The translations under genes were made by a program, and so were the position numbers. The notes beneath the pieces are model-generated. The model ran no database searches. It worked only from the letters and a program-made list of their open reading frames with translations, and was not told where the DNA came from. From positions 87,620 to 151,619 of the forward strand of contig JALNLN010000001.1 of the NCBI GenBank assembly GCA_023267855.1: a stretch of DNA of 64,000 nucleotides. Reading direction: 5' to 3'. Of the stretch, positions 1 through 64,000 are shown piece by piece. How positions within the stretch are numbered: position 1 is the first letter of the stretch; the number at the start of each line of letters is the position of its first letter. The DNA is from Candidatus Geocrenenecus dongiae (GTDB lineage: Archaea > Thermoproteota > Nitrososphaeria_A > Caldarchaeales > Wolframiiraptoraceae).

Positions 1-410
1 ATAGTTGGTGAATCGTCTATAAATACATCGTAATCTAACTTCACTTTATCTTCTCCACGTTTCACCCACACGTATTTATCGTAAACTATCTTATGGAGGG
101 AGAGCCATTTATAAACATATCTTTCTGTCTTCCTCGGTCTAGCAGTTACGATATCAAGTCTACCTAAAGTTTTAAGCTGTCTCGTCTTCAAATTTAAGCT
201 CTCCTCCATTGGAGGTATCTCCAACCACCTAGACCAAGCTTCATTAAGTATCTGCATGAACCTTCTACTATCCATACCTAACTTTCTCCAGAAGAACCAT
301 TCATTAACTTCTTGATATTCTATGATCTGCCCCGTCTTCTCATACCATATCTTTAACCATACTTTCATAGAGTTTGCTAGAACTCCATCTAAATCTATAG
401 CTATCCTCAT
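1..410 (-). CDS. HAD-superfamily phosphatase (5'-nucleotidase-like), partial
   Basis: Reading the minus strand from an ATG at 410 gives an open frame of 136 codons that runs off the left edge. It opens with MRIAIDLDGVLANS, the HAD motif I (DxDGV) with nucleophile and acid/base aspartates at residues 6 and 8. A TAR segment (ITAR-like, reads IVTARPRK) fits HAD motif II, and the visible end reads YDVFIDDSP, typical of motif IV. This is the layout of small HAD hydrolases such as the 5'(3')-deoxyribonucleotidase / YqfW group. Substrate cannot be told. The C-terminus is missing only because the window starts here. AK6 lies upstream on the same strand 67 bases away. Confidence 0.8.
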   Translation of the reverse strand, partial: MRIAIDLDGVLANSMKVWLKIWYEKTGQIIEYQEVNEWFFWRKLGMDSRRFMQILNEAWSRWLEIPPMEESLNLKTRQLKTLGRLDIVTARPRKTERYVYKWLSLHKIVYDKYVWVKRGEDKVKLDYDVFIDDSPT

Positions 411-477
411 CAAACTCTACCGCCAATCATGGAGGAAGAGTTATATAATCTTTCTAACATATAGCTTAAGAAAACTT

Positions 478-1095
478 CTATTTTTGAGTTTTTGAAATAA
501 ATTCTAAGATTTCTGAAAGTTTGCTAATTTTCTCTAATTCACTTATCCAATCAATCTTCATATTCATTCTTCTCGGATCTCCTGAAACTATCTCTAAAGC
601 TATTCTTGATGCAAGCTCGTCTACATCTCTATTAGATAGATCGATCTGCACTACCTTATCTTCACCATACTTAACTACAGCATCGTGGAGTGGTTTATCT
701 ATAATCTCTGCAGCTACATTCTCAGCTATCTTACTTTCAGGGTAACATCTCTCCTTAAGTCTTTCCACCAGTATATCTGGTCTAATTCTGAGAACCAATA
801 TTAAAGGTACTATTACACTTCTAGGCTTAAAGACATAGATTGAAGAAATTACTGAGCGTTTATTCTTAATCAATGAGCCGAGTGTCAGCGATATTCTTCT
901 TAAATCTATTATATAGTCTCCAGCCTCTACATCATAGCTTTCATACAATTTTCTCTCTAAGATAAATGCTGGGAGATCTATGAAATTAGCAGCAAGTTTT
1001 TCAGCAAGTTTTCTCCCAAATACTGTTTTCCCTACTCCTGCTACTCCTACTACGAGTATTGCCCAGTTATTGTTAGGTAGACTGAACTTCTTCAA
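478..1095 (-). CDS. AK6/Fap7-type adenylate kinase-like NTPase
   Basis: The protein is 205 residues long. A P-loop GVAGVGKT lies at residues 17-24, and the middle segment LRIRPDILVERLKERCYP followed by SKIAENVAAEI is the signature of the AK6 (Fap7) family, a nucleoside monophosphate kinase/ATPase involved in small ribosomal subunit maturation in archaea and eukaryotes. The C-terminal 40 residues are an extension beyond the usual 170-180 residues and are lysine and glutamate rich. Its start overlaps the end of the prephenate dehydratase gene by 4 bases, so the two are probably co-transcribed. Family assignment is strong; the ribosome role is inferred from the family. Confidence 0.85.
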   Translation of the reverse strand: MKKFSLPNNNWAILVVGVAGVGKTVFGRKLAEKLAANFIDLPAFILERKLYESYDVEAGDYIIDLRRISLTLGSLIKNKRSVISSIYVFKPRSVIVPLILVLRIRPDILVERLKERCYPESKIAENVAAEIIDKPLHDAVVKYGEDKVVQIDLSNRDVDELASRIALEIVSGDPRRMNMKIDWISELEKISKLSEILEFISKTQK

Positions 1096-1919
1096 GATAT
1101 CTTACCACGAGGATACGATCCAAGCACTTTTAAGAAGAGTGTTCTTTTCACAAGTTCTTCTAATGCTTCACGTACAACCTGGTCCTTCCTATGTCCTTCA
1201 AAATCTACGAAGAAGAAGTACTCGAAAGGTCTGTGTTTCGTAGGTCTAGACTCTATTTTTGTAAGATTTATCTGACGTTTAGCAAATACTTCAAGTGCAT
1301 TGTAGAGTGATCCAGGAATGTGTGGTAGAGAAAATATTATAGATGTTTTATCATCTCCAGATGGTTCTGAATCTTTCTCACTTATCACTATGAATCTAGT
1401 ATAGTTTCTACCATAATCTTCTATTCCACGTTCAACTATCTTCATCCCATATATTTCTGCAGCTCTCTCACTAGCTATGGCCGCTGTATCAAGCAATTTC
1501 TCTTCTAGTATTTTCTTCACACTACCAGCAGTATCATAAGCAGGGATTACTTCAAAAGATTTACTAGAAAGATATACTTTACATTGTGATATTGCCTGAG
1601 GATGTGACATAACTTTTTTAATATCTTTTATATCTGCATCTCTATGTATTATGAGGCAGTGGCTTATCCTCAAATATACTTCACCTGAAACTCTGAGATT
1701 TGTAGATGTAAGTAGATCGTATGTTTCATTTACAGATCCCTCTATACTATTCTCTATGGGTAGTATTCCATAATCTGATTTTCCAGCTTCAACATAATTG
1801 AAGACTGTCTGTATATCTCTGCAAGGAATGAACTCGACGTCTCGTCCAAAATACTTTATAGCTGCTTCTTCACTATATGCTCCTCTCTCTCCTTGAAATG
1901 CTACTCTAAACCTAGACAT
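1092..1919 (-). CDS. pheA: Prephenate dehydratase
   Basis: This 275-residue protein begins with VAFQGERGAYSEEAA, the typical N-terminus of prephenate dehydratase, which converts prephenate to phenylpyruvate in phenylalanine synthesis. The catalytic TRF motif appears in GRNYTRFIVI near residue 170. A C-terminal ACT domain (about 190-270) carries the ESRP motif (KIESRPTK) used for phenylalanine feedback binding, so allosteric inhibition by Phe is expected. Length matches monofunctional archaeal PheA; there is no chorismate mutase domain. The AK6 gene overlaps its stop codon. Confidence 0.95.
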   Translation of the reverse strand: MSRFRVAFQGERGAYSEEAAIKYFGRDVEFIPCRDIQTVFNYVEAGKSDYGILPIENSIEGSVNETYDLLTSTNLRVSGEVYLRISHCLIIHRDADIKDIKKVMSHPQAISQCKVYLSSKSFEVIPAYDTAGSVKKILEEKLLDTAAIASERAAEIYGMKIVERGIEDYGRNYTRFIVISEKDSEPSGDDKTSIIFSLPHIPGSLYNALEVFAKRQINLTKIESRPTKHRPFEYFFFVDFEGHRKDQVVREALEELVKRTLFLKVLGSYPRGKIS

Positions 1920-1946
1920 TCACTTACACTCTAACTTTACTTCTTA

Positions 1947-2135
1947 TTATCTCTTCTTGAGATATAGTAAAGAGATTAAGATTGTCCATAAAATTACTAG
2001 AATAGACCAGAAGATAATGTATAGCCATAGAGGTTCAGGTTTCAGTATTCTTATCAAGACAAGTACAGCAATAGGTGTAACTGTCAGCATTAAAGCAAGC
2101 TTAAAACTTTCAATGAATAGGTCTTTTAAGTTCAT
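1947..2135 (-). CDS. Small two-helix membrane protein
   Basis: I do not recognise this 62-residue protein. It has two hydrophobic helices (about residues 10-30 and 37-57) separated by a short KPEP turn, and a basic C-terminus (LKKR), so an in-out-in topology with cytoplasmic ends is likely. It sits 27 bases upstream of pheA on the same strand and may be part of that transcript. The opposite strand also has an overlapping open frame, but the hydrophobic pattern here looks like a real membrane protein. Confidence is moderate because of the short length. Confidence 0.5.
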   Translation of the reverse strand: MNLKDLFIESFKLALMLTVTPIAVLVLIRILKPEPLWLYIIFWSILVILWTILISLLYLKKR

Positions 2136-2182
2136 TCAACCACTACAATTTTATTGTTTAAAAGATCTCTAAAACCTTTACG

Positions 2183-2710
2183 TTATAGCTTGGTTTTAGA
2201 GAGCGCTATGTAGAGTAAGTAACCTAGAAATGTCATCGAAATTAAGCTACCTACGAGTACTGATAGCCAGAAAGCAGTTATCCCCGGTAAAACTATCATG
2301 AAGATAGAATAGTATGCTGGAGATCCGAAGATATACCATAGATACGTTCCGACTATAAGTGAGATTACGGTTGCTTGGATCAGAGTTGCTAAAAAGACCA
2401 CACTCTTACTTTTGTTTCTCGCTATCAGCCATCCAACATAAGCTGCACAGAAATTTGCTAGAGAACCTCCAACCACATCTATAATTGTAGATCCTCCAAA
2501 GAATACTTGTCCAGCAATAAAGTTGGCAACGGAACATCCTACAGTTACACCGATTATCGCTGGCCAACCATAGAGGATACTTAGAGGGATGAGTGCATCT
2601 GCTATTCTCACTTGTATCGGTAGAAAACTTATGGGAGCTAACACTATTACGAGAGCCGCATAAACACCTGCAAAAACAGAACCATAAACAACTTCACGTT
2701 TAGAAAACAT
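2183..2710 (-). CDS. QueT-like ECF transporter S component
   Basis: The protein has 175 residues and five or six hydrophobic helices. The N-terminal region with APISFLPIQVRIADALIPL matches the QueT family, the substrate-binding S component of energy-coupling-factor importers linked to queuosine precursors. In archaea a 7-deazaguanine precursor for archaeosine would be the logical cargo. No ECF ATPase or T component is present in this window, so it must share a distant ECF module. The substrate is inferred from the family only. Confidence 0.75.
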   Translation of the reverse strand: MFSKREVVYGSVFAGVYAALVIVLAPISFLPIQVRIADALIPLSILYGWPAIIGVTVGCSVANFIAGQVFFGGSTIIDVVGGSLANFCAAYVGWLIARNKSKSVVFLATLIQATVISLIVGTYLWYIFGSPAYYSIFMIVLPGITAFWLSVLVGSLISMTFLGYLLYIALSKTKL

Positions 2711-2765
2711 ATTCTCTTCACAAAATGTTTCTCACTCTATTTAAGACTTACTAGAATAAGATGGA

Positions 2766-2835
2766 GGCTCAGATGAGAGGAGGTTCTGTCACAGCATCCA
2801 GCCCCGCTCCTACGCGACGTTCAATCATCATAGCC
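2766..2835 (-). ncRNA. C/D box sRNA candidate
   Basis: On the minus strand this GC-rich stretch in an AT-rich gap has a perfect C box ATGATGA (2825-2831) and a D box CTGA (2769-2772). The flanks GGCT (2832-2835) and GCC (2766-2768) can pair to bring the boxes together as a k-turn terminal stem. The span of about 70 nt fits archaeal C/D guide RNAs for 2'-O-methylation. A weak internal pair (CTGG followed by TGTGACA) may be D'/C'. The 12-14 bases before box D (ACCTCCTCTCAT) would be the guide; I could not assign the target. Confidence 0.6.
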
Positions 2836-2925
2836 AGAGTAAATATATCCATCCCACTATATTGATTTTATGTTAAAATGGGGAGAAAATTAAATCTAAA
2901 AATCTCCTAAGCAGAATATCTTTAT

Positions 2926-3297
2926 GTGGGTTTCAAAAATAGAATTAGGGAATTGCCTGAGAAATTAAGATTAAAAATTTGGAGAATTGAGAATGAAGAA
3001 GAATTTGGAGAACTTCTGAACCTAGAGTCATCTCAAATAATTAGTAGTATGTTAGAGAAAACTCTAGAAGCAGATAGGAAGATGGAGGAACATAAAATGA
3101 AGATTAGAGAAAACTATGGACTAGAAATTACAGAAGAATACGTATGGACGCTTCCTGAACCAGTCATACTAGATATAAGTAGAGAAGAACTAGAAAAAAC
3201 AAATCAAAATCTTCTAGAAAAATTGATAGAGAAACCACTAATAATAAAATACAACAATAAAGCATACAAGATAGTCTTAGAGTATCCATGTGGTTAA
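2926..3297 (+). CDS. Hypothetical charged alpha-helical protein
   Basis: I do not recognise this 123-residue protein. It starts at GTG and is rich in Glu, Lys and Arg with predicted helices through residues 1-75, then a short Pro-containing segment (TLPEPVILDI) and a final beta-like strand ending in YPCG. No membrane segment and no catalytic motif is visible. It is flanked by the sRNA candidate on the left and tRNA-Leu on the right, 34 bases downstream. Codon use is AT-rich like the neighbouring genes, which supports coding. Confidence 0.55.
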   Translation: MGFKNRIRELPEKLRLKIWRIENEEEFGELLNLESSQIISSMLEKTLEADRKMEEHKMKIRENYGLEITEEYVWTLPEPVILDISREELEKTNQNLLEKLIEKPLIIKYNNKAYKIVLEYPCG

Positions 3298-3331
3298 AAG
3301 ATAAAAATAAGCCTTAACATTGAAGACATAG

Positions 3332-3416
3332 GCGGGGGTAGCCAAGTCTGGTCAAAGGCGCAGGGCTTAGGACCCTGTCCCGTAGGGGTTCGTGGGTTCA
3401 AATCCCACCCCCCGCA
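3332..3416 (+). tRNA. tRNA-Leu (anticodon UAG)
   Basis: A full cloverleaf can be drawn. The acceptor stem GCGGGGG (3332-3338) pairs with CCCCCGC (3409-3415), with discriminator A at 3416. The anticodon loop is CTTAGGA inside the CAGGG/CCCTG stem, giving UAG for leucine CUN codons. A long variable arm (TCCCGTAGGG region) is present, as class II tRNA-Leu requires, and the T arm is GTGGG-TTCAAAT-CCCAC. CCA is not encoded and no intron is seen. Confidence 0.96.
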
Positions 3417-3567
3417 TGATTGATTGAACATTAACGTGTAGAAATAATGTTTCCAAAAATTATTGTTGGTAAAAAAGTTCTGTTGGTGGAAATTTATATG
3501 AGGAGATGTTTCTGAACGTGTATTACTTTATGAGGTTTAAATATTTGGTTTGAATACTGATTAATTG

Positions 3568-4122
3568 ATGGTTTGGTGGTATACTCTACTAGATATTTTG
3601 ATAGGGATACTACAGCTGATTTTAGGCGTGGCCCTAGCGTTGTTCAGCATAACTATAGCCCTTAACATCTTGGATAGGACTACCAAGACGATAAATGAGT
3701 TTGAGGAGATACGTAAGAAAAACATAGCTGTAGCAATATACATTGCTGGAATATTGATAGCTGTTGGAAACGTCGTTGGACAAGCGGTGACAGGTATAAG
3801 CAGAGGAATCGTACCGGGACAATTTAATCTAGCAGCATTAATAGCTGGTCTTATCCAGTTATTCATAGGACTGCCACTAGCAATAGTATTGATAGTATGG
3901 GCTCAGTCGAGAGTCTATAGATGGCTCGTGAAAGCAGCTGAGAAACTGCCGGGAGTAACAGACATAAAAGAATTCGATATAGAGACCGAGCTGAAGAACG
4001 GGAACATGGCGACGGCCATAATACTTTTCGGAACCTTCGTCGCAATCTCTCTAGTCGCAAGCCAAGGAGTGGCCTGGCTCTCAGAACCACTAGCTTCTGC
4101 ACTACTACGTCTAATAAGCTGA
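3568..4122 (+). CDS. DUF350-family membrane protein
   Basis: The protein is about 184 residues with four or five membrane helices in two repeats. Each repeat contains the DUF350 pattern: NEFEEIRKKNIAVAIYIAG near residues 47-65 and FDIETELKNGNMATAIILFG near 134-153, where the E-x-x-x-(G/N)-N-x-A-x-A core is conserved. DUF350 (YjfL) proteins are inner-membrane proteins of unknown role. I chose the ATG at 3568 rather than the TTG just before it, because a TATA-like TTTAAATATT lies about 25 bases upstream and suggests a leaderless message. GC content rises through this gene, unlike its left neighbours. Confidence 0.75.
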   Translation: MVWWYTLLDILIGILQLILGVALALFSITIALNILDRTTKTINEFEEIRKKNIAVAIYIAGILIAVGNVVGQAVTGISRGIVPGQFNLAALIAGLIQLFIGLPLAIVLIVWAQSRVYRWLVKAAEKLPGVTDIKEFDIETELKNGNMATAIILFGTFVAISLVASQGVAWLSEPLASALLRLIS

Positions 4123-4281
4123 CACATTCTCCACTATTTATTTATAGCGTATGATTTCAGGAGTATAGTTCTCACTTCATGAGTTCATAAGAAGTGGATA
4201 ATAGGGTTTTTCAGTATTCTTCTATTATTTTTAATCAATGCTACGTGGAGTCTTTGGTGATGATTTAAGTTTATTTAGAGA

Positions 4282-4370
4282 GTTAAATTTCATGACCTAG
4301 TCCATAGATTTATAGTATCTGGTAAAGACGGATGCATGATACTCTGGATGCAGGTAGTTCCCAACAATCA
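4282..4370 (+). pseudogene. Decayed fragment of an oxidase subunit II (cupredoxin)
   Basis: The gap from 4123 to 4453 has no intact gene. In frame from 4282 it reads VKF then HDLVHRF, a short spacer, SGKDG and MQVVP. The intact subunit II at 6317-6889 has VEF, HDLVYGF, NKDG and MQVVP in the same order. After MQVVP the similarity stops. This looks like a leftover piece of a second copy of the cupredoxin gene, now without a start and without both ends. The rest of the gap holds a TATA box (4443-4450) for the next gene. Confidence 0.65.
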
Positions 4371-4471
4371 TTCTATCACTAACATTTACATTAATGCTCT
4401 TAACACTACAAGCTCCATTGATAATATAATCTGGGCTAAAATCTTATATAAAATTGCGGCGCAGGATATAT

Positions 4472-5539
4472 GTGTCTAATACGGATTTACCGCAACATTT
4501 CATAGAAAATGTTTTGAGGTTTAAGAAGAGTTATCTCGATTTTAGGAGCAGTGTCGAAGGATCGAGATTCGAGGAAGAGAGGAGGAAGCATGAAGCCGAG
4601 ATCAAGAGAATACTTAGCAGAGAGAACTTGGAGAAGCTGGATGAAGGCGGGCTTCTCACCCTCGCCAACAACCTGTACGCATTCATGTGGTGGGCTAAAA
4701 AAGAGTATCTCATAGATTATTGGATAAAAGGAGCAGGTGGACTGGATAGACTCAAACACCACTTAATGGAACTGCTATATTCTAACCGCAGTTTGGCTGA
4801 GAGGTTTGATGAATTCCGTAGAAATGTTAAGGGAATGGGTGTAGCGATGATAACGGAGATGCTGACATACTTTAATCCAAGAGAGTACTGCGTATGGAAT
4901 AGGAGGGCGAAGGAAGCATTATTTAAGCTCGGGCTGACTCAAGCCGCCACACTCAAAGTGAACAAGCTGACGGGAGAAGAGTATTCATTAATAATCAATA
5001 CCCTTAAGGAGATTGCAAGCTTACTGAAAGATCCAAAAATACTCCCAAACCCAGACCTATTAGATGTACATTACTTCCTGTATTATGTTCTCACCGTTGT
5101 CGAAGAAGAGGCTGAGCATGTGGCTGAAGAATCATTTGAGCACGATGACATTGTTGGTATGTTGTTGAATATCGGGAGGGGGCTGGGCTTCGACGCTATG
5201 AAGGAAGTTACGCTGGCCGCTGGAGCTAGAGTGGATGTTGTTTGGCTGGCGAGGATAGGCAATCTAGGCGAGCTGAGATACGTGTTCGAAGTCCACGTGA
5301 AAGGTAGCATCGACTCGCTACTACTCAATTTGATGAAGGCTTACCAAGACCCAACGGTTCAGAAAGTCGTAGCGGTCGCAAACAGAGAAGAACTGGAGAA
5401 GATCAAGAAGGAGGCATCAGCTCTTAAAGTGTTATCAGATAAGCTCGTTTACTGGGATGTAATAGAGGTTGTAAAGATCAACGAACTCATCGACGAACTC
5501 ATGAGCAGGATGCAGAACCTCGGCCTAACCAAGCTGTAG
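4472..5539 (+). CDS. Possible PD-(D/E)XK-like nuclease with HhH-like segment
   Basis: I do not recognise the family. The open frame begins at TTG 4454, but a TATA box at 4443-4450 makes the in-frame GTG at 4472 a more likely leaderless start, giving about 355 residues. The N-terminal half is helical and charged; residues near 120-150 (KGMGVAMITEML, then NPREYCVWNRRAKEAL) resemble a helix-hairpin-helix DNA-binding segment. The C-terminal part has GARVDVVWL followed by YVFEVHVKG, a strand pair with D...ExHxK spacing that resembles a nuclease core with a variant motif. Its GC-richer codon use matches the DUF350 gene and differs from the flanks, so the pair may be acquired. Function is inferred weakly. 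Confidence 0.5.
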   Translation: MSNTDLPQHFIENVLRFKKSYLDFRSSVEGSRFEEERRKHEAEIKRILSRENLEKLDEGGLLTLANNLYAFMWWAKKEYLIDYWIKGAGGLDRLKHHLMELLYSNRSLAERFDEFRRNVKGMGVAMITEMLTYFNPREYCVWNRRAKEALFKLGLTQAATLKVNKLTGEEYSLIINTLKEIASLLKDPKILPNPDLLDVHYFLYYVLTVVEEEAEHVAEESFEHDDIVGMLLNIGRGLGFDAMKEVTLAAGARVDVVWLARIGNLGELRYVFEVHVKGSIDSLLLNLMKAYQDPTVQKVVAVANREELEKIKKEASALKVLSDKLVYWDVIEVVKINELIDELMSRMQNLGLTKL

Positions 5540-5620
5540 CCCAGCACCTGGAGAAGCAAGTTTTTCCCAGCAAGAGCTTCCAGCCTGAAACTCAGAAAAA
5601 CCTTTTATCTACATAAGTTG

Positions 5621-6241
5621 ATGTATTCCCAAAGCTTGAAGCAGACGTTGGGGTTAAAGATCTTAAAGATCTTGATATGTAATAGTGATTGTAGAGTTGT
5701 AAAATTTTTGCAGGATAGAAGAATAGAAGCAGAATTTAAGAAGGTTAGAGTAGGCGAGTCTTTTTCAACCCACCTACTAAAATTACTTAAACCGATGGAG
5801 GGTAAAGAAAATATCGATATTAAAGGTTCATACATGATCCTGCCGGGTAACTATATTTGGATAGAGACTGAGAGCTGTACATCTTGTAAAATCTTTTCTA
5901 AGCTACCCGTGATAGTTGAATCTATATCATACGTTGAGTCTTCGGGGGTTGTTGTAAGATTAATAGTTCCAGGAAGACTATTCCACAGACATCTCATAGA
6001 AAATTTAAAGAAAGCTGGGTTAGATGTGAAAACGATTTTTATGAAAGATTATGTAGACTATGAGCTAACTAAAAGACAGAAGGAAGTTCTCGCACTTGCT
6101 CTAAAATTGAACTACCTAGGCAGTAGGAGGAGTATGAAATTAAAAGATATAGCGTTTCTAATAGGCTTAGACACATCTACGATTTCAAGAATAATTAGAG
6201 ATGCGGTAAAAAAGATTGTTAAAAAGCATCTAGAAGAATAG
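5621..6241 (+). CDS. HTH_10 (bacterio-opsin-activator-type) transcriptional regulator
   Basis: The protein is about 206 residues. Its C-terminus (about 150-205) reads ELTKRQKEVLALALKLNYL and later DIAFLIGLDTSTISRIIRDA, the HTH_10 DNA-binding domain typical of archaeal Bat-like regulators. The N-terminal 130 residues form an alpha/beta sensor-like region with a CTSC pair that could bind a metal, haem or redox signal. It lies directly upstream of the oxidase-like subunits on the same strand, so it is a good candidate for their regulator. I use ATG 5621; TTG 5618 also fits. A TTTTATC box lies about 20 bases upstream. Confidence 0.75.
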   Translation: MYSQSLKQTLGLKILKILICNSDCRVVKFLQDRRIEAEFKKVRVGESFSTHLLKLLKPMEGKENIDIKGSYMILPGNYIWIETESCTSCKIFSKLPVIVESISYVESSGVVVRLIVPGRLFHRHLIENLKKAGLDVKTIFMKDYVDYELTKRQKEVLALALKLNYLGSRRSMKLKDIAFLIGLDTSTISRIIRDAVKKIVKKHLEE

Positions 6242-6316
6242 TAATGATTAATAAAATTATCATGCAAAACATTGTATAGTAATGTAATTATTCATCACGT
6301 AGTACATTTTATTGGT

Positions 6317-6889
6317 ATGGCCCCACAACTCTTTATAGAATTAGTGTATTTTATCGTAATATCTATCGTTATAGGTTTCATAGTAATCTTCTATATCTTA
6401 ACTCAGAGGGGTAAGAGCAGTAAGGCGGATCCAGATAATGAATCCGTACCAAAGAAGGGTATGGAGAAGGGAGAGAAGCGTTGGCTGATATTCCTGTTCA
6501 TAGTGGTTGTTGTTGGGAACATACTCATGTTATCTCCACTACTTCCATCTTCACGATATGTTTTCTGGTTAGATGAAGAACCAAAAATGACCATCACTAT
6601 AGAAGTAAGAAACTATGAATTCGTATTTCCTGAGAATCCTATAACTATTCCGGCAGGAGTTCCAGTCGAGTTCATCGTCATATCTCATGACCTAGTTTAC
6701 GGATTCGGAGTATTCAATAAAGACGGGCTTATGATATTCCAAATGCAGGTAGTTCCTAAACCATACCTGAACAGTATAGTATGGGTGTTTACTGAGCCTG
6801 GTTACTACGATATAAGATCTACAGAGTACAGTGGTCCAAAACATCCCTACTTGTATTTTCCCAATACTATAAGAGTAGTCGGAGGATGA
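6317..6889 (+). CDS. Cupredoxin-like subunit II lacking CuA ligands
   Basis: This protein has two membrane helices (about residues 5-28 and 53-75 from ATG 6317; the frame is open from TTG 6272) and a C-terminal periplasmic-side cupredoxin domain with VEFIVISHDLVYGFGV. In true CuA subunits a CxxxC pair and a later H-x-x-x-M follow; here the equivalent stretch is YYDIRSTEYSGPKHPYLYF with no cysteine, so CuA cannot form. That points to a quinol-type or NO-reductase-like enzyme rather than cytochrome c oxidase. It is 6 bases upstream of subunit I. Confidence 0.8.
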   Translation: MAPQLFIELVYFIVISIVIGFIVIFYILTQRGKSSKADPDNESVPKKGMEKGEKRWLIFLFIVVVVGNILMLSPLLPSSRYVFWLDEEPKMTITIEVRNYEFVFPENPITIPAGVPVEFIVISHDLVYGFGVFNKDGLMIFQMQVVPKPYLNSIVWVFTEPGYYDIRSTEYSGPKHPYLYFPNTIRVVGG

Positions 6890-6895
6890 TGGGAA

Positions 6896-8464
6896 ATGAA
6901 TGAAGAAGAGAGGAAAGTACTCTCAATAAGGTTTGTAGTAGTCTCACTAATCTTTTTAGCATTGGCTGGAATAGAAGGAATATTGATGAGATTTAGATTG
7001 ATGAATACTCTTGTAGAATTTTTCGATGAAAAACATTTCTACTCTATGATGACTGCTCACCCGTTTGTAGGAGTATATGGGTGGGCTTACATGGCGGTTA
7101 TGGGCGCCTTCTACTTCCTCGTCCCCCACATACTCAAGAAAGAAATCTATAGTAAGAAAGCAGCGTATGTAAGCTTCTGGCTAATGTTGGTAGGTTTGAT
7201 AATTCTGTGGAGTACAACGTTCCTAACCCATTATGCTCCTCTCTATACATTGTACTGGCCTATACCTGTAGCGTACGAGATAATTGGATGGAATTTGTAC
7301 TCCATATTAACATTCGGGTTAGGGGTTGCGTTGATTTTGGGAGGAGTACTCGTATTCTTTGGAAACATGTTTGCAACTATATTTCTTCCTCCAAGATCAA
7401 CAGATGGAGGATCTCCATCTCCATGGTATGTTGTAAAAGAATTACTTATAACAGCGTTTAATCTAGACAAAATCAGAGCAAGGATATCTAAGATGCCTCA
7501 GTACACTTCTAAAGCGTTCAACTATCCTGTTTTCGTCGTAGCTGTATTCAGAGGATGTGTGGATACAACATTAAATGCGTTCGTTATTGGAGGAGTCGGT
7601 ATACTGTTGATAATATTTGCTATAGGAAATCTGATCCCCACGCTCTCTATACCATACACGATAGTTGATCCCCTAATATACAAGAACGTGTTTTGGTGGG
7701 GGCTAGATTTGATAGCAGATGGAAATGTACTTATCTTTACTGCAGGGACATGGTATCTCCTAGTTCCACTACTACTTAATAGAACACTATACGGTGAAAA
7801 TGTTGTAAGAACAGTTATACTTGCAGATCTCGTTGTCTCCCTCTTTGTATGGAACCACCACATGCTTGCAGATACACCTCAACCACTCTTCCTACAGATA
7901 CAAGGACAATTGTTTACTTGGGGAGAACTGATAACGATGGGACTTACAATGTTCGCAGTACTGGCAACAATATGGTTTGCTAGACCTGTTAAGTACACCA
8001 TGCCTCTCAAATTCATTCTCGCATCTATAACTGGATACGCTGTTGGAGGTCTAGCGGGAATAATACAAGCAAACTATGCATCAAACAGATTCTTCCATAA
8101 CACCCAGTGGGTTATAGGAATTCATGGACATATACAGTTGCTGGTAGGATTATCTTCAACACTATTTGCAGCAATCTACGCTCTCTTCCCTCTACTCACA
8201 GGTAGATCACTCAACGAGAAACTAGGAAACATCCATCTATTATTATGGAGCATAGGAGGGTTGATTATGGGTTTAAGCATGGGGATGGCTGGAACACTAG
8301 GCATGTTAAGGAGAACTCTCTACCCAATGGGTCTAGGACCTTTTGAACCATACATGATAGTAGCTACCTTAGGAGCATTAATGATGGCCACAGCATTCAT
8401 AGCATTCATCGTAAATATTCTTAAAACAATAAAATTAACAAACCTCCTGAAGATACTCTTCTAA
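6896..8464 (+). CDS. Heme-copper oxidase/NO reductase-like subunit I with Asp at a metal-ligand position
   Basis: The protein has 522 residues and about 12-13 membrane helices. Heme ligands are visible: H55 (TAHPFVG) and H412 for the low-spin heme and H410 for the high-spin heme (GIHGHIQ). The HH pair of the copper/iron centre is at 321-322 (WNHHML). The first ligand, normally H in GHPEVY or in the NOR motif WWxxHLWVEG, is replaced: the sequence is WWGLDLIADGN, giving D271 and D275. The D275 position matches the NOR glutamate. The crosslinking Tyr is missing. All this favours a NO-reductase-like member of the superfamily; the real substrate is unknown. Confidence 0.85.
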   Translation: MNEEERKVLSIRFVVVSLIFLALAGIEGILMRFRLMNTLVEFFDEKHFYSMMTAHPFVGVYGWAYMAVMGAFYFLVPHILKKEIYSKKAAYVSFWLMLVGLIILWSTTFLTHYAPLYTLYWPIPVAYEIIGWNLYSILTFGLGVALILGGVLVFFGNMFATIFLPPRSTDGGSPSPWYVVKELLITAFNLDKIRARISKMPQYTSKAFNYPVFVVAVFRGCVDTTLNAFVIGGVGILLIIFAIGNLIPTLSIPYTIVDPLIYKNVFWWGLDLIADGNVLIFTAGTWYLLVPLLLNRTLYGENVVRTVILADLVVSLFVWNHHMLADTPQPLFLQIQGQLFTWGELITMGLTMFAVLATIWFARPVKYTMPLKFILASITGYAVGGLAGIIQANYASNRFFHNTQWVIGIHGHIQLLVGLSSTLFAAIYALFPLLTGRSLNEKLGNIHLLLWSIGGLIMGLSMGMAGTLGMLRRTLYPMGLGPFEPYMIVATLGALMMATAFIAFIVNILKTIKLTNLLKILF

Positions 8465-8596
8465 AACCAATCATCTCTCTCAGTCACATCTTTCCTAGAC
8501 TATGTCGGATAGTTTGCGAAGAACTTTCAACGGAGTCAAAAATATATAGAATGGAAAAGTTAAAAGTAATATTTCCTGAAATAAGATTTGTAAAGA

Positions 8597-10222
8597 GTGG
8601 GTTGGATGCTCTCTAATGTTTTAGGATTTATTAATGGTAATATCTATGTTTCATTCATTCCCTTGAGAAAGGCTTCTGGGATAGTAGTATGTGCTGAACG
8701 GATATTGTATGTTGGTGAGAAGGAAAAAGCTGAAAGATTGGCTACGATGTTGAACGGGTCCATAATAGATCTTAATGGTTTAACAGTTATGCCTGGATTT
8801 ATTGATTCCCACATGCATGTTGATGATCTAGCTGTGTCTCTACACTCAATTAATCTTAGAAGCGTACATTCAATAAAGACGCTTAAACAATACTTGAAGA
8901 ATTATTATGAGAAGAATAAAGAAGTATCTTGGATTGTTGGTAGAGGGTGGGATCAAGAATTATTTGAAGAAAAACGTTGGCCCAGCCGTTATGACATAGA
9001 TGATGTCGTACCAGATAAACCTGTATTTCTTGAGAGAATTTGTGGACATGCAGCTGTGGTAAATACTGCTGCTCTAAGTTCCATAAGTGTCCATCGAGAT
9101 CTAATGAAAGATCCATACTTCTTAAAAGATCAAGATGGGAATCTGACAGGAGTGGTAGTTGAAGATGCTGTAAAATTATTTCGAGAAAATTTACAATTTG
9201 AAGATAGTGAAATGCTTAGAATGATACATGACGCTCTACTATATTCTGCATCACTAGGTGTTACAACCTTAGGATTCATGTCCTGCAATCTCAGATCATT
9301 AAAATTACTACAAATCCTTAGACATCAAAATAGATTACCCGTAAGATTGAGAGTATACATGAAGAAAGAATTATTGAACAACATAATAGGTCTAGGAATT
9401 AGAAGATCTTTCGGAGATGATTTTCTTAAAATAATGGGTATAAAGATTTTCGCAGATGGATCTCTTGGAGCCCACACGGCTTGGCTGTCTGAACCTTATC
9501 AAGATCTTCCAAAATCTGAAGGAATGCCAATAATTGAAAAAGATGAATTAACCAAAATTGTAGAAGAGGTACATAATGCCGATCTACAGTTAGCTATTCA
9601 TGCAATAGGAGACAGAGCAATCGACATGGTCCTAGAAGCTTATGGGCGTCTTAAAGATTTATCTCCTAAGAATAGACATAGGATAGAGCATGCATCTATA
9701 ATAAGACCAGATCAGATAGGAAAGATAGCTAAGCTTGGAGTACTAGTTTCAATACAACCTCACTTTATCATTAGTGATTGGTGGGTAGTTAAGAGGGTTG
9801 GGGAAAGGAGAGCTGCTTGGGTGTATCCATTTAAATCTTTAATTAAAAATGGTGTAGAAATCGGGCTCTCTTCTGACAGCCCAGTTGAACCATTAAATCC
9901 ATGGGAGACAGTTTATGCAGCTATTTCCAGAGGTGGTGAAAATATAGAACTCTACAAATATACTTCTAATGAAGCTCTATCGGTAATCGAGGCTCTCCAT
10001 TTCTATACTAGTGGATCTGCGTATCTTTTATTTGAAGAAGATCATCTCGGCACACTAGAAGCTGGAAAATATGCAGATTTTATCATAATTGATAATGATC
10101 CATTACAAGCAAGCATAGAAGAGCTGAAGAATATAAAGAATATAATGACCATAACCTCAGGAAACATAGTTTATCAAGATAAAAAATTCTCGGCAGATAT
10201 CGTGTCGAGACATACTGCGTAG
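8597..10222 (+). CDS. YtcJ-type amidohydrolase
   Basis: This 541-residue protein is a metal-dependent amidohydrolase of the amidohydrolase 3 / YtcJ group. Metal-binding motifs are visible in order: GFIDSHMH near residue 68, AIHAIGDRA near 335, HRIEHAS near 355 and LSSDSPV near 420. The C-terminal segment GTLEAGKYADFIIIDNDP is the usual beta-sandwich part of these enzymes. The true substrate of most YtcJ proteins is unknown; hydrolysis of an amide or formamide is the general reaction. The start is GTG 8597, or ATG 8606. It leads a plus-strand run with a peptidase and a decarboxylase. Confidence 0.85.
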   Translation: MGWMLSNVLGFINGNIYVSFIPLRKASGIVVCAERILYVGEKEKAERLATMLNGSIIDLNGLTVMPGFIDSHMHVDDLAVSLHSINLRSVHSIKTLKQYLKNYYEKNKEVSWIVGRGWDQELFEEKRWPSRYDIDDVVPDKPVFLERICGHAAVVNTAALSSISVHRDLMKDPYFLKDQDGNLTGVVVEDAVKLFRENLQFEDSEMLRMIHDALLYSASLGVTTLGFMSCNLRSLKLLQILRHQNRLPVRLRVYMKKELLNNIIGLGIRRSFGDDFLKIMGIKIFADGSLGAHTAWLSEPYQDLPKSEGMPIIEKDELTKIVEEVHNADLQLAIHAIGDRAIDMVLEAYGRLKDLSPKNRHRIEHASIIRPDQIGKIAKLGVLVSIQPHFIISDWWVVKRVGERRAAWVYPFKSLIKNGVEIGLSSDSPVEPLNPWETVYAAISRGGENIELYKYTSNEALSVIEALHFYTSGSAYLLFEEDHLGTLEAGKYADFIIIDNDPLQASIEELKNIKNIMTITSGNIVYQDKKFSADIVSRHTA

Positions 10223-10297
10223 AACCAGTTACCTACTTTGAAAACTAAAATCTTATAGATGCTGATATTCTAGAATAGGTTAAAGGATGTGGTGGAG

Positions 10298-12055
10298 ATG
10301 TCTAAAGATAATTTCCGTATAGATATGGAGAATGTGTGGAAACACATAGAAATGCTCTGCAATTTTCCTGATAGAATAGCAGGCACAGAAAACATTGAGA
10401 AAGCTTCAAGATACATTTTAGATTATTTGAAAAGAATTAATGGACTAGAAGTCTGGATTGAGAGATTCCACTTCCTAACAAGCTTTCCAATAGAATCTTA
10501 TTTTGAGATCATAGAACCTGAATTTAGATCAATAAACTGTTTCCCTAACCTCTTCAGCGAAAACACGTCAGATGAAGGAATAACTGGTGAAATAATATAT
10601 CTAGGTGGAGGTGGAGAAGAAGAATACTCTGGTAAAGATTGCGTAGACAAATTTGTATTAGTTGAGTTATCATACTCTCCGCCAAGAACTGAAAAAGCTA
10701 GAATTGCCAGCAATAATAAAGCTAAAGCATTAATAATTATGAATTGGGGTCATAGTGAGAATAGAATTGTAGGTAGAGGAGCAATAAAAAGTGTATGGGG
10801 AATCCCTACTACTAAAGATTTAGAAAAGATCCCGAAAATAGTCTCTATAAATATCTCGAAGTTTGATGGTGAATACATTAAAAATATTTTATCAAGAAAT
10901 AGTAAAGTGAAGGGTAAGATAAAGGTTAAAGTTAGAAATGAGTGGGTAAATGCTAATCAACCTATGTGTAGAATAGAATCACTGAAACCTGAATTTAAAG
11001 AAGAATTTATCATCGTGGGTGGACATTTGGAAGCCTGGGGAAAGACAGCTACTGATAATTCTGCTGGTAATGCAATTATGTTAGAGATGATCAGAATACT
11101 TTCTGAAAAAAGAGATAAGTTATTACGAAGCATCTTATTTGGATTCTGGGATGGACATGAAATAGGTGAAGCAGCCGGCTCAGCATATTTTGTAGATTAC
11201 TATTGGAGTGATCTTAATAGTGGAGGTGTTGCCTACGTAAATATTGATGGATGCGGGTTAGCTGGAGCTAGTAGATTTGTATCGTATTCCTCTCCAGAAA
11301 CCTGGAAATTCTTAGAAGAAGTTGAAAAAGAAGTAATCGGCAAACCGTCGGAGAAAAAGCTTCCACTGAAATTCGGGGATAACTCATTTCAAGGCATAGG
11401 TATACCTTACATCTTCACCTTCACAACATATAAAGAAGATGAATTAGAGAAATTAGGAGGAGCTATTTTTGGATGGTGGTATCATAGTGAAGAAGATACA
11501 TTAGATAAGATAGATAAGGAGCTCTTAGAAATACAGGCAAGACTCTACATGGAGTACGTTCTGAGACTTTTATGTACACCGCTACTACCATTTGATTTTA
11601 TAAAATTTATTGAAGTAATAGAGATGGAGATCGCTAAGATAAAGGAGGCTTTCCCAGAATATCTGTTAACCTCCCATATTTACAAGCTTGAAAAAGAAGT
11701 TAATGAATTAAAGAAACAATTGATCGAAATATATAAGCTCTCAGAAGAATACAAAGACCAGTACAATCTTTCTTTCATCAAATCATTTAACCAGTTATTA
11801 CTTAAGTTATGTAGAATTTTAATCCCAGTCTTTAGGAGTACCGTGGAGAAATATTCCCACGACGTTTATGGATGCTTATATCTATCGAAACCACTACCAC
11901 GTATCTACAAAATATTAGATAACATGGTAAAAATATCTAGGGATGATTGGAAAAACCATGCACTAAAAATTGAATTAACTAGGCAATACAATGTTTTACA
12001 TGACTCGCTAATTGATGCTATTTCTCTTTGCAGAAACTTCTTAAATAAACATTAG
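10298..12055 (+). CDS. M28-family zinc peptidase
   Basis: The protein is about 585 residues and lacks a signal peptide, so it is probably cytoplasmic. The two-zinc site of M28 peptidases is complete: GGHLEAWG, TDNSAGN, GHEIGEAAGS, NIDGCGLA and a late YHSEEDTLD. A PA-like insertion precedes it (about residues 90-200). A long helical C-terminus follows. The likely job is removing amino acids from peptides. I start at ATG 10298, because GGTGGAG right before it is the same ribosome-binding pattern seen at livG. The downstream decarboxylase follows after 11 bases. Confidence 0.85.
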   Translation: MSKDNFRIDMENVWKHIEMLCNFPDRIAGTENIEKASRYILDYLKRINGLEVWIERFHFLTSFPIESYFEIIEPEFRSINCFPNLFSENTSDEGITGEIIYLGGGGEEEYSGKDCVDKFVLVELSYSPPRTEKARIASNNKAKALIIMNWGHSENRIVGRGAIKSVWGIPTTKDLEKIPKIVSINISKFDGEYIKNILSRNSKVKGKIKVKVRNEWVNANQPMCRIESLKPEFKEEFIIVGGHLEAWGKTATDNSAGNAIMLEMIRILSEKRDKLLRSILFGFWDGHEIGEAAGSAYFVDYYWSDLNSGGVAYVNIDGCGLAGASRFVSYSSPETWKFLEEVEKEVIGKPSEKKLPLKFGDNSFQGIGIPYIFTFTTYKEDELEKLGGAIFGWWYHSEEDTLDKIDKELLEIQARLYMEYVLRLLCTPLLPFDFIKFIEVIEMEIAKIKEAFPEYLLTSHIYKLEKEVNELKKQLIEIYKLSEEYKDQYNLSFIKSFNQLLLKLCRILIPVFRSTVEKYSHDVYGCLYLSKPLPRIYKILDNMVKISRDDWKNHALKIELTRQYNVLHDSLIDAISLCRNFLNKH

Positions 12056-12066
12056 GAGGTGAAGAC

Positions 12067-13419
12067 ATGTATACATCTATTCTAGATCATTTCAAGGTAG
12101 AAGGAAACCGATTATTATTTGATGGTGTTGATTTACTAAGCATAGTTGAAAAATATGGAACCCCTATCTTCATATTCTCTGAATCCAGGCTAAAAGAGAA
12201 TGCAAAGTTTATCCAAGAATCCTTTAGAAAAGAGTATAGAGAAACATATATTCACTATGCTTTAAAAGCTAACTCTATCTTATCAATCTTAAAAATTTTT
12301 AAAGATGAAGGTCTGAAATGCGAAGTTTCTTCTACAGGAGAATTATATAAAGCTATTAAAGCTGGTTTCAATCCTGAAGATATAATTTACAATAGTCCCG
12401 GTAAGAGAGTGGAAGATCTATACTATGCAGTTAAGAGTAGAATAAACTGTATAAACGTAGACTCATTTTATGAGATGATGCTTCTTAACAATATTGCTAG
12501 CGAATTAAATTTGAAGGTAGGTATATCGTTACGAGTAGTACCAGAAGTTATGACGCCTACATTAAAAACAGGAATATCTAGATCTAAATTTGGTTTTGAG
12601 ATTGGAGAACTTTTTAAAGCATACCGCCTTGCATTAGAACTCAAAAATATAGATATAAAAGGTATACATGCTCACATCGGCTCACAAATCTCAGATCTCA
12701 CTTCATGGGAAAATTCTTCAAGAACAATTGTAGATATTGTCAACCAGCTTTATAATGATTTAAAAATAGAACTAGATCATATTAATCTCGGAGGAGGCAT
12801 ACCCGTAGATTACACTAAAACATTGGTAGAAGAAGATAATGAATTACCAGCTTATTATAAAGTAAAATTTGATATACACGACATAGCTAGAACTATCTCT
12901 ACTAATTTAAGAAGATTAAAATACGATGTAAAATTATACATTGAGCCAGGTAGGAGTTTAGTTGCAGATGCATGTATTCTTTTAACAAGGATTGTTAATT
13001 TCAAGGAAAGATCTTCAGGAGAGAAATGGCTTATTGTAGATGCTGGTTTTAATATATTACCAAGTGCTAGAATCTTAAGATGGTATTATCCTATACTTAA
13101 CGTAAGTAGGATAGATGAGAAACATGATACTAGTTTCCGGATAGGTGGACCACTATGTGATGCTGAAGATGTTTATCATGACGTTGAGGGAGAAGAAAAT
13201 GGTTTTCAGAAATTGCCGAGATACAGACGTCTACCTGGAAAAACATCGCCTGGAGATGTACTAGCTTTCCTTCATACAGGAGCTTATGGACCAGAAGTAA
13301 TGATGAATTTCAATGGTATGCTTAGACCACCATACCTCATGATTCTTAGAAATGGTGATGTGAAGATTATAAGGAGGAGAGATGAGCTTGATGATCTATA
13401 CCGTTATGAAGAATTTTAA
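12067..13419 (+). CDS. Fold-III PLP decarboxylase (LysA-like)
   Basis: This 450-residue enzyme belongs to the diaminopimelate/ornithine decarboxylase family. The PLP lysine is K67 in YALKANS, the HIGSQ motif is present (GIHAHIGSQ), and the glycine-rich loop and phosphate-binding residues appear as NLGGGIPVDY and EPGRSLVA. A strong Shine-Dalgarno (AGGAGGTGA) precedes ATG 12067. LysA would make lysine from meso-diaminopimelate, but archaeal relatives also act on carboxynorspermidine or other amino acids, and the peptidase next to it suggests a catabolic or salvage use. The stop overlaps the end of convergent livG by 4 bases. Confidence 0.8.
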   Translation: MYTSILDHFKVEGNRLLFDGVDLLSIVEKYGTPIFIFSESRLKENAKFIQESFRKEYRETYIHYALKANSILSILKIFKDEGLKCEVSSTGELYKAIKAGFNPEDIIYNSPGKRVEDLYYAVKSRINCINVDSFYEMMLLNNIASELNLKVGISLRVVPEVMTPTLKTGISRSKFGFEIGELFKAYRLALELKNIDIKGIHAHIGSQISDLTSWENSSRTIVDIVNQLYNDLKIELDHINLGGGIPVDYTKTLVEEDNELPAYYKVKFDIHDIARTISTNLRRLKYDVKLYIEPGRSLVADACILLTRIVNFKERSSGEKWLIVDAGFNILPSARILRWYYPILNVSRIDEKHDTSFRIGGPLCDAEDVYHDVEGEENGFQKLPRYRRLPGKTSPGDVLAFLHTGAYGPEVMMNFNGMLRPPYLMILRNGDVKIIRRRDELDDLYRYEEF

Positions 13420-14177
13420 CCTCCTAAATAAGCTTCCTTAACTTTTGAATTTTCTATTATTTCTTCAGGTCTACCTTCAGCTATAATTTCACCTCTATTC
13501 ATAACATATACTTTATCTACTATGTCGAAAAGCAAATCTAGTCTATGCTCTATAATAAAGAATGTTAAATCCTCTTCATCTCTTAATCTGGAAATTTTCC
13601 TAAATATTTCTTTAGCTAGAGAAGGTGCAACTCCTGCTCCAGGCTCATCTAGTAAGAATAGTTTTGGTTCACTTGTAATTGTTCTAACTAATTGTAATAA
13701 TTTTATTTGACCGCCTGATAGTTCTGATGAAAGTTTATCGTATAGGTTTACTAGCTGGGCATCTTCTAGCACGGATAACACTCGTTCAGCATTTTTCACT
13801 TCTTGATTAATCCATTTTCTCCTAAATGGTGCTATTAGGAATTGTTCTCCTAACTGCTTCTTAAGAGATACCATCGTATTTTCTAATACCGTCATACCTC
13901 TAAATATTCTAGGTATTTGGAAAGCATAACATAAACCCAGTTTAAAACGTTCATGAGGAGGCATTCTATCTATCCTTAAACCTCTGAAGAATATTTGCCC
14001 ACTATCAGGATATAGGACTCCGCTAATAAGATTGAATAGAGTTGTTTTTCCAGAACCGTTCGGTCCAATTAGTCCAATTATTGATTTTTCAGGTATTTTC
14101 AAAGAGACTTTGTTAACTGCTTTCAGGCCGCCGAAACTCTTCGTAACTTCTTGAAGGTATAAGAGGCTCTCAGACAT
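13416..14177 (-). CDS. livG: Branched-chain amino acid ABC transporter ATPase
   Basis: This ABC ATPase has Walker A GPNGSGKT near residue 42, signature LSGGQIKLLQL and Walker B LFLLDEPGAG. The LivG type is shown by its Q-loop region (YAFQIPRIFRGMTVLEN) and its ENxxV spacing. Start chosen at ATG 14177 with GGTGGAG immediately upstream; an in-frame GTG lies at 14186. It is the last gene of a LivKHMFG operon on the minus strand. It powers import of a hydrophobic amino acid, or of another small solute bound by the LivK-type protein. Confidence 0.92.
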   Translation of the reverse strand: MSESLLYLQEVTKSFGGLKAVNKVSLKIPEKSIIGLIGPNGSGKTTLFNLISGVLYPDSGQIFFRGLRIDRMPPHERFKLGLCYAFQIPRIFRGMTVLENTMVSLKKQLGEQFLIAPFRRKWINQEVKNAERVLSVLEDAQLVNLYDKLSSELSGGQIKLLQLVRTITSEPKLFLLDEPGAGVAPSLAKEIFRKISRLRDEEDLTFFIIEHRLDLLFDIVDKVYVMNRGEIIAEGRPEEIIENSKVKEAYLGG

Positions 14178-14189
14178 CTCCACCACTCC

Positions 14190-14936
14190 TCAAACTTCTC
14201 TAACTTTACCAAAGAATGCATCTTCCAGTATTTTAAAATCTTTTATAAATTTCTCAGATGGTCCCTCTAAGACTTTCTTGCCAGATAAGAGTACGTATAG
14301 ATAGTCTGCAATACCTATCGCCGCTTTAACGTTTTGTTCAATAAGCATTACAGCAACACCTGAATGATTTATCTCTTTAATCTTATTTAGTATAAAGTTT
14401 GAGAGGGCTGGAGAGAGCATCGCAGTAGGTTCATCGAAAATTATTAACTCGGGTTTAGTTATGAGAGCTCTAGCTAACGCTACCATCTGTCTCTCACCTC
14501 CACTTAATAACTTTACTTTATCATTTTCTCTATTTCTTAAATTTGGGAATATCTGGAAAACGTATTCTAACATATCTTCAAAACTCTTTTTATTCTTATC
14601 TGTTTTCCTAGTATTGAAGAATGATATCTCTAGGTTTTCTTTTACGGTAAGATTCTCAAATACGTTTGAGACTTGAGGAATCATCTGCATACCTAATGCT
14701 GTCTTCTCCTCAGCCGTCATCTTTGTTACGTTAATATTTTTAAAGATTATTTCTCCAGCAAACACATTTGCTAAATTGAAGATGGCTTTTGCAAGAGTGC
14801 TTTTCCCACTTCCATTTGGACCTACAATTAATGTGAGGCTATCTCTTACTAATGAGATAGATACGTCATGTAGTACCACGGTTTTCCCGTAACCTGCACA
14901 GAGATTTGAAACGTGGAGAATCTGATCTCTGATCAT
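14190..14936 (-). CDS. livF: Branched-chain amino acid ABC transporter ATPase
   Basis: The second ATPase of the operon, 248 residues, has Walker A GPNGSGKS, signature LLSGGERQMVALARAL and Walker B LIIFDEPTAM. The phrase MIPQVSNVFENLTVKENLE matches the LivF type (the usual text is EGRxxFxxLTVEENL). Its start overlaps the end of livM by 4 bases and it lies 12 bases before livG, so translation is coupled. Confidence 0.92.
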   Translation of the reverse strand: MIRDQILHVSNLCAGYGKTVVLHDVSISLVRDSLTLIVGPNGSGKSTLAKAIFNLANVFAGEIIFKNINVTKMTAEEKTALGMQMIPQVSNVFENLTVKENLEISFFNTRKTDKNKKSFEDMLEYVFQIFPNLRNRENDKVKLLSGGERQMVALARALITKPELIIFDEPTAMLSPALSNFILNKIKEINHSGVAVMLIEQNVKAAIGIADYLYVLLSGKKVLEGPSEKFIKDFKILEDAFFGKVREV

Positions 14937-16006
14937 TCTGAACTATTAATTAAATTGTTTTTCTTAAACTTAAGGCTATTTCTAATAAACGTTTCAAAAA
15001 CTTTCTTAGCGGGCGTCTCTAATGGCTTCTCAGGGAAGATTCCTCTCGGTCTATACATTATGATTACTAGTAGTAGTACCATGAAGATTATTCCTCTAAG
15101 ATAACTAATATCGAAAGGTAGAGATAGCCAGAAGCTCGGTATACGTCTTAAGCCTCTATCTATCATAACCATCACTAAGCTTCCAAGAACAACACCTCTA
15201 TTATTTCCCACACCTCCTAGCAAGAGCATTAACCATGCATACATCGTCCACACTATTATGAAATCATCTGGATAGACAAATCCTATAAAGAAAGCATATA
15301 AACATCCTGCTATAGCTGATAGAGATGAAGCAAACATTAAGACTTCACTCTTAAACTTCTTTACATCTTTTCCCAAGAGCTGTGAAGCTAATTCATCATC
15401 CCTAATAGACTTTAAAACTCTTCCATAAGGAGAATTTACTATTCTTTGGATAAAGAAATAGGTGAGAAATGCAATCGTTGCAGATAATGTTGAGTAGGAT
15501 ACTTCTTTTGTTATTGCATCTTCAATCCATATGAATGGATTCGGCAGCCCCCCTATCCCATTCGTTCCACATACAATACTGGGCTCAGTTCTAACAAAAA
15601 CTCTACAAAGCTCAGCGACTATCAGTAAGCTTATTGCTAGATAGTCACCTCTAAGTTTCAGAGATGGATATGAGAGTATGTAACCAACGACTGCTCCTAT
15701 AATTCCTGAAAGTATTAGAGACATTATGAATATCATCATTAAAGCTGCCGGTTCTTGGATACCTAATACTATACGTTTTGTTGATGCAGTAGCCGAGCAT
15801 ATTGGTTCATCAATTTGGAATAAGAAATGCATTACTCTAGGTACAAACGTTCCAGTAACGTAAGCACCTAGCGAGAAGAAAAATACCTTACCGAAATTCG
15901 GAATACCTGTAAAACCATACTCAAGATTTAGACTCAAAGATAAGATTACGTATATGCTGAAGAAAGTTAAAGTAGTTGATAAAAGAGTTATCAGCTCAGA
16001 GCTCAT
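14933..16006 (-). CDS. livM: Branched-chain amino acid ABC transporter permease
   Basis: This 357-residue membrane protein has about ten helices and the LivM signature NLEYGFTGIPNFGKVFFFSLGAY region near residue 30 and LRGDYLAISLL near 140. The GRVLKSIRDDELASQLLGKD loop near residue 200 is the EAA-like contact with the ATPases. An unusually long loop near residues 65-90 (FQIDEPICSATAS) is not common in the family. Ends overlap livH and livF by 4 bases each. Confidence 0.92.
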   Translation of the reverse strand: MSSELITLLSTTLTFFSIYVILSLSLNLEYGFTGIPNFGKVFFFSLGAYVTGTFVPRVMHFLFQIDEPICSATASTKRIVLGIQEPAALMMIFIMSLILSGIIGAVVGYILSYPSLKLRGDYLAISLLIVAELCRVFVRTEPSIVCGTNGIGGLPNPFIWIEDAITKEVSYSTLSATIAFLTYFFIQRIVNSPYGRVLKSIRDDELASQLLGKDVKKFKSEVLMFASSLSAIAGCLYAFFIGFVYPDDFIIVWTMYAWLMLLLGGVGNNRGVVLGSLVMVMIDRGLRRIPSFWLSLPFDISYLRGIIFMVLLLVIIMYRPRGIFPEKPLETPAKKVFETFIRNSLKFKKNNLINSSE

Positions 16007-16938
16007 TTACATCCACTTCTCCTGAAAATAGATTTATGGATACTTGAAGTAAAAAATCTTATAGGAATTATCTCTGCTCTTACGAATAATGCCAACAACA
16101 TTATTAGCAACATTAACAATGGTTTATAAGCTAAAGATATATTAAACAGTCGGTAAGCAATAGCCATTATTAGATTTTCACCTAATCCAAGTAGGTATCC
16201 TCCAACTACTGCACCAGGTATACTAACCAAACCACCAACGATAACTGCTGCAAAAGCAGGGAGAAGAAGTATCCATCCGGTAGTCGGTGTTACAGTTGAG
16301 TAGATTGACCAGAGTGAACCTATAATACCTGCAGGAATACCTACCAAGATGCATACAAATCTTCTAACTCTAAATACTTTTACACCGCTTAATCGTGCTA
16401 ACTCAAAATTATCCCACATCGCTCTAATCTGCTTACCTAGCAACGTTTTTGATAATATGAAGTGAAATATTATCATCATTGATAAAGTTACGAGTATAGT
16501 AGCTACATCTAGATCAGTTATCACTAGCGTATTGTAAGTGAATATTGTTCTTGAAGCATAGGCGGCCTTAATTATCACTACATTATTTATTGAGGCAAAA
16601 ATATAGATAAAATACCTGATCAAGAGACCTGTTGCTATACTTGCAAGCATAATTTGGATTATAGTAGAACCTCTTGCACTTAATGGTTTGTAAACCAGCT
16701 CATCAACTAGTATAGACATAACTACGGCTGAAGTTATAGCTATCGGGAAACATAACCAGATATTGACTAGATATCTTGTAGAGAGTACAGCTGTAATGTA
16801 TGCCGATATTGTTACATATTCTGCATAAGCCCAATTATATATTCTAATTGAGCTCAAGGTAACTGTAAGTCCGTACGCCATTAAAGCATACAAACTTCCA
16901 GTCACAATACTTGAGATAATTGCTTGGAGGAGTTCCAG
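16003..16938 (-). CDS. livH: Branched-chain amino acid ABC transporter permease
   Basis: The permease has about eight helices and typical LivH segments: GSLYALMAYGLTV near the start, the loop GKQIRAMWDNFELARLSGVK near residue 180 and IPGAVVGGYLLG near the end. Starting at GTG 16905 would cut off the first half of helix 1. The frame continues upstream as LELLQAIISSI back to a CTG at 16936-16938, just after a TGA. A GGTGGTGA ribosome-binding site lies just upstream of that CTG. I therefore propose the CTG start (311 residues). A one-base error nearby could be the alternative explanation. Confidence 0.85.
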   Translation of the reverse strand: MELLQAIISSIVTGSLYALMAYGLTVTLSSIRIYNWAYAEYVTISAYITAVLSTRYLVNIWLCFPIAITSAVVMSILVDELVYKPLSARGSTIIQIMLASIATGLLIRYFIYIFASINNVVIIKAAYASRTIFTYNTLVITDLDVATILVTLSMMIIFHFILSKTLLGKQIRAMWDNFELARLSGVKVFRVRRFVCILVGIPAGIIGSLWSIYSTVTPTTGWILLLPAFAAVIVGGLVSIPGAVVGGYLLGLGENLIMAIAYRLFNISLAYKPLLMLLIMLLALFVRAEIIPIRFFTSSIHKSIFRRSGCK

Positions 16939-17018
16939 CCATCACCACCCCCATGAAGAAGCCTACTCTCATGAGAACATAATAAAAAATAAAAATAAAG
17001 ATTTAGAAGAAGATAATT

Positions 17019-18287
17019 TCATTGACTTGAAATTATAAGTTCGTTGGTAGCTCCATTCCACCCACCGATAACCTTGAAATCATAGTATCCATCCGTCTTC
17101 TTTACCTGCCATATTTGGTAGTCTTGGAGAGCTCTATCACCATTAACATCAAGAGTTGTTAAACCAGTTGCACCAGTATACTTGTCTGCTAGGTTTACGA
17201 ATATCTTCATTACTGCATTTGTATCAAGACTTTGTGCACTCAATATGGAAATAGCGACCAGCCATAAAGCATCATAAGTATAGGCTCCGTAAGCTTTCGG
17301 CTCTCTACCATATCTCTCTTTAAACTTCTGTACAAACTTCTTCATAAGCTCTGTCTCAGTTAAAGAAGCAGGATAGGTACCTGTCAATTTCACTTTAACG
17401 AGAAAATCAGCAATTTCAGGTGGACCTGCTGGTGGAAGTAGACCTGGACCCTTTAAAGATTCACTTGAAAACCATTGTACGTTTGAGAGAACTGGATCTA
17501 CTCTTGCTTTATCAAACATTCTTATTGCTTCATAATTGAAAGCAATGATAAGTACAGCTGTTTTTTCTACTCCTAGTTCTTTAACCATACCGCTTAGCTG
17601 TAGGACTTCACTAGAATAATCTGGAAGATCTGGTGTATAGGCTAATGATCTAATTGTACCTCCAAGTTTTTTGAATTCTTCTTCGAAGTATTTGAAGACC
17701 CCTGAACCATAAGGATCATTTCTATAGATTGCAGCTACTTTACTGTATCCTGATTTTAGTATTAAATGTGCAAGCACTCTACCCTGTATACTGTCTGGAG
17801 CCTGCATCCTAAACAGATAATCATTTGGAATTGAAAGAATAGGAGACGTTGAAGAAACACTTATTGTGAAGATTTTATGGCTATCTATATAGCTTTTGAT
17901 ACCATTTGCTTGACCACTCCAAAGATGTCCTACTATCACCTTTATACCTTTACCCCCTAATGATTGGGCTGCTGCAACAGCTCCCTCAACTGTAGTCTTA
18001 GAATCTTCAACTTCAAGTTTAAAACTCACTGGAACATTAATCTCTTTTAGGAAATTATTTATTTCATCTATGGTTAGAAAGCCTGCATCTCTAACTTCGA
18101 TACCGTAGTCAGCTCCTTCACCTGTGAGATCTGCAATCATACCTATAGTATACTCTTTCTTAGTTACTGGAGGTGTAATAGCTGAGATGCCGAGATAATA
18201 AGAAAGTCCAAAGCCTATAACGATTCCCAGCAATAAACCTATGATAGTAAAAACCAAGATCTTGGAACCAGTAGGTACCTTAGACAT
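17019..18287 (-). CDS. livK: Branched-chain amino acid ABC transporter substrate-binding protein
   Basis: This 422-residue protein begins with a basic stretch and a single hydrophobic helix (residues 9-34), a signal anchor that would hold it on the outer face of the cytoplasmic membrane. The rest is a type I periplasmic-binding fold (Peripla_BP_6): TIGMIADLTGEGADYG, then VEDSKTTVEGAVAAAQSL, and ASTSP-like SVSSTSPILS. It is the first gene of the transporter operon, about 80 bases before livH. The ligand could be Leu/Ile/Val or another amino acid or amide. Confidence 0.92.
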   Translation of the reverse strand: MSKVPTGSKILVFTIIGLLLGIVIGFGLSYYLGISAITPPVTKKEYTIGMIADLTGEGADYGIEVRDAGFLTIDEINNFLKEINVPVSFKLEVEDSKTTVEGAVAAAQSLGGKGIKVIVGHLWSGQANGIKSYIDSHKIFTISVSSTSPILSIPNDYLFRMQAPDSIQGRVLAHLILKSGYSKVAAIYRNDPYGSGVFKYFEEEFKKLGGTIRSLAYTPDLPDYSSEVLQLSGMVKELGVEKTAVLIIAFNYEAIRMFDKARVDPVLSNVQWFSSESLKGPGLLPPAGPPEIADFLVKVKLTGTYPASLTETELMKKFVQKFKERYGREPKAYGAYTYDALWLVAISILSAQSLDTNAVMKIFVNLADKYTGATGLTTLDVNGDRALQDYQIWQVKKTDGYYDFKVIGGWNGATNELIISSQ

Positions 18288-18374
18288 CTTTCATCACAAC
18301 TCACTTTAGGAAAATAGAAGATTATAAAGTTTATTTTATACTGTATAGAATATAGTCTTCGTCTCCACAGATTA

Positions 18375-18597
18375 ATAATTTATCAGATAGCGTTCTTTCC
18401 GAAGTATTCTACCACTATTTAGAGTTCTTCAGATAGTGCATCACTTATTAATGATTCATTGGTTAGAGATGATATTACTATGTCTACTTAATCTACATTT
18501 TTCGTTACTCTGTTTTCTATAATATCGTTATTCTTCCTGCTTTAGGGTATGGCCGTGTTCTCAATATTCCTCCAGCACTTTCAAATTCAACTTCCAT
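18375..18597 (-). pseudogene. Remnant of a clan AA aspartic protease-like gene
   Basis: The gap 18288-18926 (639 bases) has no intact gene. On the minus strand from ATG 18597 it reads MEVEFESAGGILRTRPYPKA then GRITIL and a stop. Further on, in another frame, comes VISSLTNESLISDALSEEL, a stop, then IVVEYFGKN and more stops. From memory of an archaeal family of small clan AA (retropepsin-like) proteases, these are its N-terminal and (DALAEELGI) segments in the right order. So a frameshifted, stop-ridden copy is the best explanation. The part from about 18600 to 18890 shows nothing I recognise. Confidence 0.5.
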
Positions 18598-18926
18598 ACT
18601 TACTCAATCTTACTACCAATTCTCAACACTTTTAATCTACCTAACCCTACCTATAAAAATCTTCTAGAAGCCATCTATTGATAATTAGACACAATCTAAC
18701 TTACAAGTTGCAAATCTTCTATGCTTTTTCAATATTATTGACTTAGAGATTCTTAGAAGCTTCGATCATATTGTATTGTTGATAAGATTTTAGATGAGTT
18801 TGGTAGAAATATAGATCGTTCTAATTTAGTGGAGAATTTACATCTTCTTCAATCTCTCTCCTAATATTCTATCTATCTTATCTTCGATCTTAGCTTAAGG
18901 TTTTAATAATATGTTATGTTATTTGT

Positions 18927-20756
18927 TTGTGGGTAGAGTTGCAGGATAGTGTTAAGATAGTTCCTGATACGAGTATTATAATTAATGGAAAATTTCTCCG
19001 ATTACTTCAAGAAGAATGTTTTGAGAATTGTGAAATAATTATCCCTGTAGCCGTTATCGACGAGCTTCAGGCTCAAGCTTCTAAAGGTAGAGATGTAGGT
19101 TTTAAGGGTTTAGAACAGTTAAAGAAGATTAGAGAAGTTGCTGAGCAGAAAGGTTATGTTATTAAGTTTGTAGGAGAGAGACCTAGCCTAGAAGATATAA
19201 AGCTTGCTAGAAGTGGTCGGATAGACGCTATCATAAGAGATGCTGCAAGAAGTGAGAAAGCTATACTCTATACTTCAGACTACGTTCAAGCACTTGTTGC
19301 TGAAGCTGAAGGTGTACCAATAAGGTACGTTGAACCATATGAAAAACCTCCTAAACTATCTTTTGAAGAATACTTTACTCAAGATACTCTCAGTCTTCAT
19401 TTAAAAGTTGGTGTACCACCCCTCGCTAAACGTGGAAAGCCAGGAAGATTTACATTAATTAAACTTAGAGAAGAACCGTGTACAGAAGAAGAGTTGGACA
19501 AGATTATTCATGAGATTATGGAAGCCGTCAGGATTTCTGAAGAAGGTAGTATAGAAGTTGTGAGAAGTCATGCTATGGTTGTCCAGCTTGGACAGTATCG
19601 TATAGCTATAGCCCGCCCACCATTCTCAGACGATCTAGAAGTAACTATTGTTAGACCTATAGTAAAACTAAGCATTCAAGATTACAATCTTTCTAGTAAG
19701 CTTATAGAGAGATTGAAGAATAAAGCTGAAGGTATACTGATAGCGGGACCACCAGGTTCAGGTAAAACTACTTTCGCTAGTAGTTTAGCTGAGTTCTACT
19801 TCTCGCTTGGAAAGATAGTTAAGACATTTGAATCTCCTAGAGATCTTCAAGTCGGTCCAGAGATAACTCAATATGGTCCACTTGAAGGAGATTTTGAGAA
19901 GAGTGCTGAACTCCTACTCTTGGTTAGACCAGACTACACGATCTTTGATGAGATCAGGAAGCCTAAAGACTTTAAAGTCTTCTCAGATATGCGTTTAGCA
20001 GGGGTTGGGATGATAGGCGTCGTACATGCAAGCGATCCAATAGACGCTATACAGAGATTTATAGGTAGAGTTGAACTAGGAATGATACCAAGCATAATTG
20101 ATACGGTGATATTTTTGAAGTATGGTCAAGTTGAGAAGGTATACGAACTTGAACTTGTAGTCAAAGTTCCCACAGGTATGACTTCACCAGATCTCGCTAG
20201 ACCAGTCATAGAAGTTAGAGACTTTGAATCAGGTGAACTAGAATACGAGATATACACTTATGGAGAGGAAAATGTAGTTGTCCCTGTATCGAAGATGAAG
20301 GAGTTCAGTGAAAAAATTAGAAAAGATGTTGAGGAAAAAGTTCTCCAGAAGATTAAGATCTATGATCCTGGAGCTGAAGTTGAAGTAATCTCTCCTGGTA
20401 AAGTTGTGGTGAGGGTTAATAGAGATGTCTTGCCGAAGATAGTTGGAAGGAGAGGTGAGACTATAAGTAGAATTGAACGTGATCTTGGAGTATCAATAGA
20501 CTTGGTTCCAAAAACCCCTGTAGATAGGAGAGAGATACCTTATGATATTATGGAGACTGGGAGATCTATCGAGATGATTTTCCCAGAAGAATACTCAAAC
20601 TTAAAAGCTGACGTATATGTAAATGGAGAACATTTATCAACAGTCACTATTGGAAAGAATGGTAAAGTTAGATTCTCAAAGAATTCTGAACTTGGTAGAA
20701 AACTACTCTCAGCACTAGATTCAAAGAAGAATATAACAGTTTATCTAAAAGAGTGA
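18927..20756 (+). CDS. PINA-type PIN domain/ATPase/KH protein
   Basis: The 609-residue protein has three parts. Residues 1-140 are a PIN domain with acidic residues in VPDTS, VIDELQAQ, GRIDAIIRD and TSDYVQA. Residues about 215-430 are a PilT/VirB11-type ATPase with AGPPGSGKT and DYTIFDEI. Residues about 480-535 form a KH domain with GRRG (PKIVGRRGETISRIE). This is the layout of PINA, an archaeal hexameric ATPase that moves Holliday junctions and works with Hjm and Hjc. A box GGTTTTAATAAT about 24 bases before TTG 18927 suggests a leaderless TTG start. Confidence 0.9.
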   Translation: MWVELQDSVKIVPDTSIIINGKFLRLLQEECFENCEIIIPVAVIDELQAQASKGRDVGFKGLEQLKKIREVAEQKGYVIKFVGERPSLEDIKLARSGRIDAIIRDAARSEKAILYTSDYVQALVAEAEGVPIRYVEPYEKPPKLSFEEYFTQDTLSLHLKVGVPPLAKRGKPGRFTLIKLREEPCTEEELDKIIHEIMEAVRISEEGSIEVVRSHAMVVQLGQYRIAIARPPFSDDLEVTIVRPIVKLSIQDYNLSSKLIERLKNKAEGILIAGPPGSGKTTFASSLAEFYFSLGKIVKTFESPRDLQVGPEITQYGPLEGDFEKSAELLLLVRPDYTIFDEIRKPKDFKVFSDMRLAGVGMIGVVHASDPIDAIQRFIGRVELGMIPSIIDTVIFLKYGQVEKVYELELVVKVPTGMTSPDLARPVIEVRDFESGELEYEIYTYGEENVVVPVSKMKEFSEKIRKDVEEKVLQKIKIYDPGAEVEVISPGKVVVRVNRDVLPKIVGRRGETISRIERDLGVSIDLVPKTPVDRREIPYDIMETGRSIEMIFPEEYSNLKADVYVNGEHLSTVTIGKNGKVRFSKNSELGRKLLSALDSKKNITVYLKE

Positions 20757-20819
20757 AGATAGCGTATTGATAAAGATTTTAAGTTTTTTAGCTACTTTAC
20801 ATTCTCCATTTCTGAGAGT

Positions 20820-21236
20820 ATGCAGAAGAGTTGGAGAGAATCTATAATAGATAAATTGGTGAAGAAGTTAAGTTTCCTCAAATCTGAAACTACGTTATCT
20901 GCAATTTCCTGGATTACCGTCTTCGTTGTTATAGTATTTATGAGTGGATTTATATATATCATTACCACCGAGAATCCTATACCAATTATCTTCTTGCAGA
21001 CTGGAGCTATTAGAGTATTCTTATGGAGTATTAATATGCAGACTCATGCTGAAACAATAGTTGTTATGCTCTACTACTTGATGGGTGCTGGAGGCGTACT
21101 ATTATACATGACTGCTATAACTAGAACCTATAATCCCAGAACCTTAAAGTATATGTTGTTCTTTAGTTTTCTACTAATCTTGCTTGCAAGTCTAGGTCTT
21201 TACTCTGCATACACATCTAAGTTTACACCACCTTAA
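20820..21236 (+). CDS. Ost3/Ost6-like membrane protein of oligosaccharyltransferase
   Basis: This 138-residue protein has a basic N-terminus and four membrane helices (about 28-50, 55-72, 77-100, 108-128). The order VFMSGFIYI, a short PIP loop, then MQTHAETIVVMLYYLMG and a short basic loop before the last helix parallels the C-terminal membrane half of Ost3/Ost6 (MAGT1/TUSC3), where SGQMW and QFVAETHIVLLFNGG occupy the same places. The thioredoxin half is absent. If right, it would sit next to the archaeal AglB/STT3 enzyme in N-glycosylation. It follows PINA by 63 bases. Assignment is from pattern memory, not alignment. Confidence 0.6.
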   Translation: MQKSWRESIIDKLVKKLSFLKSETTLSAISWITVFVVIVFMSGFIYIITTENPIPIIFLQTGAIRVFLWSINMQTHAETIVVMLYYLMGAGGVLLYMTAITRTYNPRTLKYMLFFSFLLILLASLGLYSAYTSKFTPP

Positions 21237-21237
21237 C

Positions 21238-21927
21238 TCACCTTACTCGACACTCATCTACACCCCTATCTGAAACCATGAATCTAGCAGACAATGTTGT
21301 TGGAGGTTTCTCGATAAATAGAATCTTATCTACCTTATCATGAGATGAGAGCTTCAGGATCCATTTAGCCCAGTGGTATAGAATTCTGTATGCTACAGGT
21401 TTCTGAACACCATGTTCTGGTATATCATGTACCTGTCCTACAATCAACACTAGTGAATCATACTTCTCAGCCAACTCCGATAATACAGCTACTTGAAAAG
21501 CAAACCTCTTAAACAATATTAAATCTCTCCTAAGGTCTCCCGAAAGCTCTAATCTATACTGGTACGTGAAATCATCTAAAACTACTACATTAAACAGCTT
21601 CTTCAAGTTGTATAATTTTATGACCAGATCTTCTTGTTCTCCGAAATCTCGTATAGGTTTCACTAAGATATCAGACAACTCTATAGACCATTTCTCAGCT
21701 ACTTGAGATATTCTCAGCGGATGGAGTCTTCCAGAACAATCTACGAATAACTGTTTTAATCCTTGTTTAATAGCTGAAGCAGTGATCGTTAACGCTAAAC
21801 TCGTTTTCCCAGAAGCTTCTTCACCATACACAAAATACAATTCTCCTAGTCTAAATCCTCCTCCAAGAATACTATCTAATTCTTTGACACCTGTAGGAAT
21901 GGCAGACCGGCTGAGAGTAGACCCCAT
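21238..21927 (-). CDS. RadB-like RecA-family ATPase
   Basis: This 229-residue protein is a compact RecA-core ATPase. It begins SRSAIPTGVKELDSILGGG as RadA/RadB/KaiC cores do. Walker A is GEEASGKT (35-42) and Walker B is NVVVLDD. There is no N-terminal HhH domain, which separates it from RadA and fits RadB or the aRadC paralogs. These proteins assist homologous recombination and repair. The stop lies one base from the stop of the Ost3-like gene, in convergent orientation. Confidence 0.75.
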   Translation of the reverse strand: MGSTLSRSAIPTGVKELDSILGGGFRLGELYFVYGEEASGKTSLALTITASAIKQGLKQLFVDCSGRLHPLRISQVAEKWSIELSDILVKPIRDFGEQEDLVIKLYNLKKLFNVVVLDDFTYQYRLELSGDLRRDLILFKRFAFQVAVLSELAEKYDSLVLIVGQVHDIPEHGVQKPVAYRILYHWAKWILKLSSHDKVDKILFIEKPPTTLSARFMVSDRGVDECRVR

Positions 21928-21996
21928 TCTATCAAGATAATGTATATCAGTGCTTGGGATAAAGATTTAAAGAACTGATTTAGTGAATACATCTCT

Positions 21997-22416
21997 TTAT
22001 TCTTTATCAGCAGTCTTAGATTTTTCTATAACTCTCAGTCTTAGGATTATGTAGGTGAGTATAGTGGTTATTGTTGCTAATATGTAGAATCCTACTCCAA
22101 CAGCCATGCCTATAGATGCTGAAACCCATATAGACGCAGCTGTAGTTAATCCTATCACTCTCTCTCTTGTTTGTAAGATTGCTCCAGCACCTATAAACCC
22201 TATACCAGCAACTACGTAAGCAGCAATCCTAGCTGGATCGCTTCCCGGGAAACCATAGAGTGAGAGTATTGTGAATAGACACGATCCAAGAGCTACAAGC
22301 ATATGTGTTCTTAAACCAGCTGGCTTGTCTACTTTCTCCCTCTCATATCCAATAATGCTACCAAGAACTACAGCAATAAGCAATCTAAATACAATTTCTA
22401 ATTCAATATTCTGCAT
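21997..22416 (-). CDS. MgtC/SapB-family membrane protein
   Basis: The 139-residue protein carries four hydrophobic helices and the MgtC signature: GSIIGYEREKVDKPAGLRTH, then VAGIGFIGAGAIL and LTTAASIWVSASIGMAVG. It corresponds to the MgtC membrane domain without the C-terminal ACT-like domain. MgtC proteins are linked to magnesium limitation and membrane energy control; the role in archaea is not established. A CorA-type magnesium channel is 3.6 kb away. Confidence 0.88.
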   Translation of the reverse strand: MQNIELEIVFRLLIAVVLGSIIGYEREKVDKPAGLRTHMLVALGSCLFTILSLYGFPGSDPARIAAYVVAGIGFIGAGAILQTRERVIGLTTAASIWVSASIGMAVGVGFYILATITTILTYIILRLRVIEKSKTADKE

Positions 22417-22581
22417 ACAAGATTTTTCAATTATTCATGTAATAAATATTGAAGAATGTGCTAGGCTTTTTCAATCAAGTTACTAGTTTTGATGGTAATA
22501 CCCTCTCCATGCTTTTAAGCTTAGATGGAGGATTACGTTAATAATCCTGTTAATTATTCTTGGATAGAATGATTGTTTAGG

Positions 22582-23409
22582 TTAGATTATTTTAGAGTCA
22601 TATCCTTCTTTTGGGAAAGCTGGTTTACATGTAACGCCTTCTCTTTCACATAAGCTTTCCACTAAATGTGATATTTTCCCTCTCCATTCTTTATTTACGG
22701 ACATACATTCTGGATAAATCTTCTTGACATCTTTCATAGATCTTGAAATATTCTTCTTGATCCTGAAGAAGTCGTAGTAGAGTTGTGAACCTGTTTCCTG
22801 GGCTAGTTCTACTATCTTCTCAATATTTTCAAGAGAATCATTTACGTCTCTCATTATTGGTCCTAGAAAGATCCATGTCTCTAAGCCTTCTTCTGATAAT
22901 TTCTTTAATGCATCTATTCTAGAGCTCGGAGGTGGAGCATTCGGTTCAATGATTTCAGCTACGTCATCTCTTACAGTAGTTATCGTTAAGCCTACGTCTA
23001 CATTATTTTTAAACTTGAGGAATAGGTCTAGATCTCTTAATACCGTTGGAGATTTTGTTTGAATGCTGATCTTGAATCTTCTAGATTCTAGCAGTATCTC
23101 TATCCCCTTCCTCGTAAGCTTGGTCTCAGCTTCAATATACTGGTATGGATCTGTAATAGTTGAAACTCCTACTACGCCACGAGTTTTTTCATAAACTTCT
23201 CTCCTCAATACTTCTAATGCATTCTCTTTGATGTATATTATCTTACCCCATGAATCTGCTACTTCTCTATACCTTGTATATGCTCTAGCATAACAGTATA
23301 CGCATCCATGTGCACAGCCGATATATGGATTGTATGTGTAGTCTAGATCGTATAGACCTGTCTTAGAGAGGACGTTCTTAACGTTAATCTTTCTATAGAT
23401 TATGCTCAG
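22582..23409 (-). CDS. SPL-like radical SAM protein (spore photoproduct lyase family), CTG start
   Basis: Standard start codons only give a truncated form from TTG 23208. The frame continues upstream through YTYNPYIGCAHGCVYCYARA, the C-x3-C-x2-C cluster-binding motif (residues 32, 36, 39), and opens at a CTG (23407-23409) that overlaps the TGA of nreA as CTGA. That gives 275 residues, a normal length for COG1533 proteins, with SIIYRKINVKNVLSKTGLY matching usual N-termini. Later motifs (TITDPYQ, IQTKSP, EPNAPPPSSRIDAL) also fit. It is translationally coupled to nreA, which suggests a DNA-damage role. Confidence 0.85.
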   Translation of the reverse strand: MSIIYRKINVKNVLSKTGLYDLDYTYNPYIGCAHGCVYCYARAYTRYREVADSWGKIIYIKENALEVLRREVYEKTRGVVGVSTITDPYQYIEAETKLTRKGIEILLESRRFKISIQTKSPTVLRDLDLFLKFKNNVDVGLTITTVRDDVAEIIEPNAPPPSSRIDALKKLSEEGLETWIFLGPIMRDVNDSLENIEKIVELAQETGSQLYYDFFRIKKNISRSMKDVKKIYPECMSVNKEWRGKISHLVESLCEREGVTCKPAFPKEGYDSKII

Positions 23410-24626
23410 AGTCTAGGCACCTCGAGTCTAGATTGTAAGAGAATTTGAGTAAGTAGTCTAGATGTTTTAATCCACCTAGATAACTGTATTCTAGTAGATG
23501 AAGAAAGCCTCTCAAGAACTTCTCTAATATCTCCAAATTTCTCAGGCTTGTTCTTAAACATCTCTCTAACATTTTCTCTTACAAACCATACGCCTATCGG
23601 GAGGAAGAATCCTTCATAAATTTCACGAATCAGTATCGCAGTCCCCTGCCTTCCTTCCCTAATCATGTACTCCGCCGTAGCTAGTCTAGCAGCGTAGTAG
23701 CATCCTCCTAGAGAAGCATAAGTACTCCTACCACGAAAATCTTCCCAATCATCTTCAACCTCAATCCTCATTCCAGGATTCCACGTAGTATATGGAAACC
23801 ATGCTTCAATCCATTCATAACTCCACCTATATGGAGCAATTATAGCTATGAATGTATTATTCTCATGTCTTCTTTCGAAAAACAGATATGAATCAAATAC
23901 GGGAAGTTTCTTCACTTTCTCTATCAATCTCTTAGATATTATTGAATCTACAGCAGTAATTGACCAACGTGTTGGAACAATCTTCCTAAACCCAGCTTTA
24001 CCGAAAACACCTATAGAGAATAGTTTCTGTATATGTGAGACTGGGATACTGTTTGAGTAGAGATTCATAACTGCTTCAGTAGCAGTGAGTTCTCTATCTA
24101 GTAAGACTCTATCTATAGGTTTAGGAATCTTAGGATTTCCAAGTATACGTAGTTTCTCTAAGATCCCCGCTGGTCCTAGTGGAGGTGAGTTTACATCAAG
24201 CTTAATGTATGGTCTAGGAGGTTTGGAGAACCTCAATTCTAGGTCTACTGGTTTGGAGGATGCTGCTAAGATCTTTACGTCTTCCATCTTCTCAGGTTTC
24301 GCTACATCTACATTTATACAAGCTCTCAGAAGGCTAAGCCTCATTTGTAGTATCTCGTTTAGATTTATGTTCAACCATTTTTCAGGCATATCATATATCT
24401 CAACATTACTTCCTTCAGGGACTACTGCTGGAGCAACACGTACACGTGGGTAACCAATTCTACCAACAAATACAGATGGAGGAGAAGGAGCTTCAATAAA
24501 ATAAGATTCAATAGTCTTAAGTTTCTGGATAGTATTCCAGTATGAGATTTGTGGACATACCTCTTTACCACAGAGATTTCTAGTCCCTCTACATAATAGA
24601 CAAGACTTGACGATAGTCTCAGGCAT
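23406..24626 (-). CDS. nreA: DNA repair protein NreA
   Basis: The 406-residue protein matches the archaeal Nre family, which protects cells against DNA damage and often binds PCNA. A four-cysteine cluster lies at the N-terminus (C9, C12, C19, C24). Conserved stretches include VFVGRIGYPRVRVAP, SPPLGPAG and LGGCYYAARLA. I do not see a clear C-terminal PIP box (QxxLxxFF); the last residues are LLQSRLEVPRL. The stop overlaps the proposed CTG start of the SPL-like gene, so the two form a repair operon. Confidence 0.88.
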   Translation of the reverse strand: MPETIVKSCLLCRGTRNLCGKEVCPQISYWNTIQKLKTIESYFIEAPSPPSVFVGRIGYPRVRVAPAVVPEGSNVEIYDMPEKWLNINLNEILQMRLSLLRACINVDVAKPEKMEDVKILAASSKPVDLELRFSKPPRPYIKLDVNSPPLGPAGILEKLRILGNPKIPKPIDRVLLDRELTATEAVMNLYSNSIPVSHIQKLFSIGVFGKAGFRKIVPTRWSITAVDSIISKRLIEKVKKLPVFDSYLFFERRHENNTFIAIIAPYRWSYEWIEAWFPYTTWNPGMRIEVEDDWEDFRGRSTYASLGGCYYAARLATAEYMIREGRQGTAILIREIYEGFFLPIGVWFVRENVREMFKNKPEKFGDIREVLERLSSSTRIQLSRWIKTSRLLTQILLQSRLEVPRL

Positions 24627-24847
24627 CTAAACTTCTAATAAATATGTCTGTAAACTCACTCATAAATACTCTCCAAATACTACTTCTCTGAAAATCGCTG
24701 TACAAGTGAGTATTTATAATTAGTTGGTGGAGACCTGTTGGCCATTCTGTAAGAGCTGTCTCAAACTTTTCACAACTAGTTTCCTATGTTTACGTCATGT
24801 TTTTCATTTAGTATATCTTAGATTTATTTTTGGTGGGCTAAGTTCTC

Positions 24848-25972
24848 TTGATAGATCTATTAGGCGAGTTTGAAAAGAAGATAAAAGTTGCCGGTAAGCT
24901 TAGAGACATGATTGAGGTAGAAGAAGCTAGAGAGGCTGAAGTAGATTCTCATGCTCGAAGGCTTCCGAGACCATGTGGTCTCACAGTACATACAGGTTTA
25001 GGATGTAGTTTCGGCTGCACATACTGTTACATATATGATATGGGGTTTACGTACAAGCCTAAACCATATCCTCTCAAAGGCCTACAGCTAGCATACTCTA
25101 TAGCGGTTAATCCTTCAGTAGCGATTGGCAGAAATGGAACATTACTAGCATTCGGATCTATTACAGAACCATTCATGAAAGAAACATTAGAGAAGACTCT
25201 TGAATACATCTCCACTACCTCTAGGTATCTTGAAAACCCTATACAGTTCTCGACCAAAGCGTATCTAGATAGAGAAGTCTGTAGAACGATCTATAACCTA
25301 CAGAAAGACATCAGTGCACTAGTAACGATAATTACGATTAGATACAGTAAGATGCTTGAACCAAGTGCTCCAACACCTTTCAATAGACTTGAAACTATAA
25401 AGAATTTATCAAATGCAGGAGTGAATACATGTTTATTCCTTAGACCAATAATACCAGGAGTAGAAATTTCTGATCTTAGAGAACTTCTAGAAAAGTGTAT
25501 GGAAGCTGGAGCTAGAGGGGTTGTCCTAGGATCGTTGAGAGTAACAGAAGGAGTGATACGTAGATTGAGAGCTTCAGGTTTTCCACACATAGACATGATT
25601 CTAGAACGTTTAGAAAGAAAAATAAACGTAAAATCCCAGACAACTGTCAGAACAAGTGATATCAAAGAGAAAATCAAGAATGTTGCAGAGAAAATTGGGT
25701 TGAAGATTTATCCATCAGCATGTTCTGCAAATATTGATTCCCATAGAATTGGGTGTACTGCATGTGATATGGGACCATGCGGAGACCTGGAAACTATACC
25801 TGAATATAGTCTAAGAGATTTAAGAGAACTTGCATTAAGATATGGCTTAGAGGTTCACGAAGTCAAAGAGGTAGGGTTAACCATATCTTTAAAGATCTCA
25901 GGACAGAAGAGGAAGATCCATGAATTTACAGAATTCACTAAATCTATCCTTAAACGTAGAGTGATGCTTTAG
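24848..25972 (+). CDS. SPL-like radical SAM protein, extra C-terminal cysteines
   Basis: This 374-residue enzyme has the radical SAM motif CSFGCTYC (residues 53, 57, 60). SPL-family segments follow, such as ITEPFMKETLEKTLEYI, QFSTKAY and MLEPSAPTPFNRLETI. It is longer than the other two SPL-like proteins in the window and has a C-terminal region with several cysteines (SACSANIDSHRIGCTACD, then GPCGD). These could bind a second Fe-S cluster or zinc, as in SPASM/Twitch enzymes. Start is TTG 24848. It is divergent from nreA with a 221-base gap that otherwise holds no gene. The substrate is unknown. Confidence 0.75.
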   Translation: MIDLLGEFEKKIKVAGKLRDMIEVEEAREAEVDSHARRLPRPCGLTVHTGLGCSFGCTYCYIYDMGFTYKPKPYPLKGLQLAYSIAVNPSVAIGRNGTLLAFGSITEPFMKETLEKTLEYISTTSRYLENPIQFSTKAYLDREVCRTIYNLQKDISALVTIITIRYSKMLEPSAPTPFNRLETIKNLSNAGVNTCLFLRPIIPGVEISDLRELLEKCMEAGARGVVLGSLRVTEGVIRRLRASGFPHIDMILERLERKINVKSQTTVRTSDIKEKIKNVAEKIGLKIYPSACSANIDSHRIGCTACDMGPCGDLETIPEYSLRDLRELALRYGLEVHEVKEVGLTISLKISGQKRKIHEFTEFTKSILKRRVML

Positions 25973-26035
25973 AGGACATGATTACGGTACCATGAGTATC
26001 AGACAATCTAGACGTATTGTTGATTAAGATTTTTC

Positions 26036-27058
26036 ATGAGGTTTGTTCTTCATTTAATCGAGATTAAGAAGGGTGGTAGATGCTTGATTACTGTTATAGA
26101 GTATAGTAGAGACTTCTTTAGAGAAGTTTCAATTGAGGAAATAGATAAACTAGATGTAGTGATCAATAAGTCTAAGGTTACTTGGATAAGAATCTCCGAT
26201 CTTAAAGATAGAGAGACGTTTGGGAAGCTGGCTGAGAAATTTAAGATTCATCCTCTAACGATTGAAGATATACTGAATGTAGATCAAAGACCAAAGATTG
26301 AGGAATTTCAAAATTACACATATATTGTTTTAAAAATGTTTAAATTCGATAAATCTAGTAAGGAACTTTCTTCCAGACAGTTGAATCTTATTCTTGGTGA
26401 CGGTCTTCTTATCTCTATTGAAGAAGAGAAGAGCAAGGTTGTAGATAATGTGTTGGAGTGGGTGAAAGCTTCACGTGGAATAGTTAGGAGTATGGATGCA
26501 GACTACCTACTATACTTATTGATGGATGTGGTGATAGACGGTTACTTCATAGTTCTAGAGGAGATCGAAGATGAGATAGATGTCCTAGAAGATGAGTTAA
26601 CCTCCAACCCGAGTCCCAGCCTGCTCCACATGATCCATAAATTGAAACGTCAGCTTTTACAGTTCAGTAAGAATATGTGGCCTCTTAGAGAAGTTGTCGG
26701 AACGCTTGAGAGGTCTGGACAACGTTTCGTTAATCCTCAGACTACTCCATACTTTAGAGATCTCTATGATCATACAATTAGAGTCATAGAGAGTGTTGAG
26801 ACACTCCAGGCGATTCTCTCAGACATGCTTGATGTATACTTTTCAGCTGTAAGCAATAAGATGAATGAGGTAATGAAGATGCTGACAATGATAGCAACGA
26901 TATTCATGCCTCTATCATTTATAGCTGGAATATATGGAATGAACTTTGAGTATATGCCAGAGCTTAAATGGGTCTGGGGGTACCCACTAACACTCTCCAT
27001 AATGCTACTCATAGGAGTAACAATGATCCTTTACTTCAAGAGAAAGAAATGGATCTAG
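26036..27058 (+). CDS. corA: CorA-type magnesium/cobalt transporter
   Basis: The 340-residue protein has the CorA layout: a soluble alpha/beta domain, a long helical region rich in Glu (EEIEDEIDVLEDEL), then two C-terminal membrane helices. The first helix ends in the selectivity motif YGMNFEY and the second is followed by the basic tail KRKKWI. It forms a pentameric Mg2+ channel in the family. A cluster TTAAGATTTTTC directly before ATG 26036 may be part of the promoter. Confidence 0.92.
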   Translation: MRFVLHLIEIKKGGRCLITVIEYSRDFFREVSIEEIDKLDVVINKSKVTWIRISDLKDRETFGKLAEKFKIHPLTIEDILNVDQRPKIEEFQNYTYIVLKMFKFDKSSKELSSRQLNLILGDGLLISIEEEKSKVVDNVLEWVKASRGIVRSMDADYLLYLLMDVVIDGYFIVLEEIEDEIDVLEDELTSNPSPSLLHMIHKLKRQLLQFSKNMWPLREVVGTLERSGQRFVNPQTTPYFRDLYDHTIRVIESVETLQAILSDMLDVYFSAVSNKMNEVMKMLTMIATIFMPLSFIAGIYGMNFEYMPELKWVWGYPLTLSIMLLIGVTMILYFKRKKWI

Positions 27059-27242
27059 GAAAACAATAAGAAAAGCCATCTCTGAATAAGATGAAAGAAA
27101 ACACTTATTTCAGATATCTTGTCTAGTATCTTTTCTCTCAGCATATATAATTCTCCTCCAATCATGACGTATACATCATCCGTGTACTGTTAAGCATTTA
27201 TTCTACATTATTCTAGAAGATATTTTTAGCGGTCACAGATTT

Positions 27243-28478
27243 TTAGATAACTTCTATAATCTTCTTTATGAGGAATTCTGGATGTTTTCCTAGTTCCCTA
27301 GATTTCTGGTATATTGCTCTCGCCAGTTCTCCTTTCAATATTAGAACGTCTTCAGACGAAGTAGCGTAGCTTAGCACGATCTCAGAAAGCTTCCTTAACT
27401 TATCTCTATCAAAACCAACATTATCGATAACCATTATTCCGTTCTCTTCAAGGTTCTTTCTCACATTTGGAGGTGAAGGACATCTAGCTACAAGTATCAT
27501 TTTCTTTGGTTTATAGACTTCTCTATACAGCTTGACCAACTCTAATTCTCTAAGTTTAACATTTTTTCTAGATACATCTTCAATCTTTTCAGGTTCAGTT
27601 CTTGCTCCAAGTTCTTTTCCCAACCCCTCCCATAAACCTCTAAGCCACATAAACCTCCATTCTTCAGCTGATATAGGTTGCTCTATTCTCTTAATTTCTC
27701 TAGTTCTCTGATACCAGTCTTCGAGTTCTTTAACTTCTATTATTAGATCTGGTTTCTTGATAGGTGGATCTAGATCTATTTCCAGTATGTTCATGATCAT
27801 GCCGCTGTAAACAAGTATGTCCGGCCTCATTGCTTTGTATAGGCTCCACACTTTCTTTAGATCGTTTGTATCCTCCCAGCTAACTGGTCTAGGAGCTTCT
27901 AAGAAGAAGCTGAGTAAACCTCTCGAAGTACTTATAACTATGTTCGGCGGAATTATCGAGACCTTTTGTTTACCACTTCTCTCAAGACTTAGATACCTAC
28001 ACTCAGGATATACGACCACTCCGCCATCTTCTGATAAATGTGATATTAGAGTTAGAAATATCCATGATTGATAGATGTTTCTCAAATTTGTTTGGAGAGA
28101 TGTTTGAATAGCTCTCCTACCTCTATCTTCAAACATTTTTAAACTCATCTTACCTCTAGCAAGATCCATAGCATATGTGAAAAGCTTCTTCTTAAGATGG
28201 GTCTTCGGATCATCAATAAAACTCTTCAATTCAGGTGGAAATGTAACATTCTCCAATCCAAGCTTTAGGCAAACATCTCTAAGAATACTTTTCAAATTGG
28301 AGATCCATTCTGAAGTTACTTTAAGATTCTCTCCCGATACTTCTTCAACGAACAGATTTTTCAAATAATCTAAATCTTTTGTAAGTTTTTCAGAAAACTC
28401 TCTACTTATCTTAGCTTTTCTGAATGATGTAAAGTTCTTCCTAATCTCTCTATAAATTTCTCTCCAATCAGACTCCAT
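27243..28478 (-). CDS. Predicted PD-(D/E)XK superfamily protein
   Basis: I do not recognise the family. The 411-residue protein is helical for about 150 residues. A central region contains RPDILVYSG (near residue 225) and KPDLIIEVKELEDW (near 248), which looks like the D...ExK core of PD-(D/E)XK nucleases. It then has a Trp-rich helical insert and a last alpha/beta part with PKKMILVARCPSPP that may be the end of the same fold. A DNA or RNA cleavage role is inferred only from this motif. It stands alone between CorA and a thioesterase. Confidence 0.6.
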   Translation of the reverse strand: MESDWREIYREIRKNFTSFRKAKISREFSEKLTKDLDYLKNLFVEEVSGENLKVTSEWISNLKSILRDVCLKLGLENVTFPPELKSFIDDPKTHLKKKLFTYAMDLARGKMSLKMFEDRGRRAIQTSLQTNLRNIYQSWIFLTLISHLSEDGGVVVYPECRYLSLERSGKQKVSIIPPNIVISTSRGLLSFFLEAPRPVSWEDTNDLKKVWSLYKAMRPDILVYSGMIMNILEIDLDPPIKKPDLIIEVKELEDWYQRTREIKRIEQPISAEEWRFMWLRGLWEGLGKELGARTEPEKIEDVSRKNVKLRELELVKLYREVYKPKKMILVARCPSPPNVRKNLEENGIMVIDNVGFDRDKLRKLSEIVLSYATSSEDVLILKGELARAIYQKSRELGKHPEFLIKKIIEVI

Positions 28479-28663
28479 TTGGCCATAGTATTTTAGTTAA
28501 AAGCTAGGAGATAACGATTTCCATATTTTCGTAGAGCCCAGTTTCCTTCTAGGATCCATTAAGACTCGAGAGATTTTTCTTAAATAGAAGACCATACCAT
28601 GCTGGAACAAAATAAATGCTCCATCTAGTGAGGAGGGATAACGATAAGTATAGTGTAAAGATT

Positions 28664-29050
28664 TTAGATCTTCTCTTTTATTTTCTCTAGGAACTTCTCC
28701 TTATCTACTATGTATCTTTCATGTATTCCATATCCAATTATCTTCTCTCCTAAACGTGCCTCGACATAGAATACTAGTCTTCTACCATCTACTTGTAAGA
28801 GACGGGCGTGTATATCTATTTCTGCTCCAACTGGTGCTGGATTAACATGGTAAACATCTACATGTGTTCCAACGGTAGTTTGAGTTTGTGGGAGAAGTTT
28901 ATCGACACCCACCCTACAAGTATTCTCCATGAAGAGTATCATAGCAGGTGTAGCCAGTACTTCTACTTCTCCAGAACCTATATGCTTAGCAGCATATTCA
29001 TGTGGGATCCTATAAGTATTCTGTAGGACGAGACCAGGCTTGATCTCCAT
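28664..29050 (-). CDS. Hotdog-fold thioesterase (FlK-like)
   Basis: This 128-residue protein has the pattern of fluoroacetyl-CoA-thioesterase-like hotdog proteins: LATPAMILFMENTCR near residue 33, then TTVGTHVDVYHVNPAPVG and YGIHERYIVDKEKF at the end. These enzymes hydrolyse acyl-CoA thioesters; in archaea the physiological acyl group is unknown. The gene is close to the DUF401 transporter (50 bases) on the same strand and could be in its transcript. Confidence 0.8.
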   Translation of the reverse strand: MEIKPGLVLQNTYRIPHEYAAKHIGSGEVEVLATPAMILFMENTCRVGVDKLLPQTQTTVGTHVDVYHVNPAPVGAEIDIHARLLQVDGRRLVFYVEARLGEKIIGYGIHERYIVDKEKFLEKIKEKI

Positions 29051-29100
29051 ACAAATTTATGGATAATATTTTTGATATAACTCTTTCTTCTTTCAGATAT

Positions 29101-30270
29101 TTATGTCAAGGTTATGTATAGTATCGTGAGGGTTATGGTGAGAATAGATGCTGGAATTATTAGTTTATATGGTTTCGTTAATTCTGTTTTATAGTAATTC
29201 GCTGAAAGTACTAGACAAGCATGTGCAGGACTAACCATAGCTCCTGTGAATCCTCCTAGAAATCCTAGTATCAATCTATCTTCACTCTGTAGGAGTGGTA
29301 GTAGGGGTGGGAAAGCTAAAGCTATGTATGTAAACTCTACACCTGTACCTATAACTAAAGCTAACGGGATCGTAAAGATTGCTAGCTCAGCGTATGGGCC
29401 GAGAAGTTCTTTCAACGATAAAGCTACATTACTCTCTTCAATATACTTGCTGAATATGAATGAGAAGACTACTATTCCTATGAACGTTGGGTTGAACATA
29501 TATCTCAATCCGCTGACCATGTTTTTTAATCCTGGTTTATAGATTAGCATGAAGATGAGTATCGTTGCGAAGATCGCTACTACCAAGTTTACTTTCAGTA
29601 CTAGTGTTAATAATGCGATAGCTATAAAAGGCCATACATGAATTATCTTTTCAATCTTTTTCTCACCTACGTTAATGCTTCTCCAAGATCTTATTTCACG
29701 GTAACAAACAATTATCCCTGAAATCGTGGCCGCCAAAGTTATCGGGATATTCATTATTGTTACGTGACCCGCCGGGATACCTAGTATACCTGAAGCAAGT
29801 ATAACTCCTTGATAAAGTGGCCACGTAGTTATCCATATATGTCTAAACCAGTAATTGATGAATGTTTTAACATCAGGTTTTAGATTCATCTCTTGGTAAA
29901 GTGGATCAACTATAACGGCAGAGATATAAGCTCCGCCAGGCATCGGAAGCAATCCTATAACAGAAGGTGTTGCAAATGCTGCAAATCTAGGTCCAAGTCC
30001 TTCTAAGCCTTCTACCAATGATTTTGATACACTTGTAGAACTATAGAGGTCTGCTAAGAACATTGATAACATTAACGCTACGACAGTCTGGATCATCTGG
30101 AGATTGAAAGAATCTACTGTAGCTTTTACCATAGATTGATCTAACGTTAATGCACCGTAAAGTATTGCTCCTACCAGTAAAGATAAAGCGATGTTGATTT
30201 TTCTGAAAACCAATACTATTATCAAGGTTACAGAGATTAGCAAAGCATATGGAGAACTAAGTAAAGCCAT
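29101..30270 (-). CDS. DUF401-family membrane transporter
   Basis: The 389-residue membrane protein has about ten helices and matches DUF401, a family within the ion transporter superfamily. Characteristic stretches are IGLLPMPGGAYISAVIVDP near residue 105, NYWFRHIWITTWPLYQG near 140 and LAFPPLLPLL near 325. PMPGG in the first half and GFTGAMVSPAHACL in the second half resemble the paired re-entrant loops of such carriers. The substrate is not known. It is followed by the thioesterase gene. Confidence 0.82.
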   Translation of the reverse strand: MALLSSPYALLISVTLIIVLVFRKINIALSLLVGAILYGALTLDQSMVKATVDSFNLQMIQTVVALMLSMFLADLYSSTSVSKSLVEGLEGLGPRFAAFATPSVIGLLPMPGGAYISAVIVDPLYQEMNLKPDVKTFINYWFRHIWITTWPLYQGVILASGILGIPAGHVTIMNIPITLAATISGIIVCYREIRSWRSINVGEKKIEKIIHVWPFIAIALLTLVLKVNLVVAIFATILIFMLIYKPGLKNMVSGLRYMFNPTFIGIVVFSFIFSKYIEESNVALSLKELLGPYAELAIFTIPLALVIGTGVEFTYIALAFPPLLPLLQSEDRLILGFLGGFTGAMVSPAHACLVLSANYYKTELTKPYKLIIPASILTITLTILYITLT

Positions 30271-30329
30271 TTAGGTCAGCACTATCTTTAAGGATTCTTT
30301 CTAATAAACTAAACTCTATAACGCTACCA

Positions 30330-31514
30330 TCACTCGTAAGAGTAATCTGTAAATGTCCATGAAGCTCTCTCAAGTATTATTTCTCTAAGTATCTTCTTTG
30401 AGTAATCTGGTTCTAGCTGAAGCATTAATGCAACAAGATGTTTGCAAAAGCTTAACGTATTCTTTACTTTAACCCAATCTGCACAATCATGGAAAATAAT
30501 CTTTCTTTCAACATCTATGAATACATTGTATTCTTTAATCTTGGCAGAAAGTGATGATGGAGATTTCTCTAATATCTCTATCTCCCGTCTACCTATCTCT
30601 TTACCTCTCTTAAATCTAGCTTCATCTGTTAGAAGTTTTAACATATCTTCAACGTTTTCAGGAATTTTTTCTGGAGGAATTATGATGGAAAGCTTAGGTT
30701 GTTCGAATACGTTTTTCTTTAAATTCTTTTCGACTTCTTCTAATGCCTTCCTCTGGCTAGGGGTTATTACTTCAAGTATCTCTAATACTTGTAGAGCATT
30801 ATGTACTGCGTATCCTTTAAAATGGTTATTGAAGTATCCGTAAACTTCTCTCGTCTCTTCTAACATCTTGGTTATCTTCGGCTTCCATTCACTAAGCTCC
30901 TCCCTACTATAATGATAGTAGTACCATGGGTTCCTGCCTCTTCCATGCCATCTTATATACGTGAAATCTGTTGTAATATGTAATTCAGGAGGTAGTAGTG
31001 GTTCATCAACTATGGTGTAGGCCACACTATATCTAGACAACATATTCATTACATCTTCTCTAATCCAAGAGTTATCTCTAAACTCAATAGAAAATCTGTA
31101 TCTTTCAGGTAGCTGTGAAAGAAATGTTTCGAGGAAATCTTTATGCTTGCTGTATTCGAAACTGGGTGGTAGCTGGATTAGTAAAGGGCCAAGCTTCCCA
31201 GCATTCTCCAGCGGCTTCACTAACTCTAGAAATCGGTGTAAGTCTTTTAAGACTCCTTTAGATACATCGAGCTTCTTCTCATGAGTTATAAGTGAAGGTA
31301 TCTTTGCTGTAAATACAAAGTTTCTAGGAGTATTTTGAGAGATCTTCTCCACGATCTTCATATCTGGATAGGAGTAGAAGGTTGAATCTATCTCAACTGT
31401 ATTAAAGATTTTACAGTATCTTTGAAGTTTATTCTCACCTGGCTTATAGAAAACTCCTTCCCAATCTTTATAACTCCACCCACTCGTCCCTATTCTAATC
31501 AATCTAGCATACAC
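30330..31514 (-). CDS. DUF72 (YecE-like) protein with C-terminal SWIM-like zinc finger
   Basis: The 394-residue protein has a DUF72 TIM-barrel (about 1-245) with IGTSGWSYKDW, TVEIDSTFYSYP and FTAKIPSLITHEK, plus YGYFNNHFKGYAVHNALQ at the end. After a linker, the last 80 residues contain a strand pair and HDCADW followed by FCKHLVALML. That is a SWIM-type finger in which the first Cys of CxC is His. SWIM fingers bind DNA or protein. The fusion is unusual for this family. The gene is divergent from a second DUF72 gene 81 bases away. Confidence 0.8.
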   Translation of the reverse strand: MYARLIRIGTSGWSYKDWEGVFYKPGENKLQRYCKIFNTVEIDSTFYSYPDMKIVEKISQNTPRNFVFTAKIPSLITHEKKLDVSKGVLKDLHRFLELVKPLENAGKLGPLLIQLPPSFEYSKHKDFLETFLSQLPERYRFSIEFRDNSWIREDVMNMLSRYSVAYTIVDEPLLPPELHITTDFTYIRWHGRGRNPWYYYHYSREELSEWKPKITKMLEETREVYGYFNNHFKGYAVHNALQVLEILEVITPSQRKALEEVEKNLKKNVFEQPKLSIIIPPEKIPENVEDMLKLLTDEARFKRGKEIGRREIEILEKSPSSLSAKIKEYNVFIDVERKIIFHDCADWVKVKNTLSFCKHLVALMLQLEPDYSKKILREIILERASWTFTDYSYE

Positions 31515-31595
31515 TATAACTAACCAATAGGTCTCTATACATATAAACTCTAGATTAGTCTAGGATTATGGTAAGATTGGTGGGATGCTCTAAGT

Positions 31596-32525
31596 ATGGT
31601 TGAGATAATAGTTGGATGCGGGGGATGGCAATACTTTCAAGCTTTAAATGAAGATCCGCTAAGACTCTACTCTCTAGCATTCAAGTTTGTTGAGGTTAAT
31701 TCCACCTTCTACAATCTTCCAGATTTAGAGATAGCTTCTTCATGGAGGAAGAGAGTTCCAGAAGATTTCGAGTTCTCTATTAAAGCTAATAGGAAGATCA
31801 CACATTCAGAGAAGCTGCAGCCATCAAAAGAAGTTATTGATTTAATATTGAGACACATAGAGTTATGTAGGATTCTGAGATCCAGGATGCTTGTCTTCGA
31901 AACACCGAAGAACATCCATCTAAAAAATATAATCGTTAATCTTTCAAAGATTCTAGAAGATGTGGATACTGGAAACATTAGGATTCTAGTAGAACCTAGA
32001 TGTGGGTGGAGAATTGGAGATAGAGAAGTAGTACAGTTGTTTAAAGATCTTGGAGTAATCCCAGTTACAGATTACTCTAGAGAAGAACCCCCATACGATG
32101 ATAAAGAAATCTCCTATAGTAGGCTCTTCGGTAAAGGTGAACACAACGTATACCAGTTTACAGATGAAGATCTAAAGACTATCAAGGAGAGAGCTGAAAA
32201 GAGAAAATCCAAAAGAGTCTATCTAAGTTTCCACGGGATATCCATGTATCTAGATGCAGCTAGGATGGAGAGGTTCTTGAAGAAAGGTGAACTACCACCG
32301 GTTACATCAAAGTATGGTATAGACTCCCTTGAAGAAGTATTGAGAGACGCTGTTTTCCCCACAACGAAACAAGACCTCATAAAGAAACATGGATGGAAAC
32401 TTGTAGATATAGATAGAGATACCAGAGTTCCTGCAAGCGTTATCTTAAAACAACTAAGAAAAGATACGTATAGAAATTTGAGAGAATTAGTTGATGAGCT
32501 TAGAAGAAGATTTGAGAGAACTTAG
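31596..32525 (+). CDS. DUF72 (YecE-like) protein, second copy
   Basis: This 309-residue DUF72 protein has VGCGGWQYF, FVEVNSTFYNLPD and FSIKANRKITH, then LFGKGEHNVYQ and VYLSFHG. It is divergent from the SWIM-linked paralog and likely shares its promoter region, 31515-31595. Instead of SWIM it has a C-terminal helical tail (about 245-309, FPTTKQDLIKKHGWKLVDI) that resembles a small DUF2795-like or winged domain. The role of DUF72 is not known, although a phosphodiesterase/nuclease-like TIM-barrel has been suggested. Confidence 0.8.
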   Translation: MVEIIVGCGGWQYFQALNEDPLRLYSLAFKFVEVNSTFYNLPDLEIASSWRKRVPEDFEFSIKANRKITHSEKLQPSKEVIDLILRHIELCRILRSRMLVFETPKNIHLKNIIVNLSKILEDVDTGNIRILVEPRCGWRIGDREVVQLFKDLGVIPVTDYSREEPPYDDKEISYSRLFGKGEHNVYQFTDEDLKTIKERAEKRKSKRVYLSFHGISMYLDAARMERFLKKGELPPVTSKYGIDSLEEVLRDAVFPTTKQDLIKKHGWKLVDIDRDTRVPASVILKQLRKDTYRNLRELVDELRRRFERT

Positions 32526-32613
32526 TAGACTGTGATGATAAAAATCTTAAACCTTAATACAGATACGCATAAAATTTATCTATCGTTCTAGTAATCTTAT
32601 TCTTGAGGAAGAA

Positions 32614-33294
32614 ATGCAGAGTAGTGTTGAGAAAGGTGAGGTTAGATCTGGCTTAACGATTTCAGGAGCTTATGCAGATAAGCTTAGAAGAGTTCTATTT
32701 GCACAATTCATCCAGAAGATCAAATCTGGAGAGATAAGTAAAGAGGATGTTGCTAGAGCTTCAAGAGAGCTTAACACCTTCCTCTACCATCTACTTGTCG
32801 AGAAACTTAAACTCGAGAAAGATGATGTTGTTAGAATTACCGTTAAGTATGAATTACAAGATCGGGAGATCAAGTGGGATTATGAAAACTTGAAGATAGA
32901 CGCTTACAGGAAGATCCCTCAAAGTGAAGTCAGTAAGATAATAGCTGAAACAGTGAAACATGTTAAAGAAGTTATAGAGGGTAAACATGTTATAGAAGAA
33001 GTTGGTAAAACAATTACAGGAGATACTTTATACAAAATCAGACTTGGAGGTGTAGATATAGGTGTCCTCGAAGTCATAGGGCTTGATGATGAAGTGATAG
33101 TCAAAGGAGCATTAACATCTCCAGATACAGTTATTATAGAGAAAGCTAGAATAGGGATAGGTGGTAAAGAAGTTTCCGAAGTCTTGCTGGAGAAAATAAA
33201 CGAGCTAGCTGAGAAAGGTAGAAAAGTTTCTAGGCAAGAAGCTGAAGAGACTATAAAATTCTTCTTATCTAAAGTTAAAACCACGATCGCCTAG
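32614..33294 (+). CDS. DUF2258-family protein
   Basis: The 226-residue protein matches DUF2258, an archaeal family found mainly in Thermoproteota. The hallmark is LTISGAYADKLRRVLFAQ near residues 14-31, followed by a helical segment and two beta-rich halves. The function is unknown. No membrane helix and no catalytic motif is visible. It sits downstream of the second DUF72 gene by 88 bases, on the same strand. Confidence 0.75.
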   Translation: MQSSVEKGEVRSGLTISGAYADKLRRVLFAQFIQKIKSGEISKEDVARASRELNTFLYHLLVEKLKLEKDDVVRITVKYELQDREIKWDYENLKIDAYRKIPQSEVSKIIAETVKHVKEVIEGKHVIEEVGKTITGDTLYKIRLGGVDIGVLEVIGLDDEVIVKGALTSPDTVIIEKARIGIGGKEVSEVLLEKINELAEKGRKVSRQEAEETIKFFLSKVKTTIA

Positions 33295-33356
33295 AATGAA
33301 TATAGTGATGTGAAAACTACTACATAGATCGTGAGAACGATATTTTAAACGATAGC

Positions 33357-33836
33357 CTACTTGACTATGTAGAGATATATCTTGTGGTATCTACCATCTT
33401 CCATAGACTTGACTAGATAAACTTCATCAGGTCTGATTCCCGGAATTCTATAATCGTGGCTAACTATTCTAGATCCTCTCTTTAAAGATAGAAGTCTCGG
33501 TTTAAGTTCTCTAAGATTTTCTGGTAGAAGGTATAATGTAACTATATCTGCTTCTGAGAAATCGTATGTGTAGAAGTTTTTTCTTAAAATCTTGATATTC
33601 TTTAACCCGGTAGAAGATATCTTTCTCTGAATAAATTCTATGAGTCTTGGATTTATTTCTACTCCGATTGCTCTACATCCATAATCTCTTGCAGCTGAGA
33701 AAAGTATTCTACCATCTCCTGCACCTAGATCTACAAGTATTTCATCTTTCTTTGGATCAACTATAGATAACATTTTACTAACGACGTCAAGTGGAGATGG
33801 AACGAAAGGTGGATTCTTCTTCTCCACCACCGCCAT
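33357..33836 (-). CDS. aKMT-like protein lysine methyltransferase
   Basis: This 159-residue class I methyltransferase has the SAM motif LVDLGAGDGRIL and the acidic end of strand 2 (IGVEINPRLIE). The small size, PPFVPSPLDVV before motif I, and YLLPENLRELKPRLL with GSRIVSHDYRIPG after it match the archaeal lysine methyltransferase aKMT, which methylates many chromatin and metabolic proteins. Target specificity cannot be read from the sequence. It is divergent from the DUF1152 gene by 56 bases. Confidence 0.8.
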   Translation of the reverse strand: MAVVEKKNPPFVPSPLDVVSKMLSIVDPKKDEILVDLGAGDGRILFSAARDYGCRAIGVEINPRLIEFIQRKISSTGLKNIKILRKNFYTYDFSEADIVTLYLLPENLRELKPRLLSLKRGSRIVSHDYRIPGIRPDEVYLVKSMEDGRYHKIYLYIVK

Positions 33837-33892
33837 CTCCAGAAGTTTAATTCTAGAGATGTTTAATATAAAGATCTTGATGTTTCCAGATA

Positions 33893-34909
33893 ATGCTTTT
33901 AGGCTGGCTTCTTATATCTCGATATAAGTTGTTTAGGATACTGGAGAATGTTGAGAGGGCTTTAGTTATTGGCATAGGTGGAGGTGGAGATATCTTTACC
34001 ACGATTCCCACTAGAAACTTCTTGAAGAATCTTGGAATAAAGGTTTACGTAGGATCTGCTTTGTGGGAGCGGTTTGTGGTAGATCCTTATCCAGGACCTA
34101 GACCTCTAGAACAACTAACAAATATCGAGAGATTAACAACTACGACATGTCTAGCTGGAGGGAGAACAGTTACCGTAGACGGTGTTAAACTTCAAGCATC
34201 CTATCTTTCAGAGAGGATTGGTGAAGAAGTTTTACTCATAGATATAACGAAAGGTGTAGATGCTATTGTTGAAGGTTTGAGTAGTACATGTTCCATCCTT
34301 GACATAGATTTAGTAGTGGGTATAGATGGAGGTGGAGACGTACTTGCAAGAGGTAGAGAACCCAACTTAAGATCACCACTCTGCGATTCAATAATGCTGG
34401 CTTCTTTAAGAAAACTAAGAAAGAAGAATTTCATAGGAGTATTTGCACCTTCATGTGATGGTGAGTTATCTCTAGAAGAAGTATTAAACTATCTTTCAGA
34501 TATAGCTATGAAGGGTGGATTGCTGGGAGCATATGGGATGAGCCGTGAAGACGTAGAAGAATTAGAAAAGCTTGTAGAGAACATGCCTACAGAAGTTAGT
34601 AAGCTAGCTTTAATGGGTGCTAAAGGTTATAGAGGTGAAGTTGGGATAAGAGAAGGTATATGGAAGGTAAATCTATCCGTAATCTCTACTCTAACATTCT
34701 ATTTAGATACTGTGATTACGTATGATTTGAGCCCTCTAGCTCAGGCAGTCTCATCTACACACAATATATATGAAGCAAATGAAAGATTACATGAAATTGG
34801 CGTGAAGACAGAATTAGACATAGAACTAGAAGCACATAGAAGAGGGGCTAGATCATACTTAGAACTCTTCAAAAACAAATCTTCCACACAACATAATAAT
34901 GTTCTATAG
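33893..34909 (+). CDS. DUF1152-family protein
   Basis: The 338-residue protein fits DUF1152, an archaeal and bacterial family of unknown function. It has an Rossmann-like glycine-rich start (ALVIGIGGGGDIFTTIPT), an LVVGIDGGGDVLARGREP segment near residue 145 and the SPL(C)DS element that follows it. The two GGGD motifs could bind a nucleotide or a metal; this is inference. A DMT transporter follows within 20 bases, probably co-transcribed. Confidence 0.8.
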   Translation: MLLGWLLISRYKLFRILENVERALVIGIGGGGDIFTTIPTRNFLKNLGIKVYVGSALWERFVVDPYPGPRPLEQLTNIERLTTTTCLAGGRTVTVDGVKLQASYLSERIGEEVLLIDITKGVDAIVEGLSSTCSILDIDLVVGIDGGGDVLARGREPNLRSPLCDSIMLASLRKLRKKNFIGVFAPSCDGELSLEEVLNYLSDIAMKGGLLGAYGMSREDVEELEKLVENMPTEVSKLALMGAKGYRGEVGIREGIWKVNLSVISTLTFYLDTVITYDLSPLAQAVSSTHNIYEANERLHEIGVKTELDIELEAHRRGARSYLELFKNKSSTQHNNVL

Positions 34910-34927
34910 TTTTTGAGAGGTTTACTT

Positions 34928-35779
34928 ATGAATAAGATTCTATGCATTCTTTCAATAATTCTCGCAGCCGTTATGTGGGGATCGAATGGTGTATTCGTAA
35001 ACATGGTCCCTCTTGAAGGTCATGTCATAGCTGCTTACAGAACTCTCTTCGCTATAGTAAGTATGAGTCCGATAATCTTCTTAACATCTATGAAGAGTTT
35101 TCTAAAAGCTTTGAATAAATGGAAGATAATTTTGATGAATGGTTTAGTGAATGCTCTTGGATGGGCGTCTCTCTTCACATCTATGAAGCTCGTACCGATA
35201 GCATACTCCGTATTCTTGAATAATCTCGGTCCAGTAATCTCCACTGTACTCACACCTTTTATCTTGAAGGAAAAGATAAAGAAGCATACTTCTCTATCTC
35301 TATCTTTAGCTATTCTCGGAGTATTCTTAATACTCTACAGAGAACTGAAACCTGAGTCTCTAAACTTTCTTGGCATACTCTTCGGAATCTGTTCAGGTGT
35401 ATGTTACGGTCTCTTCATAATCTTCTCGAAGATTGTTAGAGAAGATACTCCAAGTCTTATTCTTGCATATGGAACTTATCTTACGACGAGCATATTCATT
35501 CTCCCATTAGCTTTAACGGAGATTACTAATATCAATCTAGAAGCCTACACATTCTTAATACTACTGTACATGGGAGTTGTGAATACAACCATAGCTGTAA
35601 CACTCTACTTCTATGGACTTGGATTTATAGAAGTTCAGAAAGTAGCTGTGCTAACCTATTTCGAACCACTTTCTGCAACAATACTGGGTACGATATTCCT
35701 ATCTCAAACACCATCTATAGAAGCATTAATAGGAGGAGCACTAATACTTACCGCAGGATACATTACATCAAGATATTAA
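34928..35779 (+). CDS. EamA/DMT-family transporter
   Basis: The protein is about 283 residues with ten membrane helices in two EamA repeats. The first repeat contains MWGSNGVFVNMVPLEGHVIA and the second GVCYGLFIIFSKIV and LGFIEVQKVAVLTYFEPLSA, which are standard for drug/metabolite exporters such as those for amino acids. I prefer ATG 34928; the frame is open from TTG 34913. Cargo is unknown. Confidence 0.85.
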   Translation: MNKILCILSIILAAVMWGSNGVFVNMVPLEGHVIAAYRTLFAIVSMSPIIFLTSMKSFLKALNKWKIILMNGLVNALGWASLFTSMKLVPIAYSVFLNNLGPVISTVLTPFILKEKIKKHTSLSLSLAILGVFLILYRELKPESLNFLGILFGICSGVCYGLFIIFSKIVREDTPSLILAYGTYLTTSIFILPLALTEITNINLEAYTFLILLYMGVVNTTIAVTLYFYGLGFIEVQKVAVLTYFEPLSATILGTIFLSQTPSIEALIGGALILTAGYITSRY

Positions 35780-35830
35780 GAAATATCGAGAAATTACGGA
35801 AAGTTTTTATCTAGTTCTTAGGAAGCTACT

Positions 35831-37093
35831 TTGGGGAGATTTGTATTGAATAAGGTTTACATAATTCTCGGAGTAGTTCTAGTAGCGCTTATCCTAACAT
35901 CAAGCTTACTACTAGTTACCTATCAATCGCTAAACATTTACAGAGAGATGTTGACATCGATCGAGAAAAAGATTTCAGATATTTCAAATGAAACCCGTAT
36001 CCTAACATTAAGAATCTCTGAGTATCAAGCTAAGCTGAAAGATCTAGAAGAAAAATTATCCTCAATATCTTCTGTAAACAAAACATATGGAATTGTAATG
36101 TATGAGAATGTTACTGCTCCAGAGAAGGTTTACGAGAAGGTTAAGAATTCGGTGGTCTTCGTTAGGTGTAGAACTATTGTCCAAACAATTTTTGGGAGAA
36201 CGTATTCTACATCTGAAGGATCTGGATTCGTATACAGTGAAGATGGTTACATAATAACAAACTACCACGTTGTAGAAGGAGCAGTAGAAGTACAAGTATT
36301 CTTTATAGATAAGAGTGCTTATAAAGCAGATATAATAGGAACAGACCCATACGGAGACATAGCGGTATTAAAGTTGAAAGATCTAGATAGAAAACTTGAA
36401 CCGTTGATTCTAGGAGATTCATCAAAACTTAGAGTTGGTCAACCTGTCATAGCTATAGGGAACCCATTCGGGTTAACGGCTTCTCTAACTACAGGTGTTG
36501 TAAGTCAGCTTGGAAGATTGCTTGAAAGCCCTGGTGGTAGGTATATACCAAATGTTATACAATTTGATGCTGCTGTAAATCCTGGGAATAGTGGTGGTCC
36601 ACTACTTGATTATTCAGGTAAAGTTATTGGAATAACTACTGCTATCGCTACAACTACTGGAGAATTTGCTGGAATAGGTTTCGCCATACCATCAAATCTT
36701 GTTAAGAAAGCCGTGGAATCTATTATATCCACTGGAAAATATGAACATCCATGGATGGGTATAGGTGGAGTAGATGTAGATATGGAGATAGCTCAATTAA
36801 TGAATTTGAAGAATGCTTATGGATTCCTTATAACGACCATTGCTAAAGACAGTCCCGCAGATAAAGCTGGTTTGAAAGCAGGAACAACTAGAACTACACT
36901 ATCCGATGGTAGAGTAATAAATATTGGTGGAGATGTAATCATAGGAATAGATGATGTAACGGTATTCGGGTTAGCAGATCTACTAGCTTATCTTGAAGAG
37001 TACAAGAGACCTGGAGATACAGTAACATTAAAGATAATTCGAAGCGGAGCTGAACTAGAAGTAAAATTAACTTTAGGATCAATCTCTGCATAA
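35831..37093 (+). CDS. Membrane-anchored HtrA/Deg-type serine protease
   Basis: This 420-residue protein has an N-terminal signal anchor (about 8-30) and a coiled-coil stretch (35-80), then a trypsin-like domain with the triad H (NYHVVEG), D (YGDIAVLKL) and S (NPGNSGGPL). A PDZ domain follows (about 310-415) with SPADKAGLKAG. It would act outside the cytoplasmic membrane in protein quality control. A second HtrA without the anchor lies at 54489-55427, so the pair may serve the two sides of the membrane. Confidence 0.9.
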   Translation: MGRFVLNKVYIILGVVLVALILTSSLLLVTYQSLNIYREMLTSIEKKISDISNETRILTLRISEYQAKLKDLEEKLSSISSVNKTYGIVMYENVTAPEKVYEKVKNSVVFVRCRTIVQTIFGRTYSTSEGSGFVYSEDGYIITNYHVVEGAVEVQVFFIDKSAYKADIIGTDPYGDIAVLKLKDLDRKLEPLILGDSSKLRVGQPVIAIGNPFGLTASLTTGVVSQLGRLLESPGGRYIPNVIQFDAAVNPGNSGGPLLDYSGKVIGITTAIATTTGEFAGIGFAIPSNLVKKAVESIISTGKYEHPWMGIGGVDVDMEIAQLMNLKNAYGFLITTIAKDSPADKAGLKAGTTRTTLSDGRVINIGGDVIIGIDDVTVFGLADLLAYLEEYKRPGDTVTLKIIRSGAELEVKLTLGSISA

Positions 37094-37218
37094 CATAACT
37101 CCATGCAAGAGTAAGCCTAGCCTATGGCCAAGATCAGCTAAGAGATGCTAATACAAGTTTGCATTCATGGCCACACGATATCTACGTTAAATTTTAGCTA
37201 CACGCTATAGGTCTAGAT

Positions 37219-37962
37219 ATGGGTCAAGATAGGTTCATCATGGATATTGAAAACGTAGTTAGAAGAATCTTGTTGAAATATGGTGAGAAAGTAGGTAGAG
37301 GTGTCGATAAGTTAAAAGATAAGCTAGTGGAACTACATCAGACGAATAGAGTTAAGATAAATCACTCGGTAATGGAGATTGTTCTAGGAGCATACATGTT
37401 AAGTCAAGGCTATAATGTAGATGTTGAAGTACCTGTTGGAGATAACTTAATAGCAGACATGATTGCATGGAAAGGTGGTAGAAAGATAGTAATAGAGATA
37501 GAGACAGGCTTCACGTCTCCTGAAAATGCATTAGATCCGCAAGCGTATCTTACAGCTAGAACGATAAGTAAAGTTGCTAGATATGGAAAATATGCAGACA
37601 CATTCTCCTTCGGAACCCCAAACCACAACATTCTTCCAATACCAACACCACTACTAAAACCTCCAAGTAAAAGATTGGAAAAAGAACTCCTCTTAATGAA
37701 GAAACTATGCGACCTATACTACTCTAACCCACCAATAACAATAGAAGATATAACCAACGCACAGATAAAAACAATCTACATACTCAACATAGATACACTA
37801 GAAATAAAAGAAGAAAAACCAAGAAAATACCTCCAAACAAAACTAAAAACAATGACACCGACAATAAAAATAATTGAAAAATATTTAGAGTGGAGCCAGC
37901 ATTCGGAGCAGGCAGGACCAGTAAGTATGCAACCCCACGACCACCAGGTTGCATCCCCCTGA
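37219..37962 (+). CDS. Predicted PD-(D/E)XK-like protein
   Basis: I do not recognise the family. The 247-residue protein has a helical N-terminus, then LIADMIAWKGGRKIVIEIETG (split here as LIADMIAW and KIVIEIETG, residues about 78-101), which resembles the D...ExE/K strand pair of restriction-type nucleases, with Glu where Lys is usual. The region around 105-150 (QAYLTARTISKVARYGKYAD) is helical and basic. The last 24 residues (from about WSQHSEQ) lie in the structured RNA region at 37892-37962, are rich in His, Gln and Pro, and may not be under protein constraint. The real stop may therefore be a by-product. Confidence 0.5.
   Translation: MGQDRFIMDIENVVRRILLKYGEKVGRGVDKLKDKLVELHQTNRVKINHSVMEIVLGAYMLSQGYNVDVEVPVGDNLIADMIAWKGGRKIVIEIETGFTSPENALDPQAYLTARTISKVARYGKYADTFSFGTPNHNILPIPTPLLKPPSKRLEKELLLMKKLCDLYYSNPPITIEDITNAQIKTIYILNIDTLEIKEEKPRKYLQTKLKTMTPTIKIIEKYLEWSQHSEQAGPVSMQPHDHQVASP
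37862..37890 (-). terminator. T-rich terminator of the structured RNA
   Basis: On the minus strand directly after the RNA there are two runs of five Ts (reading TATTTTT and TTATTTTTATT). Archaeal termination usually occurs at such T-tracts. No similarly strong tract follows the other end of the element, so this supports minus-strand transcription. It lies in the 3' part of the coding frame on the plus strand. Confidence 0.4.
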
Positions 37963-38103
37963 ATCCCACCTACACCCTAACTCGTTTTCCGCCTTTTCGG
38001 CGGGGTCGTGAAGTTAAGGTGTAGGTCCGTTGAAGGTACGTAAACTGAGGCTCCCCCCAGCTTACTTCCCTTCAACGTGCTTGCCCCTTTTCCTGCTGGC
38101 TCC
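37892..38103 (-). ncRNA. Unrecognised highly structured RNA (about 212 nt)
   Basis: A GC-rich stretch in an AT-rich genome folds almost completely. P1 pairs 37892-37900 with 38095-38103 (9 bp). P2 pairs 37908-37914 with 38078-38084 (7 bp). Hairpin A pairs 37927-37934 with 37947-37954 (8 bp). Hairpin B pairs 37968-37976 with 38018-38026, plus 37978-37982 with 38012-38016, and has an inner CCGCC/GGCGG stem at 37989-38003. Hairpin C pairs 38028-38036 with 38069-38077 and continues as GTAAaCTG/CAGcTTAC. The hairpin A loop CACGACC (37936-37942) pairs with GGTCGTG (38004-38010), a pseudoknot. I see no RNase P or SRP signatures. Strand is inferred from promoter and T-runs. Confidence 0.7.
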
Positions 38104-38127
38104 GTATTTTACTAGATTTGGGGGGTT

Positions 38128-38138
38128 GATAAGATTTT
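38128..38138 (-). promoter_or_regulatory. TATA-like box for the structured RNA
   Basis: On the minus strand AAAATCTTATC lies 25 bases upstream of position 38103, where helix P1 begins. This is the spacing of an archaeal TATA box to the start site, and similar AAATCTTAT boxes occur before other genes in the window. No comparable box is placed right for the plus strand. Confidence 0.4.
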
Positions 38139-38185
38139 CGTTCTTAAGTTTTTCTAGTAATACCTTTATATTGGCTGTGGTTTTT

Positions 38186-39634
38186 CTATAGGTGTTCTGA
38201 GGGTTTTACCCTAGTTTTCTGTAGTTCTTCTTCTCTAAGATAGGAGATTATAGCTGCTATGAAGTTTATTATAGCTGATATTATTAGGGTGTTTCTTATG
38301 CCTAGGGTTAGCTGGTTCTTTACTAATACTTCCATTTGAGTTGTTAGCTCACTACTTATAGATGCCAGAGGTAGATCTGATATAGATGTTGTTAGGTAAA
38401 TTATCGCTACTGCGAAAGGTGTGCTTAAAGCCATGCTCATATTTAGTATTGTGCTTCTGACACCTGCAGCCACTCCTCTGTAATCTGGTGGAACTGCTCC
38501 CATTACAGAGCTTGCGTTAGGGCTTCTAAACATTCCTACTCCCAGTCCAGCTACTATCAATCCTGTTAGTAGTAGAATGTAGTTCATTTGGAGCGTTATG
38601 TTTGATAAGATGAGTAAAGATATGCCTGATACTACTAGCCCAGTTGTAGTAAGGATTCTAGTTCCTATCCTATCTGATAGCCATCCACTTAAAGGTCCAA
38701 TAATTATTAATGTTAGGTCAAGTGGTATAAGCGTTAAGCCTGCTTGCATAGGTGTAAATCCTTCTACAACTTCTAGGTAGAGTGAAGCCAGTAATGCGAG
38801 TGAAGCGAAGGTTATCCCGTTGAGGAAATTTGAGAAATTTCCAATAGTGAACGTTCTTATTTTGAAGAGCTTTAAGTCAATCATAGGATTAACAGTATTC
38901 TTCTCAATCCATACGAAAACTGAAAACAATATCATACTTTGAACTATTAATAATGCTGAGAGTTGTGAAGGCATCTTACTGCCCATAGTCAAGACGTAGA
39001 GGACTATTAATAGGGTGGTGGAGAATGTAACTGCACCTTTCCAATCAAACTTAACCTCGTTTTTTGAATTAATCTTAGCAAAATCTTCCCTCAACCTAAG
39101 CTTTGCCCACAACCCTCCGAGGAATCCTACTAAAGCATCTATAAGGAATAGTGTTCTCCAACCATAAAGACTTATCACGACACCGCTTAAAGTATATCCT
39201 GTAACTGTTCCAGCATTTATCGCTACCTGGTTTATACCTATCCCTGTGCCTAAACCTTTATCTGCGAAAGCATCTGTAACCATAGCAATAGAGTTTACGA
39301 ACATGAATGCTCCACCAATCCCTTGTATCAACCTAAAACCCATGAGATGATATATGCTTGGTGAAAATGCGGAGAGTAGTGCTCCTACAGCGAAGATGAA
39401 GTATCCAATTGTATATAGTTTAACTCTACCATGTATATCTGAAAGTTTTCCTATAGGTGCTAGTAGAGATACGAGAGCTAAACGGTGCACAGTGATAACC
39501 CAGCTACCTAGAGCTAGATCAGTCTTAAATTCAGATAAGAGGACAGGTAAACCAACCACCAGTAAACTCATATCTAGAGAAGAAGTGAATATACCGACGG
39601 TGGTAACGGTGAGTACCGTCCAACGTTTCTCCAT
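38186..39634 (-). CDS. MFS drug/H+ antiporter (DHA2 family)
   Basis: This 482-residue protein has 14 membrane helices, the number for the DHA2 (EmrB/QacA) exporters. Family motifs are TVGIFTSSLDMSLLVVGLP at helix 1, GKLSDIHGRVKLY after helix 2 (motif A) and the motif C-like GINQVAINAGTVTGYTLSG in helix 5. It probably exports hydrophobic toxic compounds using the proton gradient. It is convergent with the predicted nuclease gene, with the structured RNA between them. Confidence 0.88.
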   Translation of the reverse strand: MEKRWTVLTVTTVGIFTSSLDMSLLVVGLPVLLSEFKTDLALGSWVITVHRLALVSLLAPIGKLSDIHGRVKLYTIGYFIFAVGALLSAFSPSIYHLMGFRLIQGIGGAFMFVNSIAMVTDAFADKGLGTGIGINQVAINAGTVTGYTLSGVVISLYGWRTLFLIDALVGFLGGLWAKLRLREDFAKINSKNEVKFDWKGAVTFSTTLLIVLYVLTMGSKMPSQLSALLIVQSMILFSVFVWIEKNTVNPMIDLKLFKIRTFTIGNFSNFLNGITFASLALLASLYLEVVEGFTPMQAGLTLIPLDLTLIIIGPLSGWLSDRIGTRILTTTGLVVSGISLLILSNITLQMNYILLLTGLIVAGLGVGMFRSPNASSVMGAVPPDYRGVAAGVRSTILNMSMALSTPFAVAIIYLTTSISDLPLASISSELTTQMEVLVKNQLTLGIRNTLIISAIINFIAAIISYLREEELQKTRVKPSEHL

Positions 39635-39687
39635 CTACATCTAAAGAGAAATCAATACCTAGTTAAAAAAGATAAAAATTTCCCAGA

Positions 39688-40497
39688 TTATATCATGGAT
39701 TCTGGTATACCGTCTGGTCTGTAAGCGATGTTTGGTTTAAGCTTCCTCTTCTCAAGAAGTTGTTTCACATGTGGATAGAGGATAACGTATTCTTCATCAA
39801 TACATTTCTCTAACATTGGGTCTATCTCTGCTAGTCTCGATCTTAGATTCTCGTATTCTCTACTACTACTAAAGCTTAACATTACGGCTGGATAAACTCT
39901 TATGCACGGTTCTAGACCAGCCTCTACAAGATTTTCTAACGCTTTCAATTGCATATCAAAATATCTTGGATCTGCAAGAGTAATCTTATAGAATTCTTCT
40001 CTACTACATCCTTTCAACGACACCCTTACGACAACACATTTATGCTTAGATATTTCTCTAGCATATTCTGGATCATAACCTATTAGTAGACCATTAGTCT
40101 CAAGAACGAATTCCAGCTCTGTATTATCAAAGAGTCTTAATAGTTCTAGAAGATGTTCTCTAGAGATTGTTGGTTCCCCTCCACTAAGTCTAACCATTCT
40201 GAAACCTGCTTTAACAACTATGTTTAAAAGTTGTCGATAAGCTTGAGTTGGAGAACAGTAGAACCCCTTAATCATTACGTGGCTCGCAGACCTCCAGCTC
40301 CAACACATACCACATCTAAGATTGCATCCAACAACGTCTCCCGTAGCTATCCCACCATACCATCTATCTCTCCTAAACCTATAGTACCTCCTCTCTTCTA
40401 CGCCATCAACCCTCTTAGTAACTAGTTCTCTAACTTTCTCAGAGAGTTTTAGAGGGTCGTAACCAGCCTCTACATCCAATGAATCTAAACCACTCAC
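39688..40497 (-). CDS. Radical SAM enzyme coupled to a DNA glycosylase gene
   Basis: The 269-residue protein has the CNLRCGMC motif (residues 58, 62, 65). SAM-binding elements follow, including RLSGGEPTISREHL and FVLETNGLLIG. It is shorter than SPASM enzymes and lacks further cysteine clusters. The upstream glycosylase gene overlaps its start by 4 bases, so the two are translated together. The target is unknown; nucleic acid is suggested only by the partner. It ends next to the MFS gene on the same strand. Confidence 0.8.
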   Translation of the reverse strand: MSGLDSLDVEAGYDPLKLSEKVRELVTKRVDGVEERRYYRFRRDRWYGGIATGDVVGCNLRCGMCWSWRSASHVMIKGFYCSPTQAYRQLLNIVVKAGFRMVRLSGGEPTISREHLLELLRLFDNTELEFVLETNGLLIGYDPEYAREISKHKCVVVRVSLKGCSREEFYKITLADPRYFDMQLKALENLVEAGLEPCIRVYPAVMLSFSSSREYENLRSRLAEIDPMLEKCIDEEYVILYPHVKQLLEKRKLKPNIAYRPDGIPESMI

Positions 40498-41420
40498 TTT
40501 TTCATCAACCTTAATGGATCTCTATATTTATCAAGGTAAAATGATCCATAAAGATATATTGCTGTCTGGAACCATCCAGCCATGTGTCCGAATAAGTTGT
40601 AGAGTTTATAGGTTATACATTTTCTAAGTATTCTACAATCTTTATCTAAGAAGCATCTTGAAGTAATGCATAGAGATTTGACGGGATTCTTATCATCTGG
40701 ACCTATTATCCCTAGAGAGCTCCCAATATTCAATAGATGTCTATCAACTTGGCTTAAACATGTTAATCCCAGTGAGAATAGCCCCCAACCATGTGCTACT
40801 TTAGGTCCACAATACTTTATTGATAAAATCTTCTTCCTTAGGTTTAAGAATTCTTCTAGACCATGTACTTCTCTACTAAATTCTTCTAGACTAAATATTG
40901 AAGTAATTTTATCTGAAATTATCTTCAATTGGTTTAACTGGTAGCTTTTCCCAACCTCATCCAGCTTAACTGATTTTATCTTTTCTTCATCTTCAGCCAT
41001 TTTTAATATCTTCTTCATCCATCTAACAGTATTATTATGGTAGTCGGTGTTCCTAGATAAAAAGATAGTGTAGAGAACAGCTATCTTATCCCATGGATCA
41101 ATAGCTAATCCAAGCCCTGGAAATATCTCCAACAATCTATCTAGGATGCTCCTTACATTCCTACTAGTTTTACGAATCTCTAAATGTGGATTAAACCAAG
41201 CTCCACTAAACATGATGACTTCAAAATCGTATCCACCTTCAAACTTCAGCAAATTTTTCTCTTGTCTTATTCTCAGCCCCCGTCTCCTACCATAATACTT
41301 TACATACTCATCTCCAAACTTATCAAAAAACGGTAAAATGAAGGATGCGTTTAAAGACAATTCTACATCAAATTCACTCCATACTTCTACTATACCGCTT
41401 AAAGATTTATTCTTGTTCAC
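40494..41420 (-). CDS. HhH-GPD superfamily DNA glycosylase-like protein
   Basis: The 308-residue protein has the HhH-GPD layout. Residues 108-140 (AIDPWDKIAVLYTIFLSRNT) match the start of the domain. The hairpin-helix IKYCGPKVAHG (201-211) places K207 where the catalytic lysine of OGG1/Nth-type bifunctional enzymes sits, and D226 in SQVDRHLL is the catalytic aspartate. Four cysteines at 251, 256, 262 and 268 could hold a metal or Fe-S cluster, though the spacing differs from the Nth/MutY type (C-x6-C-x2-C-x5-C). The N-terminal 100 residues resemble the beta-rich front domain of OGG/AlkA. It overlaps a radical SAM gene. Confidence 0.7.
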   Translation of the reverse strand: MNKNKSLSGIVEVWSEFDVELSLNASFILPFFDKFGDEYVKYYGRRRGLRIRQEKNLLKFEGGYDFEVIMFSGAWFNPHLEIRKTSRNVRSILDRLLEIFPGLGLAIDPWDKIAVLYTIFLSRNTDYHNNTVRWMKKILKMAEDEEKIKSVKLDEVGKSYQLNQLKIISDKITSIFSLEEFSREVHGLEEFLNLRKKILSIKYCGPKVAHGWGLFSLGLTCLSQVDRHLLNIGSSLGIIGPDDKNPVKSLCITSRCFLDKDCRILRKCITYKLYNLFGHMAGWFQTAIYLYGSFYLDKYRDPLRLMKK

Positions 41421-41553
41421 GGTCCCATTAATTTATTAAGAAACTCTACAATATGTTTAATATTTTAAGCTAGCCTAATCATCCCTAAATCCCCGGGCTA
41501 TCTATTTAGATTCGGATCTCAGATTTTAAGATTATATTTGAGTTAATGTTACA

Positions 41554-42474
41554 TTGAGTTATGTTAATTTCTATGTTTGTTTTAGTTGTTGTGGATTGGC
41601 TGGTACAGAGCTTATAAGATCTTTCGATCCATGGAGAAGTAGGTTGTGTACTTGTCCACCTAAGTATTCTTTCGATCCGTATACTGGATGTGCACATAAG
41701 TGTATCTACTGTTATGCTTCTTCATACATAAGAGATTTTTTCAACTGTAGAGTTAAGAAGAATCTGATTGAGAGGGTTAGGAGAGATCTATCTAAGCTTC
41801 CTAGAGGAATACTGATATCTATGTCTAATAGTTCTGACCCATATCCGCCTACCGAGAGTAACCTACGTTTAACTAGAACTTGTCTAGAATTATTTAAGAA
41901 GCACGGTGTTAGATTACTGATTATAACTAAGAGTGACATAGTTATTAGAGATATAGATTTGATAAAAGAAATGGATGCAGCTGTAACTATGACTGTAACA
42001 ACATTAAACGAAGAACTAGCTAGAAAACTTGAACCAGACGCTCCAAAACCTTCGAGGAGAATTGATGCATTAAAGATTCTCGCTGAAACAAGAATCAATG
42101 TAGGTTTAAGACTCGACCCAATAATACCCTACATAAATGATGAAGACTTCCATGAAATTATAAGAGAAGCAAGATACATAGGTGTAAAACACTTAGTTTC
42201 AAGTACATTTAAACCTAGACGTGATAGTTGGAAGAGAATACTAGAAGTTTTCCCAGAAATTAGAGAGAAACTTGAAGAACTATACATGAAAAATGGTGTT
42301 AAGATAGGTAGGAGTATGTATATGCCTAGAGATTTTAGATTTAGATTAATGAAGAAGGTGGCTGTAGAATGCCGTAGATATGGGATTCCCTTCGCAACAT
42401 GTAGAGAAGGATTTAGAAAACTACATACATCACTAACATGTGATGGAAGCCACTTGATAAAAATTACTAGATAG
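41554..42474 (+). CDS. SPL-like radical SAM protein, third copy
   Basis: The 306-residue frame has SPL-family features: DPYTGCAHKCIYC (Cys at about 46, 50, 53), SMSNSSDPYPPTES, LLIITKSDI and LEPDAPKPSRRIDALKIL, and a C-terminus with CREGFRKLHTSLTCDG. The first 15 residues from TTG 41554 are Cys/Phe-rich and may be untranslated; the start could be a later codon near 41590. A TTATATTT box at about 41532 would fit the TTG. It is divergent from the glycosylase/radical SAM pair (133-base gap), which suggests shared regulation. Confidence 0.75.
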   Translation: MSYVNFYVCFSCCGLAGTELIRSFDPWRSRLCTCPPKYSFDPYTGCAHKCIYCYASSYIRDFFNCRVKKNLIERVRRDLSKLPRGILISMSNSSDPYPPTESNLRLTRTCLELFKKHGVRLLIITKSDIVIRDIDLIKEMDAAVTMTVTTLNEELARKLEPDAPKPSRRIDALKILAETRINVGLRLDPIIPYINDEDFHEIIREARYIGVKHLVSSTFKPRRDSWKRILEVFPEIREKLEELYMKNGVKIGRSMYMPRDFRFRLMKKVAVECRRYGIPFATCREGFRKLHTSLTCDGSHLIKITR

Positions 42475-42767
42475 AAATCAGTAATACGGTAAACTCCATT
42501 AATCTTCTCCATAAATATCCAGATAACTCCAACATATACTAATCTTCAGGTTACCATCAAAACCTCGGAAAAGAGAATACTTTTATCTAAAGATTGTAAG
42601 TGGTAGTTAATCATAAATGGGTATGACGATTAATTTTTTAATCATTTTTTGACTTGTTTTTCGATTGGAGAGATGTAAACGTAGTTACATCGTATCTTCA
42701 AATGTATTACCAAATTATTTTACTTCTCTATTTTCATGGTAGTGTCAGAGATGGAGGTGGGATCGAG

Positions 42768-42917
42768 GTGAAAGTAGTAACAGTTCATCTTCCAGAAGCT
42801 TATCTAGAAGCAATAGATGAGCTTGTCCGTAAGAAGATTTACCCAAATAGAGCTGAAGCAATTAGAATGGCTGTAAGAGATTTTATACAAGCGGAGGCAA
42901 ACATACGTGAACAATGA
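42768..42917 (+). CDS. CdrS-like ribbon-helix-helix protein
   Basis: The real gene is about 49 residues from GTG 42768, although the frame is open to 42654. It reads VKVVTVHLPEAYLEAIDEL then KKIYPNRAEAIRMAVRDFI, a classic RHH DNA-binding fold (beta strand, two helices). It overlaps the start of ftsZ by 11 bases. In haloarchaea a small RHH protein, CdrS, is encoded beside ftsZ and controls cell-division genes, so this is probably the same regulator. A GGTGG element 8 bases before GTG is the ribosome-binding site. Confidence 0.8.
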   Translation: MKVVTVHLPEAYLEAIDELVRKKIYPNRAEAIRMAVRDFIQAEANIREQ

Positions 42918-43965
42918 AGAGATATTTATAGAAGGATTGATCAACGACGTAAGAATAACCCTCATAGGTGTAGGAGGAGCTGGATGCAACACAGTCAATA
43001 GATTACTAAGTTCATCTCTTAGAAATATAAGGCTAGTTGCAGCGAACACAGACCTACAGCATCTAGAAATAGTGCAAGCACCAATAAAACTAGTACTCGG
43101 TAAAAATACTAGAAAATTTAGAGGAGCTGGTGGAGATCCAGCCAAGGGAAGAGAAGCAGCCGAAGAATCTATAGATGAGATAAGAGAAGTTTTAAAAGAT
43201 TCAGATATAGTTTTTGTTTGTGCAGGTTTGGGGGGAGGGACGGGAACAGGGGCAGGACCACTTGTTGCAGAAGTAGCTAGAGAACTTGGAGCAATAACAA
43301 TAGGATTTGTAACTCTTCCATTCAAATTTGAAGGAAGCGTTAGGAAGAGGGTGGCTATACAGGGACTAGAGGAGATGAAGAGGAACTGTCACACGGTTAT
43401 CGCTATAGATAACAATAAGCTTCTCGAACTCTACCCACACTATAGTTTGAAGAATGCATTTGCCCTCGCCGATGAAGTTATAAGCAATATGATACTAAGT
43501 ATCATGGAATCAATAGTTAAACCTAGCTTGATAAATATAGATTACGAAGATTTTAAGAGTATAATGTTGAGGGGGAATTTAGCAGCTTTAGGCATAGGTA
43601 GATCATCAACACCTAATAGAGCTGAAGAAGCTACATTCTCAGCTTTAGAAAACCCCTTACTCGATGTTTCTTACGAAGACCTGACTGGAGCTATCATACA
43701 TGTAACCGGAGGAGAAGATATGAAGATTAGTGAAGCAGCTAAGCCTGCCGAGATTATCTCCCAGCTAATGGATGAAGATTCTCTAGTAATCTGGGGCGCT
43801 AGGATAGATAGTAGCATGGATTCAACACTACAAGTAGCTTTAATATTAACAGGCGTTAAGAATAAACAAGTTGAAGAACAGATCAGTAAAGAAAAGAAGC
43901 TAGAAGAATTCGATGAAGAAGATTGGAGTAGGATAATGGAGGAACTAGGAGTAAAAAGCATCTAG
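42907..43965 (+). CDS. ftsZ: Cell division protein FtsZ
   Basis: This 352-residue tubulin homolog forms the division ring. The GTP-binding signature is GLGGGTGTGAGPL near residue 108, with an N-terminal GVGGAGCNTVNRLL. The catalytic T7 loop NxDxxD appears as NIDYEDF near residue 210. The C-terminus ends acidic then WSRIMEELGVKSI, a possible SepF-binding tail. Start GTG 42907 lies inside the end of the RHH gene. One FtsZ copy is seen in this window; no ESCRT/Cdv gene is. Confidence 0.96.
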   Translation: MNNEEIFIEGLINDVRITLIGVGGAGCNTVNRLLSSSLRNIRLVAANTDLQHLEIVQAPIKLVLGKNTRKFRGAGGDPAKGREAAEESIDEIREVLKDSDIVFVCAGLGGGTGTGAGPLVAEVARELGAITIGFVTLPFKFEGSVRKRVAIQGLEEMKRNCHTVIAIDNNKLLELYPHYSLKNAFALADEVISNMILSIMESIVKPSLINIDYEDFKSIMLRGNLAALGIGRSSTPNRAEEATFSALENPLLDVSYEDLTGAIIHVTGGEDMKISEAAKPAEIISQLMDEDSLVIWGARIDSSMDSTLQVALILTGVKNKQVEEQISKEKKLEEFDEEDWSRIMEELGVKSI

Positions 43966-45651
43966 TTAGAACGTCTCCGAATTTCTTCCAGCTTCCTAAT
44001 CTTCTCTTCAACTTCCTTCTTCTCTATTTTTCTGAAGAGTGGTTTAGGTTCTCTAATTTTATGTCCTGGAGGTATCTCTCTTTCTAGATCATTCCACTTC
44101 AATTCATTTACATTTTTCTCTAAATTTAGGTAGTGGAGTATCTTCTCAGCTGTAAATGGTAGATAAGATGACATTAATATTGTAAGCTTGTATACAACCT
44201 GTATCAAAACATACATGGTTGTACCTGCTTCCTCGACATTCCTCCAAGGTTCTTTCAAATTCATGTATCTATTTCCTTCTTGAGCTAGTTTTAGTAAATC
44301 TTTTAATCCCTCTTTAAATTCACATGCTTCTAAATGTTCTCTGAACTCGTTTATGATCTTCTTACAGTTCTCCAGCATCTCCAGGTCTACGTCTTTCAAG
44401 TGTTTTGATTCTGGAATTATTCCGCCCATTTTTGTGTAGATGTATGTTAAGACTCTATGTATAAAATTTCCAAGTGTTCCTATTAATTCATTATTTATTT
44501 TCTCTGCGAAATCGCTCCACTTGAAATCTGTATCTCTAGTTTCAGGAGCTATAGCTACTGCGTAGTATCTTATAACATCTGGATCATATTCAGCTAAGAG
44601 GTCGTGTAGCCATATAACCCATCCCCTACTCGTTGAGAGCTTCTCACCTTCAAGATTTACAAACTCATTTACTACAACATTGTATGGTAAAACGTATTCT
44701 CCATGAGCTATTAGTAGTGCTGGGAAGAGGATGGTGTGGAAGAAGAGGTTATCTTTACCAATGAAACAGTATAGTTTCGTATCCTTATCCATCCAATACT
44801 TCTTCCATGCATCCTTGTCTCCACATATATTCTCAGCCCAATCTCTAGTGGCAGAAATATACCCGAGAAGATTCTCAGCCCAATTATAGATTACCTGTCC
44901 TTCAGAACCTGGGAAAGGTGCAGGCGGCCCCCACTCATAATCTCTCGTTATATCTTTATCCTTCAATCCTTCTCTAGTTAGCCAAGCTATAGTTTTATTA
45001 TAGGTTGCCTTCCTCCAATGCTTCTTATCTTGCACATATCTTAAAACGTCTTCTGTTAAGCTACTGAGTTTTAAGAAGAAATGTGTTTTCGTTATTATTT
45101 CTGGTTTCGTATTGCAGAGTGTGCATCTTGGTTCTAGTATTTCGAATGATTCATACCATGCACCACATACTTCACACACATCTCCATACTGGTCTGGAGC
45201 ACCACATTTCGGGCAAACTCCTTTAACGAATCTATCTGGAAGAACCATTCTGTCTTTCGGACACCACCATTGTCTTATCTCTTTCGGGTATATGTATCCC
45301 TTCTCCCAGAGTTTTGTATAGAATTCCCTAACGGTATCATAGTGTATAGGTTTGCTTGTTCTTGAGAATATGTTGAATGTTATTCCAAGTTTCTCAAATA
45401 CTTCTTTCTGTACTGGATAGTATTTATCGCAGAGTTGCTTCGGCGTCATGTTCTGCCTCATAGCTTCCAAAACAATACTGCTAGCATTTTCATCTGTTCC
45501 ACATACAAATACTACGTCGTCTCTCATCAGTCTCCTAAATCTAGCAAAGATGTCTGCTGGAAGATATGCTCCAGCTAAGTGTCCAAAATGTCTAGGTGCA
45601 TAAGAATATGGAAGTGCAGCTGTAACTAGATATTTCCCGAGCCCCCCTCAC
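43962..45651 (-). CDS. metG: Methionyl-tRNA synthetase, 5' frameshift
   Basis: A standard start gives only residues from ATG 45527, without the HIGH motif. The frame continues upstream as KYLVTAALPYSYAPRHFGHL then AGAYLPADIFARF, the canonical N-terminus with HFGH for HIGH. It reaches a TGA just before GGG GGG CTC, with no start codon. Removing one base from the G6 run (45642-45647) joins it to GTG 45651 as VRGLGKYL. A sequencing or assembly indel is likely. The zinc-knuckle insert (CPKDR, CPKCG, CEVCG, CTLCN) and KLSTS are present. There is no C-terminal dimerisation domain. Confidence 0.88.
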
Positions 45652-45712
45652 CCCTTACTATGACATCTATAGAAGATGAATTTAGGTTTTCAGAAGATAA
45701 CTATTTTAGAAG

Positions 45713-47020
45713 TTAAATCTCTTTCTGCGGATTTAGGGGTTCAAGCCTAGATTCAACTTCATCTGAAGATACTTCTCTGTTTAGTAGTAGTCTCGCTTCT
45801 ACTTCTTCTGCAAACTCCTTCGCCAGCTCTCTATCTATAGATATCATCTCATCTACGAGGTCTATCGGGAATGGGAGACCTGTAGCTAAATTTGCTGATT
45901 TAAGTACGTATGCTAAGACCATTTCTAGATCTACGTTTTCACCTATCTCTAAGCATACTGGAGCAGTGTATGGAGAAAGTCTAACATGAATTCTAGGTCT
46001 ACTAGTGATTTCTTTCAAGAGGTTTGCAGCACATGTATCTCTTTCATGACTTCCAGTATTATGTTGGCATAGATCTGTATGTATTTGGGTCTTCAACTTC
46101 TTATCAACATACTCTAAAGCTTCACGTGTATTCTCATCCATACTTTTATCTTCTTTTACAATCTTCTTCTCAACTATATCGTTGTACCATGATATCAAGC
46201 TAGAATAGTGGAGATAGCTCCACCGATCTCCTATGAAATCTCTATAGTTAAAGTATTTTCCGTAAGGTAACAGCATCCTCAATATGGATCTATCATTTCT
46301 CTTCGTTATTTCGCTTATGCTCCATGTTTTAGAAAGTATCCAGCCGTCTATTGCTGAAGTTCTAAGCCTCTTGATGACTGCGACCGCTTTACCAGATCTA
46401 ACTAGGTGTCTAGTAAATGTGAGCACACGTTCAATTAGATCCCAAGCCGATCTATATCCTTCTATCCCCATTTCCGCTAGATTCAGTTTCTTCACTTCAC
46501 TACACCTAGTTCTAAACCCGTAAAATGCTCCATCAATCAACATTATATCAACATCATAATTCTTCATACATCTTAATGCTAATTCTCTTTCTTTAGACGT
46601 CATTAACAATGATAGTATTTTATGTGTTTGTAGAATGTCTCCTGTCTGGCTGACCATCATGTACCCTGCCTCCATACTCTCATCATCTCTATCTGAGATT
46701 ATCTTATCACCTTCAAAGACCATGTAACATGCTGTGTAGACACCTATCCTGTATCCAAGTCTATCATTAAAAGTAGGTGAGGAAGAACCATCTACAACAC
46801 CCACAACTAAATCTCTATCAAGAATATCTGGAATATCTCTAAAACTCAGATACCTACCTATGTTCGAAATCTTAACTCTATCTCTAACAATCATCTCCAC
46901 AGTTTTTCTCGCAGCTTCTTCAGCATACTCAAAAAAGTTTTCCTGAAGTTTAGGTGGAAGTTTAGATAAAGCCGTCTTCAATTCTTCTTCAAATAATCTT
47001 CTAATAGTTTCTCGGCTCAA
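45713..47020 (-). CDS. nurA: NurA 5'-3' nuclease
   Basis: The 435-residue protein has the NurA motifs: VVGVVDGSSSPTF near residue 72, a catalytic-core MLIDGAFYG near 160 and a C-terminal SPYTAPVCLEIG. NurA works with HerA and Mre11-Rad50 to resect DNA ends for recombination. The gene overlaps herA by 4 bases, the standard archaeal pair; mre11 and rad50 are not in this window. Confidence 0.92.
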   Translation of the reverse strand: MSRETIRRLFEEELKTALSKLPPKLQENFFEYAEEAARKTVEMIVRDRVKISNIGRYLSFRDIPDILDRDLVVGVVDGSSSPTFNDRLGYRIGVYTACYMVFEGDKIISDRDDESMEAGYMMVSQTGDILQTHKILSLLMTSKERELALRCMKNYDVDIMLIDGAFYGFRTRCSEVKKLNLAEMGIEGYRSAWDLIERVLTFTRHLVRSGKAVAVIKRLRTSAIDGWILSKTWSISEITKRNDRSILRMLLPYGKYFNYRDFIGDRWSYLHYSSLISWYNDIVEKKIVKEDKSMDENTREALEYVDKKLKTQIHTDLCQHNTGSHERDTCAANLLKEITSRPRIHVRLSPYTAPVCLEIGENVDLEMVLAYVLKSANLATGLPFPIDLVDEMISIDRELAKEFAEEVEARLLLNREVSSDEVESRLEPLNPQKEI

Positions 47021-48504
47021 CTTAGACCAACCTCATTTTTCCTACGCTCTTTCTCTGGATCTATCTGGAAGCTTATCAGTAGAGGTATGGGTGATGGGTT
47101 CATTCTACCTAGGAAGTAGAAGTGTCCTTCTGGTAGAGTTAGTAATGTTTCCGGCGTTATGTAGTATGATGCAGCAAGCTTCTGCGCTTCCTCTATATCT
47201 AGTGGATGTATTCTACCTATAAACTGGGTATTTAGGTTTCTTCTAACAGCTGCATTCAACCCTATTTCTCCAGCCATTCCTTGAGATAGAATTACTATTG
47301 AGAGACCATAGCTTCTACCTAATGCACATAAATCTATTATCATGTCTGTTGCATCTCTCTCCATACCTCTCGGCTGCCATGGAGCATACTGTGGTCCCTC
47401 ATCTATTACTAGAGCTAGGTTCAGTACCTGTTTCCTCTCCATCAATTTCTTCAAATATTTTGTTATCGATGTGAAGACTGCGAGTTTCTGTTCCTTGATC
47501 CCTTTACTCATATCTATCACAACTATTCCCTTGTCTTTTGTTTCTGCAACTATCTCCCAAGGTTCTATTGTTCCTAGAAATCTCTCAAATTCTTCTTCTG
47601 TTATTAATTCAAATGAAGCTTCAAGTCTATTTAGTTGGAGTGTCCTAGTATCTTCTTTAACTCCAGGCGAAGTGGTGATTATGGATTTAGCTTTCTGATA
47701 TACTAGTTGTCTACTCTCAGCTGGATCTCTACCTCTCCACTCAACTTGTCTTAAAGCTGTCTCTACAGCCGCTGCAACAGGATTCTCTTCTCTTTCATGA
47801 TATCCGAAGTTCCTTGTTATAGATGCAAAGTATTTTACAACTGTTTGGTTATCTACTTTTATCTGGTCTAGTAGTATAACTGTATCGAAGTATGGTGCAT
47901 AGTCGCTTCCCTTCCAATCCATTACGATAACATCATATCCAGCTTCTCTAAGTAGAGGTATAATCTCGTATCTTGTTAAGTAGCTTTTCCCTGAGCCTGT
48001 TACTCCGAATACGCCTATGTGGTAGTTTATGTATTCTTTGAGGACTGGTACTTTCCAGTTCTTCTTCCCCCAATAGTGACCTATAGTTAAATCACTTTTT
48101 CCAAGATACTGCATAGGGTTGTCATCATCATTGAATATTTCTACTATTGATGTGGGTGCAATTATCATTCTATTCTGAGATATGCCGTTTTCAGTAATTT
48201 CTCCTATGACTTCTAGATTGAAGACATAGTATTCTTTAACACTACTGGGCATTCTCCTACTCTTAGCATAAGCTAGACCTGGCGTGAACCCGCCTGTCCT
48301 CAAACTCTCATTTACACCCTTCCCACCTCTACAAACAGCTAGAACGTCACCACCATTCTTATTCCTAATAACTACCAGGCTCTCATTCTCAACTTTCTTC
48401 TCCATACCTTCGTAGAGGATAACCATAGCATTAGACTCGCTTGAACCACTACAAACTATACCTATTGGAGTCGGCATCCTAATAAGAAATAGATTTACCT
48501 TCAT
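47017..48504 (-). CDS. herA: HerA helicase
   Basis: The 495-residue protein is the archaeal bipolar DNA helicase. It has an N-terminal HAS-barrel-like beta domain (about 1-130), Walker A GVTGSGKSY near 169, Walker B ALVIDEGPQY near 365 and an arginine-finger-like GRIHPLD near the end. It forms a hexamer on which NurA docks. It is divergent from the small membrane gene and priS. Confidence 0.92.
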   Translation of the reverse strand: MKVNLFLIRMPTPIGIVCSGSSESNAMVILYEGMEKKVENESLVVIRNKNGGDVLAVCRGGKGVNESLRTGGFTPGLAYAKSRRMPSSVKEYYVFNLEVIGEITENGISQNRMIIAPTSIVEIFNDDDNPMQYLGKSDLTIGHYWGKKNWKVPVLKEYINYHIGVFGVTGSGKSYLTRYEIIPLLREAGYDVIVMDWKGSDYAPYFDTVILLDQIKVDNQTVVKYFASITRNFGYHEREENPVAAAVETALRQVEWRGRDPAESRQLVYQKAKSIITTSPGVKEDTRTLQLNRLEASFELITEEEFERFLGTIEPWEIVAETKDKGIVVIDMSKGIKEQKLAVFTSITKYLKKLMERKQVLNLALVIDEGPQYAPWQPRGMERDATDMIIDLCALGRSYGLSIVILSQGMAGEIGLNAAVRRNLNTQFIGRIHPLDIEEAQKLAASYYITPETLLTLPEGHFYFLGRMNPSPIPLLISFQIDPEKERRKNEVGLS

Positions 48505-48587
48505 AAAATCATTTCACAGATCCCTGAAAGTATGGCCAAAAAATGGGAGAAGGATTATTGATACATTATTTTACGTAAAAGTTAAGA

Positions 48588-48728
48588 ATGAGATTGCTCT
48601 TAAAAGCTGGCGAGATGAGTGTAGAAGCTTTCATAGATATACTCTATAATTCTTTATTCTGGATCTCTCTACTAACCTTTATACTCATAGTAGGCTACAT
48701 AATTTACAGAGAGCTTGTAAAGAAATAA
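48588..48728 (+). CDS. Small single-helix membrane protein
   Basis: An open frame of 46 residues begins at ATG 48588 (or ATG 48615, giving 37 residues). It has a single hydrophobic helix, in which SLFWISLLTFILIVGYIIY can be read, and a basic end (RELVKK). It lies between divergent herA and priS and ends 35 bases before priS. I do not recognise it. A TTTACGTAAAAG tract lies close upstream. It may be co-transcribed with priS. Confidence 0.45.
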   Translation: MRLLLKAGEMSVEAFIDILYNSLFWISLLTFILIVGYIIYRELVKK

Positions 48729-48763
48729 ATCATATCTCGTAGACATTTATACAGAAGAAGATC

Positions 48764-50005
48764 ATGGTCTTCTTAACACAGAAAGATGCGAAATTTGTTG
48801 AAGCCGTCTTTAGAGAATACTACAATAAAAATGTAGATAAAGTATATACTCCAGAGAAGATTGATGAAAGAGAATTTGGATACTTTCCTTTCTCAGAGAA
48901 GATTATGGTTAGGCATTTATACTTCGATACGGAGGAGAAGCTTAAAGACTTCTTAAAGAAGGTTGTCCCCCTCCACGTTTATCATTCAGCGGCATTCTAT
49001 AGATATCCGAGCGCTCCCATGGAAGAGAAAGAATGGCTTGGAGCAGACCTCATATTTGATATAGATGCAGATCATCTGAGAACGAGATGTAGAAGAGAAC
49101 ACGACTTCAAGATCTGCCCAGAATGTCTAGACGTCTACGGTAGAGAATATGAGAGATGTATTAAATGTAACTCACAGCTTATAGAAGTTGAATGGGTTTG
49201 TGAACTATGTCATGAAGCTGCTAAAGAAGAAGTCTATAAACTCTTAGATTTCCTAGAAACAGATCTAGGATTCCAGAAGATAAAAATCTCTTTTTCAGGT
49301 AATAGAGGATACCACGTAGTAGTAACGGATGAGAATATAAGAGAACTGGGACAATTAGAGAGAAAAGAAATAGTGGATTATATCACGGGTACAGGCATAT
49401 TGTTTGAATATCTTGGCTTAAACATAGAATCTAAGAAGAAGATGAGGATCACTCGTAACTGGCCTGAAGTAACAGATCCAGGTTGGAGAAGTAGAATAGC
49501 CAAATCCATAGTAAAACTAGTCATAGGAGGAGAGCTTGAAGAAATTATAGAGCTTCCTGGAGAGAAGAAGATCATAGAAAAATATTCAGATATTCTTAGA
49601 GAGTTTTCTGAGAAGTGGTCTGAAGAAATAGTTTGGGATAGTATCCCAACGCCTCTTCTCAAGATTCTAGGTAAAGCAGCTTTAGAATATTCTTCTGCTA
49701 AGATAGATGTCGTCGTAACTTCAGACATACACAGATTGATAAGACTTGGAAATACTCTTAACGGGAAGTCAGGTTTAATTGCAAAGATAATCGATATAGA
49801 TGAGTTAGAAATTTTCGACCCATTCTATGATGCCGTAGCTCTGCCTATGGATAGAGAAGTTAAAATACGTGTAGTGAAGACACCTAGATTTAAGTTTTCT
49901 GGTATAGAGTTTCCTGAGTATAGAAATGAAGTAGTGAAGCTTCCTCTTCCCGTAGCTGTCTTATTGATATCTAAAAACATGGCTACGATCTCTAACGTAA
50001 GCTGA
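48764..50005 (+). CDS. priS: DNA primase small (catalytic) subunit
   Basis: This 413-residue subunit makes RNA/DNA primers. The catalytic aspartates are in LIFDIDADHL near residue 108. A zinc-binding loop follows (C in CRREHDFKICPECL, CIKCN and CELC), and the SFSGNRGYHVVV motif gives the conserved SxxRGxH nucleotide-binding site. The later DRLIR-like segment reads DIHRLIRLGNTLNGKSGL. The GINS gene follows after 48 bases, a recurrent archaeal arrangement. The large subunit PriL is not in this window. Confidence 0.95.
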   Translation: MVFLTQKDAKFVEAVFREYYNKNVDKVYTPEKIDEREFGYFPFSEKIMVRHLYFDTEEKLKDFLKKVVPLHVYHSAAFYRYPSAPMEEKEWLGADLIFDIDADHLRTRCRREHDFKICPECLDVYGREYERCIKCNSQLIEVEWVCELCHEAAKEEVYKLLDFLETDLGFQKIKISFSGNRGYHVVVTDENIRELGQLERKEIVDYITGTGILFEYLGLNIESKKKMRITRNWPEVTDPGWRSRIAKSIVKLVIGGELEEIIELPGEKKIIEKYSDILREFSEKWSEEIVWDSIPTPLLKILGKAALEYSSAKIDVVVTSDIHRLIRLGNTLNGKSGLIAKIIDIDELEIFDPFYDAVALPMDREVKIRVVKTPRFKFSGIEFPEYRNEVVKLPLPVAVLLISKNMATISNVS

Positions 50006-50053
50006 GAAAACTAGCTTAACTAGAATAATTTTATCTTAGCATAACTTTACATT

Positions 50054-50659
50054 ATGTTGGATATGTCTGGGGAAATCTCGGTCTACGAGCTGATACTAGA
50101 ATTGTGGAAGATTGAGAACTCTATAGAAGAACTTTCCAAGTTACCTGAAGATCTTGAAGATAAGCTTAGAGAATATTTTTCACAAGTTAAGAATTATCTG
50201 AGAGTTTCAGATAGGAAGACTTTGTCTGCAAGTCTTAAAGAAGCTGAACTTGAAGCTACAGCTAAGCTAGTCCAATCATTATTCGAGGTAAGATTGAAGA
50301 AGATACTGAAGGCGGTGGAGTCCGGAGTATATCCAGAAACCTTGTACAGTTTTGAGAAAATACTCTACTTCTCATTGTATAGATTGATAAGTGATTTTAA
50401 GAGAAATGTGGAAGCAATAATAACTACGGCCATGTATAGTAACTGGAAGGTTATAGAAACAGAGTTAGATGTAGTATGTTTTAATCAAGATATTCCACAG
50501 ATAGTTGGAGAAGATTTAAAGATGTATGGTCCGTTCAAGAAGGGCGATATAGCAGTCCTTCCTAAATCTAATGCTCAATCTCTAACCGTTAGAGGAGTTG
50601 CGAACAGAATACTAATAATGTCTCCAGTAGTAGAGAAGAAAACAGTTAGAGAAGATTAA
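50054..50659 (+). CDS. GINS complex subunit (Gins15 type)
   Basis: The 201-residue protein has an alpha-helical A domain (about 1-140) and a small beta-rich B domain at the C-terminus, in which VCFNQDIPQIVGEDLKMYGP then FKKGDIAVLP and RGVANRI match the GINS B domain. The A-then-B order marks the Gins15 (Sld5/Psf1) type. GINS activates MCM helicase at forks. Its place after priS supports the call. A TTTTATC box is 25 bases before ATG 50054. Confidence 0.85.
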   Translation: MLDMSGEISVYELILELWKIENSIEELSKLPEDLEDKLREYFSQVKNYLRVSDRKTLSASLKEAELEATAKLVQSLFEVRLKKILKAVESGVYPETLYSFEKILYFSLYRLISDFKRNVEAIITTAMYSNWKVIETELDVVCFNQDIPQIVGEDLKMYGPFKKGDIAVLPKSNAQSLTVRGVANRILIMSPVVEKKTVRED

Positions 50660-50743
50660 TCATCGAAGATTTTCTAAATCTAGGTATAGTTGGCTTAAAC
50701 TTAAATTATAGATCTATAAATAGTCTGTTAGAAAGAGGTTAAG

Positions 50744-51187
50744 TTGGACGAGAAATATCTCCTCCTATTATTAGTAGATTCTAGTGATGTGTTAAGTTTA
50801 GGTAAGAAAGCTGTAAAGATAGCTTCAGTTAAAGGTCTCGGATTAGTGGTCATGTACATATCTAGAGAGAAGATCATAGAAAAGATGATCCCACCGAGCA
50901 TAAGGAGGGGGGTAGTGGATAGATCAACACTACTATATACATTTACTGAGAAAGTGTTTAGAGAAGAGTTGGTGAGAGTATCTCAGATGATCGAGGAACT
51001 CTTACCGATAGTGTATGAGAAGAAGATTAAACTGAAGACTATAATCGAGTTTAAAGATCCGGCAACATACATAAAGAAGAGAAGGAATGTATTCGAAATG
51101 GTAGTAACAGGATACGTGAGAGAAGAATATAGAAAATTATTAGAAGATATTCAGAAGAAGATCGGGATGCCTATACTAACCTTATGA
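50744..51187 (+). CDS. Universal-stress-protein-like protein
   Basis: The 147-residue protein starts LLLLLVDSSDVLSLGKKAVK then ASVKGLGLVVMYI, which is the beginning of a Usp-type alpha/beta fold (strand, helix, strand). The ATP-binding G-x2-G-x9-G(S/T) motif is not clear, so it may not bind ATP. It begins at TTG 50744. The gene follows the GINS gene by 84 bases. The function is unknown. Confidence 0.55.
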   Translation: MDEKYLLLLLVDSSDVLSLGKKAVKIASVKGLGLVVMYISREKIIEKMIPPSIRRGVVDRSTLLYTFTEKVFREELVRVSQMIEELLPIVYEKKIKLKTIIEFKDPATYIKKRRNVFEMVVTGYVREEYRKLLEDIQKKIGMPILTL

Positions 51188-51207
51188 ATATAATAGGATG
51201 AAATAGA

Positions 51208-54064
<2,857 letters not shown>

Positions 54065-54094
54065 AAGAGACCTAAATATCTTTTGCTAACTCAC

Positions 54095-54400
54095 TCAGTC
54101 TGCAGTTGGAGAATCTTCATAAGCAACATCATCAGGTGCAAATTCATAATGCATAAACTCTAGTCTATGTTTTTCCAGTTCTTCAAGACTATAGATAGGC
54201 TTCATACATTCCGCACAGTATAGGAAACCTCTCTCAGAAAATACTTCTCTCAATTTATCCCAGTTCTTTTCTAGGAAGGATTTACAAACTTCTTTGGTCA
54301 GAGAGATTACTTGCTGTTTAACTAGACATACAGCGATATGAGGATAGTTTGGATGGAAGCTAAAATTACAACATCTGATACAGCCTACATAATCCTTCAT
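54095..54400 (-). CDS. Small cysteine-rich protein next to the OFOR genes
   Basis: I do not recognise this 101-residue protein. It has Cys in GCIRCCNF, CLVKQQV, EVCKSF and CAECM, enough for an iron-sulfur cluster or zinc site, and an acidic tail. The gene is 30 bases upstream of the OFOR alpha gene on the same strand, so it may be co-transcribed. It could be an electron carrier, an assembly factor or a zinc-ribbon protein; the sequence does not decide. Confidence 0.55.
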   Translation of the reverse strand: MKDYVGCIRCCNFSFHPNYPHIAVCLVKQQVISLTKEVCKSFLEKNWDKLREVFSERGFLYCAECMKPIYSLEELEKHRLEFMHYEFAPDDVAYEDSPTAD

Positions 54401-54488
54401 GATCTCACATTAATCTAGATCAAGCTAGTTAAAAATTTTAATTGGGAGATTGAATTGGGGAAATAAGGAGGATAGAGATTCTTACCTA

Positions 54489-55427
54489 CTATTCTATCTT
54501 CTCGATAACTATAGGTATTTCAAGTTCGATTCTTCTATTATCTCTAATTAATGTTAAATTAACCTTCCCCGATTCAATTGATTCTTCAATTATTCTTCTC
54601 AATTCATTTACATTTTTTAATTTACGTGATTCTGCGTGGGTGATTATGTCTCCTTCCTGTAAACCATAGATATCTGCTGGGCTACCTCTTAAAACCCTTA
54701 AAACTATCAATCCTTCTGTTACAGGTAATCCATAGTATCTAGCCATCTGCTCGTTTACTGGTGTCGTTATAACACCTATATAGGCTCTAACTGGTTTACC
54801 GTATCTATATATCATTTCTATAAAACGTTTCACAGTATTTATAGGTATAGCGAAACCTATACCTTGAGCAAAAGGTATAATGGCCGTTGTTACACCAATA
54901 ACTTCTCCTTCAACATTTACTAATGGTCCACCACTATTACCAGGATTTATTGCAGCATCTGTTTGTATAAGATCTTCAAGTATGATTCCTTCTCCTTCTA
55001 TAGTTCTCCCTAAGGCGCTGACTACGCCTAAACTTACATTTGGTCCTAGTAATCCGAGAGGACTACCTATAGCTATGACGATCTCTCCTACTCGAACTTT
55101 ATCTGAATCACCTAATCTAACTGGTTTAAATCTACCATGCTCAACTTTTATTAAAGCAATATCTCTAGAAGGATCTAGAACCTTGATATGAGCTTCAACT
55201 ATACGTTCTTTTAAGAATAGCTTGATAGATTCTGCCCGATAAACAACGTGACTATTAGTTACAAAGTAACCATCTTCAGAAATAGCGAAAGCAGATCCAA
55301 CACCTCTCACGGGAACAGGTCTCAAGAAAGAATCAATAGATAAAGTCGTCGTTATAACACTTGCCACACTTTCAGAAATCTCTTCAACAATTCTAGAAAT
55401 CTCATTAGATAAACTTCTAATAGACAT
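54489..55427 (-). CDS. HtrA/Deg-type serine protease without membrane anchor
   Basis: The 312-residue protein has a trypsin-like domain with the triad H (NSHVVYRA), D (SRDIALIKV) and S (NPGNSGGPL), then a PDZ domain (about 215-305, GSPADIYGLQEGDII). No signal peptide or anchor is seen at the N-terminus, so it is probably cytoplasmic, unlike the HtrA at 35831. It stands alone on the minus strand, 88 bases after the neighbouring cysteine-rich gene. Confidence 0.9.
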   Translation of the reverse strand: MSIRSLSNEISRIVEEISESVASVITTTLSIDSFLRPVPVRGVGSAFAISEDGYFVTNSHVVYRAESIKLFLKERIVEAHIKVLDPSRDIALIKVEHGRFKPVRLGDSDKVRVGEIVIAIGSPLGLLGPNVSLGVVSALGRTIEGEGIILEDLIQTDAAINPGNSGGPLVNVEGEVIGVTTAIIPFAQGIGFAIPINTVKRFIEMIYRYGKPVRAYIGVITTPVNEQMARYYGLPVTEGLIVLRVLRGSPADIYGLQEGDIITHAESRKLKNVNELRRIIEESIESGKVNLTLIRDNRRIELEIPIVIEKIE

Positions 55428-55527
55428 ACCGAATTACCATAGAGAAACTTATCTCTTTTAAAATAATAAGATTTCCTAATGTTAAGTTTATGTTAACTTT
55501 TTCTTGAATTTTAGAGTCTTCAAATTT

Positions 55528-56064
55528 CTACCTAGTTTTCTTGAATATAATTCTTACATGTTCGTTCTGGAATTCCATGCTTACAATAGAGACATTCTTT
55601 TTCTCTGCTTTTTCTAAAATATTTCTATACCATTCTCCTTCATTTCTAATGAGTACTATAAGGCATTCTCCTCTTTGAAGACATGATAAATATCTTCTCA
55701 ATAAAATTATAGCGTATTGGTTAGATACTTTTGTAAGATTTAGAAAACTTAGACCATCTTTTAAATCAACATTATTACATCCACAATCTCTCAGTATATC
55801 AATTATAGCTTCTAAACGATGTTTTAAGATGTATTTGTTCTTTGGTCTTCCTAATCCTCCACTCTTCTCTCTAAAACAATTAACCCACCCGTTTTTCTGC
55901 AACAACCTCATAACTATGTAGAGTGATTTAAAAGAACAGCCTACATTTTTAGAAATTTCATATATTGTTGCTCCATCTGGTTTTCCACTAAGATATTTTA
56001 AAACTTTGAATTCTAATCTCGAGAATATTGGAGGAATACTTTGAGCTTCCTCGAGAATACTCAT
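55528..56064 (-). CDS. Winged-helix regulator with TusA-like C-terminus
   Basis: The 178-residue protein has a wHTH domain (about 14-85) with SRLEFKVLKYLSGKPDGATI then SCSFKSLY-like SFKSLYIVMRLLQ. The C-terminal half (DLKDGLSFLNLTKVSNQ, then GECLIVLIRNEGEW) resembles the TusA/SirA fold, but the CPxP motif is missing and only scattered Cys remain. It may sense sulfur or redox state, but this is inference. It lies 67 bases after the HtrA start, on the same strand, and 130 bases from hppA. Two inverted repeats lie in the latter gap. Confidence 0.65.
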   Translation of the reverse strand: MSILEEAQSIPPIFSRLEFKVLKYLSGKPDGATIYEISKNVGCSFKSLYIVMRLLQKNGWVNCFREKSGGLGRPKNKYILKHRLEAIIDILRDCGCNNVDLKDGLSFLNLTKVSNQYAIILLRRYLSCLQRGECLIVLIRNEGEWYRNILEKAEKKNVSIVSMEFQNEHVRIIFKKTR

Positions 56065-56193
56065 ACTATTCTAATTTACTTTCACAGTAGTATAAGAATG
56101 TTTAAGATGTATAAAGAGATATATTTTATACCTTGATAGATATATAGAATTAAAGATAGGTTTTCCCGGGGTATAAAAAGTATATTGGAGTGA

Positions 56194-58422
56194 TTAGAGA
56201 ATTCCTTGAAGGATCCATAAGAAGTAGAGTGGTATGAAGACTAGGGAGATTGTGTTTAATAGTTTTATCAATATGTGTAGAGATGGACCAACGGTATCTT
56301 TTAATGGGTCTCCAACTGTATCTCCAACGACAGCTGCTTGATGGGCTGCTGAACGTTTCCCACCTAGATTTCCAGCTTCTATGAATTTCTTTGCATTATC
56401 CCATGTGGCTCCTCCCCACATCATCATTATAGCTAAAGGTATAGTAGAAGCCGTGGCTCCGATAACCAGTGCTCCTACTCCAGCTCCACCAAATAGTAAT
56501 CCTATTATGAGAGGTGTTATTATTATTACCAAGCTTGGTCCAATCATACTCTTTAATGCGTATTGAGTACTTATAGCCACAGCTCTATAGTAATCTGGCT
56601 TAGTAGCTCCATCTAATAATCCAGGAATCTCTCTGAACTGTCTTCTAACTTCTTCAACCATTTGGAATGCAGCTTTAGATACTGCTTTCAAAGCTATCCC
56701 TGAGAATAAGTATGGTAAAAGAGCGCCTACTAATACCGCGATAATTATATCTGGTTTAAGAAGTATTATATAGTCTATGAATTCTTTCATGTATTGGAGT
56801 AGGATTTTTGTGTTTAGTTCTAGGATTCCTGTCTGTCTAGCTACATAGTCTTGTATAAATGCTTGGAATAATAGGAGCGTTGCTATTGTTGCTGAGGCCA
56901 TGGCATAACCTTTTGTTAAAGCTTTAGTTGTATTTCCAACGGCGTCTAATGGGTCTATATTCTTTCTAACAGATTCTTCTAATCCAGCCATCTCAGCTAT
57001 CCCTCCAGCATTATCAGCTATTGGTCCAGCTCCATCAAGAGTCATAATAGTTCCAGCTAGAGAAAGCATACCTCTAGTAGCTAAAGCTGTTCCAAAAACT
57101 CCTTTAATGAAATCTGTCAGCCACCCTCCTTCAAGTCCTGGTAGAGGCATTGTTTTTCCAGCGTAGAAAGCTATACCTAAAGCTATGGCTATGATTATTA
57201 TCGGTTCTGCAACAGCTCTCATACCTACAGATAAGCCTGCGAGTATGTTTATTGCAGGACCGCTTTGTGAAGATTGGGCTACTTCTTGTACTAACTTAGA
57301 CTTGGTTCCAGTATACCTGTTTGTTGATAGGACTACGAGCGTAGCTCCAATTATACCTGCGGCTCCAGCTGCTAACATGTTGAGCCACTGGAGGGGGAAT
57401 AAGGCATAGACGACTAGAGCGTAGGTTAAGATCGAGATTATGGCGGAGATAACGATTCCGAAAGCAAATGGTTCAAATGGTTCTTTGAATCTACGGTATG
57501 AGAGTATTCCAAGTACTCCTGAAATTGTTGAGATTACTCCTACAGCTCCTATAGCTAGAGGGAGCACTATGAAGAGTGGTTGATCTGTTAATACATAGAG
57601 CACCCATCCTATAATCATGCCTCCGAGAGTTTCAGCAGTAACAGATTCAAATATGTCTGCACCTCTACCTGCACAATCTCCAACATTATCTCCAACTTGA
57701 TCAGCTATGACTGCTGGATTTCTAGGATCATCTTCAGGTATTCCTGCTTCTATCTTTCCAACTAGATCTGCTCCTATATCTGCAGCTTTCGTATATATTC
57801 CTCCACCAAGCTGTGCAAATAAAGCTGATAAACTTGCTCCGAAAGCGAATCCCGCTATAGCGTCGAGAACCATGCGGTACTCTACTTCTTGAGGTAACCC
57901 TCCAGAGATTAAACTAAACACTACGAATAGTATTGATAATCCTAGTAAGCTTAAACTGTATACTGAGAATCCTAAGACACCTCCACCTAAGACAGCTACT
58001 TTAAGAGCTTCTAGACTATTTTTCTTACCTGCTTCTGTTACTCTAACATTTGTACGAGTTGATGCATCCATGCTGAAGAAAGCTGCAGCTACAGATGAAG
58101 CTCCACCAACAATTACCGATAGGCCTGTAAGTAATGATTCTTTTAAAGCAATATCTGAAGGGATCTTCATCATTGAAGTATAGATAACATAAATCATTAT
58201 AGTTATGATTATGGCCAGAATTGCTGTGAATGAGAGTATAGTTTTTATTTGTTTACTCATGTATGCTTTAGCACCTTCTCTAATAGCTCTCCAGACTTCA
58301 ATCATTTTAGGAGAACCTACTGGATACTTCTGGACAACATAGTATAGAATGATAGCGGCGAGAACTCCGAGAACCCCTGAAATAACAGCCAGTACAGATA
58401 TATTGAATACTTCTACATGCAT
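56194..58422 (-). CDS. hppA: Membrane-bound H+-translocating pyrophosphatase
   Basis: The 742-residue protein has about 16 membrane helices and the PPi-binding motifs DDPRNPAVIADQVGDNVGD and GADLVGKIEAG. The stretch GNTTKALTKGYA has Lys where K+-dependent enzymes have Ala, so it should be the K+-independent type. It couples PPi hydrolysis to proton pumping. A late DxxxGGKRSAAHQAAVVGDTVGDP is also present. It would recover energy from PPi, for example from aminoacylation reactions. Confidence 0.96.
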   Translation of the reverse strand: MHVEVFNISVLAVISGVLGVLAAIILYYVVQKYPVGSPKMIEVWRAIREGAKAYMSKQIKTILSFTAILAIIITIMIYVIYTSMMKIPSDIALKESLLTGLSVIVGGASSVAAAFFSMDASTRTNVRVTEAGKKNSLEALKVAVLGGGVLGFSVYSLSLLGLSILFVVFSLISGGLPQEVEYRMVLDAIAGFAFGASLSALFAQLGGGIYTKAADIGADLVGKIEAGIPEDDPRNPAVIADQVGDNVGDCAGRGADIFESVTAETLGGMIIGWVLYVLTDQPLFIVLPLAIGAVGVISTISGVLGILSYRRFKEPFEPFAFGIVISAIISILTYALVVYALFPLQWLNMLAAGAAGIIGATLVVLSTNRYTGTKSKLVQEVAQSSQSGPAINILAGLSVGMRAVAEPIIIIAIALGIAFYAGKTMPLPGLEGGWLTDFIKGVFGTALATRGMLSLAGTIMTLDGAGPIADNAGGIAEMAGLEESVRKNIDPLDAVGNTTKALTKGYAMASATIATLLLFQAFIQDYVARQTGILELNTKILLQYMKEFIDYIILLKPDIIIAVLVGALLPYLFSGIALKAVSKAAFQMVEEVRRQFREIPGLLDGATKPDYYRAVAISTQYALKSMIGPSLVIIITPLIIGLLFGGAGVGALVIGATASTIPLAIMMMWGGATWDNAKKFIEAGNLGGKRSAAHQAAVVGDTVGDPLKDTVGPSLHILIKLLNTISLVFIPLYFLWILQGIL

Positions 58423-58573
58423 TTTCTACACACCTTCCAAAAATTCCTATTTATATGGAATATAAAAACGTACATAAAGAGAAAACATAAATTGAGAAAA
58501 GTCTTCTTATATATTCCACTTTCTTTTAAAGATATTAGCTAGAATATCCAACTATTCTTATAGAGATTAGTTA

Positions 58574-59698
58574 ATGAGGTTATCTGGTGTAGCTGATCTT
58601 CCACTACATGAAGGACATGTTCCACAATGGCTTATGAAGAAGATGAAGTTTCTATCATCAAGTATTGTTAAAGTTATGGTTGAAGAACTTGGTGTACTAG
58701 AAGTATTGAGGAGACTGGCTGATCCATACTGGTTTCAAGCATTCGGATGTGTCTTGGGTTTTGATTGGCATTCTAGCGGTCTTACAACTGTTGTTACTGG
58801 AGCTCTTAGAGAAGCTGTAAGATTAGAAACACATGGAATAGGCGTAGTTGGGGGGAAAAGCATAATGGCTTTAAGAGTTCCCGAAATGATTAAACAAATG
58901 AACTTAGAAGATGATTTGAAATCCAAGTTAATTAGGATCAGCAAGCTCTCTGCTAAAGTTGATAATGCTGTTCTACAAGACGGATACAACATATACCACC
59001 ACGTCATAGTGTTCACGGAGAAAGGTAACTGGACAGTAATCCAGCAGGGAATGAATTTAGAGAACAAGTATGCGAGAAGGTATCACTGGTTTGGGGAGAA
59101 TGTCTCAAGTTTTGTTGAAGAACCTCACAGCGGTATCGCTGGAGATAGAAAAGAAGAAATGGTTCTCAACATGGTATCTAAGAAGAGTAGTGAAGCTAGG
59201 AAAGCTTCTGTAGACCTAGCTTCAGAGAAACCATCTAGATTAGCTAGACTAGTAAATCTTACATTAAACAAACAAGAAACATTAACTAGATGGATTGAGA
59301 GAGAAGAAGAGACGGTGAAGATTCCAGCATACCTATGTATGCCGTTAAAGATAAACTGGAATGCATTAAAGAAGGCTTACGATCTAAAACCAAGCAACTA
59401 TGAAGAATTAATACAGATAGAAGGTATGGGACCAGCAACTCTGAGAGCACTAGCATTAATCTCTACATTGATTTATGGTGTTGAGATAGATTGGAGAGAT
59501 CCAGTTAAATTTACTTTTGCGCATGGTGGTAAAGATGGGGTACCGTACCCAGTATCGAGAAAAAGAATGGAAGAATCTATCAAATTTTTAACATCAATTC
59601 TAGAATCTGCAGAGATAGAAAGAGAAGAAAAACTCAAAGCACTTAGAAGATTATACAATCTAGAGAAGAATTCTTATGGGGAAGATCAAGATATCTAG
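58574..59698 (+). CDS. DUF763 protein with C-terminal HhH
   Basis: The 374-residue protein matches DUF763, found in archaea and some bacteria. It begins SGVADLPLHEGHVPQWLM and contains the conserved AFGCVLGFDWHSSGLTTVV, then GVVGGKS and DGYNIYHHV. Residues about 275-300 (LIQIEGMGPATLRALALIS) form a helix-hairpin-helix, so DNA or RNA binding is likely. The role is unknown. It is divergent from hppA, with 151 bases between. Confidence 0.85.
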   Translation: MRLSGVADLPLHEGHVPQWLMKKMKFLSSSIVKVMVEELGVLEVLRRLADPYWFQAFGCVLGFDWHSSGLTTVVTGALREAVRLETHGIGVVGGKSIMALRVPEMIKQMNLEDDLKSKLIRISKLSAKVDNAVLQDGYNIYHHVIVFTEKGNWTVIQQGMNLENKYARRYHWFGENVSSFVEEPHSGIAGDRKEEMVLNMVSKKSSEARKASVDLASEKPSRLARLVNLTLNKQETLTRWIEREEETVKIPAYLCMPLKINWNALKKAYDLKPSNYEELIQIEGMGPATLRALALISTLIYGVEIDWRDPVKFTFAHGGKDGVPYPVSRKRMEESIKFLTSILESAEIEREEKLKALRRLYNLEKNSYGEDQDI

Positions 59699-59724
59699 AA
59701 TAAAAATTTGTATTATTTTTAGGT

Positions 59725-60219
59725 TTAAAACTTGTAGCCGATCTTTCTAAGGAACTCTCTCCTCTTCTTTATATCTTCTTCTGTCTCTATACCCTTCGAT
59801 TTGTATCCATCTATTACCGCTACAACACCTCTTCCCTGAGATGTTTCTACGACTACTACTTGTAGAGGGTTTGCCGTTGCTGCAAGTATTGTACATACTT
59901 CTGGCACATCTTTAATTCTCTGCATTATGTTTATCGGGTACATTCCCTTCATGAATATTATGAACGTATGTCCACAACCTATCTTCAAGAGCGTTTCAGC
60001 TGCAAGCTTCTTTAATTCTTCGTCTGTCCCCTCATATCTAATGAGGCATGGTCCACTAGCTTCTGCAAAAGCTATCCCAAATTTCGCTCCTGGAACCGTG
60101 TTGACTATGGCTTCGTAGAGATCTTCAACTGTTTTTATGAAGTGGCTTATCCCGAATATGACATTGCATCCTTCCGGAATCTTTACATCAATTATCTCAA
60201 ACTTCATTTCACTACTCAT
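59725..60219 (-). CDS. Adenosine-specific kinase family protein
   Basis: The 164-residue protein matches the adenosine-specific kinase family (PF04008). Conserved stretches are [34 protein letters not shown] and [17 protein letters not shown], with a final [20 protein letters not shown]. The family has a known structure and adenosine binding was proposed. It is preceded on the minus strand by a box TAAGATTTATCG. It is convergent with DUF763. Confidence 0.88.
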
Positions 60220-60288
60220 ATCAAGAGTAGAAATATCTAGGGTACTCGATAAATCTTACTTTTACGCAAGTGGCCCCTAATATCTAAA

Positions 60289-61359
60289 CTAGAATTCTCT
60301 TGTTATTAGGAAGTCTGCTAAAGCTTTAAGCTTCTTTTTTGCGTGAGAATCTTCTACGACTTTATCCAATTCCACCCATGCATCTCTAACAAGATTTACG
60401 CAGAGTTTCCTAGAATACTCTACTGCATCGGTTTCTTTTATCAATGATATGGCTTCTTCTATCAACTTTCTATCACTTGTTCTCTGATTCAATATGTATT
60501 CAAGTCTTTCAGCTTTCTCTTTTGGAAGTCTTCTAACTGCTCTTACAACTAGAAGTGTTCTCTTCCCTTCTTTTATATCTCCACCTATCTCTTTTCCATA
60601 TTTTGATTCTTCTCCAATTATGTTTAGTATATCGTCTTGTATCTGGAATGCTACCGCTAGAGATTCTGAGAATCTTGAGAATGCTTCTTCAATATGTTTT
60701 GGAGCGTTGGCCATTATTGTAGCTATCTTTGTAGAGAATCTCGCTAAGGCCCCTGTCTTAAACAAGGTCATCTGCATGTATTGTTCTTCTGTTATTTCTT
60801 TAACTAAACCTCTATGCCAAGCTATATCCATCGCCTGCCCCATGCTGAGTTCAACCATAGTCTTAACATATTCTTCAAGTATCCTTAATCGTTTTTCTCT
60901 ATCTATAGAGATTTCCCGGAGTATTAGTAGAGGTAGGAAGTACATTGTATTCCCCATGTTTATTGCTACATCTACGCCGTATATCTTGTGGATACATGGC
61001 TTTCCTCTTCTAAAATCACCTTCATCTTCAACATCATCTACAACCAGTGTCCCATTATGTATAACTTCAGGAATAATTGTAAGTGGGAGAATTTCTTCTA
61101 CATTTCCTCCGAGACACTCGTAGACGAGAAGAGTTAATACTGGTCTCCATCTCTTACCACCTCTATCCATTAAATCCCAGAAAGGTTCTAGCACAGTTTT
61201 GGTTATAGAGACTGGCTCATACCTGTATCTAGGGGGTCCAAGTAGTTTTGAGAGATATTCTTCATCACCCTTTCTCTCAATAAAATCTTCTATCTGTTTC
61301 GTAACTCTACGTCCATAGTCTTCTAGAACTTCAAGTATATCTATATCTTGACCACACAT
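60289..61359 (-). CDS. Polyprenyl diphosphate synthase (GGPP-synthase-like)
   Basis: The 356-residue trans-prenyltransferase has the GGKRWRPV motif near residue 70, the first Asp-rich motif DDVED with GDFRRGKP, and a second motif DDILN that lacks the usual last Asp. In archaea such enzymes make geranylgeranyl diphosphate for membrane lipids, or longer chains for quinones. The small Gly five positions before the first motif would allow a long product. It is somewhat longer than typical GGPPS and could be of a divergent archaeal subfamily. Confidence 0.82.
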   Translation of the reverse strand: MCGQDIDILEVLEDYGRRVTKQIEDFIERKGDEEYLSKLLGPPRYRYEPVSITKTVLEPFWDLMDRGGKRWRPVLTLLVYECLGGNVEEILPLTIIPEVIHNGTLVVDDVEDEGDFRRGKPCIHKIYGVDVAINMGNTMYFLPLLILREISIDREKRLRILEEYVKTMVELSMGQAMDIAWHRGLVKEITEEQYMQMTLFKTGALARFSTKIATIMANAPKHIEEAFSRFSESLAVAFQIQDDILNIIGEESKYGKEIGGDIKEGKRTLLVVRAVRRLPKEKAERLEYILNQRTSDRKLIEEAISLIKETDAVEYSRKLCVNLVRDAWVELDKVVEDSHAKKKLKALADFLITREF

Positions 61360-61411
61360 CTTCAGATATTAAACGATGCTCTAAATTAAATAGTTTCTAC
61401 AATGGTCTCCA

Positions 61412-62185
61412 TCATATTTTAAGAAAACTTTCTCTCAGGAATCTGGATAGAGTTTCATTTTCTTTCTCTACATCTTTGTTTAGCTGAGTTTTAGCCTTAA
61501 TGTAGTCAATAAACTTCATATCTTTTCCTGTGTATTTCTTTACGTAGTTCTCTAGTTCCATGTGTTTCTCTAGTTTCTCGAGGAATGTCCGCAGTTCTTC
61601 TTCACTTGCTTCTCTATATACATCTTCGTGGAGAACTATTTCTAGTGGTAGTCTAGGTCTTAGTGGTGGAGATTCATTCCTAACACCTATACATAGTAGA
61701 GCTATTGGAATAACACCTCTCGGGAGTTGGAACATTTCTGAGATTGTTGGTGCGTAGAGTAGGGGGCAGTCTATTATCACGGATCCAAGCCCAAGAGATT
61801 CAGCAGCAATTACAATATTTTCTACTGCTAGAGCAGTCTCAAATATACTCATCACAGTCTCTACTGGATGTTTATCAGAGGAGAGAACATGACGGTGACC
61901 AAGCATATCAAGCATCTTCTTTACTCTCTTAAGATCGCAGCAAACCAGTAAGATTATCGAAGCATTTTTAACAGCACTACTACCGCATATTTCGTATAGC
62001 TTAGTTCTCTTCTCTTCACTCTTCACCCAAATAAACGTGTACGCCTGCATATATACTGGAGCTCGTTCTGCAACTTCTACCAAAAGCTTTACAAATTCTT
62101 CTGGAATCTCTACGGGCTTAAATATCCTTATACTCCTTCTAGATCTAAGAAGATTTATAACACTTCTCGATTTAGCAAAAACCAA
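61412..62185 (-). CDS. Nitroreductase-family flavoprotein
   Basis: The 257-residue protein has the nitroreductase start LLRSRRSIRIFKPVEIPEEF, then a long helical region and SIFETALAVENIVIAAESLG, plus LGSVIIDCPLLY that binds FMN. The last 60 residues are an extra helical tail. It would reduce a substrate using NAD(P)H or ferredoxin; coenzyme F420 is also possible in archaea. It lies between the polyprenyl synthase and tRNA-Cys. Confidence 0.85.
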   Translation of the reverse strand: MVFAKSRSVINLLRSRRSIRIFKPVEIPEEFVKLLVEVAERAPVYMQAYTFIWVKSEEKRTKLYEICGSSAVKNASIILLVCCDLKRVKKMLDMLGHRHVLSSDKHPVETVMSIFETALAVENIVIAAESLGLGSVIIDCPLLYAPTISEMFQLPRGVIPIALLCIGVRNESPPLRPRLPLEIVLHEDVYREASEEELRTFLEKLEKHMELENYVKKYTGKDMKFIDYIKAKTQLNKDVEKENETLSRFLRESFLKI

Positions 62186-62328
62186 ATCAGCACCACCGAT
62201 GAATACACTTACTTACAAAATAGATCAATAACCAAAAAATAAATTTTGAAATAAGATAGAGCAAGCAGACTATCTTAAAAATAAAGTTAATAACTAACTC
62301 AAGATAGATAAGAAGTAGAGGGAACTAA

Positions 62329-62401
62329 GCCCGGGTGGCCGAGTGGTTTAGGCGGCGGCCTGCAGAGCCGCTAAACGGGGGTTCAAATCCCTCCCCGGGC
62401 T
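62329..62401 (+). tRNA. tRNA-Cys (anticodon GCA)
   Basis: The acceptor stem GCCCGGG (62329-62335) pairs with CCCGGGC (62394-62400), and the discriminator at 62401 is T, the identity base U73 of tRNA-Cys. The anticodon loop CTGCAGA sits in the GCGGC/GCCGC stem, giving GCA. The T arm is GGGGG-TTCAAAT-CCCTC with one mismatch. CCA is not encoded and no intron is seen. A T5 tract follows and may terminate transcription. Confidence 0.95.
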
Positions 62402-62518
62402 TTTTCAAATTCTATTCTTAAAATTTTCAAAACTATTTGTCCAGTTTCTTCTTATGTAGAGGGTTGGAGAATAGTGTTTGGTTTGATATGCTAGTGGAGG
62501 TGCTGGTTTATGGATTAG

Positions 62519-62845
62519 TTATTGTTCTTGTTCTAATGTAGTTTTCCTCTGTTTTCTAGCATGGTATTCTATTGATGCTATCTCTTTTTCTACTTCTTCT
62601 AATACTGTAGACGGTCTGCTTCCAAGATAGTGGAAGGCTAAACCTACACCCCATGCTGCTAGAACCCATGGGAACCATAAAACACGTGGACTAGTCCAAA
62701 GGTTTACGAATACTAGGAAGGCATTAACAATAATGTACGATATAAAGTGTACGGTGAAATCTCTCCTAGCTTTCTTTACTCTAAGCTCTTTCATAGCTTC
62801 TTCAAATTCTTCAATTGTCAGATCTTTACTCATACCGCTTCCCAT
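62519..62845 (-). CDS. 2TM-domain protein
   Basis: The 108-residue protein has two membrane helices in the 2TM domain: FTVHFISYIIVNAFLVFVNL then WFPWVLAAWGVGLAFHYLG. The N- and C-terminal arms are charged helices (EEFEEAMKELRVKKA before, EEVEKEIASIEYHARKQ after). This small domain is common in bacteria and some archaea, often beside sensor proteins. No partner is visible here. Confidence 0.75.
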   Translation of the reverse strand: MGSGMSKDLTIEEFEEAMKELRVKKARRDFTVHFISYIIVNAFLVFVNLWTSPRVLWFPWVLAAWGVGLAFHYLGSRPSTVLEEVEKEIASIEYHARKQRKTTLEQEQ

Positions 62846-62975
62846 ACAAAATTAATTTTTCTACATATAAGCTTTCACCTAGTTTATATCAGTTTCAGAA
62901 ACTGTATATCTTCTAGAAATTGTGATTCTTATTTGAAAAGTTAAATTCTAGGTTTCTTGTTTTCCCTATAGAGTC

Positions 62976-63212
62976 TTGTTGAGAAGTTTTACTGAGAGCT
63001 TCTTCATACTGGTAGGTTTAATGTTTCTTGTACTTGGCTTAGTCTTCCTATTAATCCCACTTATTCTGAAGCTTGGTTTAAAACTTGAAAACATACATCC
63101 ACTAATATTGTGGTGGAAGAAGATAGATGGTTTTTATGTAGGAACATCTCCAATACTCTTAATAATCTTGTTGGCAGTTTACTTTTTATCAATATTTTTG
63201 AAGAAAGGCTAG
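62976..63212 (+). CDS. Small DUF2905-like membrane protein
   Basis: The 78-residue protein has two hydrophobic helices (about 9-35 and 55-75) with the middle loop ENIHPLILWWKKIDGFYVGT. The pattern of a helix, a short loop with basic and aromatic residues, a F-Y-x-x-T-S turn, and a second helix resembles DUF2905. The start is TTG 62976. It is convergent with the phosphoribosyltransferase gene. Confidence 0.55.
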   Translation: MLRSFTESFFILVGLMFLVLGLVFLLIPLILKLGLKLENIHPLILWWKKIDGFYVGTSPILLIILLAVYFLSIFLKKG

Positions 63213-63219
63213 CTGGACT

Positions 63220-63861
63220 CTACGTTATCTTCTTTGTACGAGAAAGATATTCAACTACTTCTTCATCTCTAAGTTGTCTAAAATCTTCATAGAACTGTCC
63301 TATAGCGTAGAATGGTGTAGGTGTTTCAAGACATACAACTTCATCTGCCTCCATAGAAAGTTTCGGTATAGTTTCAGGTGGGGAGACAGGTACAGCGCAT
63401 ACAAGAGTATGTGGGTTTTTCTTTCTCATAAATCTAAGTGTTGCTATCATGGTTGCACCTGTCGCAACACCATCGTCTACAACTATTACTGTATATTTCG
63501 ATAGATCTCCTAACTCACGACCTCCACGATAAAGCTTCAACCTCCTATTTATTACTTGTAATTCTTTTTCAGCTTCAGACCTAATGTATCTCTCATCTAC
63601 GCCAACCATTCTCGCAACTTCTTCTTCTACGTATATCGTTCCATCTTCTGCTACAGCTCCAACAGCTAGTTCTGGTTGTAAAGGTGCTCCTATCTTTCTC
63701 GGTATAGTAACTTCTAGAGGGCAGTCAAGTTCTAATGCAACGTAGTATCCAACTTCTACCCCACCTCTAGGTATACCGAAGACTACAGGTGAAGATTCTC
63801 TAAATTTGTACAAGGCTTTGGCTAATCTTAATCCTGCATCCTTCCTATCTTTGAATATCAA
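63220..63861 (-). CDS. Phosphoribosyltransferase
   Basis: This 213-residue type I phosphoribosyltransferase has the PRPP-binding loop YTVIVVDDGVATGATM near residue 125 and an early GIPRGGVEVGYYVA loop. Such proteins appear in archaea and in bacteria as predicted phosphoribosyltransferases of unknown base specificity, sometimes fused to a hydrolase. The start is TTG 63861, which overlaps the stop of the preceding gene as TTGA; a GGAGGGTGGAG site lies upstream. Confidence 0.85.
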   Translation of the reverse strand: MIFKDRKDAGLRLAKALYKFRESSPVVFGIPRGGVEVGYYVALELDCPLEVTIPRKIGAPLQPELAVGAVAEDGTIYVEEEVARMVGVDERYIRSEAEKELQVINRRLKLYRGGRELGDLSKYTVIVVDDGVATGATMIATLRFMRKKNPHTLVCAVPVSPPETIPKLSMEADEVVCLETPTPFYAIGQFYEDFRQLRDEEVVEYLSRTKKIT

Positions 63862-64000
63862 TCTCCACCCTCCTCTATAGACTTAATCAAGCTATCTGCA
63901 ACCACATCTATTCTTGATGCAAGCTCTGAATAAAGTTTATGATATATTTGGAGGCATGTATCGAGAGCTTTCTCATAAGATAAGCTTCCCGCAGATATCT
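63858..64000 (-). CDS. C-terminus of an unrecognised protein, partial
   Basis: The minus strand has an open frame that enters from the right edge and ends at the TGA at 63858-63860. The visible 46 residues include LSYEKALDTCLQIYHKLYSE and RIDVVADSLIKSIEEGGD, which look helical. The TGA overlaps the TTG start of the phosphoribosyltransferase, so the two are coupled. Too little is visible to name it. Confidence 0.6.
   Translation of the reverse strand, partial: ISAGSLSYEKALDTCLQIYHKLYSELASRIDVVADSLIKSIEEGGD

Follow-up and report, generated by a model that had tools for sequence, protein, structure and literature searches.

Analysis of a 64,000-nucleotide stretch of DNA (the window) from the heat-loving archaeon Candidatus Geocrenenecus dongiae raises the question of which reaction is catalyzed by an oxidase-like subunit I that carries an aspartate in the place of the first CuB/FeB histidine, a ligand kept by nearly all members of the respiratory oxidase superfamily. 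Comparison with relatives and their gene neighborhoods suggests that subunit I, subunit II and a regulator form a three-gene unit that very probably encodes an NO reductase of the gNOR family. The genes and residue positions on which the argument turns are these:

5618..6241, forward strand: HTH_10 (Bat-type) regulator with a conserved Cys and a CxxC motif (PF04967, E 1.5e-8, above cut-off)
6272..6889, forward strand: subunit II, two TM helices and a CuA-type cupredoxin domain without CuA ligands (CoxB match, model fold, alignment)
6896..8464, forward strand: subunit I, heme-copper superfamily, gNOR family, 522 aa (Pfam COX1, alignments, tree)
7058..7060, forward strand: H55, low-spin heme ligand position (52-row alignment)
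7670..7777, forward strand: helix VI, residues 259-294, without His (sequence and structure model)
7706..7708, forward strand: D271, first CuB/FeB His position, in the WWGLD that begins at residue 267 (alignments)
7718..7720, forward strand: D275, position of the crosslinked Tyr or of the FeB Glu (Glu211) (alignments)
7856..7861, forward strand: H321-H322, the remaining two CuB/FeB His (52-row alignment)
7925..7927, forward strand: E344, in the cNOR Glu280 column, V/A/I/L in oxidase rows (profile and 52-row alignments)
8123..8131, forward strand: H410 (high-spin heme) and H412 (low-spin heme) positions (52-row alignment)

Subunit I is the only COX1-family gene in the source genome (1.44 Mb, 98% complete), and the Pfam COX1 match spans residues 10-496 of the 522-aa ORF (E 7.6e-63); among NCBIfam models, those of oxidases alone match, every one far below cut-off. 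The sequence-only reading had proposed that Asp replaces the first CuB/FeB His (D271) and the FeB Glu (D275), that the ligands H55, H321, H322, H410 and H412 are retained, and that the crosslinked Tyr of oxidases is missing. All of these residues stand exactly where it placed them, and the alignments bear out the replacements. Against cNOR/qNOR, a profile-profile alignment matches each column of WWGLDLIADGN to one of WWVIHLWVEAT, ungapped in the helix, setting D271 on the His and D275 on the FeB Glu. In a 52-row alignment, all 18 A/B-type oxidase rows have His at D271 and Tyr at D275, and no crosslinkable Tyr was found at the active-site position of subunit I, which is Asp; the ccoN rows, which are offset there by a single residue, were left out of this column assignment. 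A profile-profile alignment against oxidases alone opens a 4-column gap in helix VI and would drop D275 onto the His, a result we regard as an artefact that requires two compensating gaps and breaks the helix. A different His in this helix that might serve as ligand was also looked for, and residues 259-294 contain none; because helix VI has no His, an Asp occupies the His position under either alignment.

In a search of 398 Thermoproteota genomes, about a dozen near relatives (52-87% identity) were clearly separated from ordinary oxidases, which reached ~35% identity or less. Among named organisms, Ca. Geocrenenecus huangii has the closest relative (86-87%); it is from the window's own genus, Geocrenenecus, which belongs to the Wolframiiraptoraceae (PMC9246946). 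A GTDB genome scan with an alignment of the near relatives yielded 396 related loci, the best 80 of which lie in Caldarchaeales/Geothermarchaeota and other Thermoproteota among archaea and in Chloroflexota, Campylobacterota (Sulfurimonas, Sulfurovum, Nitratiruptor and Sulfurospirillum), Bacteroidota, Omnitrophota, Myxococcota and Acidobacteriota among bacteria. A search of plasmids turned up ordinary oxidases (22-33% identity) but no gNOR. The WWGLDxxADG motif is kept in 81 of 81 sequences, and D271 and D275, both invariant, can therefore be neither chance nor sequencing error; the same conservation rules out a mutation or pseudogene confined to one genome. H55, H321, H322, H410 and H412 are kept in all 80 sequences that have letters there.

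The bacterial members identify the family. Published gNOR entries for Sulfurimonas, Sulfurovum and Persephonella give D as the active-site residue (PMC8756737 Table A4). Searches of Sulfurimonas genomes gave ccoN, cNOR and a homologue of the window protein as the confident COX1 genes, and the Sulfurovum genome searched gave ccoN and such a homologue; since the homologue is the sole confident HCO there besides ccoN (and cNOR), it represents the published gNOR family. The Sulfurimonas and Sulfurovum orthologues are 41-44% identical to the window protein, carry identical active-site motifs and join it in one 100/100 clade. Judged by sequence, then, the window protein is a new archaeal member of a known and already named family, with which it shares the Asp at the Tyr/Glu211 position and a cupredoxin-type subunit II; compared with bacterial gNOR, the pair represents an archaeal branch with distinct neighbors, namely an HTH_10 regulator and, in one case, nos genes. 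The earlier suggestion of an archaeal NOR-like family with Asp thus finds its counterpart in gNOR. That reading had left the choice between an NO reductase variant and a new activity; gNOR membership better supports the former, and the latter found no support. The family was put forward by Hemp & Gennis 2008, Sievert 2008 and Murali 2024 (references given in PMC8756737 and PMC11388526) and has been termed proposed (PMC11388526) and quinone-oxidising (PMC8906906). In the literature searched, we met no mention of the gNOR His-to-Asp ligand change or of E344. What the present comparison adds is the placement of E344 in the Glu280 column; the His-to-Asp change, which Murali et al. 2024 may have noted, is not claimed as new.

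E344 supplies the second carboxylate. It is invariant (81/81), and in the 52-row alignment every gNOR, cNOR and qNOR row has E in its column, where all oxidase and ccoN rows have V/A/I/L; the profile alignment with cNOR/qNOR likewise pairs it with Glu280. cNOR depends critically on Glu211 and Glu280, the latter three residues past Ser277, for its activity and for taking up protons (PMC3431322). Their gNOR counterparts are D275 and E344, which lies three past T341. The window protein thus resembles cNOR/qNOR in its heme ligands, its HH pair, E344 at Glu280 and a carboxylate at the Glu211 position, but differs in having D271 and D275 instead of three FeB His and Glu211, in its cupredoxin-type neighbor instead of a cytochrome c subunit or fused quinol domain, and in its separate branch of the tree. 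Other non-canonical NORs of the heme-copper superfamily, eNOR, sNOR and CuA-NOR (bNOR), have Gln or Asn at the active-site position where gNOR has Asp (PMC8756737 Table A4), although eNOR and sNOR have been described as two-subunit enzymes with a cupredoxin subunit II like that of the window pair. Membership in cNOR/qNOR, eNOR or sNOR was rejected because the active-site residues differ.

Descent from B-family oxygen reductases and a lack of proton channels are among the traits by which gNOR is defined. In the tree, gNOR forms a 100/100 clade on the oxidase side; its grouping with oxidase rows, to the exclusion of cNOR/qNOR (itself 100/100) and ccoN, has support of 98/93. A tree constrained to unite gNOR and cNOR/qNOR is worse by 10 log units (AU p 0.07), which disfavors the grouping but does not reject it, so the two-carboxylate design was likely, though not provably, reached independently of cNOR/qNOR. 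We know of no solved heme-copper enzyme with such a carboxylate-rich metal site. That the site is an Asp-His-His (plus Asp and Glu) non-heme iron center, and in addition represents either an independent NOR design or a related but different NO chemistry, is a tentative proposal, one we consider rather less probable than its failure.

Subunit II lies immediately upstream, ending six bases before the start of subunit I; its true start may be an ATG at 6317. A homologue occupies the same position in 64 related loci. By fold, its model matches the CuA domains of ba3 oxidases, and Y143, S183, E185 and S187 stand where CuA has His, Cys, Glu and Cys; in the 64 aligned subunits II, almost all rows carry Tyr or Ser in place of the CuA His and two Cys, and the Glu alone is kept, in agreement with the earlier description of a CuA-less neighbor. 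The architecture is therefore one of two subunits, with a cupredoxin-type subunit II in place of cytochrome c. Loss of the CuA ligands is the pattern of quinol oxidases, and on this ground quinol is the probable electron donor. In subunit I, H55 and H412 would hold a low-spin heme and H410 a high-spin heme, while D271, H321, H322 and perhaps D275 would coordinate a non-heme metal that is probably Fe. At this heme/non-heme site a pair of NO molecules would be converted to N2O, and D275 and E344 may act there as Glu211 and Glu280 do in cNOR, in metal coordination, charge and proton delivery. The enzyme is likely to let an anaerobe detoxify NO or carry out the NO-reducing step of a partial denitrification pathway.

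The gene neighborhoods of relatives lend support to this proposal. In Ca. Geothermarchaeum rappei (loci L041 and L157), the gNOR operon adjoins NosZ (TIGR04246, 803 bits), NosL and NosD, together with an ABC pair, a cupredoxin and a NapH-like ferredoxin protein; the order beside gNOR is nosZ-L-x-D-F-Y (L041 11580-21313), with two HTH_10 regulators. Of 50 gNOR genomes, 15 also encode NosZ, and 8 of these are archaeal. Within the Thermoproteota sample it was found in 4 of 13 gNOR-positive genomes, compared with 4 of the 385 others (Fisher p 5e-5), and within the order the association is weaker (one-sided Fisher p 0.03-0.04), these p values ignoring the kinship that confounds it. Sulfurimonas gNOR is flanked by NarK-like transporters and nitrate-reductase/formate-dehydrogenase-like molybdoenzymes, and the neighboring regulators are Rrf2 in Bacteroidota and Crp/Fnr-type in Chloroflexota. 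Co-occurrence of NirK, weak at 4 of 50 gNOR genomes with none over cut-off, was dropped as support. In Ca. Pelearchaeum maunauluense (L040), gNOR lies at 10001-11581 and NosZ elsewhere in the genome. This organism was reported to have nirK and no NOR, and abiotic removal of NO by iron was proposed (PMC10547907). The gNOR gene appears to have been overlooked in that work, and the 'missing' NOR is likely, from its sequence, a gNOR gene read as an oxidase; these widespread genes resemble cytochrome oxidases to annotation.

Whether the Asp-rich site performs some other N-oxide or NO chemistry, such as NO dismutation, was considered, given the unusual ligand set and given that no purified or assayed gNOR was found in the literature searched. 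The way in which E344 and D275 mirror canonical NOR argues against this idea, as does the co-occurrence with NosZ, which fits an enzyme that produces N2O, and we consider it unlikely. A slightly less likely alternative is a quinol oxidase that reduces O2 without a crosslinked Tyr, as an O2-scavenging oxidase of anaerobes. The structure model of subunit I (mean pLDDT 84.7, with block means of 66-79, or moderate confidence, around the active site) matches heme-copper oxidases in the PDB with TM 0.74-0.81 at ~20% identity, A-type oxidases being the nearest solved folds; the structure search found no solved structure from the gNOR family. This likeness, the resemblance of subunit II to ba3 CuA domains and the status of gNOR as sole HCO in many carriers (it is the only COX1 gene in 12 of 30 gNOR genomes) would suit an O2 reductase. 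The window pair also shares with A/B-type quinol and cytochrome c oxidases an RR motif (R472-R473) and a CuA-domain subunit II, but differs from them in the changes of His to Asp and Tyr to Asp, an extra Glu, the absence of CuA and the lack of a K-channel Lys, a position that is Thr or Ala in gNOR (52-row alignment). The crosslinked Tyr is taken as essential for O-O cleavage. Its replacement by Asp in 81 of 81 sequences, the NOR-like E344, the nos, NarK-like, Rrf2 and Crp/Fnr neighbors, and the CydA-like bd oxidase already present in the source genome all speak against O2 reduction. A degenerate, non-catalytic oxidase paralogue, for which the missing His ligand and missing CuA might speak, is very improbable, as the site and all heme ligands are near-absolutely conserved across several phyla and gNOR is often the sole HCO. 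For an NO reductase of the gNOR family, the invariant D271, D275 and E344 are direct mutational targets for the tuning of a heme/non-heme site from O2 to NO, and what should attract specialists is that the D/H/H + D + E site never varies and that it resembles NOR chemistry.

The source genome was searched for NirK and NosZ, with no match to either, which counts against the proposal as regards a source of NO; for this archaeon, detoxifying NO is a more plausible role than complete denitrification. Sulfolobus acidocaldarius makes A-type heme. CtaB (heme O synthase) is present in the source genome and CtaA gave no match, an absence that is weak as proof of heme b/o because the CtaA model also misses the control S. 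acidocaldarius. Two UbiA-family genes were found (L112, L113), a heme O synthase and a GGGP-transferase-like gene, neither of them MenA-like, although a bd oxidase and gNOR are present. Genus siblings have 3-5, and the low count, which weighs against a quinol donor, may reflect an assembly gap.

The HTH_10 protein is a probable redox- or NO-responsive regulator of the operon. Next to gNOR in a dozen archaeal loci lie homologues of this regulator, whose aligned rows retain the Cys; four further archaeal loci have members of another HTH_10-like cluster beside gNOR. Directly 3′ of gNOR in 15 bacterial loci (Campylobacterota, Myxococcales; e.g., L075 11670-12269) lies a ~205-aa protein of no known Pfam family, a candidate accessory gene. 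Upstream of the operon, the window encodes a DUF350 membrane protein (3565-4122, forward strand) and, between that gene and the operon, a 361-aa gene without a family match (4454-5539). Farther away, at 56194-58422 on the reverse strand, a 742-aa protein resembles, by eye, membrane-bound proton/sodium pyrophosphatases.
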